Part shown: positions 1-64,000 of the stretch, piece after piece
Layout of the letters: each line of letters begins with the position of its first letter
Numbering within the stretch: the stretch's first letter is position 1
DNA from: Flavipsychrobacter sp.
Lineage (GTDB): Bacteria; Bacteroidota; Bacteroidia; Chitinophagales; Chitinophagaceae
Length of the DNA: 64,000 nt
Reading direction: 5' to 3'
NCBI GenBank assembly: GCA_017849575.1
Contig: JAFIGV010000027.1
Span: 62,001 to 126,000 of the forward strand
Notes under the pieces: model-generated
Told to the model about the DNA's origin: nothing
Database searches by the model: none
The model's input: only the letters and a program-made list of their open reading frames with translations
Translations under genes and position numbers: made by a program

Positions 1-965
1 ATACGGTAGAGATTTACGTGAATGGTTTTAGCACTTCGCTACCCGAGTCGGTGCAATACGCAGCGCTTCGCACGGTTCCGGGATTCGAGCAATGTAAAAT
101 GTTTCGCCCCGGATATGCCATCGAGTACGACTATTTTCCACCCACGCAGCTCGATTTTACGCTCGAAACAAAACTGATTCAGAATCTTTTCTTTGCCGGA
201 CAGATCAACGGCACAACTGGCTATGAAGAGGCTGCTTGTCAGGGGCTTATGGCTGGAATTAACGCCCATCGAAAGGTAAAGCAAGAAGAGCCAGTGATAT
301 TAAAAAGAAACGAGGCTTACATTGGTGTGTTGATAGACGATCTGATCAATAAAGGCACGGACGAACCCTACCGGATGTTTACCAGCCGGGCAGAATTCCG
401 AACGTTATTACGACAGGATAATGCGGACCTAAGGCTGACAGAACTCGGGTATCAGATAGGTCTTGCCTCAGACGAGCGATATCAGCTCTACAAAAAGAAA
501 CAGGAAGATGTAGAAAGTTGCAAAACTATGCTGGCTCAGCTTCCTGTCGAACCATCAGAGATTGCCGGATATCTGGAATCGGTATCGGCCAGCCCTTTAT
601 CGGAAAAGACGCGCGCGGCCAAACTGCTCCTCCGGCCCGAGGTGGAAATAAATGCTTTGCTGGACGCGCTGCCAGCGCTCCGTCAAAGGAAGTCAAACTT
701 CGATCCCCTGGTTTGGGAACAGGCCGCTATACAACTGAAGTATGATGTTTACATAGAAAAGGAAAAGGAACTGGTTAAAAAAATGGCCACGCTCGAAGAC
801 CTTATGATACCGGAAACTTTTGATTATCATAAACTTAGTTCCCTCAGCACCGAAGCCCGCCAAAAGCTGACCCGAATAAAACCCCGGACGCTTGGACAAG
901 CTAGTCGTATCAGCGGAGTAAATCCAAGTGATGTTCAGATACTGATGGTGTATATGGGCCGGTAA
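1..965 (+). CDS. mnmG: MnmG (GidA), tRNA uridine-34 carboxymethylaminomethyl-modifying FAD enzyme, C-terminal part
   Basis: The reading frame is open from the window edge (first full codon at base 3) to the TAA at 963-965, so the 5' half with the FAD-binding fold lies outside. The visible part begins in the conserved stretch NGFSTSLPESVQ and carries FFAGQINGTTGYEEAACQG and the PYRMFTSRAEFR segment typical of MnmG. It ends in the C-terminal helical domain with GQASRISGVNPSDVQILMVYM, the part known to contact MnmE and tRNA. With MnmE the enzyme adds the cmnm5 group to the wobble uridine of certain tRNAs. recX follows 14 bases downstream on the same strand, so the two may share a transcript. Identification is secure; only the length is unknown here. 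Confidence 0.96.
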   Translation, partial: TVEIYVNGFSTSLPESVQYAALRTVPGFEQCKMFRPGYAIEYDYFPPTQLDFTLETKLIQNLFFAGQINGTTGYEEAACQGLMAGINAHRKVKQEEPVILKRNEAYIGVLIDDLINKGTDEPYRMFTSRAEFRTLLRQDNADLRLTELGYQIGLASDERYQLYKKKQEDVESCKTMLAQLPVEPSEIAGYLESVSASPLSEKTRAAKLLLRPEVEINALLDALPALRQRKSNFDPLVWEQAAIQLKYDVYIEKEKELVKKMATLEDLMIPETFDYHKLSSLSTEARQKLTRIKPRTLGQASRISGVNPSDVQILMVYMGR

Positions 966-979
966 ATAAGTACTGTGGC

Positions 980-1435
980 ATGGATGTACGCGAAGCTATA
1001 TACCACTACTGCAATTATCAGGAGCGATGCCATAGTCAGGTGCGAGACAAGCTTTTTTCGCTGGGATGTCCGTACAAGGATGTTGACGGGTATATCGCCG
1101 AACTCATTGAGAAAGACCTTTTGAACGAACAAAGGTTTACCTGCTCTTTTGTTCGAACAAGATTCGGGCAGAAACACTGGGGAAGAAAGAAGATTGTCTT
1201 TCAGCTCAAGCAACTGAACATTTCAGACTACTGCATCCGAAAAGGGCTGGCAGAAATAGACGACGAAGAATACTTGCGTACCGCCGCGAAATTGATGGAG
1301 AAAAAGTGGAATGAGCTGCGCACAGAAAAGCATGTATATAAGCGAAAGCAAAAGGTTTTTCAGTATCTCCATCAGAAAGGATTTGAAACAGACGTGATCA
1401 CGGAAATGCTCAAAGAAATAATGACGGGCTATTGA
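980..1435 (+). CDS. recX: RecX-family regulatory protein
   Basis: This 151-residue all-helical protein has the three-helix repeat pattern of RecX, for example the first repeat around CHSQVRDKLFSLGCPYKDVDGYIAEL and the conserved RFTCSFVRTRFGQKHWGRKKI block near residues 50-70. RecX proteins bind RecA filaments and limit recombinase and SOS activity. The length is usual for the family. The start ATG lies 14 bases after mnmG; recA is not in the window. The C-terminal lysine-rich repeat (near residue 120) is shorter, as often seen in Bacteroidota. The family call is firm; its effect on RecA is from family knowledge. Confidence 0.85.
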   Translation: MDVREAIYHYCNYQERCHSQVRDKLFSLGCPYKDVDGYIAELIEKDLLNEQRFTCSFVRTRFGQKHWGRKKIVFQLKQLNISDYCIRKGLAEIDDEEYLRTAAKLMEKKWNELRTEKHVYKRKQKVFQYLHQKGFETDVITEMLKEIMTGY

Positions 1436-1483
1436 TGATGTAAAAACTGAGAATCACTAAATTTACATAAACACGAACAGATC

Positions 1484-1870
1484 ATGGTACAACAGGTGAC
1501 CGAAGGAGTGAGCGTAACCGTTGAAACCTTTTATCAACCCGTTCAGTCCAACCCGGTGAGCTCCGAGTTTTTGTTTGCCTATCGCATTACAATAGAAAAC
1601 CTTAGCGCTGTACCGGTAAAGCTTCTACGCCGCCATTGGCATATTGTGGATAGCAACGGCTCGTACAGGGAAGTAGAAGGCGACGGAGTGGTAGGACAGC
1701 AACCCATCATAGCACCGGGAGAAAATTACCAGTACACCTCTGCAGCGAATCTGAGAAGTGAGATCGGTAAAATGTTTGGTTCGTATCAGATGGAGAATAT
1801 TCACAGTAAAAAGCTGATCACAGTAAGTATTCCGGAATTTCAGCTTATAGCTCCTTTTAAACTCAATTAA
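1484..1870 (+). CDS. apaG: ApaG-domain protein
   Basis: This 128-residue protein consists of one ApaG (DUF525) beta-sandwich. Recognisable pieces are FLFAYRITIENLSAVPVKLLRRHWHI, the glycine-rich VEGDGVVGQQPIIAPGE turn, and YQYTSAANLRSEIGKMFGSYQM. ApaG is associated with Co2+/Mg2+ resistance phenotypes and the domain is reused in F-box proteins, but its molecular function is not settled. The stop codon overlaps by four bases with the stop of the convergent thioredoxin-like gene at 1867. A TAAATTTA string about 20 bases ahead of the ATG resembles a Bacteroidota -7 box. Confidence 0.9.
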   Translation: MVQQVTEGVSVTVETFYQPVQSNPVSSEFLFAYRITIENLSAVPVKLLRRHWHIVDSNGSYREVEGDGVVGQQPIIAPGENYQYTSAANLRSEIGKMFGSYQMENIHSKKLITVSIPEFQLIAPFKLN

Positions 1871-2379
1871 TTTCCGCCTGAGGCAAGCTCCAATAAGTCG
1901 AGTTCTGCGGAATTTTGAACGCTTTCTTCAATTCGCCCCAGTTCCTTAACTCCCCGAAAAAGAATGATTGTGGGAACCCTTGTGGCCCGATAGGTCTTTT
2001 CTATGCCTGTGATGGTTTCCTTTTTTCGGTCCACACCAATAAGGGTAACGTTACCCATGGGAAACTCAGCCGCCACCAGCACCTTGTAGAACTTTGGCAG
2101 CAGTAACCGGGAGTCGTCGCACCAGGTACCTAAAACAATGACCACCGAGCAATTTTTCAATTCGCTTTTTAGAGACGCGATCACCGCAGTATCGGGGTGG
2201 TAGGCTTCATATCCCTCCGTCAGCCAGGTAAAATTATGATCCAGAACCTCGAAAGAAAATGAGCCGGTAAGCATATCGGCTGCACCATCCGGATCCGTCT
2301 GCAGGGCATATTGTTGCCCCAACACCATAGAATTCATAAACAGAAAGAATAAAGACAAAAAGGCAATTCGTACGGTCAT
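1867..2379 (-). CDS. Secreted thioredoxin-fold protein with WCDDS in place of WCxxC
   Basis: The 170-residue product begins with a hydrophobic signal peptide ending near GQQ (residues 1-23) and then has a thioredoxin fold: VVIVLGTWCDDS at about residues 79-90, and the cis-proline segment TRVPTIILF near residue 140. The usual second cysteine of the redox motif is Ser90, leaving Cys87 alone, so a normal dithiol cycle is not possible; a monothiol or binding role is more likely. The start ATG overlaps the stop of the upstream MerR-type gene in an ATGA, implying coupled translation. It is probably exported to the periplasm. Specific substrate unknown. Confidence 0.75.
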   Translation of the reverse strand: MTVRIAFLSLFFLFMNSMVLGQQYALQTDPDGAADMLTGSFSFEVLDHNFTWLTEGYEAYHPDTAVIASLKSELKNCSVVIVLGTWCDDSRLLLPKFYKVLVAAEFPMGNVTLIGVDRKKETITGIEKTYRATRVPTIILFRGVKELGRIEESVQNSAELDLLELASGGN

Positions 2380-2882
2380 TCTTCAAGATGTTTTTTCAAT
2401 TGCTGTAGTTGTTTTTTCAACTGTTGCAGGGAGGATTTGAGGTTGAGGCTTGCCTCTACCCGATTTTTCTCGGCTTTAAGTTTACTTTTTGCTCCCGCCA
2501 GAGTAAAACCCCGTTCGCGCACCAGATGGTAAATGATTTTAAGATCCTCGATCTGTTCGCCACCATAGAGTCGGTCGCCTTTCTTGTTGGTCCGCACCCT
2601 TAACTCAAATTCATTGGTCCAGAACCGAATATGTGAATTGTTAACGTTAAACAGCTTCGCCACTTCACCGATGCTATAGTATTGCTTCTCCGGCACCCAG
2701 TTTTCCAGCACGCTCAAGGCTATGCCCTCCTTTTTTTGCTGTTTGCGGGGCCTCTGTTTTTCCGATAGCTCCTCTGCCTGCGCGGCCGGTGCAGCTTTTG
2801 CAGTGGACTTCCGGGGCGGTGCAGTCTTTTTCTGCGGCTCTACAGGTGGTAATAAGTTTCCAAAGAGATCCAATTGACTCAT
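2376..2882 (-). CDS. MerR-family DNA-binding protein with a clamp-binding-like N-terminus
   Basis: The start chosen is the ATG at 2882 (168 residues); an in-frame start nine codons upstream is possible but lacks similarity to relatives. The N-terminus reads MSQLDLFG, matching the bacterial beta-clamp-binding pentapeptide QL(S/D)LF. A lysine/alanine-rich linker (about 15-60) follows, then a MerR winged helix: YYSIGEVAKLFNVNNSHIRFWTNEFE near residues 70-95 and LRVRTNKKGDRLY. The C-terminus is a coiled coil of leucine/lysine heptads, suggesting a dimer. No effector-binding domain is visible. It is divergent from mqnC across about 110 bases and is co-transcribed with the thioredoxin-like gene. 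Target promoters are unknown. Confidence 0.8.
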   Translation of the reverse strand: MSQLDLFGNLLPPVEPQKKTAPPRKSTAKAAPAAQAEELSEKQRPRKQQKKEGIALSVLENWVPEKQYYSIGEVAKLFNVNNSHIRFWTNEFELRVRTNKKGDRLYGGEQIEDLKIIYHLVRERGFTLAGAKSKLKAEKNRVEASLNLKSSLQQLKKQLQQLKKHLEE

Positions 2883-2968
2883 ACCAACAAGATAGTATGC
2901 TTTTGCCAAATAAGGTTAACCGACTTTAAAACAAAGGATACTACAACAAAACCCATGGCTTTTTGCGC

Positions 2969-2976
2969 TAAATTTG
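2969..2976 (+). promoter_or_regulatory. Possible -7 box of mqnC
   Basis: TAAATTTG, a perfect match to the Bacteroidota -7 consensus TAnnTTTG, lies 18 bases before the mqnC ATG in the gap shared with the divergent MerR-type gene. No convincing TTTG -33 element is seen at the expected distance, so this rests on one box only. Confidence 0.35.
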
Positions 2977-2994
2977 CCAGCCTAACGAAAGGAC

Positions 2995-4119
2995 ATGCAA
3001 CTGGATGAACTATATGAACGGGCTTTGCGATTCGATATGCTGAGTATTGAAGAAGGTATTTACCTCTTTGAACAAGCATCGTTACCGGATCTGATGTTTG
3101 TAGCCAACGAGCTCAGAAAAAAGCAAGTGCCGCATGGAAAAGTGACCTGGATTATAGACCGCAATATGAACACCACCAATGTGTGTGTGGCCAACTGCAA
3201 ATTCTGCAATTTCTATAGAATACCGGGTCATCCCGAAAGCTATGTCACCGATCTAGAAACCTACCGGGTAAAAATTGAAGAAACCTTTCGCTATGGTGGC
3301 GAACAGCTTCTGTTGCAGGGCGGGCATCACCCCGAGCTCGGCCTCGACTATTATACCGATTTGTTTCGCTCGTTGAAACAAATGTTTCCCAACTTAAAAT
3401 TGCACACCCTCGGGCCGCCCGAAGTAGCCCATATTTGTAAAGTCTCCGGAGTGAGCCACCACGAAGCGCTGGTGGCGCTCAAAGAAGCGGGAATGGACAG
3501 TATGCCCGGACCCGGCGCGGAAATACTCAACGACCGTGTGCGGCGCCTGATCTCCAAAGGCAAATGCGGAGCGCAGGAATGGCTGGACATTATGCACGAA
3601 GCCCACAAGGTTGGACTCACAACTACTGCGACTATGATGTTTGGGCATGTAGAAACGATTTATGAACGATTCGAGCACCTGGTAAAGATTCGGGAAGTGC
3701 AGGCCAAAAAGCCGGAAGGAGCCAAAGGATTTATTGCCTTTATACCCTGGACCTTCCAGGATGTGGATACGCTGCTGCAGCGCATAAGAGGAACGAAAAA
3801 CCTGACGACAGCAGAAGAGTACATACGGATGATCGCGATGAGCCGGATCATGTTGCCCAACATTAAAAACATCCAGGCGAGCTGGCTCACCGTTGGCAAG
3901 CCGGTGGCGCAACTTTGCCTCCATGCGGGCGCCAATGATTTTGGCTCTATTATGATCGAAGAAAATGTGGTGAGTGCTGCCGGCGCGCCGCATCGTTTCA
4001 CCGCCCAAGGGATACAAGATGCCATCAAGCAGGCGGGCTTTGAACCCCAGCTGCGCAATCAGCAATATGAGTTCAGGCCCATGCCGGAAATGATGGAGGA
4101 GCAGCAGATCCATTACTGA
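2995..4119 (+). CDS. mqnC: MqnC, cyclic dehypoxanthinyl futalosine synthase (radical SAM)
   Basis: The 374-residue protein has the radical-SAM cluster motif CxxxCxxC as Cys64, Cys68 and Cys71 inside NVCVANCKFCNFYR, preceded by WIIDRNMNTTNVC as in MqnC. Later conserved blocks are LLQGGHHPELGLDYY, SMPGPGAEILNDRVR and TTTATMMFGHVET. MqnC cyclises dehypoxanthine futalosine in the futalosine route to menaquinone. MqnE is the nearest paralogue, but the IDRN...NFYR spacing fits MqnC better. No other mqn gene is in the window, so the pathway is scattered, as is common in Bacteroidota. The protein acts in the cytoplasm. Confidence 0.9.
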   Translation: MQLDELYERALRFDMLSIEEGIYLFEQASLPDLMFVANELRKKQVPHGKVTWIIDRNMNTTNVCVANCKFCNFYRIPGHPESYVTDLETYRVKIEETFRYGGEQLLLQGGHHPELGLDYYTDLFRSLKQMFPNLKLHTLGPPEVAHICKVSGVSHHEALVALKEAGMDSMPGPGAEILNDRVRRLISKGKCGAQEWLDIMHEAHKVGLTTTATMMFGHVETIYERFEHLVKIREVQAKKPEGAKGFIAFIPWTFQDVDTLLQRIRGTKNLTTAEEYIRMIAMSRIMLPNIKNIQASWLTVGKPVAQLCLHAGANDFGSIMIEENVVSAAGAPHRFTAQGIQDAIKQAGFEPQLRNQQYEFRPMPEMMEEQQIHY

Positions 4120-4355
4120 CCTAAGGATACTTTATCAAACAATTTGTCCAACAAATCCTCGGTTAACTATTGATCTAAGGAAGAGTATTATAGTTTTAGC
4201 CCACTTTGCGACGCTTCTTTTTATTAATTTGTGACGCGTTCCGGCGAAGAATAACGGGAAATTTACAGACACTACAGGAGAAGCGCCTAAGGGGTAACAT
4301 CTTTGGTTTGTACCGTATTAAAGCAATACCAATGACAGCGGTCGCTGCACTTTCG

Positions 4356-4386
4356 TTGTCATCCTAATCAGAAACCCATACTTTTG
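4356..4386 (+). promoter_or_regulatory. Probable promoter of the RND exporter gene
   Basis: TACTTTTG at 4379-4386 fits the Bacteroidota -7 box TAnnTTTG. A TTG at 4356-4358 sits 20 bases upstream, about where the -33 TTTG element is expected. The gene starts at 4406. The rest of the 286-base gap after mqnC shows no gene. Confidence 0.4.
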
Positions 4387-4405
4387 CGCCCACATTCTCA
4401 AATCC

Positions 4406-6763
4406 ATGTGGCACCGCATAGCAGCATTTATTATCAAATTCCGGGTTTCGCTGCTCGTGTTGTTGCTTTTGGCCACAGCCCTTATGGGATATTTTGCGTC
4501 GCGGGTAGAACTGAGCTATGAGTTTACCAATGCCATCCCCACCGATAATCCTAAGTATGTCGCCTATCAGCAATTCCGGAAGCAGTTTGGCGAAGACGGC
4601 AACCTGATGGTCATTGGGGTTCAAACCCAGGACTTTTTTCAGCCAGAGTTTTTTAAAGGATATGCAGCGCTCGTTCAAAAAATTGAGAAGATTAAGGCAG
4701 TAGAAAATGTACTCAGCGTGCCGGGCGCCATAAATCTGGTGAAGGACACAAACTCAGGCAGGCTGCAGGTGCTGAAAATAACCGACATTTCCGGACCGGA
4801 CCAACCCGGGCGCTTTCAGGAGATATTTAGCAACCTGCCCTTTTACAAGGGCTTTCTCTACAATCCGCAGACACATACTTACCTGATGGCGGTGCGCATA
4901 GACAAGCACGTGCTTAACTCCAAGAACCGGACAGGCGTGGTGAAAGAGATTGTGGGCGCAAGCGACGAATTTGCCCGGAAGGCACAGGTGCAATTTCACT
5001 ATTCTGGTCTGCCGCTCATCCGCACCATTATGGCTACACAGGTGCAGAGCGAGATGAAGTTGTTCCTTATCATGTCTTTTGTGCTCACCGCTATTATACT
5101 CGCCTTGTTTTTCCGGTCGTTTATGGCGGTGTTGGCCAGTATGCTCGTCGTAGCCGTCGGCGTGGTATGGTCGCTCGGCACCATCACCTTGCTGGGGTAC
5201 AAGATCACCTTGCTCACTGCGCTGATACCCCCGCTTATTGTAGTGATCGGCATTCCCAACTGTGTCTATCTGCTCAATAAGTACCATGCGGAATACAGCA
5301 AACATGGCAATAAAATGAAGGGCCTGCTGCGCATGGTGGACCGTATGGGGATCGTCACGCTGTTTACCAATCTTACGGCGGCCATCGGATTTGGGGTTTT
5401 CTATTTTACAAAAAGCGCCATTTTAAAAGAGTTTGGTCTGGTTGCGGGTATCAACATCATGGCCATCTTTGTCATTTCGCTGATTTTCATCCCGGCCCTG
5501 TTTAGCTTTTTGGCCCCGCCTAAGGGCCGGCATACCAGCTACCTTGAGAGTCGATGGATGAACAACCTGCTCGATATCATCACCAACTGGGTATTTGGTC
5601 ATCGCCCCTGGATTTATGCCTTTACCATCATCATTTGTATCGTTTCTGTAGCAGGTATTCTGCGGCTCAATACGGTGGGCCATATCGTGGATGATTTGCC
5701 CAAAGAAGATGTGGTGTTTCAGGATCTGAAGTTTTTCGAACGCAACTTCAAGGGGGTAATGCCCCTCGAAATCGTGATTGACACCCGGCGAAAAAACGGA
5801 GCCGTGTCGCTGCCGGTGCTGGAAAAGATGGACAAGCTCTCGGATTATCTGCAGCGATTTCCGGAGATTGGCCACTCATTGTCTATTGTAGAAGGAATCA
5901 AATTTGCGCGGCAGGCTTATTATGATGGGGATAGCACCAGCTATACCGTACCCAACCTGTTTGACGCAGCATTCATTCAACCCTATTTACGATCCAGAGG
6001 CGATAAGAACAGCATGTTCAATAAGCTGATTGCTGCATTTCTCGACAGCACCCGGCAAAAAACCCGCATCAGTGTAAGCATGGCCGACGTAGGAAGCAAG
6101 CGGCTTCCGGTCATTCTCGACAGTATTCGTCCCAGGGTATTTCGGCTTTTCGACAGTTCGCGGTATGATGTCACCTTTACCGGCACCAGCATTGTGTTCC
6201 TCGAGGGCAGCAAATTCATCATCAACAGTCTGCGCGACAGCCTTGTGCTGGCCTTTATCATGATTTTCGGTTGCATGATCTTCCTGTTCCGTTCCTGGCG
6301 CATTCTGCTTATTTCGGTGATCATCAATATTGTACCGCTGCTCATTACGGCGGGCATCATGGGCTGGGCGGGTATTCCCATCAAACCCTCTACTGTATTG
6401 GTCTTTAGTGTAGCGCTCGGTATTACCATAGATGTTACCATTCGTTTCCTCGTCAACTTCAAGCAAGAGCTTTCCAGGCACGACGATAATATTGCAGCGA
6501 CCGTGAAACGCACCATACACGATACCGGCCTCAGCATCATCTACACCTCTTTAATTCTCATAGCCGGATTCGGCGTTTTTGCGCTCTCTCAGTTCGATGG
6601 TACCAAGTCGCTGGGATATCTCACCTCGCTTACCCTGTTTATGGCCATGATCACCAACCTCACGCTGCAGCCGGCATTACTTTTGTGGATCGACAAGGCA
6701 AAGCAAAAAAAGATTGATACCGAATGGCTCACGGAAGACGAACCCGAGGAAACACAGTCTTAA
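4406..6763 (+). CDS. RND-superfamily (MMPL-type) exporter
   Basis: This 785-residue inner-membrane protein shows the duplicated RND topology. TM1 is near residues 10-30, followed by a large periplasmic loop to about 225. Five helices lie between about 225 and 375, including ALIPPLIVVIGIPNCVYLLNKY. The second half repeats this: one helix near 410, a second loop, and a helical bundle from about 610 (DSLVLAFIMIFGCMIFLFRSWR) to 765. The family (predicted RND exporters, HpnN/MmpL-like) moves lipids or hydrophobic compounds by proton-motive force. No membrane-fusion protein or outer-membrane channel gene is adjacent, which fits lipid-type exporters rather than tripartite drug pumps. Substrate unknown; the fatty-acid-hydroxylase gene 56 bases downstream hints at a lipid link. 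Confidence 0.88.
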   Translation: MWHRIAAFIIKFRVSLLVLLLLATALMGYFASRVELSYEFTNAIPTDNPKYVAYQQFRKQFGEDGNLMVIGVQTQDFFQPEFFKGYAALVQKIEKIKAVENVLSVPGAINLVKDTNSGRLQVLKITDISGPDQPGRFQEIFSNLPFYKGFLYNPQTHTYLMAVRIDKHVLNSKNRTGVVKEIVGASDEFARKAQVQFHYSGLPLIRTIMATQVQSEMKLFLIMSFVLTAIILALFFRSFMAVLASMLVVAVGVVWSLGTITLLGYKITLLTALIPPLIVVIGIPNCVYLLNKYHAEYSKHGNKMKGLLRMVDRMGIVTLFTNLTAAIGFGVFYFTKSAILKEFGLVAGINIMAIFVISLIFIPALFSFLAPPKGRHTSYLESRWMNNLLDIITNWVFGHRPWIYAFTIIICIVSVAGILRLNTVGHIVDDLPKEDVVFQDLKFFERNFKGVMPLEIVIDTRRKNGAVSLPVLEKMDKLSDYLQRFPEIGHSLSIVEGIKFARQAYYDGDSTSYTVPNLFDAAFIQPYLRSRGDKNSMFNKLIAAFLDSTRQKTRISVSMADVGSKRLPVILDSIRPRVFRLFDSSRYDVTFTGTSIVFLEGSKFIINSLRDSLVLAFIMIFGCMIFLFRSWRILLISVIINIVPLLITAGIMGWAGIPIKPSTVLVFSVALGITIDVTIRFLVNFKQELSRHDDNIAATVKRTIHDTGLSIIYTSLILIAGFGVFALSQFDGTKSLGYLTSLTLFMAMITNLTLQPALLLWIDKAKQKKIDTEWLTEDEPEETQS

Positions 6764-6786
6764 AACGGAATACCGAGGGATTCTTA

Positions 6787-6794
6787 TAAATTTG
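6787..6794 (+). promoter_or_regulatory. Possible -7 box of the hydroxylase gene
   Basis: TAAATTTG matches TAnnTTTG and lies 26 bases upstream of the ATG at 6820. No clear -33 element is seen, so read-through from the exporter gene is also possible. Confidence 0.33.
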
Positions 6795-6819
6795 CCCTTG
6801 TCTCTACCCGACCACATGT

Positions 6820-7437
6820 ATGCATTTCGATAAGATTAAGAATAAAGGACAGGCGCGGCTTTTTAAAAGCGATTATATGGAAATGATGACCAAAACACAT
6901 CCTCTGGTCATCTATAGCATTTATGTACCCATCATTGCCCTGATGCTATATTATGGCGCTGCGTATAAGGGCCTTTCTGTAGGGTCGGAGGTGCTGCTGT
7001 TTGCCGGTGGGGCCTTATTCTGGAGCCTTTTCGAATATGTGATGCATCGTTATCTGTTCCATTTTATGGCCGAGAGCGAAAGAGCCAGAAAGTTTATCTA
7101 CACGCTGCATGGCGTACACCACGAATATCCCCGCGATAAGGAAAGACTTTTCATGCCCCCGGTTCCCAGCCTGATCATTGCCTCTCTTATCTTCCTGTTG
7201 ATGTATGCCGCTATGGGTTGGTATGCATTAGCTTTTTTCCCCGGCTTTGTCTTTGGCTACATGATGTATGGTTCTATGCACTACGCTATCCATGCTTTTG
7301 CTCCGCCACGCTTTCTTAAAGCTTTGTGGCGAAACCACCATTTGCACCATTATAAAGAAGAAAACAAGGGATTTGGGGTGAGCTCAGTGTTGTGGGACGT
7401 AATTTTCAGAACGGTTCCGAAAAAAGAGAAAGCTTAA
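6820..7437 (+). CDS. Fatty-acid hydroxylase superfamily membrane protein
   Basis: The 205-residue membrane protein carries the histidine clusters of the sterol desaturase / fatty-acid hydroxylase di-iron family: HRYLFHF near residue 85, HGVHHEYP near 105, MHYAIHAF near 155 and NHHLHHY near 173. These ligate two irons at the cytoplasmic face; hydrophobic helices lie before, between and after them (about 25-65 and 125-150). Spacing and length are closest to fatty-acid 2-hydroxylases lacking the cytochrome b5 domain. In Bacteroidota such enzymes are thought to make the 2-hydroxy fatty acids of sphingolipids, but the substrate is an inference. Its stop overlaps the stop of the convergent Nudix gene by four bases. 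Confidence 0.85.
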   Translation: MHFDKIKNKGQARLFKSDYMEMMTKTHPLVIYSIYVPIIALMLYYGAAYKGLSVGSEVLLFAGGALFWSLFEYVMHRYLFHFMAESERARKFIYTLHGVHHEYPRDKERLFMPPVPSLIIASLIFLLMYAAMGWYALAFFPGFVFGYMMYGSMHYAIHAFAPPRFLKALWRNHHLHHYKEENKGFGVSSVLWDVIFRTVPKKEKA

Positions 7438-8072
7438 AATGGCCCTTCGGCTACCAGCATTTCCAGCTCAGACAGGATCATAGCCGTAGCACCCCAGATC
7501 ACCCGCTGATCATCAATTCTGTAGGCCCGCACCTCGCGGCGGAAGCTACGGTCTGCGGGGGAAGTCACCGTAGCCACGGTCTTTCTTTCGGCGCCGAACA
7601 AATCGGACACCGGCATTTCAATCACTCTGGCCACCTCATCCGTACTGATGTTATAGACAGGAGCTTTTCGAGCGAAGGCCACAAAGGGATAGACCAAAAA
7701 ATTACTGACCGGAATATATAATGCCGATAAGGCCCCGATGATCGTCACCTCGCGCGATACAATGCCTACTTCTTCCTGAGCTTCGCGAAGAGCTGTAGCG
7801 CGGAGGTCTGCATCGCCGGGGTCTTGCCGCCCGCCGGGGAAGCTGATCTGCCCGCTGTGGGCCCGGCCATCTTCCGTACGCTGTATCAGCAGCACATTCA
7901 GGCCATCGTCTTTAGGAAAGAGCAAGCTCATCACAGCGCTGGCCCGGGCATTGTCAGGAATCTTTTCGGGCATTTCCCGCACCCTTGCCATCATTTTTTC
8001 GTGTGCTAAGGCTCCGGGAAGCGGTTGCTTCAGTCGCTCCTGCAGCCAATTCATCTTTTCGAGCTGATCCAA
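7434..8072 (-). CDS. Nudix hydrolase of the CoA pyrophosphatase type
   Basis: The 212-residue protein contains a Nudix box starting GGRQDPGDADLR and continuing ATALREAQEEVGI, near residues 85-110. The upstream block VLLIQRTEDGRAHSGQISFPGG is characteristic of the NudL / CoA diphosphatase subfamily, which splits coenzyme A or acyl-CoA to 3',5'-ADP and phosphopantetheine. The C-terminal part (YLVYPFVAFA-type strand, then VIEMPVSDL) also fits. The gene is followed tail-to-tail by the hydroxylase gene and preceded, eight bases away, by the CDGSH gene on the same strand, so these are probably co-transcribed. Catalytic glutamates REAQEE are intact. Confidence 0.88.
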   Translation of the reverse strand: MDQLEKMNWLQERLKQPLPGALAHEKMMARVREMPEKIPDNARASAVMSLLFPKDDGLNVLLIQRTEDGRAHSGQISFPGGRQDPGDADLRATALREAQEEVGIVSREVTIIGALSALYIPVSNFLVYPFVAFARKAPVYNISTDEVARVIEMPVSDLFGAERKTVATVTSPADRSFRREVRAYRIDDQRVIWGATAMILSELEMLVAEGPF

Positions 8073-8080
8073 AACAGAGC

Positions 8081-8512
8081 CTATTCATCTTTAAAACCGA
8101 TCTTTACGTGCGTGCCATCGCAAAAAGGCTTATTGCCTGAATGACCACAACGGCAAAAGGCCGTGACCCGCTTGTTTTTACTCTCCGTACCATCGGCATG
8201 TTTTACACACACATTGCCATAGACCATGAGCGGCCCGTTTTTTGAAACCTGAATAGTTGTCTCTGCCTCGTCTTTTTCATCGGGCAATAAAGGTTTATCA
8301 TTACGATAATAGCTTAAAGCCCCCGACGGACATTTTTCCACCTGGGCAATAATTTCTTCGGTCCATGCACCATCTATCCTGATCCAGGGACGCATTCTGG
8401 GATTGAAAACACTCGAAAGTCCCTTCCAGCACAGGGTGGAATGGGCACACAGCGAGGGCTTCCAGACTACGGTGATGTCTGCATTGCTATAGTGCTTGGT
8501 GACGTCTTTCAT
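8081..8512 (-). CDS. Iron-sulfur protein: Fer4_19 domain plus CDGSH domain
   Basis: The start is placed at the ATG at 8512 (143 residues), because the upstream extension of the frame overlaps the pirin gene and has no conserved character. The N-terminal half is a divergent 4Fe-4S mono-cluster domain (Fer4_19): ADITVVWKPSLCAHSTLCWKG and then EKCPSGALSY. The C-terminal part is a CDGSH domain, CRCGHSGNKPFCDGTH, whose three cysteines and one histidine bind a 2Fe-2S cluster. This two-domain layout is common in Bacteroidota as an uncharacterised small iron-sulfur protein, probably for electron transfer or cluster handling. It sits between the pirin and Nudix genes on the same strand. Confidence 0.88.
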   Translation of the reverse strand: MKDVTKHYSNADITVVWKPSLCAHSTLCWKGLSSVFNPRMRPWIRIDGAWTEEIIAQVEKCPSGALSYYRNDKPLLPDEKDEAETTIQVSKNGPLMVYGNVCVKHADGTESKNKRVTAFCRCGHSGNKPFCDGTHVKIGFKDE

Positions 8513-8573
8513 ACCCGATAAATATGGATGAAAATTACAGTAATGGCACGAACAAAAGAATAGCCAAAAGAGA

Positions 8574-9293
8574 TTAGGGGAGCATAGGCACTTCCAGCAC
8601 CAGCACCTCGCCTGGCTCTCGTGCCGAAATATTGATCTGGGGCGTCTGCCATATTCCGAGGGCATCTCTTGCTCTCAGCTCCTGTCCTTCCACTTCCAGC
8701 CGACCCTCAATAGTGAAAACATAAAAGCCGTGATGGGCCGAATGCGGTTGCAGGCTGAGCGTGATTTCTTTGTCAACCGACGAACGGTAGATCCAGGCAT
8801 TCTGATGAATTTTTAGTCCTTCGTCTGCCGTATCTATGGGCGATACCAGCATTTGCCATTGGTTCTTTCTCTTTTCAATATCAAACATCTGCTGGTCGTA
8901 CCGAGGTGTTACGTTCTTCTTATCCGGAAAAATCCAGATCTGCAGCAGATGTACGTCTTCATCTCTGCTATGGTTGTATTCGCTATGGAAAATTCCGCTT
9001 CCCGCACTCATCACCTGCACTTCACCCGGCCTTATGGCCTGCGTGTGACCCATGCTGTCCTGATGTTCCAGCGCCCCCTTCAGCACTATGGTGATAATCT
9101 CCATATTATCATGCGGATGTTTACCGAAGCCAAAGCCCGCCTTCACATAGTCGTCATTGAGCACCCGAAGAACGCCAAAATGAACCCGCTCCGGATCGTG
9201 CCAGCCCGCGAAGGAGAAACTGTGGTAGGTGTTCAGCCAGCCGTGATCCATATGCCCGCGAGAGCCAGCCGTGTGTAATACCGTCTTTGCCAT
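8574..9293 (-). CDS. Pirin-family bicupin (YhaK-like)
   Basis: The ATG at 9293 gives a 239-residue protein starting MAKTVLHTAGSRGHMDHGW, the usual pirin start; a start six codons earlier is less likely. The first cupin holds the metal-site histidines in GFGKHPHDNMEIITIVLKG and the block HQDSMGHTQAIRPGEVQVMSAG, then SGIFHSEYNH. The second cupin (from about residue 150) is more degenerate, as in bacterial pirins. Bacterial pirins such as YhaK and YhhW bind iron and some have quercetinase activity; the in vivo role here is unknown. It heads the reverse-strand group pirin - CDGSH - Nudix. Confidence 0.9.
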   Translation of the reverse strand: MAKTVLHTAGSRGHMDHGWLNTYHSFSFAGWHDPERVHFGVLRVLNDDYVKAGFGFGKHPHDNMEIITIVLKGALEHQDSMGHTQAIRPGEVQVMSAGSGIFHSEYNHSRDEDVHLLQIWIFPDKKNVTPRYDQQMFDIEKRKNQWQMLVSPIDTADEGLKIHQNAWIYRSSVDKEITLSLQPHSAHHGFYVFTIEGRLEVEGQELRARDALGIWQTPQINISAREPGEVLVLEVPMLP

Positions 9294-9432
9294 AAGTGAG
9301 TTTTGCTGCAAGTTACCGGCTTCCCGGCGGGCGCAACATTTGTTCTATTGATTTGCTAAAAATCACTGTCTATGCATACAGTTCAGTTTAAATCATCTTA
9401 AATTGGCCAGCGCAAAAAAATACAGCACACAC

Positions 9433-10191
9433 ATGAAACGGTTTCATTTTTTTCTGATGACCCTGATCGCATGCAGCTTTTTTCAGGTAGCTCAGGCACA
9501 GCCCTACGATACACTGCGCAGGCAGGACGCCCATGGCTGGGAGTTTTTTCAGGTACGCAGAAACGGTATCGTACTTTCGGAAGGCTATAATGAAAAGGGA
9601 GTGGCGCAGGGAACATGGATCACCTACTGGGATAATGGTTATCCCCATTTTATCATCAATTATCTCAACGGTAAAAGAAATGGTGTTCATATGCAGATAA
9701 GCCAGCAGGGCTATACCGAAATGGTGGAACATTTTGTGAACGATTTGCTCGAAGGTCCGCGCAGAGTATATCAGCCCGGCAGCAGTTTTATTTCTGAAGA
9801 GGCTTTTTACTCCGAAGGACAAAAACATGGCGGCTACAGCAAACATTACAACACGGGCAAACCACAGGAAGAAGCGCATTATAACCACGGCCTGCGCGAT
9901 GGAAAAAGCACCTGGTACTACGAAGACGGTGAAAAAGCCGCGGAATACAATTACCGAAACGGCACCATAGACGGCGAGGTGGCCTCTTATTATAAGAACG
10001 GGAAAGTGAATGAATTTGGCGTGTATAAGGACAATGAGCAAACAGGCCTCTGGAAAGAATTTTATGAAAATGGTAACCTGAAGGCAGAGGGAAAATATGA
10101 ACATGGAGAAAAAGAAGGTGCCTGGAAGGAATATGACCAGTTTGGAAAATTTGTGAAAACGGTGAAGTATGTGAAGGGCAAAGTCAAATAA
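9433..10191 (+). CDS. Secreted MORN-repeat (YwqK-type) protein
   Basis: The ATG at 9433 starts a 252-residue protein with a signal peptide (MKRFHFFLMTLIACSFFQVAQAQ). The rest is a row of MORN_2-type repeats, each about 22-24 residues with the pattern Y.(N/D)G...G.W..Y: for example GVAQGTWITYWDNGYP, NGTIDGEVASYYKNGK and NEQTGLWKEFYENGN. Pipelines often label such proteins YwqK-family antitoxins; the label is not supported here because no toxin partner is adjacent. A surface or periplasmic scaffold role is more cautious. The following response-regulator gene begins 49 bases downstream on the same strand. Confidence 0.82.
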   Translation: MKRFHFFLMTLIACSFFQVAQAQPYDTLRRQDAHGWEFFQVRRNGIVLSEGYNEKGVAQGTWITYWDNGYPHFIINYLNGKRNGVHMQISQQGYTEMVEHFVNDLLEGPRRVYQPGSSFISEEAFYSEGQKHGGYSKHYNTGKPQEEAHYNHGLRDGKSTWYYEDGEKAAEYNYRNGTIDGEVASYYKNGKVNEFGVYKDNEQTGLWKEFYENGNLKAEGKYEHGEKEGAWKEYDQFGKFVKTVKYVKGKVK

Positions 10192-10240
10192 CAGTTCCTC
10201 ACAAAAAAATTTTCCCTCAGCTTTAGAAAACAGCAAGCAT

Positions 10241-11404
10241 ATGGCTCAGACGATATTGGTAATAGACGATGAAAAAGCGATCCGTAAGGCGCTCCATGAA
10301 ATTCTGACCTTCGAAGGTTTTAAGGTAGAAGAAGCTGCCGACGGTGCGGAAGGTGTAAAGAAGATAGAAGAAAGCACCTGGGATTGTATCATTTGCGATA
10401 TCAAAATGCCAAAGGTGGATGGTATAGAAGTTCTGCAAAAAGCACAGGAGCTGAAGCCGGATATTCCGTTTATCGTCATCTCAGGACATGGAACCATTGA
10501 GACTGCCGTAGATGCTGTGAAGAAGGGAGCCTTCGACTATATCTCCAAGCCGCCCGACCTCAACCGCCTGCTGATAACGGTGCGCAACGCCATGGATAAA
10601 AAATCCTTAGTGGCAGAAACCAAGCAACTGCGCAAGCGGGTATCGAAAGCCAGCGAGATGATTGGTGAGTCGGAACCCATGCAGAAGATAAAAGAGACCA
10701 TCGAAAAAGTGGCGCCTACCGATGCGCGGGTGCTGATCACCGGTGAAAACGGCGTGGGAAAAGAACTTGTGGCAAGACGCATCCACGAACTGAGCAACCG
10801 AAGTGCAGCGCCGCTTATTGAGGTGAACTGTGCAGCCATACCTTCCGAACTGATAGAGAGCGAACTTTTTGGTCACGAAAAAGGCTCTTTTACTTCTGCC
10901 ATCAAACAGCGCATCGGCAAGTTTGAACAGGCAAGCGGCGGAACCCTCTTTATGGATGAGATAGGCGACATGAGCCTCGATGCGCAGGCTAAAGTGCTGC
11001 GGGCATTGCAGGAAGGGAAGATTACAAGAGTGGGCGGCGAAAAAGAAATAAAGGTGGATGTGCGGGTAGTGGCGGCTACCAACAAAAACCTGATGGAAGA
11101 AGTGGAAGCCAAAAGGTTCCGGCTCGATCTGTATCACCGGCTCGGCGTTATTCTTATCCATGTGCCTTCGCTTAACGAGCGCCGCGACGATATTCCTTCG
11201 CTCATCAGTCATTTTTTGAAAGACATCAGCGAAGAATACAAACAAACACCCAAAGAAATAGATAAAGATGCGGTAAAAGCCCTGCAGGACTACAACTGGA
11301 CCGGCAACATACGCGAACTGCGCAATGTGGTAGAAAGGCTGATTATTCTCTCCGACAAAAAAATCACTAAAAAAGATATCGATTCTTATATCTTCATCCG
11401 ATAA
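10241..11404 (+). CDS. NtrC-like response regulator: receiver plus AAA+ domain, no DNA-binding domain
   Basis: The 387-residue protein has a receiver domain (acidic pocket Asp9/Asp10, phospho-acceptor Asp53 in CDIKMPK, Lys103 in SKPPD). A sigma-54-type AAA+ domain follows: Walker A GENGVGKE at 168-175, Walker B GGTLFMDEIGD at 233-243, and the R-finger region and sensor II ending NWTGNIRELRNVVERL. Two oddities stand out. The sigma-54-contacting GAFTGA loop reads GSFTSA (215-220). The protein ends at DSYIFIR right after the AAA+ lid, without the Fis-type helix-turn-helix. Such short forms are found in Bacteroidota; how they choose targets is unclear. No sensor kinase gene is adjacent. Confidence 0.9.
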   Translation: MAQTILVIDDEKAIRKALHEILTFEGFKVEEAADGAEGVKKIEESTWDCIICDIKMPKVDGIEVLQKAQELKPDIPFIVISGHGTIETAVDAVKKGAFDYISKPPDLNRLLITVRNAMDKKSLVAETKQLRKRVSKASEMIGESEPMQKIKETIEKVAPTDARVLITGENGVGKELVARRIHELSNRSAAPLIEVNCAAIPSELIESELFGHEKGSFTSAIKQRIGKFEQASGGTLFMDEIGDMSLDAQAKVLRALQEGKITRVGGEKEIKVDVRVVAATNKNLMEEVEAKRFRLDLYHRLGVILIHVPSLNERRDDIPSLISHFLKDISEEYKQTPKEIDKDAVKALQDYNWTGNIRELRNVVERLIILSDKKITKKDIDSYIFIR

Positions 11405-11421
11405 CCTTCAACATCAATGCT

Positions 11422-11796
11422 ATGAAAACACTCCTCGCCACCCTCGTGGCTATTGCTATGCTCATTTTTGCATTTTCCTGCAAGAAATCGGATGATAAGA
11501 GTTTTGCCTATTCAGGTCACTGGACCGGCACCTACACCGGCACCGATGCGGGCACCTGGCAGGCAGACATTACCGATGATGGAAAGTTTACCGGCACAGC
11601 GGCATCCAATCTTGCACCCACTTATCCCTTTGCCATCACCGGCACGGTTTCCGACTCCGGGCATATCGAAGCGACCTACAGTTTATCCGGCATCACCGCC
11701 AGCTTTATGGGTCAGATCACCGGCAACAATGCAAGCGGCACCTGGGCAGCAGACTCACTTTCGGTGGGTGGAACATGGAGCGGTGTGAGGAAATAA
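11422..11796 (+). CDS. Small lipoprotein, function unknown
   Basis: The 124-residue product has a lipoprotein signal peptide with lipobox FAFSC (Cys20) followed by KKSDD. The mature part is rich in Gly, Thr and Ser and looks like an all-beta fold built from repeated strands (YSGHWTGTYTGTDAGTW, TGTVSDSGHIEATYS, GQITGNNASGTW). No known enzymatic motif is seen. It starts 17 bases after the response-regulator gene, so it is probably in the same transcript, which ends at the terminator just downstream. Confidence 0.75.
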   Translation: MKTLLATLVAIAMLIFAFSCKKSDDKSFAYSGHWTGTYTGTDAGTWQADITDDGKFTGTAASNLAPTYPFAITGTVSDSGHIEATYSLSGITASFMGQITGNNASGTWAADSLSVGGTWSGVRK

Positions 11797-11825
11797 AAGC
11801 GATCTGTACACTCAAAACTATTAAG

Positions 11826-11849
11826 GCTGCCGGTTTTGGCAGCTTTTTT
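11826..11849 (+). terminator. Rho-independent terminator after the lipoprotein gene
   Basis: GCTGCC (11826-11831) pairs with GGCAGC (11838-11843) around the loop GGTTTT and is followed by six T. It ends the MORN / response-regulator / lipoprotein transcript. Confidence 0.85.
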
Positions 11850-11907
11850 GTTTCCGTTAGTCATTTTAATATGACCGTTTGTGGAAAACGGACAGTTTTG
11901 TCATTAT

Positions 11908-11915
11908 TAACTTTG
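11908..11915 (+). promoter_or_regulatory. Possible -7 box of the alpha-2-macroglobulin gene
   Basis: TAACTTTG fits TAnnTTTG, 19 bases before the ATG at 11935. A TTTG at 11878-11881 is 26 bases upstream, longer than the usual gap to a -33 box, so the assignment is tentative. Confidence 0.35.
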
Positions 11916-11934
11916 ATGCATACGTCTCGCGATT

Positions 11935-14900
11935 ATGAAATTTAATCTTCTGCTTTTTTTCGCTGTTTTATTTTCTCTCCCTATGTCGGCACAAGACCAC
12001 AATGAACGTTACGAGCGCGAATGGAAACGCGCCGATTCTCTGCTGCAAAAGGGACTTCCCGAAAGTGCAGCAAAAATTGTTTCTGCCGTATATGAAAAGG
12101 CGAAGCAAAAGGATCAGCAGGTGCAGATGATGAAAGCCGAAATCTACCTGATAGGCGCCGATTTTCAGCGAAATGAAGAAGCCTTTAAAGACGCGATTTC
12201 CAAGGCTTCGGATCATGCCGCAAAAGAAAAGTTTCCGAACAATGCCATCTGGCAAAGCATAGAAGCCCAGCTCTACTGGAATTATTATCAGCAAAACCGC
12301 TGGCAGATACTGGATCGTACACGGGTGAGCAACAGCACAGAGATCGCAGATTTTGAACAATGGGATACTGACCGATTCGTACAGAAAAGCTCAGCGCTAT
12401 ATCTCGCTTCTTTGTCGCGTGCAGAAGACTTGAGACAGATCAACATAGATGCTTACGAACCGATATTGTACAAAGGCGTCAATACAAAAAATCTCCGACC
12501 CACCCTCTTCGACCTGCTGGCTTTTCGCGCGCTCGAATTTTTTGAAAGCGATGAAAAGGATCTCACCAAACCGGCATTTGCCTTTACACTTTCTGATCCG
12601 GAAATATTCGCACCCGCTCATGAATTTGTGCAACATCGTTTCCTCACAAAAGATTCTGTTTCGCTGCAATGGCATGCATTACAGCTTTATCAGGATTTGC
12701 TACGATTGCACCAGAACGATGCTCAGAAAGACGCGCTTATAGATGCCGATCTCTTTCGTTTGAAATTTGCCTATGATCATTCAGTACTGCCCGACAAGAA
12801 AAAACGCTACAGCGATGCGTTGCAGCAACTGAAAGAAAAGTATAACCATCATCCGCTTTCTGCCCTTGCAGCGTGCCGAAAGGTTGCGCTGATGATGCCG
12901 GAAATGCAGCCTTACACGGGCAAGCCGCAGCCGGGCAATAAAGAAGCAAACTATCCGGAGATCGTAGCGCAATTGCAAGCCATTATCCGTCAGTACCCCG
13001 AAAGCGAAGGCGGCATTTTAGCAAAGCAACTCCTGCAGACTATTCAAAGTAAAAGTTTATCGCTCACCGCAGAAGAAGTAGTGCTGCCCGATGAACCTTC
13101 CAAAGTTTTAGTGAGTTACAAAAACATTTCAAAGGCTTGGTTTAGAATCGTCAGACTGAACAATGCCGACAATCGCTACATCGGCTCCTACCGTGGCTAC
13201 ACCCGCGATTTTGATGCGGAACTTTTGAAGATGCCTGCATTGATAAGCTTTAGCAGCGAACTCCCCGGAGCAGAAGATTTTGCAGAACATAGCACTGAGG
13301 TAAAACTGGATGAACTGAAGGCAGGAACTTATGCGATTCTCATCAGCGCCGATCAAAAATTTTCTAAAGAAAATAATGCGATCAGCTATGCCCTGCTTCA
13401 GGTATCCTCGATCAGTGCAATCAATGCCGGCGACAAGGGTTTTGCCTTACATAGAAAGTCCGGAATTCCGCTCTCAAAAGCAACGGTGATTTTTTTCCGG
13501 CAGCGGTACAACGACAACATCAGGGGCTATGATCTGGTACAGACCAGCACCAAAAAAACGGATCAGCAAGGGCAATTTACTTATCCAAAAGATGAAGAAC
13601 AAAGCAGCGCCCTGAAGATAATTTCCGGTGAGGATACGGTCATGCTTACGGGATATTTCAACGGACAGGAAGCCGGCGTGGAAGACGAGCCGCAGACCCG
13701 CACCTTCTTTTTTACCGACCGCTCAATTTATCGCCCGGGACAAACGATTCACTTCAAAGCCATTATGCTTCGAGCAGAAAACGGAGGGAAAAAGAATACT
13801 GTTATTGCCAATGAAAACACAGAAGTGACCTTCTTTGACGCTAACGGTCAAAAAATTGACAGCAAACATTTTCTCAGCAACGAATTCGGGTCTATCTCGG
13901 GCATCTTCACGGCGCCACAGGGTTTGCTGACAGGCAATATGCGCATTGCCAACAGCAGCGGCAGCACCTACATTTCGGTAGAAGAATACAAGCGACCTAA
14001 ATTTTACGTGGCGTTCGATACCCTGAAAGATGCCTACGCGCTTAATGATATGATTTCGGTGCAGGGAAAGGCAACCGCGTATGCTGGAAATGTGGTGGAT
14101 GGCGCTACCGTAAAATATCGGGTGGTACGCAATGCGCGCTTTCCTTATTGGTGGTGTGCCTGGAGATGGGGCTTTCCACAGTCGCCCGAAATGGAAATAG
14201 CAGAAGGAACCGTCAGCACGGATAACAAAGGCAATTTCAAGATCAACTTCAAAGCCATTCCGGACGCGTCGGTTGCGGCTGCTTCACTGCCGGTATTTAC
14301 TTATACCATCACGGCAGATGTAACGGACATTAATGGCGAAACCCGCACGGGCAGCAGTGTTGTGAGCGTGGGCTATACGTCACTTCAATTGTCTGTTGAT
14401 GTGCCGGAGCGGGCAAAGGCAGCCGAGCTCGATACGCTCCGCATTTCTTCCCGCAACCTGAATGATCAGTTTGTGGCAACAACCGTTTCGTTGACGGTCC
14501 GGAAACTCGAAGACCCCTCCGGTGTACTGCGCAAGCGCCTCTGGCAAATGCCCGATCAGTTTGTGATGGACAGTCTGACCTTCAAAAAGTACTTTCCAAA
14601 TGATGTTTATCGGAACGAAAACGAACCGGCAAACATGTCGGTGAAAGCGACTCTGTTTCAAAAAAATCTGACCACCACCGCCGATGGAATAGTAGCCTTG
14701 CCTGAAAGTGTTTGGAAGGAAAATGGTTGGTACGCGGTAGAAATTGAAGCAACCGATAAAAACGGCAAGAAGATTACAGAGAAAAAATTTGTGCAGCTCT
14801 ATGGAGCGCGGCAGGGAGGAAAAACGCCGGAAGCACTGGTGGTATTACCCCAATCGCTGACGCTGCAGCCCGGCGAAGAGGCAAAGGTGCTGGCACTAAG

Positions 14901-17900
14901 CGGCTATGAACAACTGCATTTGATAAGGCAGGAAGTGATGATGGATGCGAGCCGGGAAACAAAGCAACTGGACCTTAGGAATGGTAGTGAAACCTGGACA
15001 AAAACGCTTCGTGAAGAAGACCGCGGCGGCATGATGCTTCAGTACGCCACGGTGAAAGAGAACCGGTACTATCAGGAGCAGGTGCGCATCAATGTGCCCT
15101 GGAGCAATAAGGATCTCGACATAAGCTGGGAAACCCACCGCGATAAGCTGCAGCCGGGCGAAAAAGAAACCTGGACGATGGTGGTGCGTGGCAACAAAAA
15201 GGAAAAGCTTGCTGCAGAAATGGTCGCCACTTTGTACGATGCCTCTCTCGATGCATTTAAGCCGCACCAATGGAATATCGGCAACTTGTTTCCTGTGCTG
15301 AGCTATTGGGAGCATTGGAATGGGTTGGGATTCCAAACCGGCAAGTCAGGAACAATTCGCGGTTTTGCCAATTCCCAACTGCCGCAATACCAAAAGGAGT
15401 ACACACATTTTGTCTTCACTGGTTTTCCGAACCTATTTTTTTACAATAGCTACAACGGTGACGACGTAATTCTGCGCAAGTATAAAGCTCCTCTTTTGGC
15501 GAATGGAGTTTTGAGCGAGGAAATGACGACTGCAGAAAGCATCGCAGATGTTCCTACGGCTCGCTTGAAATCTTTTGATGAAGCACAATCAGTTTCAGCT
15601 TCCTACGCTTTGTCCAAGAAACCTGATCAAACTACTCCACAACAAAGTATTCCCCCCCGCAAAAACCTTCAGGAAACCGCATTCTTTTTTCCGCAGTTAA
15701 AAACCGATGCCGAGGGAAATATTCGTCTGGAATTTACCATGCCGGAGGCGCTGACAGAATGGAGGCTGATGGCTTTTGCTCATACCAAAGAGTTAAGCAC
15801 AGGTATCTTGGAGGGAAAGATCAAAACTCAGAAAGACCTGATGGTGATGCCCAATCTTCCGCGCTTTATGCGGCAGGGCGATGAAATAGAACTCAGTGCC
15901 AAGATCAGTAATCTGAGCGATAAAGAACTTTCCGGCAACGCCATGATCGAGTTGCTCGATGCCGCCACTATGCAACCCTTGCTGCTGCCCTTCCGTATCA
16001 GCAACAACACAAGAAATTTTTCAGTGTCGAAAGAACAGAGCACCTCCGTCAATTGGAAACTGCATGTGCCGGAGAGCTTGTACAATCCCGTTGTTGTGCG
16101 CATTACAGCACGCAGCGGCAACTTTACCGATGGTGAAGAAAATACATTGCCGGTGGTAACCAATCGCATGCTCGTGACCGAGACACTTCCGCTTTGGATG
16201 AACGGGTATGGCAACAAGACTTTCAGCTTCGACAAGCTCAAACACGCCGACAGCAGCAAATCGCTCGTGCACCAATCGCTTACGCTGGAGTACACGGCAA
16301 ATCCTGCCTGGTATGCTGTGCAATCCTTACCCTATTTGATGGAATATCCCTACGAGTGTGCCGAGCAAACGTTTAATCGCTTTTATGCGAATGCGCTTGC
16401 CGAACACATCATCAGTCAGGCGCCAAAGGTGAAAGCCATATTTGAAAAGTGGAGAATGGAATCGGCAGTGTCGAGTTTCCGTTCACCGCTGGAAATGAAT
16501 GAAGAACTCAAATCGGCATTGCTGGAAGAAACGCCCTGGGTGTTGCAGGCAAAGACAGAAAAGGAACAACGGGAAAATATCGCAAAGCTTTTCGATAGCT
16601 ACAAGCTTTCCCGCGAACTCAATGCCTCGTTGAAAAAGCTGCGGGATATGCAATTGCCGGAAGGTGGTTTCTCCTGGTTCAAGGGCATGCGCTCCGATCG
16701 TTTTATTACACAGTACATCATCACCGGCTTGGGACGACTGCAACATCTGGGCGTAAAATTGAACAGCGACGCCCGGCAGATTGCGCAACAAGCCCTGCCT
16801 TACCTCGACCGTGAAATGCAGCACGACTACGACGAAATGGTGCGCAATAAAGTGAAGCTTGATCAACAGCATATTGGTTATTCAGAAATTCAGTACTTGT
16901 ATATGCGCAGCTTTTTTAGGGAAACGAAAAAGGAGATTTCTGATAAAGCCTTTAGCTTTTACAAAACCCAGGCGGCAGCCTATTGGTCAGCATTTAATCC
17001 TTACATGAAAGGGATGATAGCACTGGCGCTGCACCGGCTCGATGACAAACAAACACCGGGCAACATCATCCAATCGCTGAGAGAAACAGCAATACACAAA
17101 GAAGAGCTGGGCATGTACTGGATGAAAAATGGCAATAGCTATTGGTGGTACGATGCCGCTATTGAAGCGCAGTCGTTGCTGATAGAATGTTTTGGCGAGG
17201 TAGCGCAGGACAAAGCCGCTGTAGATGAAATGAAACGCTGGCTGCTGAAAAACAAACAAACCAATAGCTGGGAAACCACAAAAGCCACTGCCGATGCCTG
17301 CTATGCACTTTTACTCAGCGGTACCGACTGGCTGGAACATCAGCCTAAGGTGAGTCTGCAATTAGGAGACAATTTGTACAGCAATCAGGGAGATCAAACA
17401 GAAGCCGGAACGGGCTATTTTAAGGTACGACTGGCGGCAACAGAGGTGAATAGTTCCCTTGGCGATATCACCGTTACGACGGAACCTACCCACAAAAATT
17501 CGTCTTCAACACTACCTTCCTGGGGAGCAGTGTATTGGCAATATTTTGAGGATATGGACAAAATATCTTCAGCAAAAACCCCTCTTGAAATCAGGAAGCA
17601 ATTGTTTGCAGAGCGCAATACCGATCGCGGTCCGCAGTTGCAACCCATCACAGCCACACAGCCACTGTCGGTGGGCGATAAGCTGGTGGTGCGCATTGAG
17701 ATTGTTGTGGACAGAGATATGGAATACGTACACCTGAAAGATATGCGGGCGGCTGCTTTTGAACCGATAAATGTCTTGAGTGGTTATAAATGGCAGGGCG
17801 GATTGGGTTATTATGAAAGCACGAAAGATCTTTCTACCAATTTCTTTTTCGACCGTTTGCCGAAGGGAAAATACGTTTTTGAGTATCCTGTTTTCGTGCA

Positions 17901-18000
17901 GCAGAAAGGATCTTTCTCCAATGGCATAGCAACCATACAGTGCATGTACGCACCGGAGTTTTCCAGTCATAGCGAAGGGGTCAGGGTAAAGGTGGAATAG
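11935..18000 (+). CDS. Large alpha-2-macroglobulin family protein with thioester motif
   Basis: This 2021-residue protein begins with a signal peptide (ends SLPMSAQ). A long helical N-terminal region to about residue 450 resembles TPR-like packing and is typical of Bacteroidota members. Macroglobulin beta domains follow, including FFTDRSIYRPGQTIHFKA near 595. The A2M signature region lies around FFPQLKTDAEGNIRLEFTMPEALTEWRLMAFAHT, near 1250-1285. The thioester motif is CAEQ with Cys1475, and an alpha/alpha toroid and receptor-like C-terminus follow. Bacterial A2Ms are thought to trap proteases covalently in the periplasm. Unlike many, this gene is not next to a pbpC (PBP1C) gene. There is no lipobox, so it is likely soluble. 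It is transcribed alone after a terminator. Confidence 0.92.
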   Translation: MKFNLLLFFAVLFSLPMSAQDHNERYEREWKRADSLLQKGLPESAAKIVSAVYEKAKQKDQQVQMMKAEIYLIGADFQRNEEAFKDAISKASDHAAKEKFPNNAIWQSIEAQLYWNYYQQNRWQILDRTRVSNSTEIADFEQWDTDRFVQKSSALYLASLSRAEDLRQINIDAYEPILYKGVNTKNLRPTLFDLLAFRALEFFESDEKDLTKPAFAFTLSDPEIFAPAHEFVQHRFLTKDSVSLQWHALQLYQDLLRLHQNDAQKDALIDADLFRLKFAYDHSVLPDKKKRYSDALQQLKEKYNHHPLSALAACRKVALMMPEMQPYTGKPQPGNKEANYPEIVAQLQAIIRQYPESEGGILAKQLLQTIQSKSLSLTAEEVVLPDEPSKVLVSYKNISKAWFRIVRLNNADNRYIGSYRGYTRDFDAELLKMPALISFSSELPGAEDFAEHSTEVKLDELKAGTYAILISADQKFSKENNAISYALLQVSSISAINAGDKGFALHRKSGIPLSKATVIFFRQRYNDNIRGYDLVQTSTKKTDQQGQFTYPKDEEQSSALKIISGEDTVMLTGYFNGQEAGVEDEPQTRTFFFTDRSIYRPGQTIHFKAIMLRAENGGKKNTVIANENTEVTFFDANGQKIDSKHFLSNEFGSISGIFTAPQGLLTGNMRIANSSGSTYISVEEYKRPKFYVAFDTLKDAYALNDMISVQGKATAYAGNVVDGATVKYRVVRNARFPYWWCAWRWGFPQSPEMEIAEGTVSTDNKGNFKINFKAIPDASVAAASLPVFTYTITADVTDINGETRTGSSVVSVGYTSLQLSVDVPERAKAAELDTLRISSRNLNDQFVATTVSLTVRKLEDPSGVLRKRLWQMPDQFVMDSLTFKKYFPNDVYRNENEPANMSVKATLFQKNLTTTADGIVALPESVWKENGWYAVEIEATDKNGKKITEKKFVQLYGARQGGKTPEALVVLPQSLTLQPGEEAKVLALSGYEQLHLIRQEVMMDASRETKQLDLRNGSETWTKTLREEDRGGMMLQYATVKENRYYQEQVRINVPWSNKDLDISWETHRDKLQPGEKETWTMVVRGNKKEKLAAEMVATLYDASLDAFKPHQWNIGNLFPVLSYWEHWNGLGFQTGKSGTIRGFANSQLPQYQKEYTHFVFTGFPNLFFYNSYNGDDVILRKYKAPLLANGVLSEEMTTAESIADVPTARLKSFDEAQSVSASYALSKKPDQTTPQQSIPPRKNLQETAFFFPQLKTDAEGNIRLEFTMPEALTEWRLMAFAHTKELSTGILEGKIKTQKDLMVMPNLPRFMRQGDEIELSAKISNLSDKELSGNAMIELLDAATMQPLLLPFRISNNTRNFSVSKEQSTSVNWKLHVPESLYNPVVVRITARSGNFTDGEENTLPVVTNRMLVTETLPLWMNGYGNKTFSFDKLKHADSSKSLVHQSLTLEYTANPAWYAVQSLPYLMEYPYECAEQTFNRFYANALAEHIISQAPKVKAIFEKWRMESAVSSFRSPLEMNEELKSALLEETPWVLQAKTEKEQRENIAKLFDSYKLSRELNASLKKLRDMQLPEGGFSWFKGMRSDRFITQYIITGLGRLQHLGVKLNSDARQIAQQALPYLDREMQHDYDEMVRNKVKLDQQHIGYSEIQYLYMRSFFRETKKEISDKAFSFYKTQAAAYWSAFNPYMKGMIALALHRLDDKQTPGNIIQSLRETAIHKEELGMYWMKNGNSYWWYDAAIEAQSLLIECFGEVAQDKAAVDEMKRWLLKNKQTNSWETTKATADACYALLLSGTDWLEHQPKVSLQLGDNLYSNQGDQTEAGTGYFKVRLAATEVNSSLGDITVTTEPTHKNSSSTLPSWGAVYWQYFEDMDKISSAKTPLEIRKQLFAERNTDRGPQLQPITATQPLSVGDKLVVRIEIVVDRDMEYVHLKDMRAAAFEPINVLSGYKWQGGLGYYESTKDLSTNFFFDRLPKGKYVFEYPVFVQQKGSFSNGIATIQCMYAPEFSSHSEGVRVKVE

Positions 18001-18010
18001 GTTTATTTGG

Positions 18011-18018
18011 TAAATTTG
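18011..18018 (+). promoter_or_regulatory. Possible -7 box of the toxin-antitoxin pair
   Basis: TAAATTTG matches TAnnTTTG and is 18 bases upstream of the antitoxin ATG at 18037. No -33 element at the expected distance. Confidence 0.33.
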
Positions 18019-18036
18019 AAATGTAACCAACCTGAT

Positions 18037-18270
18037 ATGGACACGAAAAGCATGAGAAGCAAGTTGCAGCAGTTTGTTTCTACCTTGGATGATGAGCGCG
18101 TGGTAGCAATCTATACTCTTTTTCAAAATGAGATTGACCCCGTTGAGATGGATGACGATTTCCGGAGGGAGTTGGAAAACAGGATTGCAAATTACTATAA
18201 TGGCGCGCGGACAGTCAGTGCTGAAGAACTGAGAAAAAGACTTGAGTATTTGAGAAATAGACGGGCTTAA
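18037..18270 (+). CDS. Antitoxin of a ParE/RelE-type pair
   Basis: The 77-residue acidic protein is taken from the ATG at 18037; the frame extends upstream only through a TTG that overlaps the probable promoter. Helix-forming sequences LQQFVSTLDDERVVAIYTLFQNEI and SAEELRKRLEYLRNRRA fit the addiction-module antitoxins that lie ahead of ParE-like toxins in Bacteroidota, which have an N-terminal helical part and a C-terminal toxin-binding tail. The toxin gene starts one base after its stop. No helix-turn-helix or ribbon-helix-helix is evident, so self-regulation of the promoter is uncertain. Confidence 0.72.
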   Translation: MDTKSMRSKLQQFVSTLDDERVVAIYTLFQNEIDPVEMDDDFRRELENRIANYYNGARTVSAEELRKRLEYLRNRRA

Positions 18271-18271
18271 A

Positions 18272-18565
18272 ATGTATTCATACAGCTTCGATCCTATAGC
18301 AGCTATTGAATATGAAGAGGCATTTCTTTGGTATTTGAAAAGAAGTACTCACGCCGCAGATGGTTTTCAAGTTGCAGGAGAAGAAGCAATTTTCCAACTT
18401 ACTCAGCAGCCTCGCCAGTACAGAATAGTTCACAATAATACTCGGGAAGTTATTCTAAAAAGGTATCCATTTTCAGTGTTCTTCTTATTTGATGAATCGA
18501 AAGACCACATCTTGATTGTCTCAGTTTTTCATCATAGACGATTGCCTAACGCTCCCCGATATTAG
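18272..18565 (+). CDS. ParE/RelE-superfamily toxin
   Basis: The 97-residue protein shows the RelE/ParE fold signature: an N-terminal strand, the helical hairpin AAIEYEEAFLWYLKRSTHAADGF, a second helix with AIFQLTQQPRQYRI, and the C-terminal sheet EVILKRYPFSVFFLFDESKDHILIVSVFHHRR. The basic residues near the end (HHRRLP) are those seen in active members. Members either poison gyrase (ParE) or cut mRNA on ribosomes (RelE); the sequence alone favours ParE. Its final four bases overlap the end of the convergent flippase gene. Confidence 0.82.
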   Translation: MYSYSFDPIAAIEYEEAFLWYLKRSTHAADGFQVAGEEAIFQLTQQPRQYRIVHNNTREVILKRYPFSVFFLFDESKDHILIVSVFHHRRLPNAPRY

Positions 18566-20007
18566 TTCCGTTCCAGTAATTTTTTCAACGACTTCAAGCT
18601 TACAAATCTAAACAGGAATACAGTACTCACACCGGTAAGGAAGAGTAGTAAAACCTGTGCCTGCCAGCCTATGGGCAGTTGCCGCACACCAAAGCCAAAG
18701 GCGATGATGAGAAAGAAGAAAAATACAAAAGAAAATATCCAACGCGCATTGCGGTGAAGCTGGGTTTGGCGCTGTGCGAAAATAATGAAACAAAGGGCAA
18801 GGATACTTTGAGTAAGGCAGGCGGAAACAGCAGCGCCTATGGCAAAATACCTGGGGATGAGTATGAAGTTGAGCGAAAGATTGATGACGACTCCAACAAG
18901 GGCTATACGGTTCAGCAGTTTCAGATCGCCATTGGCGGTGAGCAGTGTAGAATACACATTCGACAAACTAAATGCGGGAAACGCGATCATCAGAAAGGCA
19001 AAGACCGTGATGCTTTCCTGCGTGGTATGGCGGTACAGCAGCTCCATAATCTCCGACCGAAAATAAATAGCGGTTACTGTCACCAACAGCGAAACCGGCA
19101 ATAGCAGATTCACACAAAGCTGCACAATGGGCTGTACGGTTTTTCGTTCCGCAAGCAACCGTCCAAAAATGGGTAGCAGCATCGTGGCGAACATCAGTCC
19201 AAACATATTCCCCACATCCAGCAGACGGTAGGCCGAGGCATAAATGCCCGCCTGCTCACTGCCGTCCTGCCCCGAAAGGCGCTCGATGAGCATGGCATCG
19301 GACCGTGTATATACCGACATCAGAAAAATAAGCGTGGCATAGGGCAGGCTTTGACGAACGATGGATAATATCCTGCGTGTATCCAGTGTAAAATGCAGCC
19401 GAACCTTCGAAATACGCTTGAGGACGATAAGTCCGGCAACAATAGCAATGCTGTAGCTCAGTACCTGCACCGCCACAAACCACTCGATCCTGAAGTGCCG
19501 GGCAGTGGCCGGATAAAGAAACAAAAAGCCGCAAAACAAAATGACCAAAAGACGATCTGCCACCGACAGAATGCCATCGGCCTTAAAACGGTGAAGACCG
19601 CTGACATTGCTGCGAACAAACTGCATCAGCGAATTGGCGGTTTGAATCAGCAAAATGCCCAGGAGCATACCGATTTGCCAGCCACGGTAGCCTATCGCTA
19701 ACCCGATCATGCTGACAATGATGAGATAGAAAAAGCTCAGCAGCAGCCGGGCAGAAAGCATAGCCGGAAAAAGTACCCGGATCATTCTGGGGTTTTGCGC
19801 CAGCGACCGGCTGTTGTAGTTATTGATGCCAAAGTCCAGCAGGATCTGAAAGATCAGTCCGAGGTTCATCAGCGCCTGATAGATACCATAGGGAGCATGT
19901 CCTACTTTATTCTGAACCGTACGGTCGATCAGAAATATCCATGCGGGCTTCACCAATAGGTTGACAGCAAGCACGAAGAGGAGATTTTTGGCGAAAAAGC
20001 GGCGCAT
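18562..20007 (-). CDS. Oligosaccharide flippase family protein (MATE/MOP superfamily)
   Basis: The ATG at 20007 gives a 481-residue protein starting MRRFFAKNLLFVLAVNLLVKP; upstream extension would overlap the divergent glycosyltransferase gene. It is almost entirely transmembrane helices (about 12-14), with FGINNYNSRSLAQNP near residue 60 and YASAYRLLDVGNMFGLMFATMLLPIFGR near 270, both typical of Wzx-like polysaccharide flippases. It probably moves lipid-linked saccharides across the inner membrane. The divergent GT4 gene 57 bases away supports a surface-polysaccharide role. Substrate unknown. Confidence 0.88.
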   Translation of the reverse strand: MRRFFAKNLLFVLAVNLLVKPAWIFLIDRTVQNKVGHAPYGIYQALMNLGLIFQILLDFGINNYNSRSLAQNPRMIRVLFPAMLSARLLLSFFYLIIVSMIGLAIGYRGWQIGMLLGILLIQTANSLMQFVRSNVSGLHRFKADGILSVADRLLVILFCGFLFLYPATARHFRIEWFVAVQVLSYSIAIVAGLIVLKRISKVRLHFTLDTRRILSIVRQSLPYATLIFLMSVYTRSDAMLIERLSGQDGSEQAGIYASAYRLLDVGNMFGLMFATMLLPIFGRLLAERKTVQPIVQLCVNLLLPVSLLVTVTAIYFRSEIMELLYRHTTQESITVFAFLMIAFPAFSLSNVYSTLLTANGDLKLLNRIALVGVVINLSLNFILIPRYFAIGAAVSACLTQSILALCFIIFAQRQTQLHRNARWIFSFVFFFFLIIAFGFGVRQLPIGWQAQVLLLFLTGVSTVFLFRFVSLKSLKKLLERN

Positions 20008-20064
20008 GCCCTGGTTCTTATTTTTAAGGAGCGGTAAGGGCGTAAAATTATATTTTTGCCGCCA

Positions 20065-21192
20065 ATGCGAATAGCCGTCAATACAAGACTTCTTCTCAAG
20101 GGGAAACTCGAAGGGATCGGCTGGTTCACGCACGAAACCCTGAAGCGGATCGTACTGCGTCATCCCGAACATGATTTTATCTTTTTCTTCGATCGTCCTT
20201 ACGATGAAGACTTTGTGTTTGCCCGCAATGTCACGCCTGTGGTGTTCGGTCCGCCAGCCAGACACCCGGTGCTGTTCTATATCTGGTTCGAGCTGCGCAT
20301 ACCGTACTTTCTACGCAAGTACAAAGCCGATATGTTTCTCTCGCCCGATGGTCTGATGTCGCTCAGCACAAAGCTGCCCTCCTGTGTGGTGATGCACGAC
20401 CTGGCCTTCGAGCACTATCCCGAGCATCTGAAAGCAAGTCATAAATATTTCTACCAGAAGTATTCACCCCGCTATGCCCAAAAAGCCCGTCGTATCGTAA
20501 CGGTCTCAGAATTTTCAAAAAGCGATATTGCGGCACGCTACAAGATTTCGCCGGAGAAAATTGACGTTTCCTACAATGGCGCCCACGAGGAATACAAACC
20601 TTTGCGCTGGGAAGAAAAGGAAGCCGTGAAAAAGCAGTACGCCGACGGCTGCGAATATTTTGTGTTTGCCGGGGCGCTTCACCCCCGAAAGAATATTCTG
20701 AACCTGCTTAAGGCCTTTGTACTGTTTAAGAAACGGCAACGCAGTAATATGAAGCTGGTCATTGTGGGCAGACTGGCCTGGAATTACAAAGAGATTGAAG
20801 AAATGCGCCTGACCATGCCTTTCAAGGACGAGGTAAAATGGGCCGGTTATCTGGATGTCAACGAGCTTGCCAGAGTGACGGGAAGTGCCTATGCGCTGGT
20901 CTATGCTTCTTTGTTCGAGGGCTTTGGAATCCCCATTCTTGAAGCCCTGCAGTGCAATGTGCCGGCCATAGTGAGCAACACTTCTTCTATGCCGGAAGTA
21001 GGTGGCGATGCTGCCTTGCTGGTAAATCCCCATAGCGCAGAAGATATAGCACAGAAGATGGAACTGCTGTATAAAGATGAGGCCCTGAGGGCAAAACTCA
21101 TCGCCGCTGCACCTCGTCAGGTCGAGAAGTTTACCTGGGAAAAAGCGGCCGACCGGCTCTGGGAAAGCATGATGAAATGTATGGCGCCCTAA
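20065..21192 (+). CDS. GT4-family glycosyltransferase
   Basis: The ATG at 20065 starts a 375-residue protein beginning MRIAVNTRLLLKGKLEGIGW. It has the two-Rossmann GT-B fold of family GT4: the acceptor-side segment SPDGLMSLSTKLPSCVVMHDL, the donor-binding block VFAGALHPRKNILNLLKAF near residue 205, and the EX7E-like signature SLFEGFGIPILEALQCNVP near 285-305, followed by MPEVGGDAALLVNP. It uses an activated sugar nucleotide to extend a surface glycan. The divergent flippase and the downstream membrane protein suggest one small glycan locus. Confidence 0.9.
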   Translation: MRIAVNTRLLLKGKLEGIGWFTHETLKRIVLRHPEHDFIFFFDRPYDEDFVFARNVTPVVFGPPARHPVLFYIWFELRIPYFLRKYKADMFLSPDGLMSLSTKLPSCVVMHDLAFEHYPEHLKASHKYFYQKYSPRYAQKARRIVTVSEFSKSDIAARYKISPEKIDVSYNGAHEEYKPLRWEEKEAVKKQYADGCEYFVFAGALHPRKNILNLLKAFVLFKKRQRSNMKLVIVGRLAWNYKEIEEMRLTMPFKDEVKWAGYLDVNELARVTGSAYALVYASLFEGFGIPILEALQCNVPAIVSNTSSMPEVGGDAALLVNPHSAEDIAQKMELLYKDEALRAKLIAAAPRQVEKFTWEKAADRLWESMMKCMAP

Positions 21193-21249
21193 GCAGCTAT
21201 GATTAACACTGCAGATCTGCGTAACTTGTAAACAGTCTCAACAACATTC

Positions 21250-22938
21250 ATGAATCGCCTCCGAACCATGCTCGCCCAGCTATGTAACCGGCCGCTGTGG
21301 CTCTTCCTCGCGCTGTGGTGCAGTATTGCACTGGTCTATCTGCCTGCTTACAAAGCTGGTTTTATGGGCGATTTCCTCGGCATGTACTTTTTCATTGACG
21401 ATATTTCCTTTTGGGATTTTGTTAACCGGAGCAATGCTGAAGTAAAAAGTTTTTATCAGATCACCCAACTGCAGTTGTATGCTTTCATCAAAATGTTTGG
21501 TGTACATCCTTTGCCCTGGTTCATCCTCATCACCGGCATGCACGCTGCCACAGGCCTTACCATCTTCACATTTTTCAGAAAACTGTTCTCCGACTTCAGG
21601 CTTACCGCTGCCACTACCCTTGCCCTCGGCAGCACCGTACTGTTTCTCTTCAATCCCAACATTACGGAGGTCACCGTCTGGAAGGGCGGCTACCATTATT
21701 TTACAGGCATTATCATGCAGCTTGCCATCTGCATCTGGACCCTGCAATATCTCCATACCGGGCGCCGTCAGTATATCGGCTATGCGCTTGCACTTTTTTT
21801 CATCAGCATTTTTACGCTGGAGATATTCTACATCACGCCCGCACTGGTGTTTGGGCTTGTGCTGGGTTACTATTGGAGCGGTATCATAGATAGTGCTCGT
21901 CGCAACAAAGCCCTGCTCCAGATCTTCGTTCCGCTGGTCGCAATTTTCTTATTGCACCTGCTGCTGTTTCGCTTTGTGTATGGAAGCTGGATTGCACACT
22001 ATGGGGTCACTTCTACCTTCGACCCCAAATTGAGCGAAATGCTGCCGCGCGTGGGTAAATATCTTGCTACCCTGCTATTACTCAGCGGTTTTTGGGAAGT
22101 GAAAGCCAGATTGGCTTTGTACGAATGGTTATCGCAGCCCCCGGTGTATTACGGCCTCACCAGTTTGTTGTTAGTGCTGACTGCTGCGGGTCTCATCTTT
22201 TTTAAAAAGCTCAAAGCCTACGGGCGACTCGCAACTTTTCTCCTCATCGCTACCCTGCTTTCTCTGGTATTGGTGGTGCCCATTTATTTCGACGACCTCT
22301 TTGCCCTATACAACAGCAGGCGATGTTATCAGCCGGGCATCTTTCTTTACATGCTCGTGGTTTTGTTGTTGTTTGCCCTGGTCCGCAACAAAAAGCTGCG
22401 CATGTTTTTGTTCGGCTTTTATTTCTTGTTTTTTCTTTTTCATACGGTGCAGCGGTCGGTGGACTGGAGAAGATCTACTCAGGTGCGCGAGGGCATACTG
22501 CACAACTTTCACTACACTTCGAGCGACACTTTACTCTTGCTCAACCTTCCGAGCTATTTCAAAGACATCCGTATTATGCCGGCTAATACGCTGAACGAAT
22601 TCAACAAGCAGCTCCAGCTTTTTGAACACGACACGATACGAGGACGGTTATACGAAGTATCGTCATACAACATGCAGCATTTATGGGATGGCGCTCATGT
22701 CACGGTGTTAGACAGTGCTACGCTAAAAGTTACCCTCAACCAATGGGGTACCTGGTGGCTCTATAATTACATCGGCGCGTCGGGCTACGAAAATGATTTG
22801 TACACATTAGAGCTGACGGACCCCGGCCACGAATACTTGCTGAAGCTAAAGCGCACTCCTCCCAATATGACCCTGCTCTATCAGGACGGCTTGCAATGGA
22901 AGCAGGTCAACCTGAGTCAGCGCGGAGAACAATGGTAG
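21250..22938 (+). CDS. Polytopic membrane protein, possibly GT-C like
   Basis: This 562-residue protein has about ten hydrophobic helices up to residue 400 and then a soluble tail of about 140 residues (DTLLLLNLPSYFKDIRIMPAN onward). An Asp-rich loop after the first helix (FMGDFLGMYFFIDDISFWDF) and the overall layout recall GT-C glycosyltransferases, which use lipid-phosphate sugars, but no diagnostic motif is certain. It follows the GT4 gene by 57 bases on the same strand, consistent with a glycan-assembly role. It ends three bases from the convergent mreD gene. Function not assigned. Confidence 0.7.
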   Translation: MNRLRTMLAQLCNRPLWLFLALWCSIALVYLPAYKAGFMGDFLGMYFFIDDISFWDFVNRSNAEVKSFYQITQLQLYAFIKMFGVHPLPWFILITGMHAATGLTIFTFFRKLFSDFRLTAATTLALGSTVLFLFNPNITEVTVWKGGYHYFTGIIMQLAICIWTLQYLHTGRRQYIGYALALFFISIFTLEIFYITPALVFGLVLGYYWSGIIDSARRNKALLQIFVPLVAIFLLHLLLFRFVYGSWIAHYGVTSTFDPKLSEMLPRVGKYLATLLLLSGFWEVKARLALYEWLSQPPVYYGLTSLLLVLTAAGLIFFKKLKAYGRLATFLLIATLLSLVLVVPIYFDDLFALYNSRRCYQPGIFLYMLVVLLLFALVRNKKLRMFLFGFYFLFFLFHTVQRSVDWRRSTQVREGILHNFHYTSSDTLLLLNLPSYFKDIRIMPANTLNEFNKQLQLFEHDTIRGRLYEVSSYNMQHLWDGAHVTVLDSATLKVTLNQWGTWWLYNYIGASGYENDLYTLELTDPGHEYLLKLKRTPPNMTLLYQDGLQWKQVNLSQRGEQW

Positions 22939-22941
22939 GCG

Positions 22942-23487
22942 CTAACTCCGCAAGGCAGTTTGTCGCGTAAACAGCAGCAGATAGGCAATGACGAACAGCA
23001 AAGACGTAATGCTGGAGGCAAGAATCTTAAGCAAAAGATAGCCGAAGTTCGAAAAACTCCAGAGCTCTATGGAAAAAAACACGGCGTGATGAAGGACGAT
23101 GAGAAAGGAACTGTACACCAGAAAGGGCATCCAGCCGATGTTTTTTACTCCCGGCGATTGATTGGGATATTCAGACAGATTTTTTGGAAGTAAGGCATTG
23201 AGCACATTGGTGCGCAGATAGGCTATCAGCACCGTAGCACAGGCATGCATACCTGCTGTGTTCATGAACACATCCATGGTAAGGCCCAGGGCAAATCCGG
23301 TAAGCAGCAGCGCCCATACGGGTGTTTCGAAAGGCAGCAGCAAAATGAACAAAGGATAGATGTAGGGAATGAAGACAGGAAAGCCGGTAGGCTGCGACCA
23401 CCAGCGCAAAGTGATCTTATTCAGAATAAGCACCTGAATAAGAATGACGATACAAAAGCGAAAAAAATTCTTTAGCAGATCACTCAT
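22942..23487 (-). CDS. mreD: MreD, rod-shape determining membrane protein
   Basis: The 181-residue protein has five to six helices, including FFRFCIVILIQVLILNKITL at the start and YPLFILLLPFETPVWALLLTGFALGLTMDVF, a typical MreD block. Its ATG overlaps the mreC stop (ATGA), and mreB lies upstream in the same direction, giving the order mreB-mreC-mreD. MreD works with MreC and MreB in the elongasome for lateral wall growth. The usual downstream genes for PBP2 (mrdA) and RodA are missing; instead a convergent membrane-protein gene follows. Confidence 0.9.
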   Translation of the reverse strand: MSDLLKNFFRFCIVILIQVLILNKITLRWWSQPTGFPVFIPYIYPLFILLLPFETPVWALLLTGFALGLTMDVFMNTAGMHACATVLIAYLRTNVLNALLPKNLSEYPNQSPGVKNIGWMPFLVYSSFLIVLHHAVFFSIELWSFSNFGYLLLKILASSITSLLFVIAYLLLFTRQTALRS

Positions 23488-24338
23488 TTGTCTTTTGTTG
23501 TAGAGTCCTCAAGACGGGTACGTTCGTCAAGCATCGTGTTTTCCACCACATACACATACTGAAGATTCCGGAAGTTGGTAGCACTTTTCAGGTATAGGAT
23601 CTGTATGTTGTTCTTCTTGTTTATACGCCGCCGCTCCACCGTACCGATCAATAAATTGGCCGGAAAAAAAGAATAACTGGTGGTAAACACACTGTCGCCG
23701 CGAAACACTTTTATTTCTTTGGGAATGTCTTCGAGTATCAGCACATCCGGCCGGCCTTCTTCCCACATCACCGAGCCCATGGTGCCGTCTTTGAGCTTCG
23801 CACTCAGCTTTCTTTTTACGTTCAGCACAGAAAGAATGCTGGCGTAATGGCTGGAAACGCTGATCACCTCGCCCACCACTCCTGTGCCGGAAAGCACGGC
23901 CATCTTCCGCCGTATGCCATCATCGCTGCCACGGTTAATGGTGATGTAATTGTTTTCAGAGGTTACCGAGTTGTTGATCACTCTTGCCTGCCGATAAATA
24001 TAGTTTGCATATTGCACCACTTTCACAGAGTCGTTTCCTTCCAGCGGCCGCCGCACCACTTCATCGCGAAACGTATCATAACTGCCATAGGCCGCCAGTG
24101 CCGATCGCAGCCTTATGTTTTCGCTGATGAGGCTGTCGTTGAGTCTTTTGAGGCCGAAGTAATACACCACATCCTCTCGTTTTTTGTAGATGATCCCGGA
24201 AACGGCATTGGCAGAGCTCAGTACGTCATTGCCCTGCAGCATATTGGTGCGGGCAATCAATACAAAGCACACAATTTCCAGAGCCAGAAAAAGTATGAGA
24301 TTGAAGAATCGGCGGACGAATAGAATGAAATTACGCAA
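23484..24338 (-). CDS. mreC: MreC, rod-shape determining protein
   Basis: MreC is a single-pass inner-membrane protein with a periplasmic beta-domain. Here a membrane helix (FFNLILFLALEIVCFVLIA) is followed by a coiled coil and the beta-domain with YITINRGSDDGIRRKMAVLSGTGVVGEVISVS. The start is uncertain. A TTG at 24338 gives 284 residues beginning (M)RNFILFVRRFF, which matches the usual Bacteroidota start. A GTG at 24407 would add 23 residues of unconserved sequence and leave 15 bases to mreB. No ATG is available nearby. The stop overlaps the mreD start. Confidence 0.9.
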   Translation of the reverse strand: MRNFILFVRRFFNLILFLALEIVCFVLIARTNMLQGNDVLSSANAVSGIIYKKREDVVYYFGLKRLNDSLISENIRLRSALAAYGSYDTFRDEVVRRPLEGNDSVKVVQYANYIYRQARVINNSVTSENNYITINRGSDDGIRRKMAVLSGTGVVGEVISVSSHYASILSVLNVKRKLSAKLKDGTMGSVMWEEGRPDVLILEDIPKEIKVFRGDSVFTTSYSFFPANLLIGTVERRRINKKNNIQILYLKSATNFRNLQYVYVVENTMLDERTRLEDSTTKDK

Positions 24339-24422
24339 CGGCTTTTTTCTGTTTGGCTTGGCAGAAAAGTTGAACGGTTTATATAAAAAAAACAGGGTGA
24401 CCTGCACCGCTGTGTTTCACTA

Positions 24423-25448
24423 TCATTTCATCAGGAAGGGCTGCATCTTGGCGATGTTTTTCAGCGCCATGCCCGTTCCGCGTACCACCGCACGCAACGG
24501 ATCGTCGGCTACATGCACGGGTAGCTTGATCTTGTGCGATATGCGTTTATCCAATCCGCGCAGCAAGGCACCACCACCGGTAAGGTAGAGTCCGCGGCGA
24601 TAAATATCCGCTGCAAGTTCTGGCGGCGTGCTTTCCAAAGCTTTTAAGATGGCTTCCTCAATCTTAAAGATCGATTTGTCCAGCGCTTCTGCCACCTCCT
24701 GATACGATACCATAATCTGTTTCGGTATGCCCGTCACAAGGTCGCGACCATTTACAGCAATATCATCCGGCGGAGTATCGAGATCTTTCAGTGCAGAGCC
24801 CACATGTATTTTAATCTGCTCTGCCGTGCGCTCCCCTATCATCAGCGAATGATAACGCCGCATGGCCTCCATAATGTCGGCAGTGAATTCATCTCCCGCA
24901 ATACGGATCGATTGATCGCAGACGATACCGGCTAGCGCAATTACAGATATTCCGGTGGTTCCACCTCCTATATCAATGATCATATTACCGGTGGGTTCTT
25001 CTACATCAATACCAATACCGAGTGCTGCCGCCATAGGTTCGTGTATCATATACACTTCCTTGGCGCCCGCCTGCTCTGCGCTGTCGCGTACAGCACGTTT
25101 TTCCACTTCGGTAATGGACGAAGGAATACAGATAACCATTCTCCAACTCGGCGGGAACAATGGCTTTTTCGGATAGACCAGTTTGATCATTTCGCGCAGC
25201 ATTCCTTCTGCTGCGTTAAAGTCTGCGATTACACCGTCTTTAAGTGGCCGGATGGTTTTGAGATTTTCATGCGTTTTCTCATGCATCATCATAGCCTTCT
25301 TCCCAACCGCAACTATCTTGTTGGTTACGCGGTCTATGGCTACGATAGAGGGTTCGTCAACTACTACCTGGTCGTTATGAATAATTAGTGTATTTGCAGT
25401 GCCAAGATCAATGGCTATTTCTTGCGTTAAGAAGCTGAACAATCCCAT
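24423..25448 (-). CDS. mreB: MreB, actin-like rod-shape protein
   Basis: The 341-residue protein has the actin-fold ATPase motifs: phosphate-1 DLGTANTLI (about 14-22), phosphate-2 DIGGGTTGISVI (near 160), and the adenosine motif GGGALLRGLDK (near 290). The N-terminal amphipathic start MGLFSFLTQEIA is usual. MreB filaments steer peptidoglycan synthases along the cell wall, so the organism is probably rod-shaped at some stage. It is the first gene of mreBCD. The sequence upstream to 25536 shows no clear promoter. Confidence 0.96.
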   Translation of the reverse strand: MGLFSFLTQEIAIDLGTANTLIIHNDQVVVDEPSIVAIDRVTNKIVAVGKKAMMMHEKTHENLKTIRPLKDGVIADFNAAEGMLREMIKLVYPKKPLFPPSWRMVICIPSSITEVEKRAVRDSAEQAGAKEVYMIHEPMAAALGIGIDVEEPTGNMIIDIGGGTTGISVIALAGIVCDQSIRIAGDEFTADIMEAMRRYHSLMIGERTAEQIKIHVGSALKDLDTPPDDIAVNGRDLVTGIPKQIMVSYQEVAEALDKSIFKIEEAILKALESTPPELAADIYRRGLYLTGGGALLRGLDKRISHKIKLPVHVADDPLRAVVRGTGMALKNIAKMQPFLMK

Positions 25449-25535
25449 ATAAAGTCCTAATCGGCGCTAAAATTTGAAAAAACTATCGCAAAGTTGCGAA
25501 AAAACAGGCTGATAAACGTAATGGGAGATTATTTT

Positions 25536-25847
25536 TTACGCTTTCCCAACATATGAATACTCGCCAAAGAGTATGGATTCATCATTGATTTCACCAACTC
25601 CTTCAAACGTAATTTCATTATTTTCACGCCAAGTTAACTTTAAGGACTTGGTACCCAATTTGGTAATTTCCAAAATAGCACTTCTCGGATGGTGGTTCTC
25701 TTGCCATGTGGCGAAATATTTGCCAATAAACCCTTCTGGACTACCTGCAATTCTATCAGCACTTTCTGTGAAAAACGGAGTATTATTCTTGAACTCGCCA
25801 AGTAAATTGCCATTGCGAGTCAAACTAAAGCTAAAATTACCTATCAT
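25536..25847 (-). CDS. Small protein of unknown function
   Basis: This 103-residue protein has no recognisable family. Alternating hydrophobic and polar residues (MIGNFSFSLTRNGNLLGEF, SAILEITKLGTKSLKLTW, EITFEGVGEIND) suggest a small beta-rich fold, perhaps a lipocalin-like or FABP-like barrel. It has no signal peptide. The gene is clearly more AT-rich than its neighbours mreB and carB and lies nine bases downstream of another AT-rich gene on the same strand, so the two probably form one acquired unit. Confidence 0.6.
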   Translation of the reverse strand: MIGNFSFSLTRNGNLLGEFKNNTPFFTESADRIAGSPEGFIGKYFATWQENHHPRSAILEITKLGTKSLKLTWRENNEITFEGVGEINDESILFGEYSYVGKA

Positions 25848-25856
25848 AAAAAAGTT

Positions 25857-26471
25857 TTAACGTAAACCGAGCATTTCTTGATATTCTCGCCAAATATCGG
25901 CAATGTCAACTTGCTCTATCTCATTTATCTCGTCATCTACTCCAATTGCTTTATATTGGATAACGACGGTTGCGAAATCTGGAGTTCTTTCAAATAGATT
26001 ATTATTCAAATCTCTTACCATTGAATAGTCATCATCATCTCGAGGTATTAGAATTCTAAAGGACAATTTTTGACTTGGTAACCAAGGAGTATTTCGAGAT
26101 ATACTTGAAAGTTCACTACTTACTGCAGGTCTTCTTAAAAGACCGTCGAGCATTTCCTCTAGGCTTTCACGAAACAATGGGGTTGGTATAAATAAAGTGT
26201 CATCGTTGTTGAAAACTAAAAGTAAGAAAGCATACACCTCTATATGAGTATATTTGTTTTGCGAATTATTTTTTATTTCAAAACTGCTATTAAAGGCAAT
26301 GTGATTTCTTCTTTTTTCAAAAGCGGCACTTATAGGAGATAACTCTAACTGTTTGGTTTGCAATTTAATTTCATTGTACGACTCTTGACTTTCTCTAATG
26401 GATGTTGTTTTATCTCCCTCACATGCCTGAAAGCCCAGCATTGAGATGAATATCAAAATTCTAAGATTCAT
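25857..26471 (-). CDS. Predicted lipoprotein of unknown function
   Basis: The 204-residue product starts with a lipoprotein signal peptide whose lipobox is GFQAC (Cys17). The mature part has FEIKNNSQNKYTHIEVYAFLLLVFNNDDTLF, which resembles an immunoglobulin-like beta region, and ends in an acidic stretch (IEQVDIADIWREYQEM). No known domain is recognised. Base composition is visibly AT-rich against the surrounding genome. It precedes the 103-residue unknown gene and probably shares a transcript with it. Confidence 0.65.
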   Translation of the reverse strand: MNLRILIFISMLGFQACEGDKTTSIRESQESYNEIKLQTKQLELSPISAAFEKRRNHIAFNSSFEIKNNSQNKYTHIEVYAFLLLVFNNDDTLFIPTPLFRESLEEMLDGLLRRPAVSSELSSISRNTPWLPSQKLSFRILIPRDDDDYSMVRDLNNNLFERTPDFATVVIQYKAIGVDDEINEIEQVDIADIWREYQEMLGLR

Positions 26472-26541
26472 TTTGGTAATTTGGTAACAAATTAAATCAC
26501 AATATAGAATTTCCTTAGTGCTCTAAAATCATTTTTTGAGC

Positions 26542-26549
26542 TACTTTCG
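26542..26549 (+). promoter_or_regulatory. Possible -7 box of carB
   Basis: TACTTTCG, one mismatch from TAnnTTTG, lies about 95 bases before the carB ATG and directly ahead of the leader hairpin at 26554. Confidence 0.3.
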
Positions 26550-26553
26550 CGCC

Positions 26554-26576
26554 TCGGGCGCTGAGCCCGATTTTTG
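26554..26576 (+). terminator. Terminator-like hairpin in the carB leader
   Basis: TCGGGC (26554-26559) pairs with GCCCGA (26565-26570) around GCTGA and is followed by five T. No gene on the plus strand ends here; carB starts 68 bases further on, so the hairpin could attenuate carB transcription. The opposite strand has no T-run. Confidence 0.45.
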
Positions 26577-26604
26577 CATCGGCTCATCGCTGTGTCAAGT
26601 CCTG

Positions 26605-26639
26605 CGACTTACGACTTTCTACTTACGACTTTTGACTTA
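26605..26639 (+). repeat. Short direct repeats CTTACGACTTT
   Basis: ACTTACGACTTTC and ACTTACGACTTTTGACTTA follow each other just before the carB start. Such strings recur in Bacteroidota intergenic DNA. No function is known. Confidence 0.5.
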
Positions 26640-26643
26640 GCAT

Positions 26644-29499
26644 ATGCCACGCGACAATTCCATAAAAAGTGTACTGATCATCGGGTCCGGTCCCATCATT
26701 ATCGGACAGGCCTGCGAATTTGACTACTCCGGATCTCAGGCCGCACGAAGTCTGCGCGAAGAGGGGATCAAGGTTATTCTCATCAACTCCAATCCCGCAA
26801 CGATCATGACGGATCAGATCGTTGCCGACAAGGTGTATCTGTTGCCCCTCACCGTAGAGAGCATCGAGCAGATATTGGAAGAGAATGAAATCGATGCTGT
26901 ACTGCCCACAATGGGCGGGCAGACCGCTCTCAATCTTGCCAAAGAAGTAGATGAACTGGGCATCTGGCAGAAATTCAACGTACGTCTGATCGGTGTGGAC
27001 ATCAAAGCCATTGACAAGGCGGAAGACCGTGAACAATTCCGACAGTGGATGATAGAAATAGGCGTGCCTGTGGCGGAAGCAAGAACCGCCAACTCGCTGC
27101 TGGAAGGTAAAGAGTTTGCTCAGGAAATCGGTTTGCCTTGCGTGCTGCGCCCATCCTTTACGCTGGGGGGTACCGGTGGCGGACTGGTCTTTAAAAAAGA
27201 AGATCTCGAAGCTGCACTCGACCGCGCACTTACCGCATCGCCCATACACGAGGTGCTGGTAGAAAAGGCAGTGATTGGCTGGAAGGAGTTTGAGCTTGAA
27301 TTGCTGCGCGATGCTAACGATAATGTGGTGATCATCTGTACGGTGGAAAACTTCGACCCGATGGGCATCCATACCGGCGACAGTATTACAGTAGCACCGG
27401 CGATGACGCTGAGCGATACGGCGTTTCAGCTCATGCGCAATACAGCGCAAAAAATGATGCGCGACCTGGGGAATTTTGCCGGGGGGTGTAATGTGCAGTT
27501 TGCACTCAATCCGCAGACAGAAGAGATCATCGCTATCGAGATCAATCCGCGGGTAAGCCGCTCTTCTGCGCTTGCTTCCAAAGCCACAGGCTACCCCATC
27601 GCCAAGATAGCCGCAAAGCTGGCTATTGGCTATACACTCGACGAGCTGAAAAATCCCATCATTCAAACCACCTCAGCGTTTTTTGAACCTGCGCTCGACT
27701 ACGTGATTGTAAAAATGCCCCGCTGGAACTTCGATAGGTTCAAAGGTGCCGACGATACCCTGGGCTTCCAGATGAAAAGTGTAGGAGAGGTAATGGCCAT
27801 TGGCAGAACATTTCCGGAAGCTTTGCAGAAAGCCTGTCAGAGCCTCGAGAACAATGCCACCGGACTCTCCTTTATCAGCACCAGCCGCTTGCGCCCCGAA
27901 GAATTGCTCGAAACCTTCAACCGTCCGCAGTGGGATCGTATCTTCCGCATCAAAGAAGCACTTGCTGCCGGAGTATCGATAAAGACCCTGCGTGAACTGA
28001 CGCATATTGACCGCTGGTTTCTATACCAGATACAAGACATTGTAAACCTCGAAAACAAGATCAAGGAATACAAGCATCTGGACAAAGTGCCACGCGAAAT
28101 ACTTTGCGAAGCCAAACAAATGGGCTTTAGCGACGAGCAGATCGCCGACCTGGTGAAAGATGTAACTGCCGATGAAGTGTACGAACACCGCAAGCAATTG
28201 GGCATCCGCCGCGTATTTAAGATGGTGGATACCTGCAGCGCAGAGTTCGAAGCCAAAACACCATATTTCTACAGCAGCTTTGAGCCAACTGCCACTGCCG
28301 AAGAGACAAAAGGCGATTTGCTTTTTAACGAAAGCAAACTCCACGACAAAAAGAAAATCATCGTGCTCGGCTCGGGACCTAATCGCATTGGCCAGGGCAT
28401 TGAGTTCGATTATTGTTGTACCCATGGCTTACTTGCAGCCAAAGAATGCGGCTACGAAGCCATCATGGTCAACTGCAATCCGGAGACGGTTTCCACCGAT
28501 TTTGATATCGCCGACAAGCTCTACTTCGAGCCGGTGTATTGGGAACATCTCTGGGAGATCATCGAGCATGAACAACCTTACGGTGTTATCGTTCAGCTGG
28601 GCGGACAAACGGCACTGAAACTTGCCAAGCGCCTGCACGAAAAAGGCATTCGCATCATCGGCACCTCTTTCGATAATATGGATATTGCCGAAGATCGTGG
28701 ATGCTTCAGTGATATGCTGAAAGAGCTCGACATTCCCTACCCGCGCTACGGCACTGCTTTCACCACCGACGAAGCTATAGAAGTCGCTAACGAAGTAGGA
28801 TATCCCGTGTTGGTGCGTCCTTCTTATGTATTGGGCGGACAGCGTATGCGCATTGTGATCAATGACGATGAGCTGGAGAAGAGTGTGGTTTCGTTGCTAA
28901 AACATCTGCCCGGCAATAAGATTCTCATTGACCATTTCCTCGATCGCTGTCAGGAGGCGGAGATTGATGCTATTTGCGATGGCGACGAAGTGCACATCAT
29001 GGGCATTATGGAGCATATTGAACCCGCAGGTATTCACAGCGGCGACAGCCATTCGGTGCTGCCTGTGTTCAACCTTCCACCCCTTGTGGTGGAAGAGATG
29101 GCAGATATTGCCCGTAAGATTGCCTTTGCGCTCGACATTCGCGGTCTGATCAATATTCAATATGCGATCAAAGACGGAAAAGTGTATGTGATAGAAGCCA
29201 ATCCCCGTGCCAGCCGCACTACACCATTTATTGCAAAAGCCTATGGTGTGCCTTATCTGAATATTGCCACCAAAGTAATGTTGGGCGAAAAGAAACTCAA
29301 AGACTTCCATATTGAGCAAAAGCTGGAAGGCTTTGCAGTAAAAGAACCGGTGTTCTCATTTAATAAATTTCCGAAAGTGAACAAGGAGCTTGGTCCGGAA
29401 ATGAAGAGTACTGGTGAAGCGATACGGTTTATTAAAAACCTGCGCGACCCCTGGTTCCGCACGCTATACAAGGAAAGAAGTATGCACCTTAGCCGATAA
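26644..29499 (+). CDS. carB: Carbamoyl-phosphate synthase large subunit without the allosteric domain
   Basis: The 951-residue protein has two homologous synthetase halves. The first begins GSGPIIIGQACEFDYSGS (about 13-30) with ATP-grasp elements such as LRPSFTLGGTGGG; the second begins GSGPNRIGQGIEFDYCC near 580, with VRPSYVLGGQRMR. It makes carbamoyl phosphate for pyrimidines and arginine with CarA, which is not in the window. E. coli CarB has about 1073 residues and ends in a roughly 135-residue MGS-like domain that binds UMP and ornithine. Here the protein stops at YKERSMHLSR, before that domain, as in other Bacteroidota. Feedback control must therefore differ. Confidence 0.96.
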   Translation: MPRDNSIKSVLIIGSGPIIIGQACEFDYSGSQAARSLREEGIKVILINSNPATIMTDQIVADKVYLLPLTVESIEQILEENEIDAVLPTMGGQTALNLAKEVDELGIWQKFNVRLIGVDIKAIDKAEDREQFRQWMIEIGVPVAEARTANSLLEGKEFAQEIGLPCVLRPSFTLGGTGGGLVFKKEDLEAALDRALTASPIHEVLVEKAVIGWKEFELELLRDANDNVVIICTVENFDPMGIHTGDSITVAPAMTLSDTAFQLMRNTAQKMMRDLGNFAGGCNVQFALNPQTEEIIAIEINPRVSRSSALASKATGYPIAKIAAKLAIGYTLDELKNPIIQTTSAFFEPALDYVIVKMPRWNFDRFKGADDTLGFQMKSVGEVMAIGRTFPEALQKACQSLENNATGLSFISTSRLRPEELLETFNRPQWDRIFRIKEALAAGVSIKTLRELTHIDRWFLYQIQDIVNLENKIKEYKHLDKVPREILCEAKQMGFSDEQIADLVKDVTADEVYEHRKQLGIRRVFKMVDTCSAEFEAKTPYFYSSFEPTATAEETKGDLLFNESKLHDKKKIIVLGSGPNRIGQGIEFDYCCTHGLLAAKECGYEAIMVNCNPETVSTDFDIADKLYFEPVYWEHLWEIIEHEQPYGVIVQLGGQTALKLAKRLHEKGIRIIGTSFDNMDIAEDRGCFSDMLKELDIPYPRYGTAFTTDEAIEVANEVGYPVLVRPSYVLGGQRMRIVINDDELEKSVVSLLKHLPGNKILIDHFLDRCQEAEIDAICDGDEVHIMGIMEHIEPAGIHSGDSHSVLPVFNLPPLVVEEMADIARKIAFALDIRGLINIQYAIKDGKVYVIEANPRASRTTPFIAKAYGVPYLNIATKVMLGEKKLKDFHIEQKLEGFAVKEPVFSFNKFPKVNKELGPEMKSTGEAIRFIKNLRDPWFRTLYKERSMHLSR

Positions 29500-29508
29500 A
29501 AAATCTTA

Positions 29509-29541
29509 AGCCCGGACGTATGGATCCGGGCTTTGTTTTTT
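29509..29541 (+). terminator. Rho-independent terminator of carB
   Basis: AGCCCGGA (29509-29516) pairs with TCCGGGCT (29525-29532), followed by a T-rich tail. It also lies at the 3' end of the small reverse gene and can serve both strands. Confidence 0.85.
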
Positions 29542-29752
29542 AGCTGGTAAACGGCTGGCCACCTCCGGGAGGAAAGCCGCTGTTCTCTTCGTTCGCATCA
29601 ATCTCGCGGCTTATCTCTTCTTCCGATTTCCGGTCTTCGCCGGTCAGCGGATTGTGCAGATCGTTGCCGCCGCGGCTGTGTTCCTGATGTGTGGGGTTTG
29701 TGCCGGCGTTCTGTTTGTTGTCCTGTTCTTTTTCAAAATCCTTTCTGTCCAT
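29540..29752 (-). CDS. Small hydrophilic protein of unknown function
   Basis: The 70-residue protein is highly charged and rich in Asn, Gln, Glu, Gly and Asp, with no hydrophobic core: DFEKEQDNKQN at the start, SEEEISREIDANEEN in the middle and a FPPGGGQPFTS tail. It is probably disordered. Similar short hydrophilic proteins are common in Bacteroidota; some are stress-related, but nothing here proves that. It runs against carB and uses the shared terminator region. Confidence 0.55.
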   Translation of the reverse strand: MDRKDFEKEQDNKQNAGTNPTHQEHSRGGNDLHNPLTGEDRKSEEEISREIDANEENSGFPPGGGQPFTS

Positions 29753-29809
29753 AGTTTTTGTTTTTCAGGGAGCATGAAAAACTATACCTCCATACTATGA
29801 TTATACGGC

Positions 29810-29817
29810 TAACTTTG
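29810..29817 (+). promoter_or_regulatory. Possible -7 box of the thioesterase gene
   Basis: TAACTTTG fits TAnnTTTG, 19 bases upstream of the ATG at 29837. No matching -33 box is seen. Confidence 0.35.
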
Positions 29818-29836
29818 CCCGGTTTATAAAAGCTTT

Positions 29837-30358
29837 ATGATGAAACTCACTAAGCATCCCAAGGATACGTACAATGTGATGAGTGAACTGGTGTTGCCCA
29901 ACGATACCAACACCCTGGGCAACCTGATGGGAGGAAGGCTGATGCATATGATGGACATTGCCGGCGCAATATCGGCAATGAAGCACTGCAACTGCCCGGT
30001 AGTCACCGCTTCGGTAGATAATGTGTCTTTTGCCAACCCGATCAAGCTCGGCAATCTCCTTACCATCGAAAGTCGGGTTACCCGCTCTTTTCATACCTCT
30101 ATGGAAGTGTTTTTGCGGGTATGGGGCGAAGACCTTCATGCTCAGTTCAAGTATCTCACCAACGAAGCCTATTTCACCTTTGTGGCGCTTGATCCGCATG
30201 GCCGTCCCAGAAAGGTGCCGGAGCTGCTGCCGGAAACCGACGAAGAAAAAAAGATGTTTGATGGAGCTTTGCGCAGAAGGCAGGTACGCCTGATCCTTGG
30301 TGGAAAGATGAAGCCGGAAGACGCAGGAGAACTAAGAGCGCTTTTCATTAAAGAATAG
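29837..30358 (+). CDS. Acyl-CoA thioesterase (hotdog fold, YciA/BACH type)
   Basis: The 173-residue protein has the hotdog signature of acyl-CoA hydrolases: LVLPNDTNTLGNLMGGRLMHMMDIAGAISAM (about 17-47), with the catalytic Asn/Asp region and central helix, then SVDNVSFANPIKLGNLLTIESRV. The C-terminal tail after residue 125 is lysine/glutamate rich. It hydrolyses acyl-CoA to free acid and CoA in the cytoplasm; chain-length preference cannot be read. It stands between carB and the M16-like gene. Confidence 0.92.
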   Translation: MMKLTKHPKDTYNVMSELVLPNDTNTLGNLMGGRLMHMMDIAGAISAMKHCNCPVVTASVDNVSFANPIKLGNLLTIESRVTRSFHTSMEVFLRVWGEDLHAQFKYLTNEAYFTFVALDPHGRPRKVPELLPETDEEKKMFDGALRRRQVRLILGGKMKPEDAGELRALFIKE

Positions 30359-30374
30359 GTTTATTGCACACCCA

Positions 30375-30382
30375 TACATTTG
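30375..30382 (+). promoter_or_regulatory. Possible -7 box of the M16-like gene
   Basis: TACATTTG fits TAnnTTTG, 17 bases upstream of the ATG-containing start at 30399. -33 box not evident. Confidence 0.33.
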
Positions 30383-30398
30383 CACACCCAGGAAAATA

Positions 30399-31685
30399 TT
30401 GAGCATGCTTGACAGAACTACACCACCGCCGATACACGATGCCGTTGAATTCGAATATAAATTGCCTCCGGTTAACACCGTACAACTGGGCAATGGTATG
30501 CCGCTGTACTGGCTCAATGCCGGCGTGCAGGATGTGGTAGAAGTGGATTGGATTTTTCCGGCAGGGCTCTGGTATGAGGATAAACCAGCCGTAGCACAGG
30601 CCGTAGCCGCACTGCTGAAGAACGGAACCGCACAGAAAACCGCACATGAAATTCACGAAGCCTTTGAATTTTACGGGGCCAACCTCAAAGTGCAGGCCGG
30701 CAATGACTTTACCGCCGTTACCCTATATGCGCTCAATAAGCATTTGCCCCGGCTGTTGCCACTTGTTTACGAACTACTCACCGAAGCAAGCTTTCCTGAA
30801 GAAGAACTGCAGCTTTATCAGCAAAACAGCATTCAGCGTCTGCTGGTGAGCCTGCGCCAATGCGAATTTGTAGCAAACCAGAAGATAGACGCGCTACTTT
30901 TTGGTGAGTTTCACCCCTATGGTCGCTTTTCAAAAAAGGAAAAAATAGAAGCGCTCACCCGTCAGGATCTTATTCAGTTTTACACCCGGCATCTCGACCT
31001 CAGCAAGGCCCGGATTTTCATAGCCGGCAAAGTGCAGGAAACTGATGTGCAGCTTCTGGACCAGATTTTTGGAAAGGCCACCACTGCCCCCTCTGCAGCC
31101 ACAGAAACCATGTTTTCGGCTCCGGCACCCTCAGAAAAGAAGCATAGGATCATCAATGATGAAAACGGAGTGCAGGGCGCTATACGAATCGGAAGACTTT
31201 TTCCAAACCGCCATCACGAAGATTTTGCGCCAATGGTAGTGTTGAACACTTTGTTTGGCGGCTACTTCGGCTCGAGGCTCATGAGCAATATCCGCGAAGA
31301 AAAAGGTTTTACCTACGGCATTTACAGCTCAGTGGCACCCTATGTACATGGCGGCGCGCTAACCATTCATACAGAAGTGGGGCGCGATGTGATAGAACCC
31401 GCTGTAGCTGAGATTTACCACGAAATGAAAAAGCTTTGTGAAGAAACGGCACCGGAAGAAGAACTTTTGTTGGTAAAAAATTATTTGCTGGGCAATCTGC
31501 TGGGTGATCTCGACGGTCCTTTTCAAATCATCCACCGCTGGCGCACACTGATCTTAAATGGTCTGGGTGAAGAACACTTCAACCGAAACATCCGTATCTA
31601 CAAAAGCATTACGGCAAACGACTTGCAGGCGCTCGCCCGGAAATATTTTGATCCTGCAGATTTTTATGAAGTAGTAGTGGTGTAA
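30399..31685 (+). CDS. M16 peptidase family protein lacking the zinc motif
   Basis: The 428-residue protein has the two-domain M16 (pitrilysin) fold. The N-terminal domain carries VQLGNGMPLYWLNAG. The C-terminal domain carries LNTLFGGYFGSRLMSNIREEKGFTYGIYS near 285-310, the block that completes the active site of M16B peptidases. The catalytic HxxEH expected near residue 70 is absent; the matching helix reads VAALLKNGTAQKTAHEIHE. It is therefore the inactive partner type. In Bacteroidota such a gene is usually beside an active M16 gene; none is present here. It may pair with a peptidase encoded elsewhere. Confidence 0.88.
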   Translation: MSMLDRTTPPPIHDAVEFEYKLPPVNTVQLGNGMPLYWLNAGVQDVVEVDWIFPAGLWYEDKPAVAQAVAALLKNGTAQKTAHEIHEAFEFYGANLKVQAGNDFTAVTLYALNKHLPRLLPLVYELLTEASFPEEELQLYQQNSIQRLLVSLRQCEFVANQKIDALLFGEFHPYGRFSKKEKIEALTRQDLIQFYTRHLDLSKARIFIAGKVQETDVQLLDQIFGKATTAPSAATETMFSAPAPSEKKHRIINDENGVQGAIRIGRLFPNRHHEDFAPMVVLNTLFGGYFGSRLMSNIREEKGFTYGIYSSVAPYVHGGALTIHTEVGRDVIEPAVAEIYHEMKKLCEETAPEEELLLVKNYLLGNLLGDLDGPFQIIHRWRTLILNGLGEEHFNRNIRIYKSITANDLQALARKYFDPADFYEVVVV

Positions 31686-31723
31686 GGCACGGTATTGATG
31701 ACTTTTTGCAAAAAGCAAGAGTT

Positions 31724-32341
31724 ATGAAATACCTGATCGCAACCCTTGTAGCCGGTATTTTTTCCTGTCGGTGCCTGGCCCAGATAGATGTGGAATTGTT
31801 GCCCGTTTCGGAACTGCGCAAGGCGGTGTTTTATGGCCGAAGTGCGGGCAAAGCTGCCACTGGCGAACTTAGCATTCCCCACAAATCGCTGGTCTTTCGG
31901 AGAGTTTTTTTGGTAACCAATGCCAACAGCGAGCAGGAAGTGTTTGACCGCGCCCTCGACTATGCTCTGGTGGTAAGCCTCGATGCCCAAGCCTTTCCGG
32001 AGCAAAATCGTATTGAGCTTCCGCTGAGCTGGGACTATGAGCCCGCTTCCGCACAGTGCATCGAGCAGTTGCAACTTGAGGGCACCGTACGGATCGAAGT
32101 TAAGAACCGAAAGACGCGCATCTCACTGCTTCAGATAAATTACAAACATCAGTACCTGAAGAATGAATGGCGCGGACCCGTATTGCGGGCGGGCACAATT
32201 TGTGCGCCGGAAGCCGGGCCGGTAGAGCTGCTGTATCGTTGTGCAGCCTGTCGCAACGATCAAAAAGAACTGAAGAGAAATTTGCGTAGCCGCTTTGATG
32301 CGTTGGCCACAAAATATCAGGACTGGCTGCGCAGTTATTAG
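31724..32341 (+). CDS. Secreted protein of unknown function
   Basis: The ATG at 31724 gives a 205-residue protein with a signal peptide MKYLIATLVAGIFSCRCLAQ; the Cys pair in it is a poor lipobox, so secretion is more likely than lipidation. The rest has alternating strands (DVELLPVSELRKAVFYGRS, LVFRRVFLVTNANSEQEVF, VRIEVKNRKTRISLLQINY) and a short cysteine pair (YRCAACRND) that could bind metal or form a disulfide. No family recognised. It follows the M16-like gene by 38 bases and overlaps the stop of the convergent CvpA-CAP gene. Confidence 0.65.
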   Translation: MKYLIATLVAGIFSCRCLAQIDVELLPVSELRKAVFYGRSAGKAATGELSIPHKSLVFRRVFLVTNANSEQEVFDRALDYALVVSLDAQAFPEQNRIELPLSWDYEPASAQCIEQLQLEGTVRIEVKNRKTRISLLQINYKHQYLKNEWRGPVLRAGTICAPEAGPVELLYRCAACRNDQKELKRNLRSRFDALATKYQDWLRSY

Positions 32342-33294
32342 TTACGAAACTCCTGGCAGATCATCAGTCCATAGATACCACCGTCTATCACCCCGATGCC
32401 AACCCTGCCAAACGACGGTTGCAGTATGTTGGCGCGATGACCAGTTGAGTGCATCAGTCCGATATGGGCCATCATCAGCGTTCGAGCCAGGGAGAGATTT
32501 TCACCCGCTGTGAGAAAATGAATGCCAGCCTCATTCATACGGTCAAATGGCCCCTTCCCTTCGGGTGTGTAGTGCGAAAAATATCCTCTTCTGAACATTT
32601 CTTTGCCATAAGCACGAGCCAGGCTACGCAAAGCTGTATCTGCTTCCAGCGAAGGCAGGCCTTCTTTGCTGCGCTCCTCATTGATTAGTGTTAACATCTT
32701 TTGCTCAAGCTCCGGCCTTGGCTCCGTCTCCTTAACCGTAAAGGGAAGCTTAACCGATTTTTCTGACTCCGGCGCCACGTTCATGCCGCCCAGGCTACGC
32801 CTTAACGTTTCGTCGAGAGCGGGTGCCAGAGCATCTTCAATACGCGCAAGCGGGGTGCTGAGCTGCTGAGCCAGCACACTGTTTCGGGCGGAGCGGGCTA
32901 AGCCGGGCCATAGCGGAACGAGTACCAGAAAGGTGGCCAGAAGGGCGGTGTATATCAGTCCGTTCAGGATGCCGGGAATTGCCCCCGCTGCTTTGTTGGC
33001 CGCATGCTGATGAACATTGCCTGGCAAAGCCCCCAGCAGCCACGCCACAAACCCGGCCGTGAGCAGCCGAAGCACCAGAAAGCTCAGAAAAAAAGCAAGC
33101 GGCAGCAGCCAGAGACTCTCCGGGTCCATAAATTTCTCCAGGGACTTTGCGGCGTAAGGATATAGCCAGAAGGTGAGCAGCAAGGCACCGATCCAGGCCA
33201 CAAGATCGAAAAAGCTGAAAAGGAATCCCCGCCGTATGCCGCCCAGTACAGCCAGCAGCATAACGATGCAGAGCAGGATATCAACACCATTCAT
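32338..33294 (-). CDS. CvpA-family membrane protein fused to a CAP domain
   Basis: The 318-residue protein has an N-terminal CvpA domain with four helices (about 1-155: DILLCIVMLLAVLGGIRRG, LVAWIGALLLTFWLYPYA, then two more) and a linker. A CAP/SCP domain (about 195-318) follows, with LTLINEERSKEGLPSLEADTALRSLARAYG, RGYFSHYTPEGKGPFDRM, AGENLSLA and LMHSTGHRANIL. The conserved His and Glu of CAP proteins (SHYT, AGENL, STGHR) are present. CvpA is linked to colicin V production and membrane homeostasis; CAP domains act outside the cell. The fusion thus places a CAP domain at the periplasmic face. Function is unknown. Confidence 0.9.
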   Translation of the reverse strand: MNGVDILLCIVMLLAVLGGIRRGFLFSFFDLVAWIGALLLTFWLYPYAAKSLEKFMDPESLWLLPLAFFLSFLVLRLLTAGFVAWLLGALPGNVHQHAANKAAGAIPGILNGLIYTALLATFLVLVPLWPGLARSARNSVLAQQLSTPLARIEDALAPALDETLRRSLGGMNVAPESEKSVKLPFTVKETEPRPELEQKMLTLINEERSKEGLPSLEADTALRSLARAYGKEMFRRGYFSHYTPEGKGPFDRMNEAGIHFLTAGENLSLARTLMMAHIGLMHSTGHRANILQPSFGRVGIGVIDGGIYGLMICQEFRN

Positions 33295-33413
33295 GTTATG
33301 ATCTCGTTTGTGGAACTATCGCTTAAGAATGGTGCCACACAATGGGCTGTTTGTGCCTCTCTATTGTCTGCAGTTGGCTTTTTTTACGCTAACTTGCAAA
33401 CCACTCGCGACGT

Positions 33414-34169
33414 ATGGATCTACCAACAGGCAAGAAAATTTACTTCGCATCCGATTTTCATCTTGGTATCCCCGACAGGGCTACGAGCAAAGAACGCGAA
33501 AAATTAATTTGCAGGTGGCTGGATGAGATAGCTGCCGATGCCGGTCGACTCTTTTTAGTGGGGGATCTTTTCGATACCTGGTTTGAATACAAGAATGTAG
33601 TACCCAAAGGCTACACGAGATTTTTGGGCAAGTTGGCAGAACTCGCTGACGGTGGTCTTCCCATAGAGGCTTTTACCGGCAACCACGATTTGTGGATGCG
33701 TGGCTATTTTGAAGACGAGCTTAATATACCCGTACATCACCATCCGGTGGAACGTGTGTACCGCGGTAAAAAGTTTTTTATTGCTCACGGCGATGGCCTC
33801 GGCCCCGGCGACCATGGCTATAAAATGCTAAAGAAGGTATTGCGCAGCCCCCTGTCTCAGTGGCTTTACCGGCGCATTCACCCGGATACCGGAGTGGGAA
33901 TAGCCGGGTGGTTTAGCAGGATGGGGCCAAAACACAGTGTGGAGGAAGACCCTTTTCTGGGTCCGGAAAAGGAATGGCTGGTACAATTTTGTCTTCAAAA
34001 GTTAAAGCATGAGCATTTTGACTATTTCATTTTTGGCCACAGACATATAGCCATCGAATACCCGTTACCGGAAAATAGTCTCTATTTGAATCTTGGCGAT
34101 TGGATACGTTTCAATAGTTATGCGATGTTCGACGGTGAACATTTAGCATTGAGGTACTACAACAAATAA
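33414..34169 (+). CDS. lpxH: LpxH-like UDP-2,3-diacylglucosamine diphosphatase
   Basis: The 251-residue calcineurin-like phosphoesterase has every metal-binding block of the LpxH group: ASDFHLG (about 12-18), GDLFDTWFE (near 50), GNHDLW (near 87), HGDGLGPGDHGYK (near 125) and the terminal FGHRH (near 205). LpxH hydrolyses UDP-2,3-diacylglucosamine to lipid X in lipid A synthesis at the inner membrane. Bacteroidota LpxH homologues are often misnamed, so related phosphatases are possible. The SixA-like gene follows after five bases on the same strand. Confidence 0.85.
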   Translation: MDLPTGKKIYFASDFHLGIPDRATSKEREKLICRWLDEIAADAGRLFLVGDLFDTWFEYKNVVPKGYTRFLGKLAELADGGLPIEAFTGNHDLWMRGYFEDELNIPVHHHPVERVYRGKKFFIAHGDGLGPGDHGYKMLKKVLRSPLSQWLYRRIHPDTGVGIAGWFSRMGPKHSVEEDPFLGPEKEWLVQFCLQKLKHEHFDYFIFGHRHIAIEYPLPENSLYLNLGDWIRFNSYAMFDGEHLALRYYNK

Positions 34170-34174
34170 AACAG

Positions 34175-34672
34175 GTGAAGAAGACTTTAGTATTGATAAG
34201 GCACGCCAAGTCTAGCTGGACAGCCCCCCTGAACAGCGATTTCGATCGGCCACTTAATGAACGTGGAGAACATGATGCACCGAGGATAGGAAAAAGGATG
34301 AGCGACCTTAAGCTATTTCCTGACCTCATTCTTGCGAGCCCTGCAAAAAGAACCGCGCAAACGGCCGAGCTATTGGCAAGGGAACTGCACTATTCCGCAG
34401 AACAAATAGAATATCAGGAAAAGCTCTACCATGGCTCGCCCTCGGTGCTGCTTGACATAATCATCAGCCTGCCTGCCCATGTAAATCTGGTATTTATTGT
34501 AGCCCACAACCCCGGTCTGACTGAGTTTGCCAATCAGCTTATCCCCAATTTTTATGTTGACAATATGCCCACTTGTAGCTTTGTAGCTGCCAACGTTGAA
34601 AACGGCGGGTGGGAAGACTTTGCAAATGCAAACGTAAAGCTCCTCTTATTTGAAACCCCTAAGAAATTATGA
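34175..34672 (+). CDS. SixA-type histidine phosphatase
   Basis: The 165-residue protein starts at a GTG, five bases after the lpxH-like stop. The catalytic RHG-type motif is LIRHAKSSW (residues 7-15), and other family blocks are DFDRPLNERGEHDAPRIG, ILASPAKRTAQTAELLA and VAHNPGLTEFANQL. SixA-type members dephosphorylate phosphohistidine, e.g. on the ArcB HPt domain or PTS proteins; the target here is unknown. The stop overlaps the start of the next gene (ATGA), so expression with the kinase-RapZ fusion is coupled. Confidence 0.87.
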   Translation: MKKTLVLIRHAKSSWTAPLNSDFDRPLNERGEHDAPRIGKRMSDLKLFPDLILASPAKRTAQTAELLARELHYSAEQIEYQEKLYHGSPSVLLDIIISLPAHVNLVFIVAHNPGLTEFANQLIPNFYVDNMPTCSFVAANVENGGWEDFANANVKLLLFETPKKL

Positions 34673-36135
34673 CCACTGCCAGAACCTCGGCACAAATTAT
34701 TGCCGCCCTTGAAAAGCTCTTTGAGGAGCATTTTGGCTTTCCGCCTTCTGAAGTAAATATGCTGCCCGTTTCCGGCTCCGACCGGCGGTACTACCGGCTG
34801 CGCGAAGGCACCACCACGGCCATTGGCACTTACAATGCAAATATTGCAGAGAACAACACCTACTATTACTTCACAGAGCTGTTTAAAAAACACGAGATCA
34901 GCACTCCGGAAATCTATAAGATCAGTAAAGACAGAAGGTGCTATCTGCAACAAGACCTCGGCGATACTTCTCTATTCAGCATGCTGATGGAAGAAGGCCA
35001 GACGGACCATGTGCGTGCTTACTTTCATAAAGCGCTGGCTCAATTGGCAAAATTGCAGTGGATAGCCGGCCGCGAGACCAACTTCGACCAATGCTTTTCT
35101 ACCCGTCAGTTCGACGAGAAAGCCATCATGGCCGACCTGCTTTATTTCAAATATTACTTTGCCGACCTCCTCAAGATCACCTACAATAAGAATCTCCTGA
35201 TGGACGAAATGGAACAACTGAGCCGCGAGCTGGGCCGCATTCAGCCGCAAATGCTTATGTTCCGCGACTTCCAGAGCCGAAACATCATGGTGCACGAAGG
35301 CAAGGTTTACTTTATAGACTTTCAGGGTGCCATGCAAGGGCCGCCACAGTATGATATTGCCTCGCTGCTGTGGCAGGCGCGGGCCCAGCTACCCGAGGCC
35401 TGGAAAGAAGACCTGCTCAACGGATATGTAACGGCATTGAACGCCTTGCCCATTTCGCGCATCGACGAGATACACTTCCGCAAAGGCTATGCACAGTTTG
35501 TGCTGCTCCGGCTGCTGCAGGTATTGGGCGCTTACGGCTTCAGAGGCTTGCTGGAGAAAAAGACACACTTCACCAGCAGCATCGCCCCCGCGCTGAAAAA
35601 CCTTGAACTCTTCCTGGCACAGCATCCGCAATTGCCGGCTTACCCCGAAATGCGCACCCTGCTCGAAAAAATCAGCAGCGCAGATGTACAATCCCGTTTC
35701 GAACCCCCCGTTTTCAAAGAAGAAAAAAAGCTGGTGGTTACCGTCAATAGTTTTTCGTACAAAAGCGGCATTCCCAAAGATAAGAGCAGCCATGGCGGTG
35801 GCTATGTCTTTGACTGCCGGGGATTGCTCAATCCGGGTCGCTACGCGGCCTATAAACAGCTAACAGGCCTGGACAGTGCAGTGCAGCAGTTTTTGATGCA
35901 GGAAACCCGAATGCCTGATTTTCTGGAGCATGTGTATGCGCTGGTCTCACTCAATGTAGAAGATTATCTGCAACGAGGCTTCGACCATCTGAGCGTGTCT
36001 TTTGGCTGCACCGGTGGGCAGCATCGCTCGGTGTTCAGTGCCCTGCAACTGGCAGAATACCTACGCAACAAGTATGGTATAGAGGTGAACGTTTTCCATC
36101 TGAACGAAAAGAAGTGGGTGCGGCCGGCGGAGTAG
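34669..36135 (+). CDS. Fusion of an APH-type (AmgK-like) kinase and the RapZ C-terminal domain
   Basis: The N-terminal two-thirds (about 20-335) is an aminoglycoside-phosphotransferase-type kinase: SGSDRRYYRLREGTT, catalytic loop FRDFQSRNIMV near 198-208 and metal-binding IDFQGAMQGPPQYDIASLLW near 217-236. This resembles AmgK-type MurNAc/GlcNAc kinases of cell-wall recycling. The C-terminal part (about 350-488) is the RapZ C-domain, with SFSYKSGIP, VFDCRGLLNPGR and FGCTGGQHRSV (around 445-455). In E. coli RapZ this domain binds GlcN6P and RNase E-linked sRNA. The usual RapZ P-loop kinase is replaced by the APH kinase. A link between amino-sugar phosphorylation and GlcN6P sensing is an inference. 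Confidence 0.88.
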   Translation: MTTARTSAQIIAALEKLFEEHFGFPPSEVNMLPVSGSDRRYYRLREGTTTAIGTYNANIAENNTYYYFTELFKKHEISTPEIYKISKDRRCYLQQDLGDTSLFSMLMEEGQTDHVRAYFHKALAQLAKLQWIAGRETNFDQCFSTRQFDEKAIMADLLYFKYYFADLLKITYNKNLLMDEMEQLSRELGRIQPQMLMFRDFQSRNIMVHEGKVYFIDFQGAMQGPPQYDIASLLWQARAQLPEAWKEDLLNGYVTALNALPISRIDEIHFRKGYAQFVLLRLLQVLGAYGFRGLLEKKTHFTSSIAPALKNLELFLAQHPQLPAYPEMRTLLEKISSADVQSRFEPPVFKEEKKLVVTVNSFSYKSGIPKDKSSHGGGYVFDCRGLLNPGRYAAYKQLTGLDSAVQQFLMQETRMPDFLEHVYALVSLNVEDYLQRGFDHLSVSFGCTGGQHRSVFSALQLAEYLRNKYGIEVNVFHLNEKKWVRPAE

Positions 36136-36140
36136 ATTTT

Positions 36141-36225
36141 AATTTGTTGATGTGTTTATGTGTTGATTTGTAAAGTTGTAAAATCGTAAAACTGTGGATT
36201 TGTAAAATCGTAAAGTTGTTGATTG
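36141..36225 (+). repeat. Short AT-rich repeats
   Basis: Units such as GATTTGTAAA, TGTAAAATCGTAAA and TTGATGTGTTTATGTGTTGA recur within 85 bases just after the kinase-RapZ gene; TGTAAAATCGTAAA is found twice. This is the left edge of the accessory region. Confidence 0.6.
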
Positions 36226-36279
36226 CAGATTGACTGTTTTTCGCGCCGGGCCATCCTCAAATCCAATTACCGTGGGCGG

Positions 36280-36320
36280 CGTCATTGCGATTGCGAGGAA
36301 TGAAGCAGGAAGCAATTTGT
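36280..36320 (+). repeat. Single copy of a GTCATTGCGA...GAAGCAAT-type interspersed repeat
   Basis: GTCATTGCGATTGCGAGGAA followed by TGAAGCAGGAAGCAATTTG resembles the widespread bacterial repeat GTCATTGCGAGGAACGAAGCAATC. Only one copy is seen in the window. Confidence 0.45.
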
Positions 36321-36409
36321 GCGGTTGGTGTTTTGCCGATTTTTTATAGCTGTAAATCTGCAAACTCGTCAATTTGGCTTAGCAAGGCCGCGGGTGGTAA
36401 CGCCCGGAG

Positions 36410-36763
36410 CTAAAAATGATTAAGCGGGAGTTTTTCCTCCATATCGAGCACCATAGAATGTATCTCGAAATCGAACCACTCTTTAAACATTGAGAATGTA
36501 CGCTGTTGCGGCCAGTCCTGTTCGTCGGTGTGCCAGTCGTTCAGTTCATTTTGAAAAAACCGATCAAAATTCCGGCTAGTCCAGGCAGCTATCTGTTCGT
36601 TGCTGTCATACTCCCTGATCAGATAGACATTAGCTTCGTCTTTCGTCAGCACCAATTCGCGCCGGGGATAGAGACCTTTTAGCCAATCAAAAAAAGGCCG
36701 CTTAGGTTTGATGACAATTGCATTTCTATTAACTGACTCGTAGAAAAAAGGAATGGGAACCAT
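36410..36763 (-). CDS. Conserved small protein of unknown function
   Basis: The 117-residue protein begins MVPIPFFYESVNRNAIVIKP and continues KRPFFDWLKGLYPRRE; it ends with FSMFKEWFDFEIHSMVLDMEE. Codon use and hydrophobic pattern look real, and the opening motif recalls a recurrent Bacteroidota protein of unknown function, but no fold or function can be named. It has no signal peptide or membrane helix. It is isolated, with gene-free DNA on both sides. Confidence 0.7.
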   Translation of the reverse strand: MVPIPFFYESVNRNAIVIKPKRPFFDWLKGLYPRRELVLTKDEANVYLIREYDSNEQIAAWTSRNFDRFFQNELNDWHTDEQDWPQQRTFSMFKEWFDFEIHSMVLDMEEKLPLNHF

Positions 36764-37363
36764 GATGTGAATTTCCTGATTTTACCTGGAAAAGCCTAAC
36801 GGGCGTAGTAGGGTGATGGTGTTTAAGGGCAAAGCCCCAAACTGCTGGCAAACGTCAGGGAGCTTGGTACTTTTCGCAGCATCGGGTGCATGGGAGTTAA
36901 GATGGTGGGGCTTGGTTTCATCGCTGCGGCTACAGTAGGGCAACTCGGATCAAGATTTAAGCAGACCAGCCATTAACTTTCTAAACGGGGTCGCACAGGC
37001 GGACCCGGCGGAGGCCGTGGTCGTCAGGGTACAGGCGCTGCAAAACGCTAATCATTAACACAGATTATCTACATACTGCAAAGCCCCGGAACTTCCGGGG
37101 CTTTGCTATTTAATAGACTTTTTGGGGGGTAATACTTCAACCCTGTACTACAATTATTGGTAGGCGAATCCTCCGGACTTCGACTTGGCGGAATGAAGGC
37201 TTTGACTTCGTTTTTGCAGTTCTGAATTTGGTTACCGCTACGACGTAAGGGGCTGACGGATAAGGTGGGGGTTTAGATTACGTCTAGCGGGGTTCGTGCG
37301 GACACGAAACAAGGCGGAGTATGACCTTTACTTAAATAATTTCCGAGTATAAAAAATTCTTGA
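36764..37363 (+). other. 600-base gene-free stretch with strong RNA-like hairpins
   Basis: No open frame of useful length is present on either strand. Several perfect hairpins occur: AAGCCCC (36832-36838) with GGGGCTT (36907-36913) enclosing CTGGC-AAAC-GTCAG (36845-36858); GGGTC/GACCC (36988-37006); and TTCGTG-CGGA-CACGAA (37293-37308). A strong terminator lies at 37078. A plus-strand RNA of about 300 bases ending at that terminator is possible. It lacks the conserved cores of RNase P RNA, tmRNA and SRP RNA. Confidence 0.45.
37078..37111 (+). terminator. Strong hairpin terminator with no gene upstream
   Basis: GCAAAGCCCCGG (37078-37089) pairs perfectly with CCGGGGCTTTGC (37095-37106) around AACTT; TATTT follows on the plus strand and not on the minus strand. 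The only possible plus-strand transcript ahead of it is non-coding. Confidence 0.65.
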
Positions 37364-37870
37364 TTACATCGAAAAACCCCTCTGCCGAAGGAGCTTAAAG
37401 GTATCTATATGCCCAACACCAAACTGCGTACAAACATCCGGCAGCTTTATATTCTTCACAGATTCTGGCGCTGAAACTTCCTGGCTTACTACTGTAGCAT
37501 TGAGTTGCATCGCTGCAGCTACAGCGAATGGATCTGCGTTCTCAAAGTCTGAAAAAGTTTGCTTAGCAAGCGAGTTGTACTGCGGATGGTTGTTTCCCCA
37601 AAGCATGATGTTCCCATAGTGGCTCATAATCGCTTCATCGCTGTGACAGTCGAGTATCAGGTGGCGGGGTATTTCAGCGTGACACCAATCCCAGAGATCA
37701 TCCTTACCACGATCTATTTCAAACAACACTTTGTTGGTTAAAATGAAGGTGCCCTCCATAAATCGGTCTTTCATAAAATTCCAAAAGCTGGGAGCAATAT
37801 CAAAAGGATAATAAACCCTGTAGGCAGTTGTGAGGCAACTCGTATCTATGATAAAAGTCTGTGCTGCCAT
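37364..37870 (-). CDS. DUF4411 (PIN-like) protein, probable toxin
   Basis: The ATG at 37870 gives a 168-residue protein that overlaps the stop of the upstream HTH-ImmA gene by one base. It shows the PIN-like pattern of DUF4411: FIIDTSCLTTAYRVYYPFDIAPSFW at the N-terminus with the first acidic residue, a middle EIDRGKDDLWDW, and FENADPFAVAAAMQLNATVVSQE with the last acidic site. PIN-domain proteins are usually Mg2+-dependent ribonucleases and often toxins. DUF4411 genes commonly pair with HTH-ImmA genes as here, suggesting a toxin-antitoxin or defence unit. The RNA target is unknown. Confidence 0.83.
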   Translation of the reverse strand: MAAQTFIIDTSCLTTAYRVYYPFDIAPSFWNFMKDRFMEGTFILTNKVLFEIDRGKDDLWDWCHAEIPRHLILDCHSDEAIMSHYGNIMLWGNNHPQYNSLAKQTFSDFENADPFAVAAAMQLNATVVSQEVSAPESVKNIKLPDVCTQFGVGHIDTFKLLRQRGFSM

Positions 37871-39003
37871 CAACTTTCCAGATGGGTTTTGAACTTGTAG
37901 AAGGTAGAACCGTACAAGTTGGTCAGTTTGTAGGCATCGGTATAAAGCAGCTTGCCGGATTCTGCTGCACGGCTCACCGTTTCGAAGAACCTAACTCCTA
38001 CACGATAAGGTTGATTGTTGTAAAAACTACCTCCTCCACCTTCTTCATTACTCCGCGCATCCCAGTAAATTTTGTACTCGTTGTAAAACCTGAAGAACTG
38101 TGGCTTTGTGTAGATACCTAGGTCCAGCAGTCGGCGGGCTATCACCACTTTGCTCACTTTAAAGAATCGTTCAAGCACGTCGAGGTGATTCGCCCTATCA
38201 CTCACTTTCTTCCATTCCTCCAGCAACACTTGTTCTGCTACCAGCAGTTCTGCAGCCACTGCATCGCACAACTTTTCAACCTCCGTGCTCGCGGGCATCA
38301 GTTGTTCAATGTCTAAAGCAGCGGAGCGATCAAGCCAGATATGTGCCAGCTCGTGCATAAAGGTGAATATCCTTGCCGCTGGATAATCTTTGCCATTGAT
38401 AAAAATATAAGGTGCCCACTTGTTGCTGAGTACAAAACCTTTGAACTCAGCAGGGTTGAGGCTTTTGTTAGAATTGCCGAGCACACCATTCACCGCTACG
38501 AAAATGCCTGCGGCTTCTGCCTTGTTGATCACGTACTTCAGCGCGGCTTCTTTATCGGGCAAAAACTGAGACCAGTTGAGCGGCAACTGCAGCACCTGCC
38601 GGATGTCATCGGCAATAGCTTTATAATTATCCGTCTCAGAAAACCTGCCCACAAAGGGCAGCGCTTCCTCATATTCACTGCGCAGATAGTCAACAAGCCA
38701 GTCCTGACGCTGCTGTATGGTATCTATCGTTTCGCTGAGGGCGTAGCTGTAGTTAAACTCCGGTTGTTGACTGCCGGTGCGGAAGAGCGGCAGCTTGTTT
38801 TCTTTTTTAGGGAGCTCCTGCAAAAAGAAAAAACCAAAAGGCACATGCACCGCTTTGGCAAACTCTGCAAGCTGATGCACGGTGGGCTTCTTCTCCCCCT
38901 TTATCCACTCCTGCAACTGCGGAAACTTTACCCATACTCCTTCACCGGCAGACGCAGCCGCATCGCCAAGCAAAGCAGGATTGATATTGGGGTAAACACG
39001 CAT
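37870..39003 (-). CDS. HTH plus ImmA/IrrE metallopeptidase, probable antitoxin/regulator
   Basis: The 377-residue protein starts MRVYPNINPALLGDAAASAG. The N-terminal segment is a helix-turn-helix (LQEWIKGEKKPTVHQLAEFAKAVHVPFGF). The following part contains an ImmA/IrrE-type zinc metallopeptidase with FTFMHELAHIWLD (HExxH near residue 216-220). ImmA cleaves repressors in ICEBs1, and related proteins regulate toxin pairs. Here it is translationally coupled to the DUF4411 gene and likely controls it by repression and proteolysis. It is upstream in the operon, the usual antitoxin-first order. Confidence 0.85.
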   Translation of the reverse strand: MRVYPNINPALLGDAAASAGEGVWVKFPQLQEWIKGEKKPTVHQLAEFAKAVHVPFGFFFLQELPKKENKLPLFRTGSQQPEFNYSYALSETIDTIQQRQDWLVDYLRSEYEEALPFVGRFSETDNYKAIADDIRQVLQLPLNWSQFLPDKEAALKYVINKAEAAGIFVAVNGVLGNSNKSLNPAEFKGFVLSNKWAPYIFINGKDYPAARIFTFMHELAHIWLDRSAALDIEQLMPASTEVEKLCDAVAAELLVAEQVLLEEWKKVSDRANHLDVLERFFKVSKVVIARRLLDLGIYTKPQFFRFYNEYKIYWDARSNEEGGGGSFYNNQPYRVGVRFFETVSRAAESGKLLYTDAYKLTNLYGSTFYKFKTHLES

Positions 39004-39079
39004 GGTGTAAAGTTAGTTTGATTTTTGGCTGTGAGTGTATATGGCAAAGCAATGCATTGGAAGCTACGCCGAGCGGGGC

Positions 39080-39154
39080 TATATGCTCATCGGTATTATT
39101 TTCAATGAAGTTCTTGTAACCTAAGAGATCGAAATATGCCAAAAACGTCTTCAC
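39080..39154 (-). pseudogene. N-terminal remnant of a truncated gene
   Basis: From the ATG at 39154 the frame reads MKTFLAYFDLLGYKNFIENN followed by TDEHI, which looks like the start of a real soluble protein. After about 25 codons it changes to low-quality sequence without conserved character and runs into the HTH-ImmA gene start. The start is 12 bases after the end of the helicase gene. It was probably a fourth gene of the operon cut off by insertion of the ImmA-DUF4411 pair or by a deletion. Confidence 0.5.
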
Positions 39155-39165
39155 CGATGATGAAC

Positions 39166-42100
39166 TTAATACAACTGGTAGTGATGGTTCGAAAATTTAT
39201 TATCCGGTGTCTTTCTCAGGTCTGATTCTCTGATGTGTTCAAATAATTCTGCTAATTTTTCTTTGTTGATGCCATTCAAATCATCAGTTGTTATAAGTGA
39301 ATCTACGAGGCCGTGTTCGTAATAATTCTTTTTGCGTTCCTGCCAGTCATTAAAATATTTTCGGGTGTCCAACATTCCTAAATGCTCTAAGTAAATTTCT
39401 TTACCGTCACGCAGGTATATGGTAAAGTCAGGGTGAATGGTATAAGGTAGGTTCTTCAATTTCAGCGGTGCTTCATATTTAAACTTCAAGCCGCTTTTCA
39501 TAAGTGCTTCATAAATGATAAACTCAACCTTTGATGAAACTGTAACGCCAAACTCGGGCACAAACTTCGCTTTCTTGTCAACGGGTTCTGAGTAAATGGA
39601 TGTATTCCGATTGACCAAATGCGAATTGTTCTTTGCAATCATCAACAGGTTTTCATCGGTATCCTGCACAAAAATGAACAAACGATATTTTGAACGGGTT
39701 AAAGCAGTGTATAGCAATTCCTTTGAAAGCAGCGATTGCTTTTGTGGTACAACAAGAAAGACATTCCTAAAATCACTTCCTTGGGACTTGTGTACTGTGA
39801 TCGCATAAGCTAGGTCAAAATTTTCTTCACCGTCCACATAGTCCATCGGGCGATCTGTATCCCGGAAGTAATACTTTCTTTCCTCCTTCTTATACCCGTT
39901 TGACTTTACAGTAATTAATCCAGTAGATCCGTTGGATAACTTTAATCTGCGGCTTTCACCCCTGCCCACATACCAGTTATACAACCTGATGATTTTATCG
40001 GCATGATGGAAAAACTTATCTACTTTTTCATTCTCATTCTTCTTTCTGTATTTACCCTGCACTTCTTTATTTAGACCCAATGTGCCGAAATACCCGGTGC
40101 GGTAAGGTGAGAGCAGTTGCAGGTTTTCTATTTCCAGTGTTTCCCTGAATTTGAAATCCTGGTTGTTTACATAGCCATTGTCATACAAGCCAAACAATGC
40201 ATTCAGTTTTTGGAAATCACTTCTTACTTCTTTGGAAGGTTCCAAATCCATTTTAAAAACTTCTTCAAAGGCATCTGCCATCTTTGAATTGAGTTCTGCC
40301 TTGTTTTTCCATTTATATACAAACAAGCCTTTGCTCTTTTGCCCTTCGCCACTGTCAATAATGTTGAATGCTTCTTCGTAGCACCGGGTTTTGTCTGTAA
40401 ATGCATCCGCCAGTTTCAGAATATTTTCGTCATTCTCCTGACGGCAATTGGATTTCAGGTTGATGTAATGGGCTTCCAGCAACTGTTGGTTGTTCTGAAC
40501 GTGTTGTATAATGTCGTGAAAAGGTTTGCCAAAACCGATTGGCGGCAATTGGTTTTCATCACCTACCAATATAACACGTTTGGGATATTTATCGGTGAAC
40601 TTGATAATGGAAAGCAGGATGGTAAACTTGCTCAGGTCAAGCATCGAAGATTCATCTACCACCAGATTCTCAACCGTCAGCTTGTCATCTTCATCTATTT
40701 CCAGGGTTCCGTCCCAAGCTTCATAACACCAGCCGAATTTGCTTTCAAAAATGTATTTGTCAATGGTCTTGGCTTCTATGTTGGTGAGTGAAGTGTATTT
40801 CTTAATGTTTTCCGTCAGGCGTAAAGCGGCCTTGCCGGTAGGGGCAAGCACCAGCACCTCTTCGCCAATGTTGTGCAGATGCTCTATGATTTTACTGGTT
40901 TCATAGGTTTTGCCGGCACCGGGTTTTCCGGTGAGCAAATAAAACGAGTTGCCGAAAATGTTTTTGTAGAGTCGTTTTCTTTCTGCGGTAAAAAGTTCTT
41001 TCTGTTCCGGGGTTTTTACAATGTCTTTTAGTTCAGCAAGGCTGTGCTGAATATGCACATCAATATCAATTTGCTTTTTAGGTGTGTTTTTCTTGGCAGT
41101 GAGTTTCCTGATGAGTTGCTCTATCATCTCTTCCGACTTTTTCACCACTTGCAAATACAGGTATTTGTTTTCTTTGGTTTCCTTGATAAAAAGCTTCTGA
41201 ACAAAATGGTTTCGGTAATCATCTTCTAACTTCAACAAAGCATCTTCATCCAACTTGATTTCGTTTTTGTAAATCAACGGATGCTCATACAGGTCTTTCA
41301 GGATTGCATTTACCGAATCATAACAATGCCCGCTTTCTCCAATATGCCACAAATAATTCATCACTACTGAACGAACCCGTTCCGGGCTATCTTCAACCAG
41401 ATTTTGAAGTTTACGGTGGCGGTCAACGTATTTTTTATCGGGAATCATGCCCATGTCTATCTTGAACACATCAATGGGCTCATCCTGCATGTCAGGGATA
41501 TCCAAATCATCTTCATCGGCTGCATATTCCTCATACAAGGCATAGGGATTGGTTTCTATTTCCTTCAGTAGTTCTTTGTTGGCAATGATTTTACCAACCT
41601 GATTTTCGGTTAATACAAACAAGGAGAGCTTGGCAAAGGACGGGTGATGTTTCTTAAATATCCTGTTACTGCTTATTTCCAGCAATTCATCTTCAAATTC
41701 ATTTAGTTCTTCAGGAATGTTTTCATCCAATACATCTTTAAAAAATTGTATCAGGTCGTATTTATTGCTCAGCAAGGGTAGCAGGACAGCAGCTATGGAT
41801 TTAGCTACATTCAAATCCTGCACAAAATTGTTCAACACAAAGGGCAGAGACGGATACGCGCCTCTTTTCATCCAAACCTTTTCAATCAAGCTATTTATTC
41901 GCCTTTCTTCTTCTTTCAAATCAGACTTCAACACCTGCTGATTGTGTTCCTGTGCTTTTTTGATGGACTTGCGAAGTTTGTAAAGCAGATACAAACATTT
42001 GTCGTCATCCATATCCATGCTCACATATTTGAAAGCACGAATCAGTGATTCTTCTTCTATGATGACCTTAACGTCCTGAAGCAGTTGTTCACTGCCCGGG

Positions 42101-42798
42101 TTTTGCTCTACAAAACGGATATATTCACGATAAGGCAACAGCACCGCAGTATCGGGGTCGTGGGTAAATTGCAACATCCAGTTCATGGTGGGGAAGTTGG
42201 ACATTGTTACACCAGAACCTCTCGTTTCTTCTAACTCTTCTTTTGTAAACGGGAAGTGTTTGGGCACGGGCAGTTCACTTATTTCAGAACAACCCAGCAA
42301 CAAATACCGCATATCATCAGCCGAAACGGGATTGTCGTAATTGGCATAAAAGAAGATGATGGATTCCTTTGGCTTGAATTTGTTGATGTAATTGTGGATT
42401 CTTTCATCTAGGTCAGGCCAATAATTTCCGTGAATTTTCTGCTTCTTCTCGCTGTGAACAAAAGACAGTTTGTATGGCCAAGTAATGACTGAGTATTTTT
42501 TAGTCATGTCGTTGATAACGTAAGGTACCCAATTAAAAGCATGGTGATGTTCAACTGGAAAATCTTGATCGCTAAATGCATTTATGCTCCAATAGCAAGG
42601 AGGTACGCTCGATGGCGCAAAGTTACCTTTCACGTATTGCTCCTTCAGTGTTTGTTCTAAAGAAGTATTTTTCTTCTTTTCTATCCTGCCGGAAAGCAAT
42701 GAATGAGCTCCTGTGCAATAGGTGTTACCCTCTGGATTGCAGCAAACTTTGCCGTTCCAGTTGTTATCGTGCCATGCCATTCTAACTGTCAAATGCAT
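39166..42798 (-). CDS. RecD-like superfamily 1 helicase with C-terminal nuclease domain
   Basis: This 1210-residue protein has an N-terminal half (to about 600) of unknown type, starting with a Cys-rich piece (WHDNNWNGKVCCNPEGNTYC) and including IIFFYANYDNPVSADDMRYLL. Superfamily 1 motors follow: Walker A LLTGKPGAGKT near 620, motif II VVDESSML near 716, GDENQLPPIGFG, and the UvrD_C2-type AITVHKSQGSDF near 1002 with LLYTALTRSKYR. The last 120 residues contain EFIIYEALMKSGLKFKYEAP, then HPDFTIYL and EIYLEHLGML, a PD-(D/E)XK-like variant as in helicase-nucleases. It is the last gene after the methyltransferase and Shedu-like genes. An alternative ATG six codons in is possible. Confidence 0.87.
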   Translation of the reverse strand: MHLTVRMAWHDNNWNGKVCCNPEGNTYCTGAHSLLSGRIEKKKNTSLEQTLKEQYVKGNFAPSSVPPCYWSINAFSDQDFPVEHHHAFNWVPYVINDMTKKYSVITWPYKLSFVHSEKKQKIHGNYWPDLDERIHNYINKFKPKESIIFFYANYDNPVSADDMRYLLLGCSEISELPVPKHFPFTKEELEETRGSGVTMSNFPTMNWMLQFTHDPDTAVLLPYREYIRFVEQNPGSEQLLQDVKVIIEEESLIRAFKYVSMDMDDDKCLYLLYKLRKSIKKAQEHNQQVLKSDLKEEERRINSLIEKVWMKRGAYPSLPFVLNNFVQDLNVAKSIAAVLLPLLSNKYDLIQFFKDVLDENIPEELNEFEDELLEISSNRIFKKHHPSFAKLSLFVLTENQVGKIIANKELLKEIETNPYALYEEYAADEDDLDIPDMQDEPIDVFKIDMGMIPDKKYVDRHRKLQNLVEDSPERVRSVVMNYLWHIGESGHCYDSVNAILKDLYEHPLIYKNEIKLDEDALLKLEDDYRNHFVQKLFIKETKENKYLYLQVVKKSEEMIEQLIRKLTAKKNTPKKQIDIDVHIQHSLAELKDIVKTPEQKELFTAERKRLYKNIFGNSFYLLTGKPGAGKTYETSKIIEHLHNIGEEVLVLAPTGKAALRLTENIKKYTSLTNIEAKTIDKYIFESKFGWCYEAWDGTLEIDEDDKLTVENLVVDESSMLDLSKFTILLSIIKFTDKYPKRVILVGDENQLPPIGFGKPFHDIIQHVQNNQQLLEAHYINLKSNCRQENDENILKLADAFTDKTRCYEEAFNIIDSGEGQKSKGLFVYKWKNKAELNSKMADAFEEVFKMDLEPSKEVRSDFQKLNALFGLYDNGYVNNQDFKFRETLEIENLQLLSPYRTGYFGTLGLNKEVQGKYRKKNENEKVDKFFHHADKIIRLYNWYVGRGESRRLKLSNGSTGLITVKSNGYKKEERKYYFRDTDRPMDYVDGEENFDLAYAITVHKSQGSDFRNVFLVVPQKQSLLSKELLYTALTRSKYRLFIFVQDTDENLLMIAKNNSHLVNRNTSIYSEPVDKKAKFVPEFGVTVSSKVEFIIYEALMKSGLKFKYEAPLKLKNLPYTIHPDFTIYLRDGKEIYLEHLGMLDTRKYFNDWQERKKNYYEHGLVDSLITTDDLNGINKEKLAELFEHIRESDLRKTPDNKFSNHHYQLY

Positions 42799-42807
42799 AA
42801 GTTTAAT

Positions 42808-44031
42808 TTAAGCTTGTAGTGCTTTTAGAAACTCCTTGTATCTTTTCTCAGTGTCATCAATGAGGTCGCTGAATGTCCGTACTTTAAACTGACTGCCTCT
42901 ATATTTCTTCTTACGTTCAAGTTCCTCGCTTATTGTTTTTCCAATCAAAAAGCATTCAAAACTTTTTCCGCTGTGCTTCTGTTCAATGATTGAAAGATAA
43001 TTTTCAAGTTGATTAAGATCACCAATTTCTAACGAATGAGAGGGTCGTTTCAATTCAACAATGATTAACTTCTCGCCTACTGAGCCACAAACAAAATCCG
43101 GGCGTTTTTTTTCATTTCCCTTGTTTTGCTTTACAACTTCATCGCCAACGATTTTACGTAAGGTTTCATTACTGTGTAACAACCAATACCGTTCATCTAT
43201 GATCCACATGGCCCGTTCCAAAATTCGATGAATAGAGTCAGCCCCTCTTATCTCATATGTAGCATCGTCTAGTACGCGATCTTTAAATAATTCTATAGTT
43301 TGAATTCTTTCGATAACTTGATTTGATATAGAGGTGAGCTGCTTGAGAGACCAGGTTTTCAAAAGCTCAGCTAAGTCTTCCACCGCTCTTTTCCCTTGCT
43401 TAGGCAAATGGTGTACAACATCCACAAAGGCCTTCCGAAATCCAGAATCTGTTTTTGACAGTAGCTCAGAAATTTCGCGAAGAATTTCAGCTAAGTCAGC
43501 ATAGGTACTATCTTCCCATTTAGTGACATCTATTTCCTGCAGAACTTTTCTGATGAGCTCAGGGTAATTCTTGGTGAGCTTTTGTATTTGTAGATCAGAA
43601 ACCTGGTTTCCACTTGATGAAATCTGGCTTACTATTTCCGCTTTAGATTCCCAGCCAAGGAAGGGAAGAAGCTTTTCATGCGTCACAGCTATAATCTTTT
43701 CCCACTGCTCCAAATTATTGATGTTAAAAGATGTACTACCACCCGGCCACCATTTGTAAAGCGTGATGCGTTTTTCTTCGCTATCTTTTGGAAGTGTTAC
43801 TTGTGCGTAAGTATTTCCGATAACCTTTTCAATTTTCTTAATGAACTCAGGTGCAAACTTATCCTTGCCGCAATTCTTACAAACGGTTACGCTGAGAGCG
43901 TTTTCAGCATAACAACGTTGACAAATTTTGTAGGCATTTCCAGAGGTTAACGACTTGCTTATCTTTTTTGCGGTAGCCGTCTTCTTTTTAGACGCGCTGT
44001 TTTTCTTTACCGTCTTTTTGAGCTTCGCCAT
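42808..44031 (-). CDS. Zinc-ribbon plus Shedu-like PD-(D/E)XK nuclease protein
   Basis: The ATG at 44031 gives 407 residues; an alternative GTG at 44064 overlaps the methyltransferase stop. A Lys-rich N-terminus precedes a zinc ribbon with Cys37-x2-Cys40 and Cys51-x2-Cys54. A helical middle follows. The C-terminal nuclease reads RPDF (Asp312), VELKRP (Glu326, Lys328) and NQLENYLSI, with the preceding ILERAMWIIDERYWLL, the arrangement of DUF4263/SduA in the Shedu defence system. It probably cuts nucleic acid; Shedu nicks DNA. It sits 16 bases after the methyltransferase stop and 9 bases before the helicase start, within one operon. Confidence 0.85.
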   Translation of the reverse strand: MAKLKKTVKKNSASKKKTATAKKISKSLTSGNAYKICQRCYAENALSVTVCKNCGKDKFAPEFIKKIEKVIGNTYAQVTLPKDSEEKRITLYKWWPGGSTSFNINNLEQWEKIIAVTHEKLLPFLGWESKAEIVSQISSSGNQVSDLQIQKLTKNYPELIRKVLQEIDVTKWEDSTYADLAEILREISELLSKTDSGFRKAFVDVVHHLPKQGKRAVEDLAELLKTWSLKQLTSISNQVIERIQTIELFKDRVLDDATYEIRGADSIHRILERAMWIIDERYWLLHSNETLRKIVGDEVVKQNKGNEKKRPDFVCGSVGEKLIIVELKRPSHSLEIGDLNQLENYLSIIEQKHSGKSFECFLIGKTISEELERKKKYRGSQFKVRTFSDLIDDTEKRYKEFLKALQA

Positions 44032-44047
44032 AATCGCCAGAGAATTT

Positions 44048-46804
44048 TCATTTAAAATACCCACTCTCCTCCACCAGCACTCTATACAATTCCGCTTTTA
44101 CCAGTTTCACATTCCGGCTGATGTCTTCGAAGTATTCGAAGAGGTCGGTAGCCTGATGGATTTCGGCGTACTTGCGGATTTGGATTAAGCCGCTGTATGG
44201 TGTGAGGAAATCGGGATAATCGAAGTATTTGAAATAAGGCTCGTTCTCTAAGCCCACATGTTGCAGCACTTGACCTTTGGTGTAGTTGTGGTTCCAGTGT
44301 TTGTACAGGGCTTTTACCGCATCAACCAACTTCTTTGCCGTATCAGGTTTGCTGACGATTGCCGCATCGAGTGTGGTACACCAAAAGCTTTCTTTGTTGG
44401 CGGGGCAAAGCGGGTTGTCCACATACACTTCGGGCGCACCGGGCACGGGATTGTTTGCTTCAAACCTAATGACCACACACCGGTTTTCTGCCAGCACAAA
44501 TGCAAAGCATAGCGAATGCCAGTAGTCAGCCAGTTTCTTTGGGATGTTGGGTACCCAAATGTCATATTGGTTTGCCCATACAGGGTAAATACCGTTGACA
44601 ACTTTAGTGATTGCGAGCCATGTGCAACATGACTTCATTGACTTAAGATCGTAAGCGCAGTATGCATATTTATCTGCAGGTCCCGCCTGCACTTTCGTAA
44701 GATTTACATCGATAAAGGTTGGACGAAGTTGAAACCAGACTCTATCTGGAGAAGAGGACATTCTTTGACAAGAGTCTTGGCTGACTCTAACGGGTGTATT
44801 GTTGTCCATGAAGCCGATATACTCACCGTCAACAGTGCCACATTTTCGCTTTAGTTCAAAGTGATTCTTTTGATCTGAAAGAGGGAATCCGCTTACGAGA
44901 TTGTTATAATCACCTTCTTTTTTTGAATGACTAAAATCGTATCTCGGTTGTTGAATTAACTTATCCCCGCGATAGATCATTGGTAATAATCGGCGAATGT
45001 CTCCGCGGCTATTGTCCAACTTAATAAGTAGTTCGTTTTGAATTTTGCGCTTCGCACTCTTATCCACTTTCTCATCTTCCGCTCCCCAGTCTATATCGAG
45101 GTTAGAGCGCTTTAATCCTGTAAGGTCATATACCGCCACTTTGTTTTCTCTTTCCTCTTCCGGTTCATGCACCCATATCGTAAACGCCAGCGGCCATTTG
45201 CCATCCAGCTTAAAGAATTCATTGCTCGTTACGATAAAGCCGCTGTGGTACTTAAACTGTGCATCCCATTTCTTGCGAAAGGCTGCGTAAGTAGGTCGCG
45301 GTATCAGCCAGCTTGTCGGCGTAAAGATCATCACCACGGGTCTCAGCGCATCGTTGTTGCTGTGCTGCCATTGTGCAATGTTCATGATCTGCCCGAGGAA
45401 GCCCAGGTAACGTTCTTTGCCGGCATCACTACCAGTAAGTTCCAGTATACTTTCATCAATCCCATATTCCGCTTCCTTGTCTTCCCGCGCTTTCACATTT
45501 TCATCGGTGTTCTTGTAGGGCGGGTTGAGCAGAAAGGCAATGGGCTTATCGAGCTTAATGTTTTTCAGTTGCAGTTCCTTCGTTAGCTCTGCCATGTAAT
45601 CGGCAGCGTTACGGTCGAGGAAGTTTAGCCCTTTATTTTCAGAAGTCTTGGGGATAATGGTAAACCCGGTATCGAGATGAAACGGGTCGGCACGCATACG
45701 CCGCTCAATGATGCGCAGCAGGTCGGGTTGTAGTTCCGATACAATTTTGTGCTTCAGCTTTCCGCGCCAGCTACTTACTAAGTTGCCGCTTCCGCCCGCC
45801 GGGTCAAAGACGATGTAGTCTTCATTGATGTTGCCGGGGAAATGATGCTTCGCAAACCAAAGTGCAAAGCGGGAAAGATTGGCATCGGTAAAAAAGATGC
45901 CATGCTGTTTTACATATTCAGGGTCAATCTTCGCCAGCACTTCATCAAAGCGACTGAAGTAATAATCAACCGTGAGCCCTGATCCTTCGTTGGTAAAGAT
46001 GTACTGCGTTTCTACAAATCGCTCAAACTCTTTCAAGTGTTTTGTAGGAACCGGTATGGCATCAGAGAATCGTTTACCACTAAATCCGGTGATGCGCACT
46101 TCACCATGCTCGTTAGTGGAGGCATGAGAAGTAATGTCCCAATAGGGAATCATGGTATAGAAAGCATGTACCGCTTCGATGGGCGAATGAAACATACTCT
46201 TCAACCGTTCAATGACCAGAATGAAATTGTGCTTATTCACTTGCAACCTGTCGCTGTCAAGGTTCCTTAGCAGTTTCAGTATTTCATGGCTTTCTATCGT
46301 ATAACTTTTGCCCCCTGTAAATGCGTCGTCTTTAAAGTCGGACGGAATGAGCCAATATTGCGCAGCTTTGATGATCTCGTTACGTGCGGGAACTGGAGTT
46401 TTCCTGGCGTTTTCCCTTCCTGCAACATTAGGTGCTTTTTGTGCTTCGATGGTCTTTGAAAGAATCACTGCATATTCAGGCAGGTCTTTTAGCTTCCAGA
46501 CACCGCAGAAGTTGTGGGCAATCACCATAATGGTATTGTAAGCCAGTCCAAACTTCCGCGAGTAGTGTAGTGCTTGATAAAATCCTTCTACCCATTGGCT
46601 ATATTCACTTTTGCTTTCTACAATCAGCTGCCCTTCAATGTAAACGTCCGCACCCGCAGCCTTACTTTCTATTCTAAATTTTTCTTTAAAAAGCTTAGCA
46701 AACAATGGATAAAGCAGAGGGCGCTTTGCATCTTCATTGTCATTGCTCTTTATATACCGCGCGATCTGATCTAATTCATCGGCAAAGGATGGCTGGGCTG
46801 GCAT
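44048..46804 (-). CDS. N6-adenine DNA methyltransferase with N-terminal nuclease motif (Type IIG-like)
   Basis: The 918-residue protein starts with a Type I/II R-like nuclease: Asp53, then Glu63-Ser-Lys65 in ADVYIEGQLIVESKS. The middle has SAM-binding motif I FDPAGGSGN (about 333-341) and catalytic motif IV NPPY (427-430), so the base modified is adenine N6 (Eco57I-type class). The C-terminal 350 residues, with WFQLRPTFIDVNLTKVQAG and YCAYDLKSMKSCCTW, probably form the target-recognition domain. It is the first gene of the operon, followed by the Shedu-like and helicase genes. A single-protein restriction-modification enzyme would not need those partners. Confidence 0.87.
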   Translation of the reverse strand: MPAQPSFADELDQIARYIKSNDNEDAKRPLLYPLFAKLFKEKFRIESKAAGADVYIEGQLIVESKSEYSQWVEGFYQALHYSRKFGLAYNTIMVIAHNFCGVWKLKDLPEYAVILSKTIEAQKAPNVAGRENARKTPVPARNEIIKAAQYWLIPSDFKDDAFTGGKSYTIESHEILKLLRNLDSDRLQVNKHNFILVIERLKSMFHSPIEAVHAFYTMIPYWDITSHASTNEHGEVRITGFSGKRFSDAIPVPTKHLKEFERFVETQYIFTNEGSGLTVDYYFSRFDEVLAKIDPEYVKQHGIFFTDANLSRFALWFAKHHFPGNINEDYIVFDPAGGSGNLVSSWRGKLKHKIVSELQPDLLRIIERRMRADPFHLDTGFTIIPKTSENKGLNFLDRNAADYMAELTKELQLKNIKLDKPIAFLLNPPYKNTDENVKAREDKEAEYGIDESILELTGSDAGKERYLGFLGQIMNIAQWQHSNNDALRPVVMIFTPTSWLIPRPTYAAFRKKWDAQFKYHSGFIVTSNEFFKLDGKWPLAFTIWVHEPEEERENKVAVYDLTGLKRSNLDIDWGAEDEKVDKSAKRKIQNELLIKLDNSRGDIRRLLPMIYRGDKLIQQPRYDFSHSKKEGDYNNLVSGFPLSDQKNHFELKRKCGTVDGEYIGFMDNNTPVRVSQDSCQRMSSSPDRVWFQLRPTFIDVNLTKVQAGPADKYAYCAYDLKSMKSCCTWLAITKVVNGIYPVWANQYDIWVPNIPKKLADYWHSLCFAFVLAENRCVVIRFEANNPVPGAPEVYVDNPLCPANKESFWCTTLDAAIVSKPDTAKKLVDAVKALYKHWNHNYTKGQVLQHVGLENEPYFKYFDYPDFLTPYSGLIQIRKYAEIHQATDLFEYFEDISRNVKLVKAELYRVLVEESGYFK

Positions 46805-46898
46805 TTATAGTGATTATTGTATCGAAAGATATTGACATTGTGTTTGAATTGCAAGCGTTTTACATGCATCTGGCAAAAAATCAACAGTGAAAGAGCAT

Positions 46899-47265
46899 CG
46901 CTCGCGCACGTTACCTGCGGCACCCTTAGCGGCTCGGGGCAGGCTAATCCCTCCCGGAGGGGATAGTTGTTACTTCCGCTTGGTCTGCCCCCTTTGGAGG
47001 GGGATGTGTGTAAGCCTTGTGTGTTGGCAGGGGGGAGGACGTTATAGTTTTCTCCTCCCCCGCTCGCGCACGTTATCCACCGCACCCCCTCCCGGAGGGG
47101 GGCAGGTTTTTCTTCCCCCGCTTGTGCACGTCTCCCACCGCACCCTTCGCGCTGCTCAGGGCGGGCTAATACCTCCCGGAGGGGATAGTTGTTACTTCCG
47201 CTTGGTCTGCCCCCTTTGGAGGGGGATGTGTGTAAGCCTTTTGTGTTGGCAGGGGGAGGACGTTA
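46899..47265 (+). repeat. Palindromic GC-rich repeat array, left part (5 units)
   Basis: Five palindromes are present at 46949-46962, 46988-47003, 47085-47102, 47172-47184 and 47210-47225, with cores CCTCCCGGAGGGG or CCCCCTTTGGAGGGGG. Two near-identical blocks of about 103 bases (46941-47044 and 47163-47265) differ at only a few bases. Asymmetric tags such as GCGCACGTTA and AGGACGTTA keep all units in one direction. The stop codon of the DUF559 gene lies in the last unit. The many open frames across this array are artefacts. Confidence 0.9.
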
Positions 47266-47646
47266 ATCAACTCCTCCTTCTGGTTCCCGCGCCTCAATCC
47301 ATTGTTCAATAGCGTTAGCAACTCCTCCAATCTGTTCAAGCACCTCCTTGTCCGTAAAACGTAGTACGTTGTAGCCCGACGCCTTTAGGTCAGCGTCCTT
47401 CTTTTCATCCTTCTCAGCAACTTCCTCTAAGCTATGCGTAGATCCGTCTAACTCGATAATAAGCTTCAGATCAGCACAGAAGAAGTCGGCAATGTAGTTA
47501 AGAACAGGTCGTTGCCTTTTAAAGTTATAGCCTTTCATCATGCCAGCCTTCAATACATATTTCCACAAACAGGCTTCTGCTTTGGTACCGTTTGTCCGGA
47601 GGCTACGGGCAAGGGGTTTGAGTTTTCGGTTGTAGTTATGATTCAT
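47263..47646 (-). CDS. DUF559 endonuclease-domain protein (Vsr-like)
   Basis: The 127-residue protein is a complete DUF559 domain of the Vsr-like PD-(D/E)XK clade: KPLARSLRTNGTKAEACLWKYVL (Glu24), FKRQRPVLNYIADFFCADLK (Asp54), LIIELDGSTHS (Glu65, Asp67, His71) and NVLRFTDKEVLE. All presumed catalytic residues are intact. It is flanked on both sides by copies of the palindromic repeat in opposite orientation to the gene, and its stop lies in a repeat unit. Related small nucleases are often found next to such repeats, suggesting a role in repeat spread or upkeep, analogous to RAYT/REP systems. This link is an inference. Confidence 0.92.
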   Translation of the reverse strand: MNHNYNRKLKPLARSLRTNGTKAEACLWKYVLKAGMMKGYNFKRQRPVLNYIADFFCADLKLIIELDGSTHSLEEVAEKDEKKDADLKASGYNVLRFTDKEVLEQIGGVANAIEQWIEAREPEGGVD

Positions 47647-47704
47647 TGCTGTGAGATTTACTTTCAGATATTGCTTTTCCCGTTCGGGTTATGTCTTCTT
47701 TCAT

Positions 47705-48298
47705 CCTCCCCCGCTGGCGCACACTACCCACACATGCCCCCTCCCGGAGGGGGACAGGTTTTCCTTTTTCCTCCCCCGCTCGCGCACGTTATCCCCCGCA
47801 CACCCCCTCAGTGAGGGGGACAGTTTTTTCTTCCCGCTTGGTCTGTCCCCCTTTGGAGGGGGAGGACGTTATAGTTTTCTCCTCCCCCGTTAGCGCACGT
47901 TACCTCCGGCACCATTCGCTGCTCAGGGCAGGCTAAATCCTCCCGGAGGGGGACAGGTTTTCCTTTTTCCTCCCCCGCTGGCGCACACTACCCACACACG
48001 CCCCCTCCCAGAGGGGGACAGGTGGTGTTTCCTTTTTCCTCCCCCGCTCACGCACCCTCCCGCACACGCCCCCTCCCGGAGGGGGACAGGTTTTCCTTTT
48101 TCCTCCCCCGCTCACGCACACTCCCGCACACGCCCCCTCCCGGAGGGGGACAGGTTGTGCTTTCTTTTTTCCTCCCGCGCTCGCGCACATTACCCACCGT
48201 ACCCCCCTCCAGAGGGGGACAGGTTTTTACTCCCCTGCTTGCGCACGTTTCCTGCGGCACCTTCGTGATCCTCAGCGCAGGCTAAAACCCTCCCGGAG
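47705..48298 (+). repeat. Palindromic GC-rich repeat array, right part (9 units)
   Basis: Nine palindromes lie at 47737-47753, 47803-47819, 47847-47862, 47939-47952, 48001-48017, 48069-48085, 48133-48149, 48203-48218 and, partly, 48288-48298. The commonest core is CCCCCTCCCGGAGGGGG followed by ACAGGTTTT; variants are CCCCCTCAGTGAGGGGG and CCCCCTTTGGAGGGGG. Spacing is mostly 62-70 bases. Between cores run CTCCCCCGCT and GCGCAC motifs. Units share the direction of the left part. Not a CRISPR array: spacers are themselves repeats. Confidence 0.9.
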
Positions 48299-48379
48299 TG
48301 TACAATTGAAACACAATTTAGCGAAGTCATCTGCACGTTGCCGGGCGATAATGCTCTGTTATTCGCCTCTGGCACATTG

Positions 48380-48397
48380 ACTCATGGGCACATGAGT
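48380..48397 (+). promoter_or_regulatory. Perfect inverted repeat in the tsf leader
   Basis: ACTCATG (48380-48386) and CATGAGT (48391-48397) flank GGCA, forming a 7-bp hairpin or a dyad for a DNA-binding protein 84 bases ahead of tsf. The remaining leader between 48299 and 48480 shows no gene; a TTTG at 48414-48417 could be a -33 element. Confidence 0.4.
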
Positions 48398-48480
48398 AAA
48401 TTGAAACTTGTCCCTTTGCGCATAATTCCCGAATTTCGCGCATCAAAAAAATTTAAACTCAAAAATTAAAAGTTATAAAC

Positions 48481-49314
48481 ATGAGCGTAGCAATATCTGC
48501 AGCGGAAATTAATAAGCTGCGTCAGCAGACCGGCGCCGGTATGATGGACTGTCGTAAGGCATTGACCGAAACAAGCGGTGACTTTGAAGCTGCTATCGAC
48601 TGGTTGCGCAAACAAGGTCAGAAGGTAGCGGCAAAACGCAGCGACCGCGAGGCTAAAGAAGGTGTGGTGATCGCTAAGACTTCTGCCGATAAAAAAACGG
48701 GCTTTATCGTATGCGTAAGCTGTGAAACCGATTTCGTATCGAAGAACGCTGATTTTGTTGCCTTTACCCAAAGCATCGCTGATGCTGCCGTGGACAATAA
48801 TGTAAAATCTGCAGATGAGCTGAACGAAGTATCTATCAATGGCGCTAAGGTTTCGGATCTGATCAATGATAAACTGGCTGCCATCGGTGAGAAGATAGGC
48901 ATCGTAGCGTTTGAAAGAGTGGAAGCGCCTTATGTGGCCGCATATATCCACGGTGCCAACCGCATTGGTGTGTTGGTAGGTATGAGCAAGGAGGCTGAAG
49001 AAGCTGGTAAGGATGTAGCCATGCAGATCGCTGCGATGAATCCTGTAGCCTTAAATGCAGACAGCGTAGCGCCTGAAGTGATAGAAAGAGAGCGTGCTAT
49101 TGTGATGGAAACCATGCAAAATGATCCCAAGATGGCGGGCAAGCCTCAGGATATGATCGCCAAGATCGCAGAAGGTAAGCTGGGCGCTTTCTTTAAAGAA
49201 AACACCCTGCTGGCACAGCCTTTTGTAAAAGATGCGGGTAAGTCTGTTGCCGACTATCTGAAAAGCGCCGGAGACGTAACTGTTACAGAATTTAAGCGTG
49301 TAGCTGTAGGATAA
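48481..49314 (+). CDS. tsf: Elongation factor Ts
   Basis: The 277-residue protein starts with the EF-Tu-binding N-terminal UBA-like domain, RQQTGAGMMDCRKALTETSGDFEAAIDWLRKQG, then the KEGVVIAKTSADKK and VSCETDFVSKNADF core blocks, and a second core part to the end (GKLGAFFKENTLLAQPFVKD). It exchanges GDP for GTP on EF-Tu. The length is normal. In most Bacteroidota tsf follows rpsB in one operon; here rpsB is absent and the repeat array with the DUF559 gene lies upstream, so tsf must use its own promoter. A terminator follows 30 bases on. Confidence 0.97.
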   Translation: MSVAISAAEINKLRQQTGAGMMDCRKALTETSGDFEAAIDWLRKQGQKVAAKRSDREAKEGVVIAKTSADKKTGFIVCVSCETDFVSKNADFVAFTQSIADAAVDNNVKSADELNEVSINGAKVSDLINDKLAAIGEKIGIVAFERVEAPYVAAYIHGANRIGVLVGMSKEAEEAGKDVAMQIAAMNPVALNADSVAPEVIERERAIVMETMQNDPKMAGKPQDMIAKIAEGKLGAFFKENTLLAQPFVKDAGKSVADYLKSAGDVTVTEFKRVAVG

Positions 49315-49344
49315 TTTTCCTCTGCAAAAAATACAAAGTATAAA

Positions 49345-49373
49345 AGCCCCGGGTCACTGATCCGGGGCTGTTT
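49345..49373 (+). terminator. Rho-independent terminator of tsf
   Basis: AGCCCCGG (49345-49352) pairs with CCGGGGCT (49362-49369), followed by GTTTG. The T-run is short but the stem is strong. Confidence 0.75.
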
Positions 49374-49395
49374 GCTATTGTACTGAACATCTTAT

Positions 49396-49995
49396 TTAGT
49401 CGCAAACCGGCGGACATAGCGTGGAAGAGACATAGATATTCTGGTCTATACTCCGACCGCCGCCATCCACACGGGTAAAGGCCATCTGTAAAGACCCCTT
49501 ATCGACGATACAGTAACAACGGAAGTTGTAGCCATAGCCCATCAGGTTAACCATTTCGCCGCTGATAAGGAAGGAGTTCATGGGCGCTTTAGGGTTCGCC
49601 TTAGTGAAGTTGGCCATATAGCGTTCCGCATCTGCACCGGAAATCTTTATAGCGGGTGCACCGTTTACATCGCACACCGGCGGACAAAGATTAGTCTGGT
49701 ATTCGATGTAGATCTGGCCGCCTTTGTTTGAAGGCACCAACAAAATCACCCGGTCGCCGCTGCCGGTAATGCCATTGACCACCTGCACCGAACCCGCACC
49801 TTCCTGCAGCATTGTTTTTATGGTGGTGCCATCAATGCGGTATGCAGTGGCAAAAGCATCGGGATAGGTTGATGAAAATTTTGCCGACATCTCCTCTAAC
49901 TCATGAGCGGAAATCTCTGGCAGGTTACTGCTTTGCCCCAGCGAGGGGAGCGCCAGGAACAGTGCAACCCATGGTAACAATAGTTTTTTGGCCAT
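49396..49995 (-). CDS. Secreted protein with a duplicated LCPPVCD motif
   Basis: The ATG at 49995 begins a signal peptide (MAKKLLLPWVALFLALPSLGQ); the frame extends further upstream but over the divergent TPR gene and without conservation. The 199-residue product looks like a tandem duplication: each half has a DG-rich beta section and ends in LCPPVCD (near residue 105 and at the very C-terminus). The CxxxC pairs may form disulfides or bind metal. The final motif is the last seven residues. No known family recognised. It is opposite to tsf, which ends with a terminator between the genes. Confidence 0.7.
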   Translation of the reverse strand: MAKKLLLPWVALFLALPSLGQSSNLPEISAHELEEMSAKFSSTYPDAFATAYRIDGTTIKTMLQEGAGSVQVVNGITGSGDRVILLVPSNKGGQIYIEYQTNLCPPVCDVNGAPAIKISGADAERYMANFTKANPKAPMNSFLISGEMVNLMGYGYNFRCYCIVDKGSLQMAFTRVDGGGRSIDQNIYVSSTLCPPVCD

Positions 49996-50146
49996 AATGC
50001 AATAGTTTTTTGTTTTAGAACGAAAAAATATGTGGGTAGAAAGGCGGTGAATTTTCCTGATGTGCGGGTTGGCTCTGCCTTGTTTCACTAAGGTACTACC
50101 AATATAGTCATTTATAAATTGTAGATTTAATATTCCTGCTTCATTT

Positions 50147-51946
50147 ATGCTCAAAAGATTTTTTTACATATTGCTATGCCTTGTGTCTTTGCCCTGGGAA
50201 GGAGTTGAGGCAAAAGACCGTGTAACGCTTTGGCACCAATATCTGAAGGCTACAGGAGTTGATAAAAAATCAGAACTTATCGGAGATATCAACCGGTGTT
50301 ATGCGCAGCAACCCCGTTTGCGCGACAGCCTCCTCACCCTGGCAATCGGATCTTCTTCGCTTGCCGGCACCGACAGCCTCACGATTGCTCTGCTCATAAG
50401 CTATTTCGAAAACAAAGTTTACAAAGAAGAGGAGATTACCGACCTGCAGGAGGTAGATGAAAAGGCAAAACAACTCAATGAGCTTGCTACCGCGCACAAC
50501 GATAATCGATGGCGCTATAGTGGCTACAAGGCTCTTGCGATAGTGGCGGGTGCTGCAAAAAATTATCGTGTTGCATCCTCTTACATGGAAAAGGCCTACA
50601 AGATTGCCAGCCTTACCCGCCAACCCGGATTAATGGCGGATGCACTATTGTACCTCGGTTTGTGCACGGAAAGACAAAACAGAAAGGTCGATGCTTTTTT
50701 TCAGTACACTGAGGCACTTGTGATGGCGGAGGAACTTGACGATCGATTGCTGAAATACCAGGGCTACGGGCGGCTGTCTGATTTTTATCATTCGCTCAAC
50801 AACCTTCCCAAGGCCAGGGCGTACAAGACGCGACAGATAAGCCTGGTCACCAGCGAACATCCGGTGGATTCCTTCGATTATTCCGGACTGCTGAAGGACT
50901 ACATGCTTATCCTGTTCGACAACCACGAAGAACATGAAGCCAGGCGTATTTTTCAAAAAATCGTGAGCTATGCTAACGCTCATCAATTCCAATCTCTGAA
51001 AGACAATGTTTTTTCCATCTACCGCTACTACCTGATTAAGGATAACCAGTTAAAAGCGTTATCGGAGCTTTATGAGGAAGATTATCCTGAAGAGCTCGCC
51101 CGGCTGCGCGCCAAAAATGACTTTAACTACCTTCGATTGCAGGCTTATTTTTCAGAAGTGCACGGACACTTCGATTCGGCCTTCCTTTATTATCAGAAAG
51201 CTACAGTTGCACTCGCCAGAGAGCGGCCCCACGATGTGGACAATAAAACCAATCTACACAAACGTTTCGGGGAGTTTCTATTTCGCAGCGGAAAGTTGCA
51301 GCCTGCCTTGCAGCAGTTCGACAGTGCCATGACTTCCGCAGAGCTATCTTCCTATCTTCCCTTTAAGGCAGACGTTGCTCATTACCTTGACACGGTGCAT
51401 TATCTTCTGGGTCATTATAAAGAAGCCTACCAATATGCACAGTTAGAAAAAAAATACTCTGATAGTGCAACAGCCCTCAACAAAGCAGAAGCCATCTTAA
51501 AAAATGAGGTGGAGTTTGAAGAAAAGCAAAAGGAAATTGCTCTGGCTGCCGATGAAGAGAAAACACGAAGAAGACACAATCTGCAATACATGGGCCTGGC
51601 GATCGGTGTGTTTTCCAGCTTTATTATTCTCGCTATGCTGGGTTCATTCAAAGTGCATCGCTGGTTTATCAAGGCAATGGGCTTTTTTGCCTTTATCTTC
51701 TTTTTTGAATTTATCATTCTGCTCGCCGACAATCAGATCCACCATATCACCCACGGCGAACCCTGGAAAGTGATGGCCATAAAAATTGTACTGATCGGCA
51801 TTTTACTGCCCTTGCATCATTGGCTGGAAGAGCAGGTGGTGCATTATCTCCAGCATCATAAACTCATCGATCCAAGAAAAATTACTTTGCGGTGGAAAAG
51901 AAAAAAACCGCAGGTAGAAACGGAACCCGAAATCGGCAGCAATTAA
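50147..51946 (+). CDS. Secreted/membrane TPR protein
   Basis: The 599-residue protein has a signal peptide-like start (MLKRFFYILLCLVSLPWEGVEA) and helical repeats typical of TPRs from about 80 to 450 (for example YKALAIVAGAAKNYRVASSYMEKAYKIA and ADALLYLGLCTERQNRKVDAFFQYTEALVMA). A coiled coil follows, then three membrane helices near 485-505, 510-530 and 545-565, and a basic C-terminus. The layout is like Bacteroidota TPR sensor proteins with a 7TM or kinase output, but no kinase domain is present. Possibly a membrane scaffold. Function not assigned. Confidence 0.75.
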   Translation: MLKRFFYILLCLVSLPWEGVEAKDRVTLWHQYLKATGVDKKSELIGDINRCYAQQPRLRDSLLTLAIGSSSLAGTDSLTIALLISYFENKVYKEEEITDLQEVDEKAKQLNELATAHNDNRWRYSGYKALAIVAGAAKNYRVASSYMEKAYKIASLTRQPGLMADALLYLGLCTERQNRKVDAFFQYTEALVMAEELDDRLLKYQGYGRLSDFYHSLNNLPKARAYKTRQISLVTSEHPVDSFDYSGLLKDYMLILFDNHEEHEARRIFQKIVSYANAHQFQSLKDNVFSIYRYYLIKDNQLKALSELYEEDYPEELARLRAKNDFNYLRLQAYFSEVHGHFDSAFLYYQKATVALARERPHDVDNKTNLHKRFGEFLFRSGKLQPALQQFDSAMTSAELSSYLPFKADVAHYLDTVHYLLGHYKEAYQYAQLEKKYSDSATALNKAEAILKNEVEFEEKQKEIALAADEEKTRRRHNLQYMGLAIGVFSSFIILAMLGSFKVHRWFIKAMGFFAFIFFFEFIILLADNQIHHITHGEPWKVMAIKIVLIGILLPLHHWLEEQVVHYLQHHKLIDPRKITLRWKRKKPQVETEPEIGSN

Positions 51947-52056
51947 TCGAAACGAAAAAGCAGGAACGATTGGTTGAAAAGCCTGAGGGTGCCGGGCATC
52001 CCGCTCAAACGAAATCCTAACAATCCGTACCTTCAACTCACTACAAATTTCTTTCG

Positions 52057-55000
52057 ATGAGTATCAACGAAACCCTTTTTCAGGAGCGCTATCAAAAGTT
52101 GAACGCAGCTCAAAAAGAAGCGGTCAACACGGTTTATGGACCGGTAATGGTTATTGCCGGGCCCGGCACGGGAAAAACAGAAGTGCTTGCCATGCGCATA
52201 GCTAATTTGCTGCGTAGCGATGCACAGATTAAACCCTACGAAATTCTCTGCCTAACCTTTACCGACGAAGGTACCATAGCCATGCGTCGCAGGCTGTTGC
52301 AGATCATTGGTGAAGACGCGCACAAGCTGCACATCTACACCTTTCACGCGTTTTGTAATTCTATCATACAGTCGAATCCGGAATATTTTGGCTTGCGCGA
52401 TCTGATGCCCATATCCGACCTGGAGCGAATGAACCTGATCTACGACATGATCAAAACCCTTCCCGAAGGGCATTTGCTGCGCCGGCTGAAAGGCGATCTT
52501 TTTTACGATGCTAAAAACCTTGCTACACTTTTCGATATGATGAAATCGGAAGACTGGACCGTAGAGCGGGTTTGTGAAGACATTGATTTTACAATCAGCG
52601 ATTTTCCCAACAGAAGTAAATATCAATACAAAAAAGCCAATAGTAAAAAAGGCATACAGCCCGGCGACCCCAAAACCGCCGAAATCAAAAAAGATAGTGA
52701 CAGGCTGGAACGGACGCGCGCTGCAGCCAAACTCTTTACGGAATACGACCGAAGAATGCGCGACAGCGGTCGTTACGATTTCAATGACATGATCCTTTGG
52801 GTGCTCAAGGCATTCAAAGAAAATCCCGAATTTCTACAGCGCCAGCAGGAGCGTTTTCAGTTCATTCTTGCCGACGAGTTTCAGGACACGAGCGGCGCGC
52901 AGAGCGAACTACTCACGATGCTCGCCAGCTATTGGGCAGATCCCAACCTCTTTATCGTAGGCGATGATGATCAATCCATTTTTGAATTTCAAGGCGCACG
53001 AATACAAAACATCCTCGACTTTTACGAACGCTATAAGGATTCCATCAAAGTAATTGTGCTGAAGGAAAATTACCGGTCATCGCAATTGATCCTCGATGCC
53101 GCGGCCGCCACTATTCGCCACAATCAGCAAAGGCTTATCCATCAGTTGGATGAACTCAGCCTCGACAAAAACATCCTGTCGGCACATGAGCGCTTTGCCC
53201 GTGAATCCTGCAGTCCGCCGGCGGTGCGCAGCTATTTCAATCAGTTGCACGAAGAGGCAGACATTGTGGCGCAGATAGAAGATTTGCAGCGCAGCGGTGT
53301 TTCGCTAAGCAATGTTGCTGTGTTGTATGCGCAGCACCGGCAGGCAGCCAATATCATTTCTCTTTTGGAGAAAAAAGGTATTCCTTACTGGGTAAAACGC
53401 CCGGTCAATATTCTGGAACTTCCATTGGTAACGCAGTTGCTCGACATTTTTCGTTATCTGCAACTTGAGCTTCAAGTGTCGTTCTCCGGCGAAGATCTCT
53501 TGTTCCGGCTCATGCACGCGCCATTTTTCGCAGCGGTACCCATTGATGTCGCTTCCCTGAGCCTTTACCTTCAGTCGAAAGACCGTAAATACAAGCACTG
53601 GCGACACTTGCTTCAGGATGCGCTGCTGCTGCAAACGCTGGAGCTTGATAAGCCGGCTGCACTCTCAAAACTCGGCGAAAATCTGGAAAAATGGCTTCGC
53701 GAAATGCCATTGCTCACGCTGCCCATGCTTTTGGAGAACATCCTGTACGATAGCGGTATCGTTGCCTTTTTGCTGCGCGGCGAAAACACCGTTTGGGATA
53801 TGCAGGTATTGAATACGTTTTTTGATTTTATCAAAGAAGAAGCGGCTAAAAACCCAAGGCTCACACTTTCTTCGTTGCTGGAAATGATTGATCAGATGCT
53901 GATGGAAAAGATCAGCATCCCCATTCAGAAGGTGGTGAAGCAAGAGCATGGTGTGCGCTTTTATACTGCCTTTAGCGCAAAGGGTCATGAGTTTGAACAT
54001 GTCTTTGTCACCGGGCTTACCAAAAACTTCTGGGAGTCGAAATCGGGCGGCAGCCGGGGTTTCACACTGCCCGATTCTCTGATCAACCTGCTCGATTCTG
54101 AGGAGGAGAATAAGAACAATGAGGAAGTAGCGCGCAGACTGCTTTACGTGGCGATGACCCGGGCAAAAAAACATCTTTACCTTTCGTTTGCCGCTAAAGA
54201 CAATAAAGACAAGGAGCTGGAGGGTTCAAGATTTCTAGATGAAGTAAAGGCATTGACCATAGTCGAAAATCTTGCGCTCGACAACGAAGCGATTGTGCAG
54301 CATATTGGAGCTTCGCTGCTGCCCGCGCCGGCCGTGAACATTACACTGGCAAAAAAAGAACTGATCGCCAGGCGGCTGGAGCAGTTTGTGCTGAGCGTAT
54401 CTGCCATGAATAAATATCTGCGCTGTCCGGTTGCTTTTTATTACGAGTATATCCTTCGTGTGCCGGAAGCAAAGTCGGATTCGCTTTCCTTCGGTATAGC
54501 GGTGCACTATGCTCTGGAGCAGATGTTTAAGAAAATGACCGCTGATGCGCAGCGTGCGTTTCCGCCTTTGGAAGATGTACTCGGGTCTTTCCGCTATAAG
54601 ATGCGTCGTGAAGAAGGCTCCTTCACCGAGCTGCAGTTTGAGCGTCGCATGGAACTCGGCGCCCGCATCATTACGGAGTACTACCAGCATTATCTCGATT
54701 CCTTCAATAAAGTAACCCTATCGGAGTATAATATCGGAACAGTGGTGGTAAATGGCGTGCCTATTAAAGGCAAGCTCGACAAGATAGAATTCGACGGAAA
54801 AAATTGTGTGGTGGTGGATTACAAAACGGGCAACCCGGAATATGCCTCACGGAAGGAGCTGCATCCTCCCTCCGAAGGCAACCCGAATGGCGGCGACTAC
54901 TGGCGGCAAATGGTGTTTTACAAATTGCTTTTAGATAATTTTCCTGCTGCGCGCGAGTGGACGATGACCGCCGGGATGTTTGATTTTATAGAGAAGAACT

Positions 55001-55212
55001 CGAAAGATGAATTTGTGCGTTTTACCGTTCCGATCGGCGCCCACGATGTAACCACAGTGAGACAACAGATAAAGCAGGTGTACGACAGTATTATGAACCA
55101 CGAATTTGAGCAAGGTTGCAATGAAGAAGACTGCCGCTGGTGCAACTTCTCGAGGCAATATGAGCTCAGCAAGTCTGGGAAGGAAGATATTGATGAGCCG
55201 GAAATGGTATGA
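52057..55212 (+). CDS. UvrD-type helicase with iron-sulfur RecB-family nuclease domain
   Basis: The 1051-residue protein has superfamily 1A helicase motifs: Walker A AGPGTGKTEV (about 32-41), motif II ADEFQDTSG (near 272), GDDDQSIFEFQGAR (near 303), and motif VI YVAMTRAKKH near 706. The C-terminal nuclease domain (about 785-1035) has LDKIEFDGKNCVVVDYKTG near 907-925 with catalytic Asp and Asp-Tyr-Lys. Four cysteines, Cys790, Cys1021, Cys1026 and Cys1029, match the iron-sulfur staple of AddB/AdnB and Cas4-type nucleases. It likely resects DNA ends in recombination. It acts as a single chain, with no AddA/RecC partner gene next to it. Confidence 0.93.
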   Translation: MSINETLFQERYQKLNAAQKEAVNTVYGPVMVIAGPGTGKTEVLAMRIANLLRSDAQIKPYEILCLTFTDEGTIAMRRRLLQIIGEDAHKLHIYTFHAFCNSIIQSNPEYFGLRDLMPISDLERMNLIYDMIKTLPEGHLLRRLKGDLFYDAKNLATLFDMMKSEDWTVERVCEDIDFTISDFPNRSKYQYKKANSKKGIQPGDPKTAEIKKDSDRLERTRAAAKLFTEYDRRMRDSGRYDFNDMILWVLKAFKENPEFLQRQQERFQFILADEFQDTSGAQSELLTMLASYWADPNLFIVGDDDQSIFEFQGARIQNILDFYERYKDSIKVIVLKENYRSSQLILDAAAATIRHNQQRLIHQLDELSLDKNILSAHERFARESCSPPAVRSYFNQLHEEADIVAQIEDLQRSGVSLSNVAVLYAQHRQAANIISLLEKKGIPYWVKRPVNILELPLVTQLLDIFRYLQLELQVSFSGEDLLFRLMHAPFFAAVPIDVASLSLYLQSKDRKYKHWRHLLQDALLLQTLELDKPAALSKLGENLEKWLREMPLLTLPMLLENILYDSGIVAFLLRGENTVWDMQVLNTFFDFIKEEAAKNPRLTLSSLLEMIDQMLMEKISIPIQKVVKQEHGVRFYTAFSAKGHEFEHVFVTGLTKNFWESKSGGSRGFTLPDSLINLLDSEEENKNNEEVARRLLYVAMTRAKKHLYLSFAAKDNKDKELEGSRFLDEVKALTIVENLALDNEAIVQHIGASLLPAPAVNITLAKKELIARRLEQFVLSVSAMNKYLRCPVAFYYEYILRVPEAKSDSLSFGIAVHYALEQMFKKMTADAQRAFPPLEDVLGSFRYKMRREEGSFTELQFERRMELGARIITEYYQHYLDSFNKVTLSEYNIGTVVVNGVPIKGKLDKIEFDGKNCVVVDYKTGNPEYASRKELHPPSEGNPNGGDYWRQMVFYKLLLDNFPAAREWTMTAGMFDFIEKNSKDEFVRFTVPIGAHDVTTVRQQIKQVYDSIMNHEFEQGCNEEDCRWCNFSRQYELSKSGKEDIDEPEMV

Positions 55213-55217
55213 CAAAA

Positions 55218-55244
55218 AAAGCCGGCCTTAACAGGCACGGCTTT
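55218..55244. terminator. Hairpin terminator after the UvrD gene, stronger on the minus strand
   Basis: AAAGCCG (55218-55224) pairs with CGGCTTT (55238-55244), with an inner CCT/AGG stem. On the minus strand a run of seven T follows; on the plus strand only TTT. It may end both the UvrD transcript and any read-through from the DUF349 gene. Confidence 0.6.
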
Positions 55245-55347
55245 CACATCACCAAAACAAACACAACATTTATCGCATTTCCATGTTCCTTTGGTTATGT
55301 TCAAATGCAATGCCGGAAACGGCTCTGATTTGTTAAAAATGTTGCAT

Positions 55348-55381
55348 AAAAAAAGCCCGCGGAGGTTATTCGCGCTGGCGT
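55348..55381 (-). terminator. Terminator of the DUF349 gene (minus strand)
   Basis: On the minus strand GCC-AG-CGCG pairs with CGCG-GGC and is followed by seven T. It lies 24 bases after the stop at 55405. Confidence 0.55.
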
Positions 55382-55404
55382 AAAAAAATATTCGATCATT
55401 TTAT

Positions 55405-57003
55405 TTACGAATTCTCCTCATCGGGCGAGGCAGCCGGGCCAGCTTCCTTGTTTTCATTTTTGTGAAGGTCGGCTATCAGCGACTCCTTATGCGCTATGCG
55501 TTGCTCGCATCCCTTGATGAGTTTAGTAAGGTGGGCGCGCAGTTCTTTTTCCTTGTTGCCGGGAGTTACATTTTGCAGCGCCTCGTTGAAGTCGGCCAGT
55601 TTTTCTCTTTCTTCACTTAGCTCATGTTCCAGTTCGTGTAAAAAACTCCGGGCACGCTCTTCCTTCTGCTTCAGTTTCTTTTCAAAATGCTGTTTGCGTC
55701 GTTCCCGGTCGGCATCTTTCCGATTGAAGAAGTACTTGCGTGCGGCAATAAACTGCTCCCACAGTTCGTCACCATATTCCCGGGGCACCGGTCCTATTTT
55801 TTTCCATTCGGTAAACAGCTCATTCATCTCCTCTGTAGCCTCGCGCCACTGATTGGAGTTTTTTACTTCTTCGGCCCGCTTGGCCAGGGCCAGCTTTTGT
55901 GCATAATTATCTTCCAGCGCCACCCTTAGGTTTTGGGTATGCTGGCGTTTGTTGTTGAAGAATACCTCTTTGGCGGCGTTTAGTCTGTTCCATATTTCGT
56001 CGGCTTTTTCAAGCGGCACTCTGCCTATCGCTTTCCATTCTTCCATCAAAGCCGCATAGGCATTTGTGGTCTTGGTCCAGTCCCGGCTATCTTTCAGCGC
56101 CTCGGCTCTTTCCAGCAAGGCCAGCTTTAGGGTGTAGTTCTGTTCCTGCTCAGCCTTTATGGCCTCGAAGTGTGCGTTTTTCCGTTCAAAGAAACCATTT
56201 TTAGAAAGGATAAAACGGCTCCACAGTTCTTCGTTTTTATCATTCCATGTGTGTCCGGCAGCCTTCCATTCATCCATGAGCTGCTTAAATACTTCGGTCG
56301 TTTGTTTCCAGTCTTCTGATTGGGCCAGTGCTTCTGCTTTTTCCACAATCTCCAGTTTGAGATCGAGGTTGTGCATCATCTCTTTTTCGCTATCCTCCTG
56401 ATGTTGCCGCTTTCTTTCGTAAAATTTATTTTTTGCCTGCTCCAGCCTGCTCCACAACTCTTCATTGCGATGTTTATCGACAAAGCCGATTTGCTTCCAC
56501 TGCTGCTCCAGATCTTTCAATTGCTGGGTGGTTTCTTTCCAGTTTTCGCTTTCGGAAGCGACGGTTTCTATTTGCTCCAGCACGGCTTTTTTCTGTCGGT
56601 GGTTTTCCTCCACCAGCTCGTCCAGGCTTTTTTCCCAGTCTTTTACTTTTTCCAGCAGCAAGGCAAAGTTGCCAATGGCATTGGCATGCAGCAGATATTC
56701 TTTCAGTCGCGATACTTTGCCCAGTAGCTTCAGCCTGTCGTCGGCGGCGTCCCATTCGGTTTGTAGCTCTGCCACCCGGCCTTCCACTTCCGGAAACTTA
56801 TCGAGCAGTGCATTGATTAGCGCTGAACTATTATCGGGGGTAAGTGTGCCCAGGCTGCGTTCTGCATGTTGTGCATTGGCCTGTAGCATCAGTTCACCAT
56901 GTTCATTCAGCGAGCAGAATTCTTTCCCTTTAAAATCGGCATTTTCCCACCAAACGCGAAGGGTATCGGCAGGGGTAACTTCGTTTGTCATAACCTCATC
57001 CAT
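55405..57003 (-). CDS. DUF349-repeat protein
   Basis: The 532-residue protein is almost all helix, with about five tandem DUF349 repeats of roughly 75 residues. Each carries W..LM.EWK..G.(V/T)....(D/E).(L/I)W.RF..A...FF..(K/R), for example WKAIGRVPLEKADEIWNRLNAAKEVFF and WKKIGPVPREYGDELWEQFIAA. The ends are acidic and probably disordered. DUF349 proteins are common in Bacteroidota and some Actinobacteria; their function is unknown, though they are expressed well and could be coiled scaffolds. An alternative start is Met5. It ends with its own terminator. Confidence 0.88.
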   Translation of the reverse strand: MDEVMTNEVTPADTLRVWWENADFKGKEFCSLNEHGELMLQANAQHAERSLGTLTPDNSSALINALLDKFPEVEGRVAELQTEWDAADDRLKLLGKVSRLKEYLLHANAIGNFALLLEKVKDWEKSLDELVEENHRQKKAVLEQIETVASESENWKETTQQLKDLEQQWKQIGFVDKHRNEELWSRLEQAKNKFYERKRQHQEDSEKEMMHNLDLKLEIVEKAEALAQSEDWKQTTEVFKQLMDEWKAAGHTWNDKNEELWSRFILSKNGFFERKNAHFEAIKAEQEQNYTLKLALLERAEALKDSRDWTKTTNAYAALMEEWKAIGRVPLEKADEIWNRLNAAKEVFFNNKRQHTQNLRVALEDNYAQKLALAKRAEEVKNSNQWREATEEMNELFTEWKKIGPVPREYGDELWEQFIAARKYFFNRKDADRERRKQHFEKKLKQKEERARSFLHELEHELSEEREKLADFNEALQNVTPGNKEKELRAHLTKLIKGCEQRIAHKESLIADLHKNENKEAGPAASPDEENS

Positions 57004-57085
57004 TAATGAAACCGGAACAATGATCGTTCTTCAAATCAGATATGCAATATACCGTTTTCTTATTTATAGAAATCGGTAAGGTGTA

Positions 57086-57874
57086 CTACCGTGCGCCAAA
57101 CACTTTTTGGAGCAAATCCGTAACCCGTGCTGTAGGGTTTGTGCGGATCTTGTTTTCCTCATCGGCTATGGTTACAAACAGGCCATTGAGTGCGCGTTCG
57201 GTAACATAAGCGGTCAGGTCGGGGTTGATCTTATTGAAGGTGGTCGGTAGATTATTGTAGAATGTAAATAACTGACTCCAAAGGTTGGCTACATTCAGCT
57301 TGTTCAGCGAGTTTTGTATCACCGGACGGAAGGCATTGGTCAGGGCGCCGGTGGTTCTGCTTCTGAGGTAGTTTGTTGCTGCACCGTTTCCGCCTTTCAG
57401 AATGTTGAGACCGTCCTGGATACTCATGGTCGTAATGGCATTGATAAAGATAGGTGCTGCCTTGCCCGCCGCATCTTCCGCTGCACGGTTCATCGACAGT
57501 ATGGTTCGATCTACGAGTTCGCCCATGCCCACCTGCCTTAGTGCGTTTTCTACTTTTTTGGCTTCGGGGGGCATCATCACCTTTATCAGGGCATTTCCAA
57601 AAAAGCCGTTCTGTACATTTAGTTTTCCGGCTGCATTTTTCGACGCCACTTCAAGCGCTTGTCGCAAACCTGAAACAATTTCATTATTGCTCAGGTTGTT
57701 TAGTGAAAAACCATTCCCGTTGTTCGTACTTCCGTTGTTGTTATTGCTGTTGTTGTTGCTGCTGCCCGACTGGCTGCCGCCAAATACCTGGTTTAATAAT
57801 TGCTCCAGCGACTGGGCCTGTGCGGGTCCGCTGAACAGCAGCAAACCGAGGATTATTGTTTTTAGTTTGTTCAT
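57086..57874 (-). CDS. DUF4197 secreted protein with Asn-rich stretch
   Basis: The ATG at 57874 starts a 262-residue protein with a signal peptide (MNKLKTIILGLLLFSGPAQAQ). A low-complexity part at about 30-60 is mostly Asn, Ser and Gly. Then comes the DUF4197 domain: LSNNEIVSGLRQALEVASKNAAG, MMPPEAKKVENALRQVGMGELVDRTILSMNRAAEDAAGKAAPIF, and TVLNPTARV-type ending DLLQKVFGAR. DUF4197 proteins are exported, often single copy in Bacteroidota and Proteobacteria, with no known function. The Asn-rich stretch is unusual and could vary in length by slippage of AAC repeats. Confidence 0.88.
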   Translation of the reverse strand: MNKLKTIILGLLLFSGPAQAQSLEQLLNQVFGGSQSGSSNNNSNNNNGSTNNGNGFSLNNLSNNEIVSGLRQALEVASKNAAGKLNVQNGFFGNALIKVMMPPEAKKVENALRQVGMGELVDRTILSMNRAAEDAAGKAAPIFINAITTMSIQDGLNILKGGNGAATNYLRSRTTGALTNAFRPVIQNSLNKLNVANLWSQLFTFYNNLPTTFNKINPDLTAYVTERALNGLFVTIADEENKIRTNPTARVTDLLQKVFGAR

Positions 57875-57915
57875 AAAATATAATTGGTTTTGCCTCAACC
57901 AAAAATGATACCACT

Positions 57916-60384
57916 TTAATATCCCTCGCCTTCACCCTGCTTCAGGTTGTCGCGGTCCTTCACAGATGGTGTCGTTCCCTGGTCTTTCCCCCTGCGTCCG
58001 CCCGGCTTTGTCTCAGACTTACCGAATCGCCAGGTAAAGGTAATATTGCCTATCCGTGTTTCTCTATCGCGATAAATGGTCTGAAAGGCCTGTGCCAATT
58101 CATAATTCGTGGTGTACTTTCTGGTATTGAAAATATCGGAAATATTGAGGACAATGCTTGCCTTATTTTTCAGCAGGTTTTTTCGAAAAGCCACATCCAG
58201 CCAATAGACTTCTTCTACCCGGCCCTGTGCGGCCACTTTGGGCGCTTCATAATTGCCGCTTACTTGCACAGAAAAGTTGTAGGGCAGACGTAGGTCGGTG
58301 TTTAATTTGGTAAACCAACTGCTGCCGTTGTTGTTGAGCGATGAAGTGGCCGTAGCACCATAGATTTCATTCTTAAAAAAATTGAAATTGAGCGTAGCGT
58401 TCCAGATCGGCAGGATATTGGCACGGGCGGTGAGCTCTACGCCATAGGTAATACCTTTATTCAGGTTTTGCGGCCGGGTAAAACTTGTACCGTCGGGATA
58501 AAATGTTTTGATGCGGTCGATAAGGTTTTGGGTGTACTGATAATAAAGACTGGCAATGACCATGTGGCCCTTGCTGAACTGTTTGCTGTAGTTGAGCTCT
58601 GTATTGTGAATGAACTCTGGTACCAGAGCCGGATTGCCGGAGCCTGTATCCATAGGGTTGGAGACATCTATATAGGGCATCATCTGAAAGAACGAGGGCC
58701 TGTCTGTGCGCCTGGTATAGCTGAGGTAAACAGACTGATCGGCGGGTAGTTTGTAAGAAAGGTAAGCTGAGGGAAAGAGATTGAGGAACTCATTGCTGTA
58801 GGATGCTCCATCTTTGAGCAGTGACGAAGTGCCTTCGTAGCGCGAGTATTCCAGCCGCAGGCCTGCCTGATAGCCAAAATTGCCAGCCTGATTTCTATAG
58901 CTCATATAGGCAGCATGCACTTGTTGGTTGTAGTCATAATCATTTTGCAGGGTAGCGTCCGGCCGGGGCCCGTTGCCGCTGTCTATCGTTGCGTTGTTAT
59001 TGCTCTGAAACCAATAGAGTTGTGATTTCCACCCGGCATCGAGCCTGCCGTCTTTTCCGGCAAAAGGTGTGGTAAAATCGGCCTGGCTGTTGAGGCTTGT
59101 GTTACTGCCGCTGCCCGGTGCGCGCTGGGTCACCGTGCCACCCATCGGTTGTGAAAGTGCATCATAACGGCTGGAGAAAAACTCCTGATTGCGGGTCACC
59201 CAGGTCTTCGCAAAGGTGATATTGGCTGTAACTTCCTGTGCGGGTTTTTTTCCTTTGTGTTTGAAATCGAGTGCGGTAGAACTGCTGAGCGGGCTCCCCA
59301 GATTGCTGGAGCTGCGCACGGTTGACGAGTCAACAATATCGCCACGGTTGTAAGTGTAGCGCGTATCTCCATCGTGTCCCCAAAGCATACTATTCACATT
59401 TTGTGTCAGCGACACTGTGTTTTTGCTGTTGATCTGATATTCTGCACCAAGGGTATTGAACCATCCGCCAAAGGTTCTCAGATTATCTTCATAGCTGGCA
59501 CTCGTCAGTGCTCCGTCTGCCAACCTTCTCTCATTGGAGGTGCGCTGATAATTGCGGTTGCGACGGTAGTTAGAATTCAGGAAAAAGTTCCACTTTTCAT
59601 TGCGCGCGTTCAGGGCCAGCGAGCCGTTGTATTTATCGCGCGTGCCTGCGCCCGCCGAAAGGCTGCCATTGATGCCAAACCGGTTGTCTTTTTTGGTGAT
59701 GATGTTGATAATGCCGGCCATGCCCTGCGCATCATATTTAGCCGACGGATTCGTGATGACTTCTACACTTTGTATGCTGGAAGCAGGCAAGCTTTGCAAT
59801 GCCGTGCCTACGTCGCCGGCCAAAAGGGTGGCGGGTTTTCCATCAATGAGCACCGTGGCCTCCTTTCCGCGCAGCACAATATCGCCATCTACATCTACAC
59901 TAAGCGAGGGCACATTTTTCATCGCATCCAGGGCGCTGCCTCCGCTTGAGGTCAGGTTCTTTTCTACGTTAAAAACCTTCTTATCCACGCTTAGCTCCAT
60001 CAGAGATTTTTCGGCGGTGATCTGCACTTCTTCAAGCGACTGACTGCTGGTACTTATGGATACTTTGCCCAACTGTTTGTCGGGTTGCGCCGGTGTGACG
60101 GTAATATCTCCAACGTAACGCTCCTTAAAGCCGATGATGTTGATACGCAGTATAAATCTTCCGAATCCGGTCTCTTCTATGACAAATGAACCATTTTCCC
60201 GGCTCAGGTCGCCGCTCACTACGGTAGAGTCTTCTTTCAGCAAGGTGAGGGTGGCATAGGCCACGGGTTTACTGGCAGCATCAACAATCTGGCCGCTGAT
60301 GCGTCCGGGCTTTTGCTGAGCAAAGGCCGCCTGCGAAAGACCAGCGAGCAGCATAAATGTAAATAGTGTTCTCAAAGTGTACAT
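57916..60384 (-). CDS. TonB-dependent-receptor-like outer-membrane beta-barrel protein
   Basis: The ATG at 60384 starts 822 residues with a signal peptide (TLRTLFTFMLLAGLSQAAFAQ). A CarboxypepD_reg-like domain (about 25-115, ISGQIVDAASKPVAYATLTLL) and a plug-like domain (about 120-220, SSIQSVEVITNPSAKYDAQGMAGIINI) follow. A large beta-barrel of the OMP_b-brl_3 type runs to about 800, with repeated aromatic strand ends such as WFNTLGAEYQINSKN. A basic tail rich in Gly, Lys and Arg follows after the last strand. No SusD-like partner is nearby, so it is not a SusC pair. It likely imports or binds a small ligand; substrate unknown. Confidence 0.9.
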   Translation of the reverse strand: MYTLRTLFTFMLLAGLSQAAFAQQKPGRISGQIVDAASKPVAYATLTLLKEDSTVVSGDLSRENGSFVIEETGFGRFILRINIIGFKERYVGDITVTPAQPDKQLGKVSISTSSQSLEEVQITAEKSLMELSVDKKVFNVEKNLTSSGGSALDAMKNVPSLSVDVDGDIVLRGKEATVLIDGKPATLLAGDVGTALQSLPASSIQSVEVITNPSAKYDAQGMAGIINIITKKDNRFGINGSLSAGAGTRDKYNGSLALNARNEKWNFFLNSNYRRNRNYQRTSNERRLADGALTSASYEDNLRTFGGWFNTLGAEYQINSKNTVSLTQNVNSMLWGHDGDTRYTYNRGDIVDSSTVRSSSNLGSPLSSSTALDFKHKGKKPAQEVTANITFAKTWVTRNQEFFSSRYDALSQPMGGTVTQRAPGSGSNTSLNSQADFTTPFAGKDGRLDAGWKSQLYWFQSNNNATIDSGNGPRPDATLQNDYDYNQQVHAAYMSYRNQAGNFGYQAGLRLEYSRYEGTSSLLKDGASYSNEFLNLFPSAYLSYKLPADQSVYLSYTRRTDRPSFFQMMPYIDVSNPMDTGSGNPALVPEFIHNTELNYSKQFSKGHMVIASLYYQYTQNLIDRIKTFYPDGTSFTRPQNLNKGITYGVELTARANILPIWNATLNFNFFKNEIYGATATSSLNNNGSSWFTKLNTDLRLPYNFSVQVSGNYEAPKVAAQGRVEEVYWLDVAFRKNLLKNKASIVLNISDIFNTRKYTTNYELAQAFQTIYRDRETRIGNITFTWRFGKSETKPGGRRGKDQGTTPSVKDRDNLKQGEGEGY

Positions 60385-60457
60385 GCCTGATAGAAATGTG
60401 GCGCAAAATTGCCCGAAAACGGCGAGAAACCGCCGGCGAACAACCAACAAAGTAATG

Positions 60458-61411
60458 TTAATTGAGGCCAATCTTCTCTTCTATAAGATAATGGTTTCTG
60501 TCGGCTGCATTGCGCGATACCAGCTCGGCCACAAAGCCGGTAAGAAAAAATTGGGTGCCGATGATCATGGTGGTAAGGGCAAGATAAAAGGGTGGCCGGT
60601 TGGTCAGGAACACACCGTCGTCAATAAAACGGAGGACGACAAGATATATGGTCAGCAGAAAGCCCAATAGAAAGGTAAGCGTTCCTAAGGTGCCGAAAAA
60701 GTGCATGGGTTTTTTTCCAAACCGCCCCATGAACTGAACGGAAAGCAGGTCGAGAAAACCGTTAATGAACCGCTCCCATCCAAACTTAGACACTCCGTAT
60801 TTTCTGGCGCGGTGTACCACCACTTTTTCGCCTATTTTCCTAAACCCTGCCCACTTGGCCAGCACAGGAATGAAGCGGTGCATCTCACCATATACCTCTA
60901 TGCTTTTCACTACTTTTTTGTTGTAGGACTTCAGCCCGCAGTTCATATCGTGCAGCCTAATGCCCGATATACGGCGGTTCACCGCATTATACAGTTTGCT
61001 GGGCAGATTTTTAGTCAGCGCATTGTCATGGCGTACTTTCTTCCAGCCACTTACCAGATCATAGCCTTCCACCGCTATCATCCGATAGAGCTCCGGTATT
61101 TCGTCCGGGCTGTCCTGCAGGTCCGCATCCATGGTAATCACCACATTGCCCCGGGCAGCCTTGAAGCCCTCGTTGAGCGCGGCACTTTTGCCGTAGTTGC
61201 GCTGAAACTTGATGCCCTTTACCGCGGCGTATTGCTCCGAAAGCTCCTGAACCACTTTCCAGCTATCGTCTGTGCTCCCGTCGTCTATCATGATCACTTC
61301 ATGACTATAGCCGTGTTCCGCACACACACGTTCTATCCAGTCGGCCAGTTCAGGCAGCGACTCCTCTTCGTTAAAGAGGGGTATAATGATGGAAATGTCA
61401 GTTGACTGCAT
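60458..61411 (-). CDS. GT2-family glycosyltransferase with two membrane helices
   Basis: The 317-residue protein has the GT-A fold of DPM1/DolP-mannosyltransferase-like family 2: DISIIIPLFNEEESLPELADWIE at the start, MIDDGSTDDSW (near 40), TMDADLQDSPDEIPEL (near 93, DxD-type metal site) and GLKSYNKKVVKSI. Two helices (about 235-255 and 275-295) at the C-terminus anchor it to the inner membrane. Related proteins (ArnC/GtrB) transfer a sugar to undecaprenyl phosphate. It is upstream of the barrel-protein gene on the same strand (74 bases to its start). Donor and acceptor unknown. Confidence 0.9.
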   Translation of the reverse strand: MQSTDISIIIPLFNEEESLPELADWIERVCAEHGYSHEVIMIDDGSTDDSWKVVQELSEQYAAVKGIKFQRNYGKSAALNEGFKAARGNVVITMDADLQDSPDEIPELYRMIAVEGYDLVSGWKKVRHDNALTKNLPSKLYNAVNRRISGIRLHDMNCGLKSYNKKVVKSIEVYGEMHRFIPVLAKWAGFRKIGEKVVVHRARKYGVSKFGWERFINGFLDLLSVQFMGRFGKKPMHFFGTLGTLTFLLGFLLTIYLVVLRFIDDGVFLTNRPPFYLALTTMIIGTQFFLTGFVAELVSRNAADRNHYLIEEKIGLN

Positions 61412-61429
61412 GGAAAGAAGCGCGACAAT

Positions 61430-61942
61430 TTAGGATAGTGTTGGGGGAGGTGCACCGTCGCCTTTCTTTTTAGGGAAGATGGCGGCAATAGCAGAAAATA
61501 TCGCACCCATAAACAAAGTCGAGATCAAGGTACCCCCGATCAACGCAGGAATAAAAAATTTGTTGGTCATCGTCACTGCCTGTTCGATCTGCTCATCGGA
61601 AAGGCCCTGCTGTGCCATGCGTTCCTGTGCGATTTCCAGACCTTTCTCCCGCATGTCGGGGAAAATAAACAGGGAAAGGATAGCCCAGGCCAGGAGTACG
61701 ATGGTAATGATTGACGAGGCTTTAAAACCACTGCTCCAGACATTTCCGAAGGTTACATAATTATCATTTGCTTTAGCGTAAGCCATAGCATTTAAGATGA
61801 GGCCAACCAAAAAAGGGATATACGCTATCCATTGCGACCAGGTTTCAAAAGCGAGCCCGGAGACGTAGAGAATAACGTTGAAAACAATCATTATGATTCC
61901 GGTTACGAATCCATACATCATGTGTGTTTGTTTCTTTTCCAT
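61430..61942 (-). CDS. DUF4199 membrane protein
   Basis: The 170-residue protein has four hydrophobic helices: MYGFVTGIIMIVFNVILYVSG, WIAYIPFLVGLILNAMAYA, SIITIVLLAWAILSLFIFP and FIPALIGGTLISTLFMGAIFSAIAA. Between the third and fourth is a conserved short soluble helix (AQERMAQQGLSDEQIEQAV). This is the DUF4199 arrangement, widespread in Bacteroidota and of unknown function. It lies between the dihydroorotase-like and GT2 genes on the same strand, with 2- and 18-base gaps, so they are probably co-transcribed. Confidence 0.87.
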   Translation of the reverse strand: MEKKQTHMMYGFVTGIIMIVFNVILYVSGLAFETWSQWIAYIPFLVGLILNAMAYAKANDNYVTFGNVWSSGFKASSIITIVLLAWAILSLFIFPDMREKGLEIAQERMAQQGLSDEQIEQAVTMTNKFFIPALIGGTLISTLFMGAIFSAIAAIFPKKKGDGAPPPTLS

Positions 61943-61944
61943 AT

Positions 61945-63210
61945 TTATTGGTTTGTGATGAATTGACCGTTTGAGGCGATGGCAACAATCGACCCCTTTA
62001 ATTTCTTTCCGTTATAAGGATGGTTTGCCGATAGCGACTTCCATTTTTTCGGGTTTACTTCCGTTTCCGTCGCCGTGCTAAAGATCGTAAAACTACCGGC
62101 ACCTTTAGCTACCGGCGTTGTTTGAAGGCCAAATATTTTTCGGGCGTTCAGTGAAAAAGCATCAACCAGCCTTTCCGTGCTCACTTTGCCGGCCAGTGCA
62201 TCATACACCACGCTAAAAGCTATTTCCTGCAGGTTCATACCATCAGCAGCATACTCAAACTCTTTTGTTTTAGCGTCCCAGTCCTGTGGGCGATGGTGCG
62301 TGGCAATACAATCTATGGTGCCGTCCTGAAGCCCTTCTATCAGTGCGCGTCGGTCGGTCTCGGTTCTCAGCACAGGCATCACTTTATAGGCACTGTCGTA
62401 GCCGGTCAGCGCCTCGTCGGTAAGGACAAGGTGATAAGGCGTAACGGAACAGCTTATATCTAGTCCGGATTTTTTTGCATCTCGTACCAGACCCACGCCT
62501 GCAGCGGTAGAGAGGCCGGTGATATGCAGTCGGGAATCCGTATAACGCAGCAGCTCGATATCGCGGTGTAAGAGCGTGGTTTCTGCCAGCTCTGGTATGC
62601 CGGCCATTCCGAGTCTTGTAGAGATGCTTCCTTCGTGCATGAGCCCTCCCGCCGACAAAGAAAGGTCGAGCGGTATTTGCAGCAATATTCCCTCAAATGA
62701 CTTTACATACTCGAGGGCTTTCAAAAAAAGACCGGCATGTTGCACAGGTTTCCATCCGTCGGTAAAGGCGAGTGCCCCGTGGTGATGCATGTCCAGCATT
62801 TCCGCCAGGGCTTTTCCTTCCAGAGATTGGGTAATGCTGCCCAGCGGATGTAGCCGCACGGCGTTTCCTCTGGCTTTTTGCAAAACAAACTGTACGGCTG
62901 ATTTTCCCGACACGGGTGGGTGCGTATTGGGCGCAAGCATGACATCGGTGTATCCCCCCGCTGCTGCGGCATTCAGCCCGCTGGCTATGGTTTCTTTATG
63001 TTCAAAACCTGGCTCGCAATAGTCTGCAAAAACATCTACAAACCCCTGGCTGATGCAGAGCCCGTCTCCGGATATCACCGAAGCGCCCTCTTGCTCAATA
63101 CCATCTCCAATGGCTTCAATAACACCGTCTTGAATAAGGATGTCCACGACTTTGTTGTGAAAATCAGATTGAGGATCTACAATCTTTGCCTGGCGAATAA
63201 GCACGGACAT
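61945..63210 (-). CDS. Dihydroorotase homologue lacking the HxH metal site (PyrX-like)
   Basis: The 421-residue protein starts at the ATG at 63210; one TTG upstream is not used. It has the amidohydrolase (TIM-barrel) fold of class I dihydroorotase: GFVDVFADYCEPGFEHKETIASGLNAAAAGGYTDVMLAPNTHPP. Where the active enzyme has HxH (in GFIDLHVH), this has Phe61-Ala-Asp63, so the first zinc ligands are lost. A late DCIATHHRPQDWDAKTKEFEYA block keeps part of the site. In other bacteria an inactive homologue (PyrX) assembles with aspartate transcarbamoylase (PyrB). It overlaps the stop of the BatA-like gene by one base. Confidence 0.87.
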   Translation of the reverse strand: MSVLIRQAKIVDPQSDFHNKVVDILIQDGVIEAIGDGIEQEGASVISGDGLCISQGFVDVFADYCEPGFEHKETIASGLNAAAAGGYTDVMLAPNTHPPVSGKSAVQFVLQKARGNAVRLHPLGSITQSLEGKALAEMLDMHHHGALAFTDGWKPVQHAGLFLKALEYVKSFEGILLQIPLDLSLSAGGLMHEGSISTRLGMAGIPELAETTLLHRDIELLRYTDSRLHITGLSTAAGVGLVRDAKKSGLDISCSVTPYHLVLTDEALTGYDSAYKVMPVLRTETDRRALIEGLQDGTIDCIATHHRPQDWDAKTKEFEYAADGMNLQEIAFSVVYDALAGKVSTERLVDAFSLNARKIFGLQTTPVAKGAGSFTIFSTATETEVNPKKWKSLSANHPYNGKKLKGSIVAIASNGQFITNQ

Positions 63211-64000
63211 CAACGGGGAGCGACTGTTTTTTTGCCAAAATTACCGGCCAGCAGAAATGTTTCTGCCGCCAGCATAAACAGGGCTAAAATAGCACAAACT
63301 TTCCAAAGCGGGAAGGAGCTTACTGCCTGTTCTCCTGCAGCATCGTCGCCGGGTTTTTGCCAGTAGATATAGGGTGCTTTCCAATTTTGTTTCAGCGTCT
63401 CCAGGTCCCAAAGTGCAAGGTAGGATTCCGCCCGGTTTGGGTTGAGCGCAACAGCTACTGTATCACGGCCGGTCGAAACAAGATTGTAAAACCCGGGTTC
63501 GCTTATCATTCCGGCAAGATACACGTTGAGCCCGGCACCGCTGGGACGTTGCGGAGGTATCATATCCATAGGCCCTTTTGTTATATGCACCATATTGCGC
63601 TCTCCGTCGTTACTGACCGGCAAAAATACCGGACGAAGATTTCCTGCAGTGAGTGCAAACACATCACTACTCCGCGACTGTGTGGTCATCCCATAAATAA
63701 AAGGCACAAAGAAATAACTGCCGGCAAAATTACCGCTCATCAGGTCGGTAGTGAGCAGGTACAGTTTTCCCCTCGAAGGAGTAAACTGTGCAAACAAAGC
63801 TTCTCCGTTTCTGAAACTGAGCACAGATTGCTGGTTGGCCGCCAGTGCTGCACTTGTGCTGTAGTGCCAGCTTGCCGTGGGCAGTTGCACATTATCAGGT
63901 ATGCGTTCAAATATTTCGCGCACCAGTTCGCTGCCTTGCTGTAGGTTCGTAGCGGTCTGCACGGATGTATCTCTTTTTTCAAACCGTATCCCGGCTATGG
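63210..64000 (-). CDS. BatA-like aerotolerance-type membrane protein, 3' part
   Basis: The reverse frame stays open to the window edge, so only the C-terminal 263 or so residues are visible. They include EGEALFAQFTPSRGKLYLLTTDL-type strands (FRNGEALFAQFTP, YLLTTDLMSGNFAGSYFFVPFIYGM) and a membrane helix near the end (LWKVCAILALFMLAAETFLL) with a short basic tail. The pattern matches the C-terminal half of BatA N-terminal-domain proteins (double-transmembrane proteins) in Bacteroidota, which usually start with two helices and a vWA-like fold. It is the first gene of the reverse group with the dihydroorotase homologue. Function is not established. Confidence 0.75.
   Translation of the reverse strand, partial: IAGIRFEKRDTSVQTATNLQQGSELVREIFERIPDNVQLPTASWHYSTSAALAANQQSVLSFRNGEALFAQFTPSRGKLYLLTTDLMSGNFAGSYFFVPFIYGMTTQSRSSDVFALTAGNLRPVFLPVSNDGERNMVHITKGPMDMIPPQRPSGAGLNVYLAGMISEPGFYNLVSTGRDTVAVALNPNRAESYLALWDLETLKQNWKAPYIYWQKPGDDAAGEQAVSSFPLWKVCAILALFMLAAETFLLAGNFGKKTVAPR

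Follow-up and report, generated by a model that had tools for sequence, protein, structure and literature searches.

The operon and its genomic setting

The window analysed here, a 64,000-nucleotide stretch of DNA from Flavipsychrobacter sp., carries between positions 39166 and 46804 an operon of three open reading frames (ORFs) on the same strand:

44048-46804, minus strand: fused nuclease-methyltransferase, 918 residues
42808-44064, minus strand: zinc-ribbon nuclease, 418 residues from a GTG at 44064 (42808-44031, 407 residues, from the ATG at 44031)
39166-42798, minus strand: PDC-S68 RecD-like helicase, 1210 residues

The start positions of the aligned nuclease relatives lead us to prefer the ATG at 44031, and with this start the ORF list yields intergenic gaps of 16 and 9 bp, exactly as the original prediction, made from the letters and their reading frames, had described the reverse operon. 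We infer that the three genes are co-transcribed; a Bacteroidota promoter pattern has no match within 300 bases upstream of the methyltransferase gene. The G+C contents of the nuclease (0.39) and helicase (0.40) genes lie below those of the methyltransferase gene (0.46) and of the whole window (0.475), which is consistent with separate acquisition.

The operon is flanked on one side by tsf (48481-49314), and on the other by genes which in genome G395 lie ~2 kb from the 3' end of tsf. The rpsB gene (G000:C16:137010-137900) is found ~26 kb away from tsf and on the opposite strand, while rpsB (named by eye) and tsf are directly adjacent in six relatives (L163-L168). In a seventh relative of the same genus (L169) only 500 bp of contig precede tsf and the partial ORF located there is not rpsB, so that the split may not be unique to the genome of the window. 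The gap between the operon and tsf is filled by a cluster of G+C-rich repeats (46899-48304), of which BLAST detected no similar copy in the stretch around rpsB. This arrangement is likely explained by an inversion together with an inserted island, with an assembly error at the repeats as a possible source of the tsf/rpsB split.

The repeats themselves are imperfect, 28 to 122 nt long, contain CCCTC..GAGGG palindromes and surround a gene for a DUF559 endonuclease-like protein (47263-47646). Across ten DUF559 loci, taken from four of the nine genomes searched, such palindromes number 8 per 3.3 kb in the window's own locus (L194) and in L192, two in L190, one in L193 and none in the other six, with 7 in 55 kb at the tsf loci that served as control; palindromic repeats and DUF559 gene may possibly constitute a mobile repeat with its own endonuclease. 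Another DUF559 match in the same genome (G000:C13:6985-7311) lies inside a 1293-residue frame. On the far side of the operon, 162 bp past the helicase gene and on the same strand, genes for an ImmA/IrrE-like protein (PADLOC RmrA match of 52.8 bits) and then a DUF4411 protein (136 bits) occupy positions 37364-39003, probably as a toxin-antitoxin or defence pair.

Three proteins and their relatives

The 918-residue protein is best read, from its motifs and their order, as an IIG-like restriction-modification (R-M) enzyme of a divergent family. The key residues of the motifs singled out in the original prediction are invariant in all five aligned rows, the window's included: those of an N-terminal PD-(D/E)XK nuclease (D53 and E63-x-K65, ESK in the window), of the SAM motif, or motif I (D334-x-A-x-G-S-G-N341, FDPAGGSGN in the window), and of motif IV (NPPY, 427-430). 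With a nuclease motif, an adenine methylase and a specificity region, presumed to be the C-terminal part and to serve target recognition, in a single chain, the protein resembles type IIG and ISP enzymes, and the architecture proposed at the outset is thus supported. Unlike these enzymes, however, it has no Pfam or NCBIfam match above cut-off (nor does Pfam return one for any of the five aligned proteins), and its PADLOC matches are weak (mad2, E 3.7e-5; REase_MTase_IIG, E 0.014). Neither the Pfam models Eco57I, MmeI and N6_Mtase nor PADLOC REase_MTase_IIG claim it as a member, and since no HMM matches above cut-off we use the label 'IIG-like' rather than assigning the protein to type IIG. Its relatives behave similarly: L059 and L189 match MTase_II or mad2 (E 3e-4 to 8e-4) and L059 the IIG model (E 0.008), L188 and L144 have no PADLOC match at 0.01, and a sub-threshold PDDEXK_3 match (residues 47-91, E 0.17) appears in L188 only.

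Profile comparison aligned residues 183-550 with a Bacteroidota nuclease-methylase family of ~820 residues (L180; 98.3%, E 1.9e-14), which exhibits E-x-K, G-x-GN and NPPY in the same motif order; in one locus of this family (L020:1-3099, genome G314) the frame extends across a DUF559 domain that has in-frame repeats around it. Searching PDB sequences with profiles of the methyltransferase yielded no informative relative, and an AlphaFold model built from two rows has a mean pLDDT of 34.

Four full-length relatives of the methyltransferase were identified, with sequence identities of 65% (L188), 50% (L144), 49% (L059) and 46% (L189). L059 is the sole full-length match in 394 other Bacteroidota genomes, two further genomes being matched in part only; L188 and L189 represent the full-length matches in 379 other genomes of the class sample (two genomes, with seven more matched in part only), and L144 lies at the end of one IMG/VR viral contig. 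Their surroundings differ: L059 adjoins a gene with a weak response-regulator match and a gene with a HATPase_c domain, L188 two ORFs without assignment, a SecB-like gene and an Abi_2 gene, and L144 is preceded by long ORFs that by eye are phage tail-like, while L189 appears to stand alone, with no defence-like neighbour seen by eye.

The second protein comprises a four-cysteine ribbon, a helical middle part and a C-terminal PD-(D/E)XK domain (PDF...ELK). The zinc ribbon and nuclease motif originally noticed are fully conserved, with C48, C51, C62, C65, P322-D323-F324 and E337-x-K339 invariant in the four aligned rows (the window's included). The ribbon resembles that of ribosomal eL40, and a PDB search with the nuclease profile returned ribosomal zinc-ribbon proteins only. 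The AlphaFold model has a mean pLDDT of 50, with residues about 320-410 reaching 67-87, and in a Foldseek search with this model NucS/EndoMS ranks first, with no match having an E-value below 0.001.

The original prediction had called this nuclease Shedu-like. The direct comparison did not bear this out: SduA_C (PF14082) is unlisted for the protein in Pfam at E-values up to 1, and PADLOC returned no Shedu model. The relationship emerges through intermediates instead. Four of the partial nuclease matches, proteins of 584-619 residues, were combined in an alignment (A4), and hhalign matched the window's nuclease to it with 99.6% and an E-value of 2.7e-24 over 287 columns. The A4 proteins possess a GHKL ATPase in front (Pfam, 3/3 tested), and all four match the BbrUII/HgiDII restriction enzyme model, each below cut-off; the nuclease itself matches that model weakly (32 bits, cut-off 550). 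When three A4 members were compared with SduA_C, L060 (32.5 bits) and L062 (28.3 bits) passed the 27-bit Pfam cut-off and L061 did not reach an E-value of 0.001. Owing to the homology with A4 and the SduA_C matches of L060 and L062, 'Shedu-like' is acceptable for the nuclease at the superfamily level, with restriction enzymes as its near relatives. About 300 C-terminal residues are thus homologous to the C-terminal part of both Shedu (SduA) and the BbrUII/HgiDII enzymes with GHKL ATPase, whereas the N-terminus carries a zinc ribbon in place of that ATPase. Variable N-terminal modules, of a sensory kind, are described as a feature of Shedu nucleases in the available text of PMC12839542.

Two A4-type nucleases with a GHKL domain (L061, by HMM; L064, by eye) adjoin C5 methylases. 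At L061:4754-8442, in a genome from the family to which the window belongs, a Vsr-like ORF (identified by eye), a C5 methylase and the GHKL-ATPase nuclease lie in a row that looks like a BbrUII/HgiDII-type R-M system.

Among 395 genomes of the phylum and 380 of the class, the window's gene is the only whole-length match to the nuclease, with 12 and 6 other genomes, respectively, matching in part. Three full-length relatives (L001-L003) were obtained from 3 of 25 candidate stretches in one scan of GTDB contigs. The first begins two bases behind the C-terminus of another methylase of the Eco57I/TaqI type, the second (Taishania) follows a cluster encoding a PLD-SNF2 helicase and an AAA_13 protein, ~640 bp downstream of it, and the third (Planctomycetota) is located between hsdS and hsdR. 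Shedu is regarded as a lone defence gene; in contrast, the nuclease resides here in an operon and at L001 and L003 is an immediate neighbour of R-M genes.

The third protein matches PDLC05064, the PADLOC model for the phage defence candidate PDC-S68, over its full length (residues 1-1209) with 1437 bits. RecD2 and RecD HMMs match it below cut-off, and RecD2 and RecD chains are its best PDB sequence matches. The predicted 1210-residue helicase stands: in nine aligned rows (the window's included) G624, G627, G629 and K630 of Walker A (GKPGAGKT in the window) and D715-E716 are invariant. The C-terminal nuclease assigned to it is likewise represented by an invariant domain (D1124-F-T...E1138-H-x-G1141, 9/9), but as E-H-x-G takes the place of the textbook E-x-K of PD-(D/E)XK enzymes, nuclease activity is a prediction. 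The N-terminus, for which Pfam lists no domain, exhibits the pattern R-x2-W-H-x3-W-x-G-x2-C ... N-x2-C ... C68, again invariant in all nine rows, and this conservation suggests that H10, C19, C28 and C68 may form a metal site. Taken together, the three nuclease-type motifs, one motor and one methylase counted originally are supported.

Recurrence of the genes beside other R-M systems

PDLC05064 matches 318 of 395 genomes in the phylum sample, mostly through generic RecD cores; matches above 400 bits and over most of the model are confined to nine genomes, the window's included. We read 14 helicase loci outside the window: eight from the phylum sample, three from IMG/VR with an intact N-terminus, and three on plasmids. 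In the IMG/VR scan the best 80 of 361 matches were kept and 79 loci returned, 75 of which, with matches beginning at or after residue 355, were left out; L068 is outside the count because its contig lacks the N-terminus. The plasmid loci are three of the four with an N-terminal match, the fourth (Rhizobium plasmid H30) being left out, as were the phage matches H31-H32. Eight of the 14 have R-M or DNA-methylase genes in the same-strand cluster as the helicase:

L051, same strand: hsdM-hsdS-DUF262-helicase-hsdR
L052, same strand: type I genes and helicase
L053, same strand: hsdM-hsdS-hsdR-OLD-helicase
L054, same strand: SNF2 gene, Eco57I (IIG-like) methylase, SMC-like gene, helicase
L066, same strand: helicase-hsdR
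L067, same strand: hsdM, hsdS-like gene (by eye), Abi_C, hsdR, helicase
L145 (Hymenobacter), same strand: N6_N4 methylase, one ORF between, helicase
L146 (Paracoccus), same strand: type ISP enzyme 18 bp upstream of the helicase

At L147 (Bartonella, as annotated) type I genes lie on the strand opposite to the helicase, in L057 and L065 the helicase belongs to a HEPN/SNF2-sacsin cluster, and at L055, L056 and L058 no R-M gene was seen nearby. The loci from plasmids and viruses carry a bias towards mobile DNA. Counted alone, the phylum sample has a same-strand R-M or methylase cluster at four of its eight loci, and at three of eight the helicase has an N6_Mtase gene no more than 10 kb away, compared with 0.2 expected (P about 7e-4), an expectation that ignores the general clustering of defence genes. 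We take the 'S' in PDC-S68 to denote a single gene, and it is in this respect that the helicase, here and at the eight outside loci, departs from the PADLOC entry; no paper containing the string PDC-S68 was found in the open-licence literature.

One of the other helicase settings is itself recurrent. A cassette of a HEPN_Swt1-SNF2 helicase, a sacsin-like ATPase and a PDC-S68 helicase occurs in a Bacteroidota genome (L057:1351-11791) and on an IMG/VR contig (L065:2893-13711), its first two genes being called by HMM in the former and by sequence resemblance in the latter; in recurring, it is unlike the trio of the window.

Among the loci and genome samples searched, no locus or genome besides the window's contains all three genes, and as far as searched the trio is unique to the window. 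This goes against the single multi-part defence system envisaged in the original prediction, which had itself named rare co-occurrence in other genomes as evidence to the contrary; the absence rests on few cases, since the families are rare (five full-length methyltransferases and four nucleases, the window's included). Full-length PDC-S68 went undetected in all three genomes that encode a complete methyltransferase relative (G212, G491 and G535), which contain RecD-core matches only, and in the three with a nuclease relative (L001-L003), where the methyltransferase was looked for within the loci read. The nuclease has no match at E 0.001 in the genomes of L059, L188 and L189, the class-sample scans for nuclease and methyltransferase having drawn the same genomes, and none in six of the eight other phylum-sample helicase genomes; G194 and G301 contain partial matches on other contigs.

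Scans of IMG/VR with single sequences, and one with the nuclease alignment, yielded no lead. Searches of the plasmid and phage collections returned no match to the methyltransferase. The nuclease has none in the phage collection and partial matches in six plasmid records, none over 80% of the query; the whole helicase matches 404 plasmid records, only three of which cover more than 80% of it, and its 600 N-terminal residues match four plasmid and two phage records. That the trio originated in a phage or plasmid is hence not supported, L144 on its viral contig being the exception. We also rejected the identification of the set with a named system: as originally surmised, none with these genes was found in PADLOC, Pfam, NCBIfam or the open-licence literature searched.

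A possible accessory layer of restriction

These observations lead us to favour, with moderate confidence, a reading of the operon as an IIG-like single-chain R-M enzyme accompanied by two independently mobile add-on effectors. Helicase and nuclease recur beside other R-M genes without each other, and the full-length methyltransferase relatives, having other partners or none recognised, count for this reading as well; counted against it is the tight spacing of 16 and 9 bp, which could mean true functional coupling of all three genes. Judged by its architecture, the 918-residue enzyme would methylate a site in the host DNA and cut unmarked DNA, while zinc-ribbon nuclease and PDC-S68 helicase would be interchangeable accessory modules that plug into several types of R-M operons. 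The helicase-nuclease would most likely load on ends made by restriction (or by phage replication), unwinding the cut DNA and degrading it; the zinc-ribbon nuclease would most likely act as a second, Shedu-type DNA cutter. Since its relatives carry a GHKL ATPase, which the ribbon replaces, and the N-terminal sensory modules of Shedu nucleases vary, the ribbon is perhaps a sensor. Activities, trigger and any physical coupling of the add-ons are matters on which we can only infer. Given the three of 14 loci without R-M genes nearby, the helicase may also act by itself, in line with its PADLOC classification.

Defence genes cluster in general, and the trio could consist of three unrelated defence genes which share a landing site, each working alone and without coupling. 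The differing base composition, the independent partners elsewhere, the PDC-S68 genes without R-M neighbours (L055, L056, L058) and the adjacent ImmA/IrrE-DUF4411 pair, which suggests an island, all agree with such a view. Helicase and nuclease are, however, found repeatedly within R-M operons of various types or immediately after them, an association more specific than loose clustering, and we thus consider this explanation unlikely. It is also rather doubtful that the operon encodes one dedicated three-part system, in which methylation marks self and both helicase-nuclease and zinc-ribbon nuclease are obligate effectors. The shared strand and short gaps fit it, as does the recurrent pairing of methylase and helicase (the Paracoccus ISP enzyme 18 bp before the helicase; the IIG-like methylase and SMC-like gene ahead of it in L054), but a second copy of the trio was not seen, full-length PDC-S68 was undetected in all genomes with a methyltransferase (3/3) or nuclease (3/3) relative, the nuclease is unmatched in the genomes of L059, L188 and L189, and the L189 methyltransferase lacks a defence-like neighbour by eye. 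That the add-ons guard the R-M enzyme, becoming active only once it is inhibited by an anti-restriction protein of a phage, in the manner of PrrC and EcoprrI, is very improbable: it has precedents in PrrC and PARIS (available text of PMC12707154 and PMC12839542) and a similarly embedded helicase in L051, but Pfam, PADLOC and NCBIfam detect no toxin-like or tRNA-nuclease domain in either add-on, both look like DNA enzymes, and contact with the R-M enzyme has no support.

Add-on effectors for an R-M enzyme would have counterparts among methylation-based systems with extra nuclease genes in their operons. According to the portions of the sources available, prrC lies within a type IC locus, its product being activated on inhibition of EcoPrrI (PMC12707154, PMC12839542), PARIS senses Ocr (PMC12707154, PMC12839542), TgvAB provides a nuclease precedent embedded in a type I cluster (PMC11411939), and BREX operons contain auxiliary nucleases (PMC12839542). 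Their backup nucleases are different ones, however, and PDC-S68 helicases and zinc-ribbon SduA_C nucleases do not feature in those portions. MORC and paraMORC R-M operons, with GHKL ATPase, SF2 helicases, nuclease and methylase (available text of PMC2292703), share the logic of combining helicase, nuclease and methylase; the helicase of the window is SF1 RecD-like and not SF2, and the operon is devoid of a GHKL ATPase.

More speculatively, and with somewhat less than even expectation, PDC-S68 helicase-nucleases and zinc-ribbon SduA_C-type nucleases might form a hitherto unrecognised accessory layer of R-M, portable effectors that serve type I, IIG, ISP and other methylase systems by finishing or backing up the cutting, perhaps as a RecBCD-like machine for restricted DNA, with the 918-residue enzyme founding a new family of fused nuclease-methylases. 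R-M is usually pictured as a methylase plus a nuclease. If it is true that different R-M types repeatedly recruit the same helicase and nuclease, restriction would have a shared and testable second stage, and the PADLOC candidate PDC-S68 would gain a suggested function.
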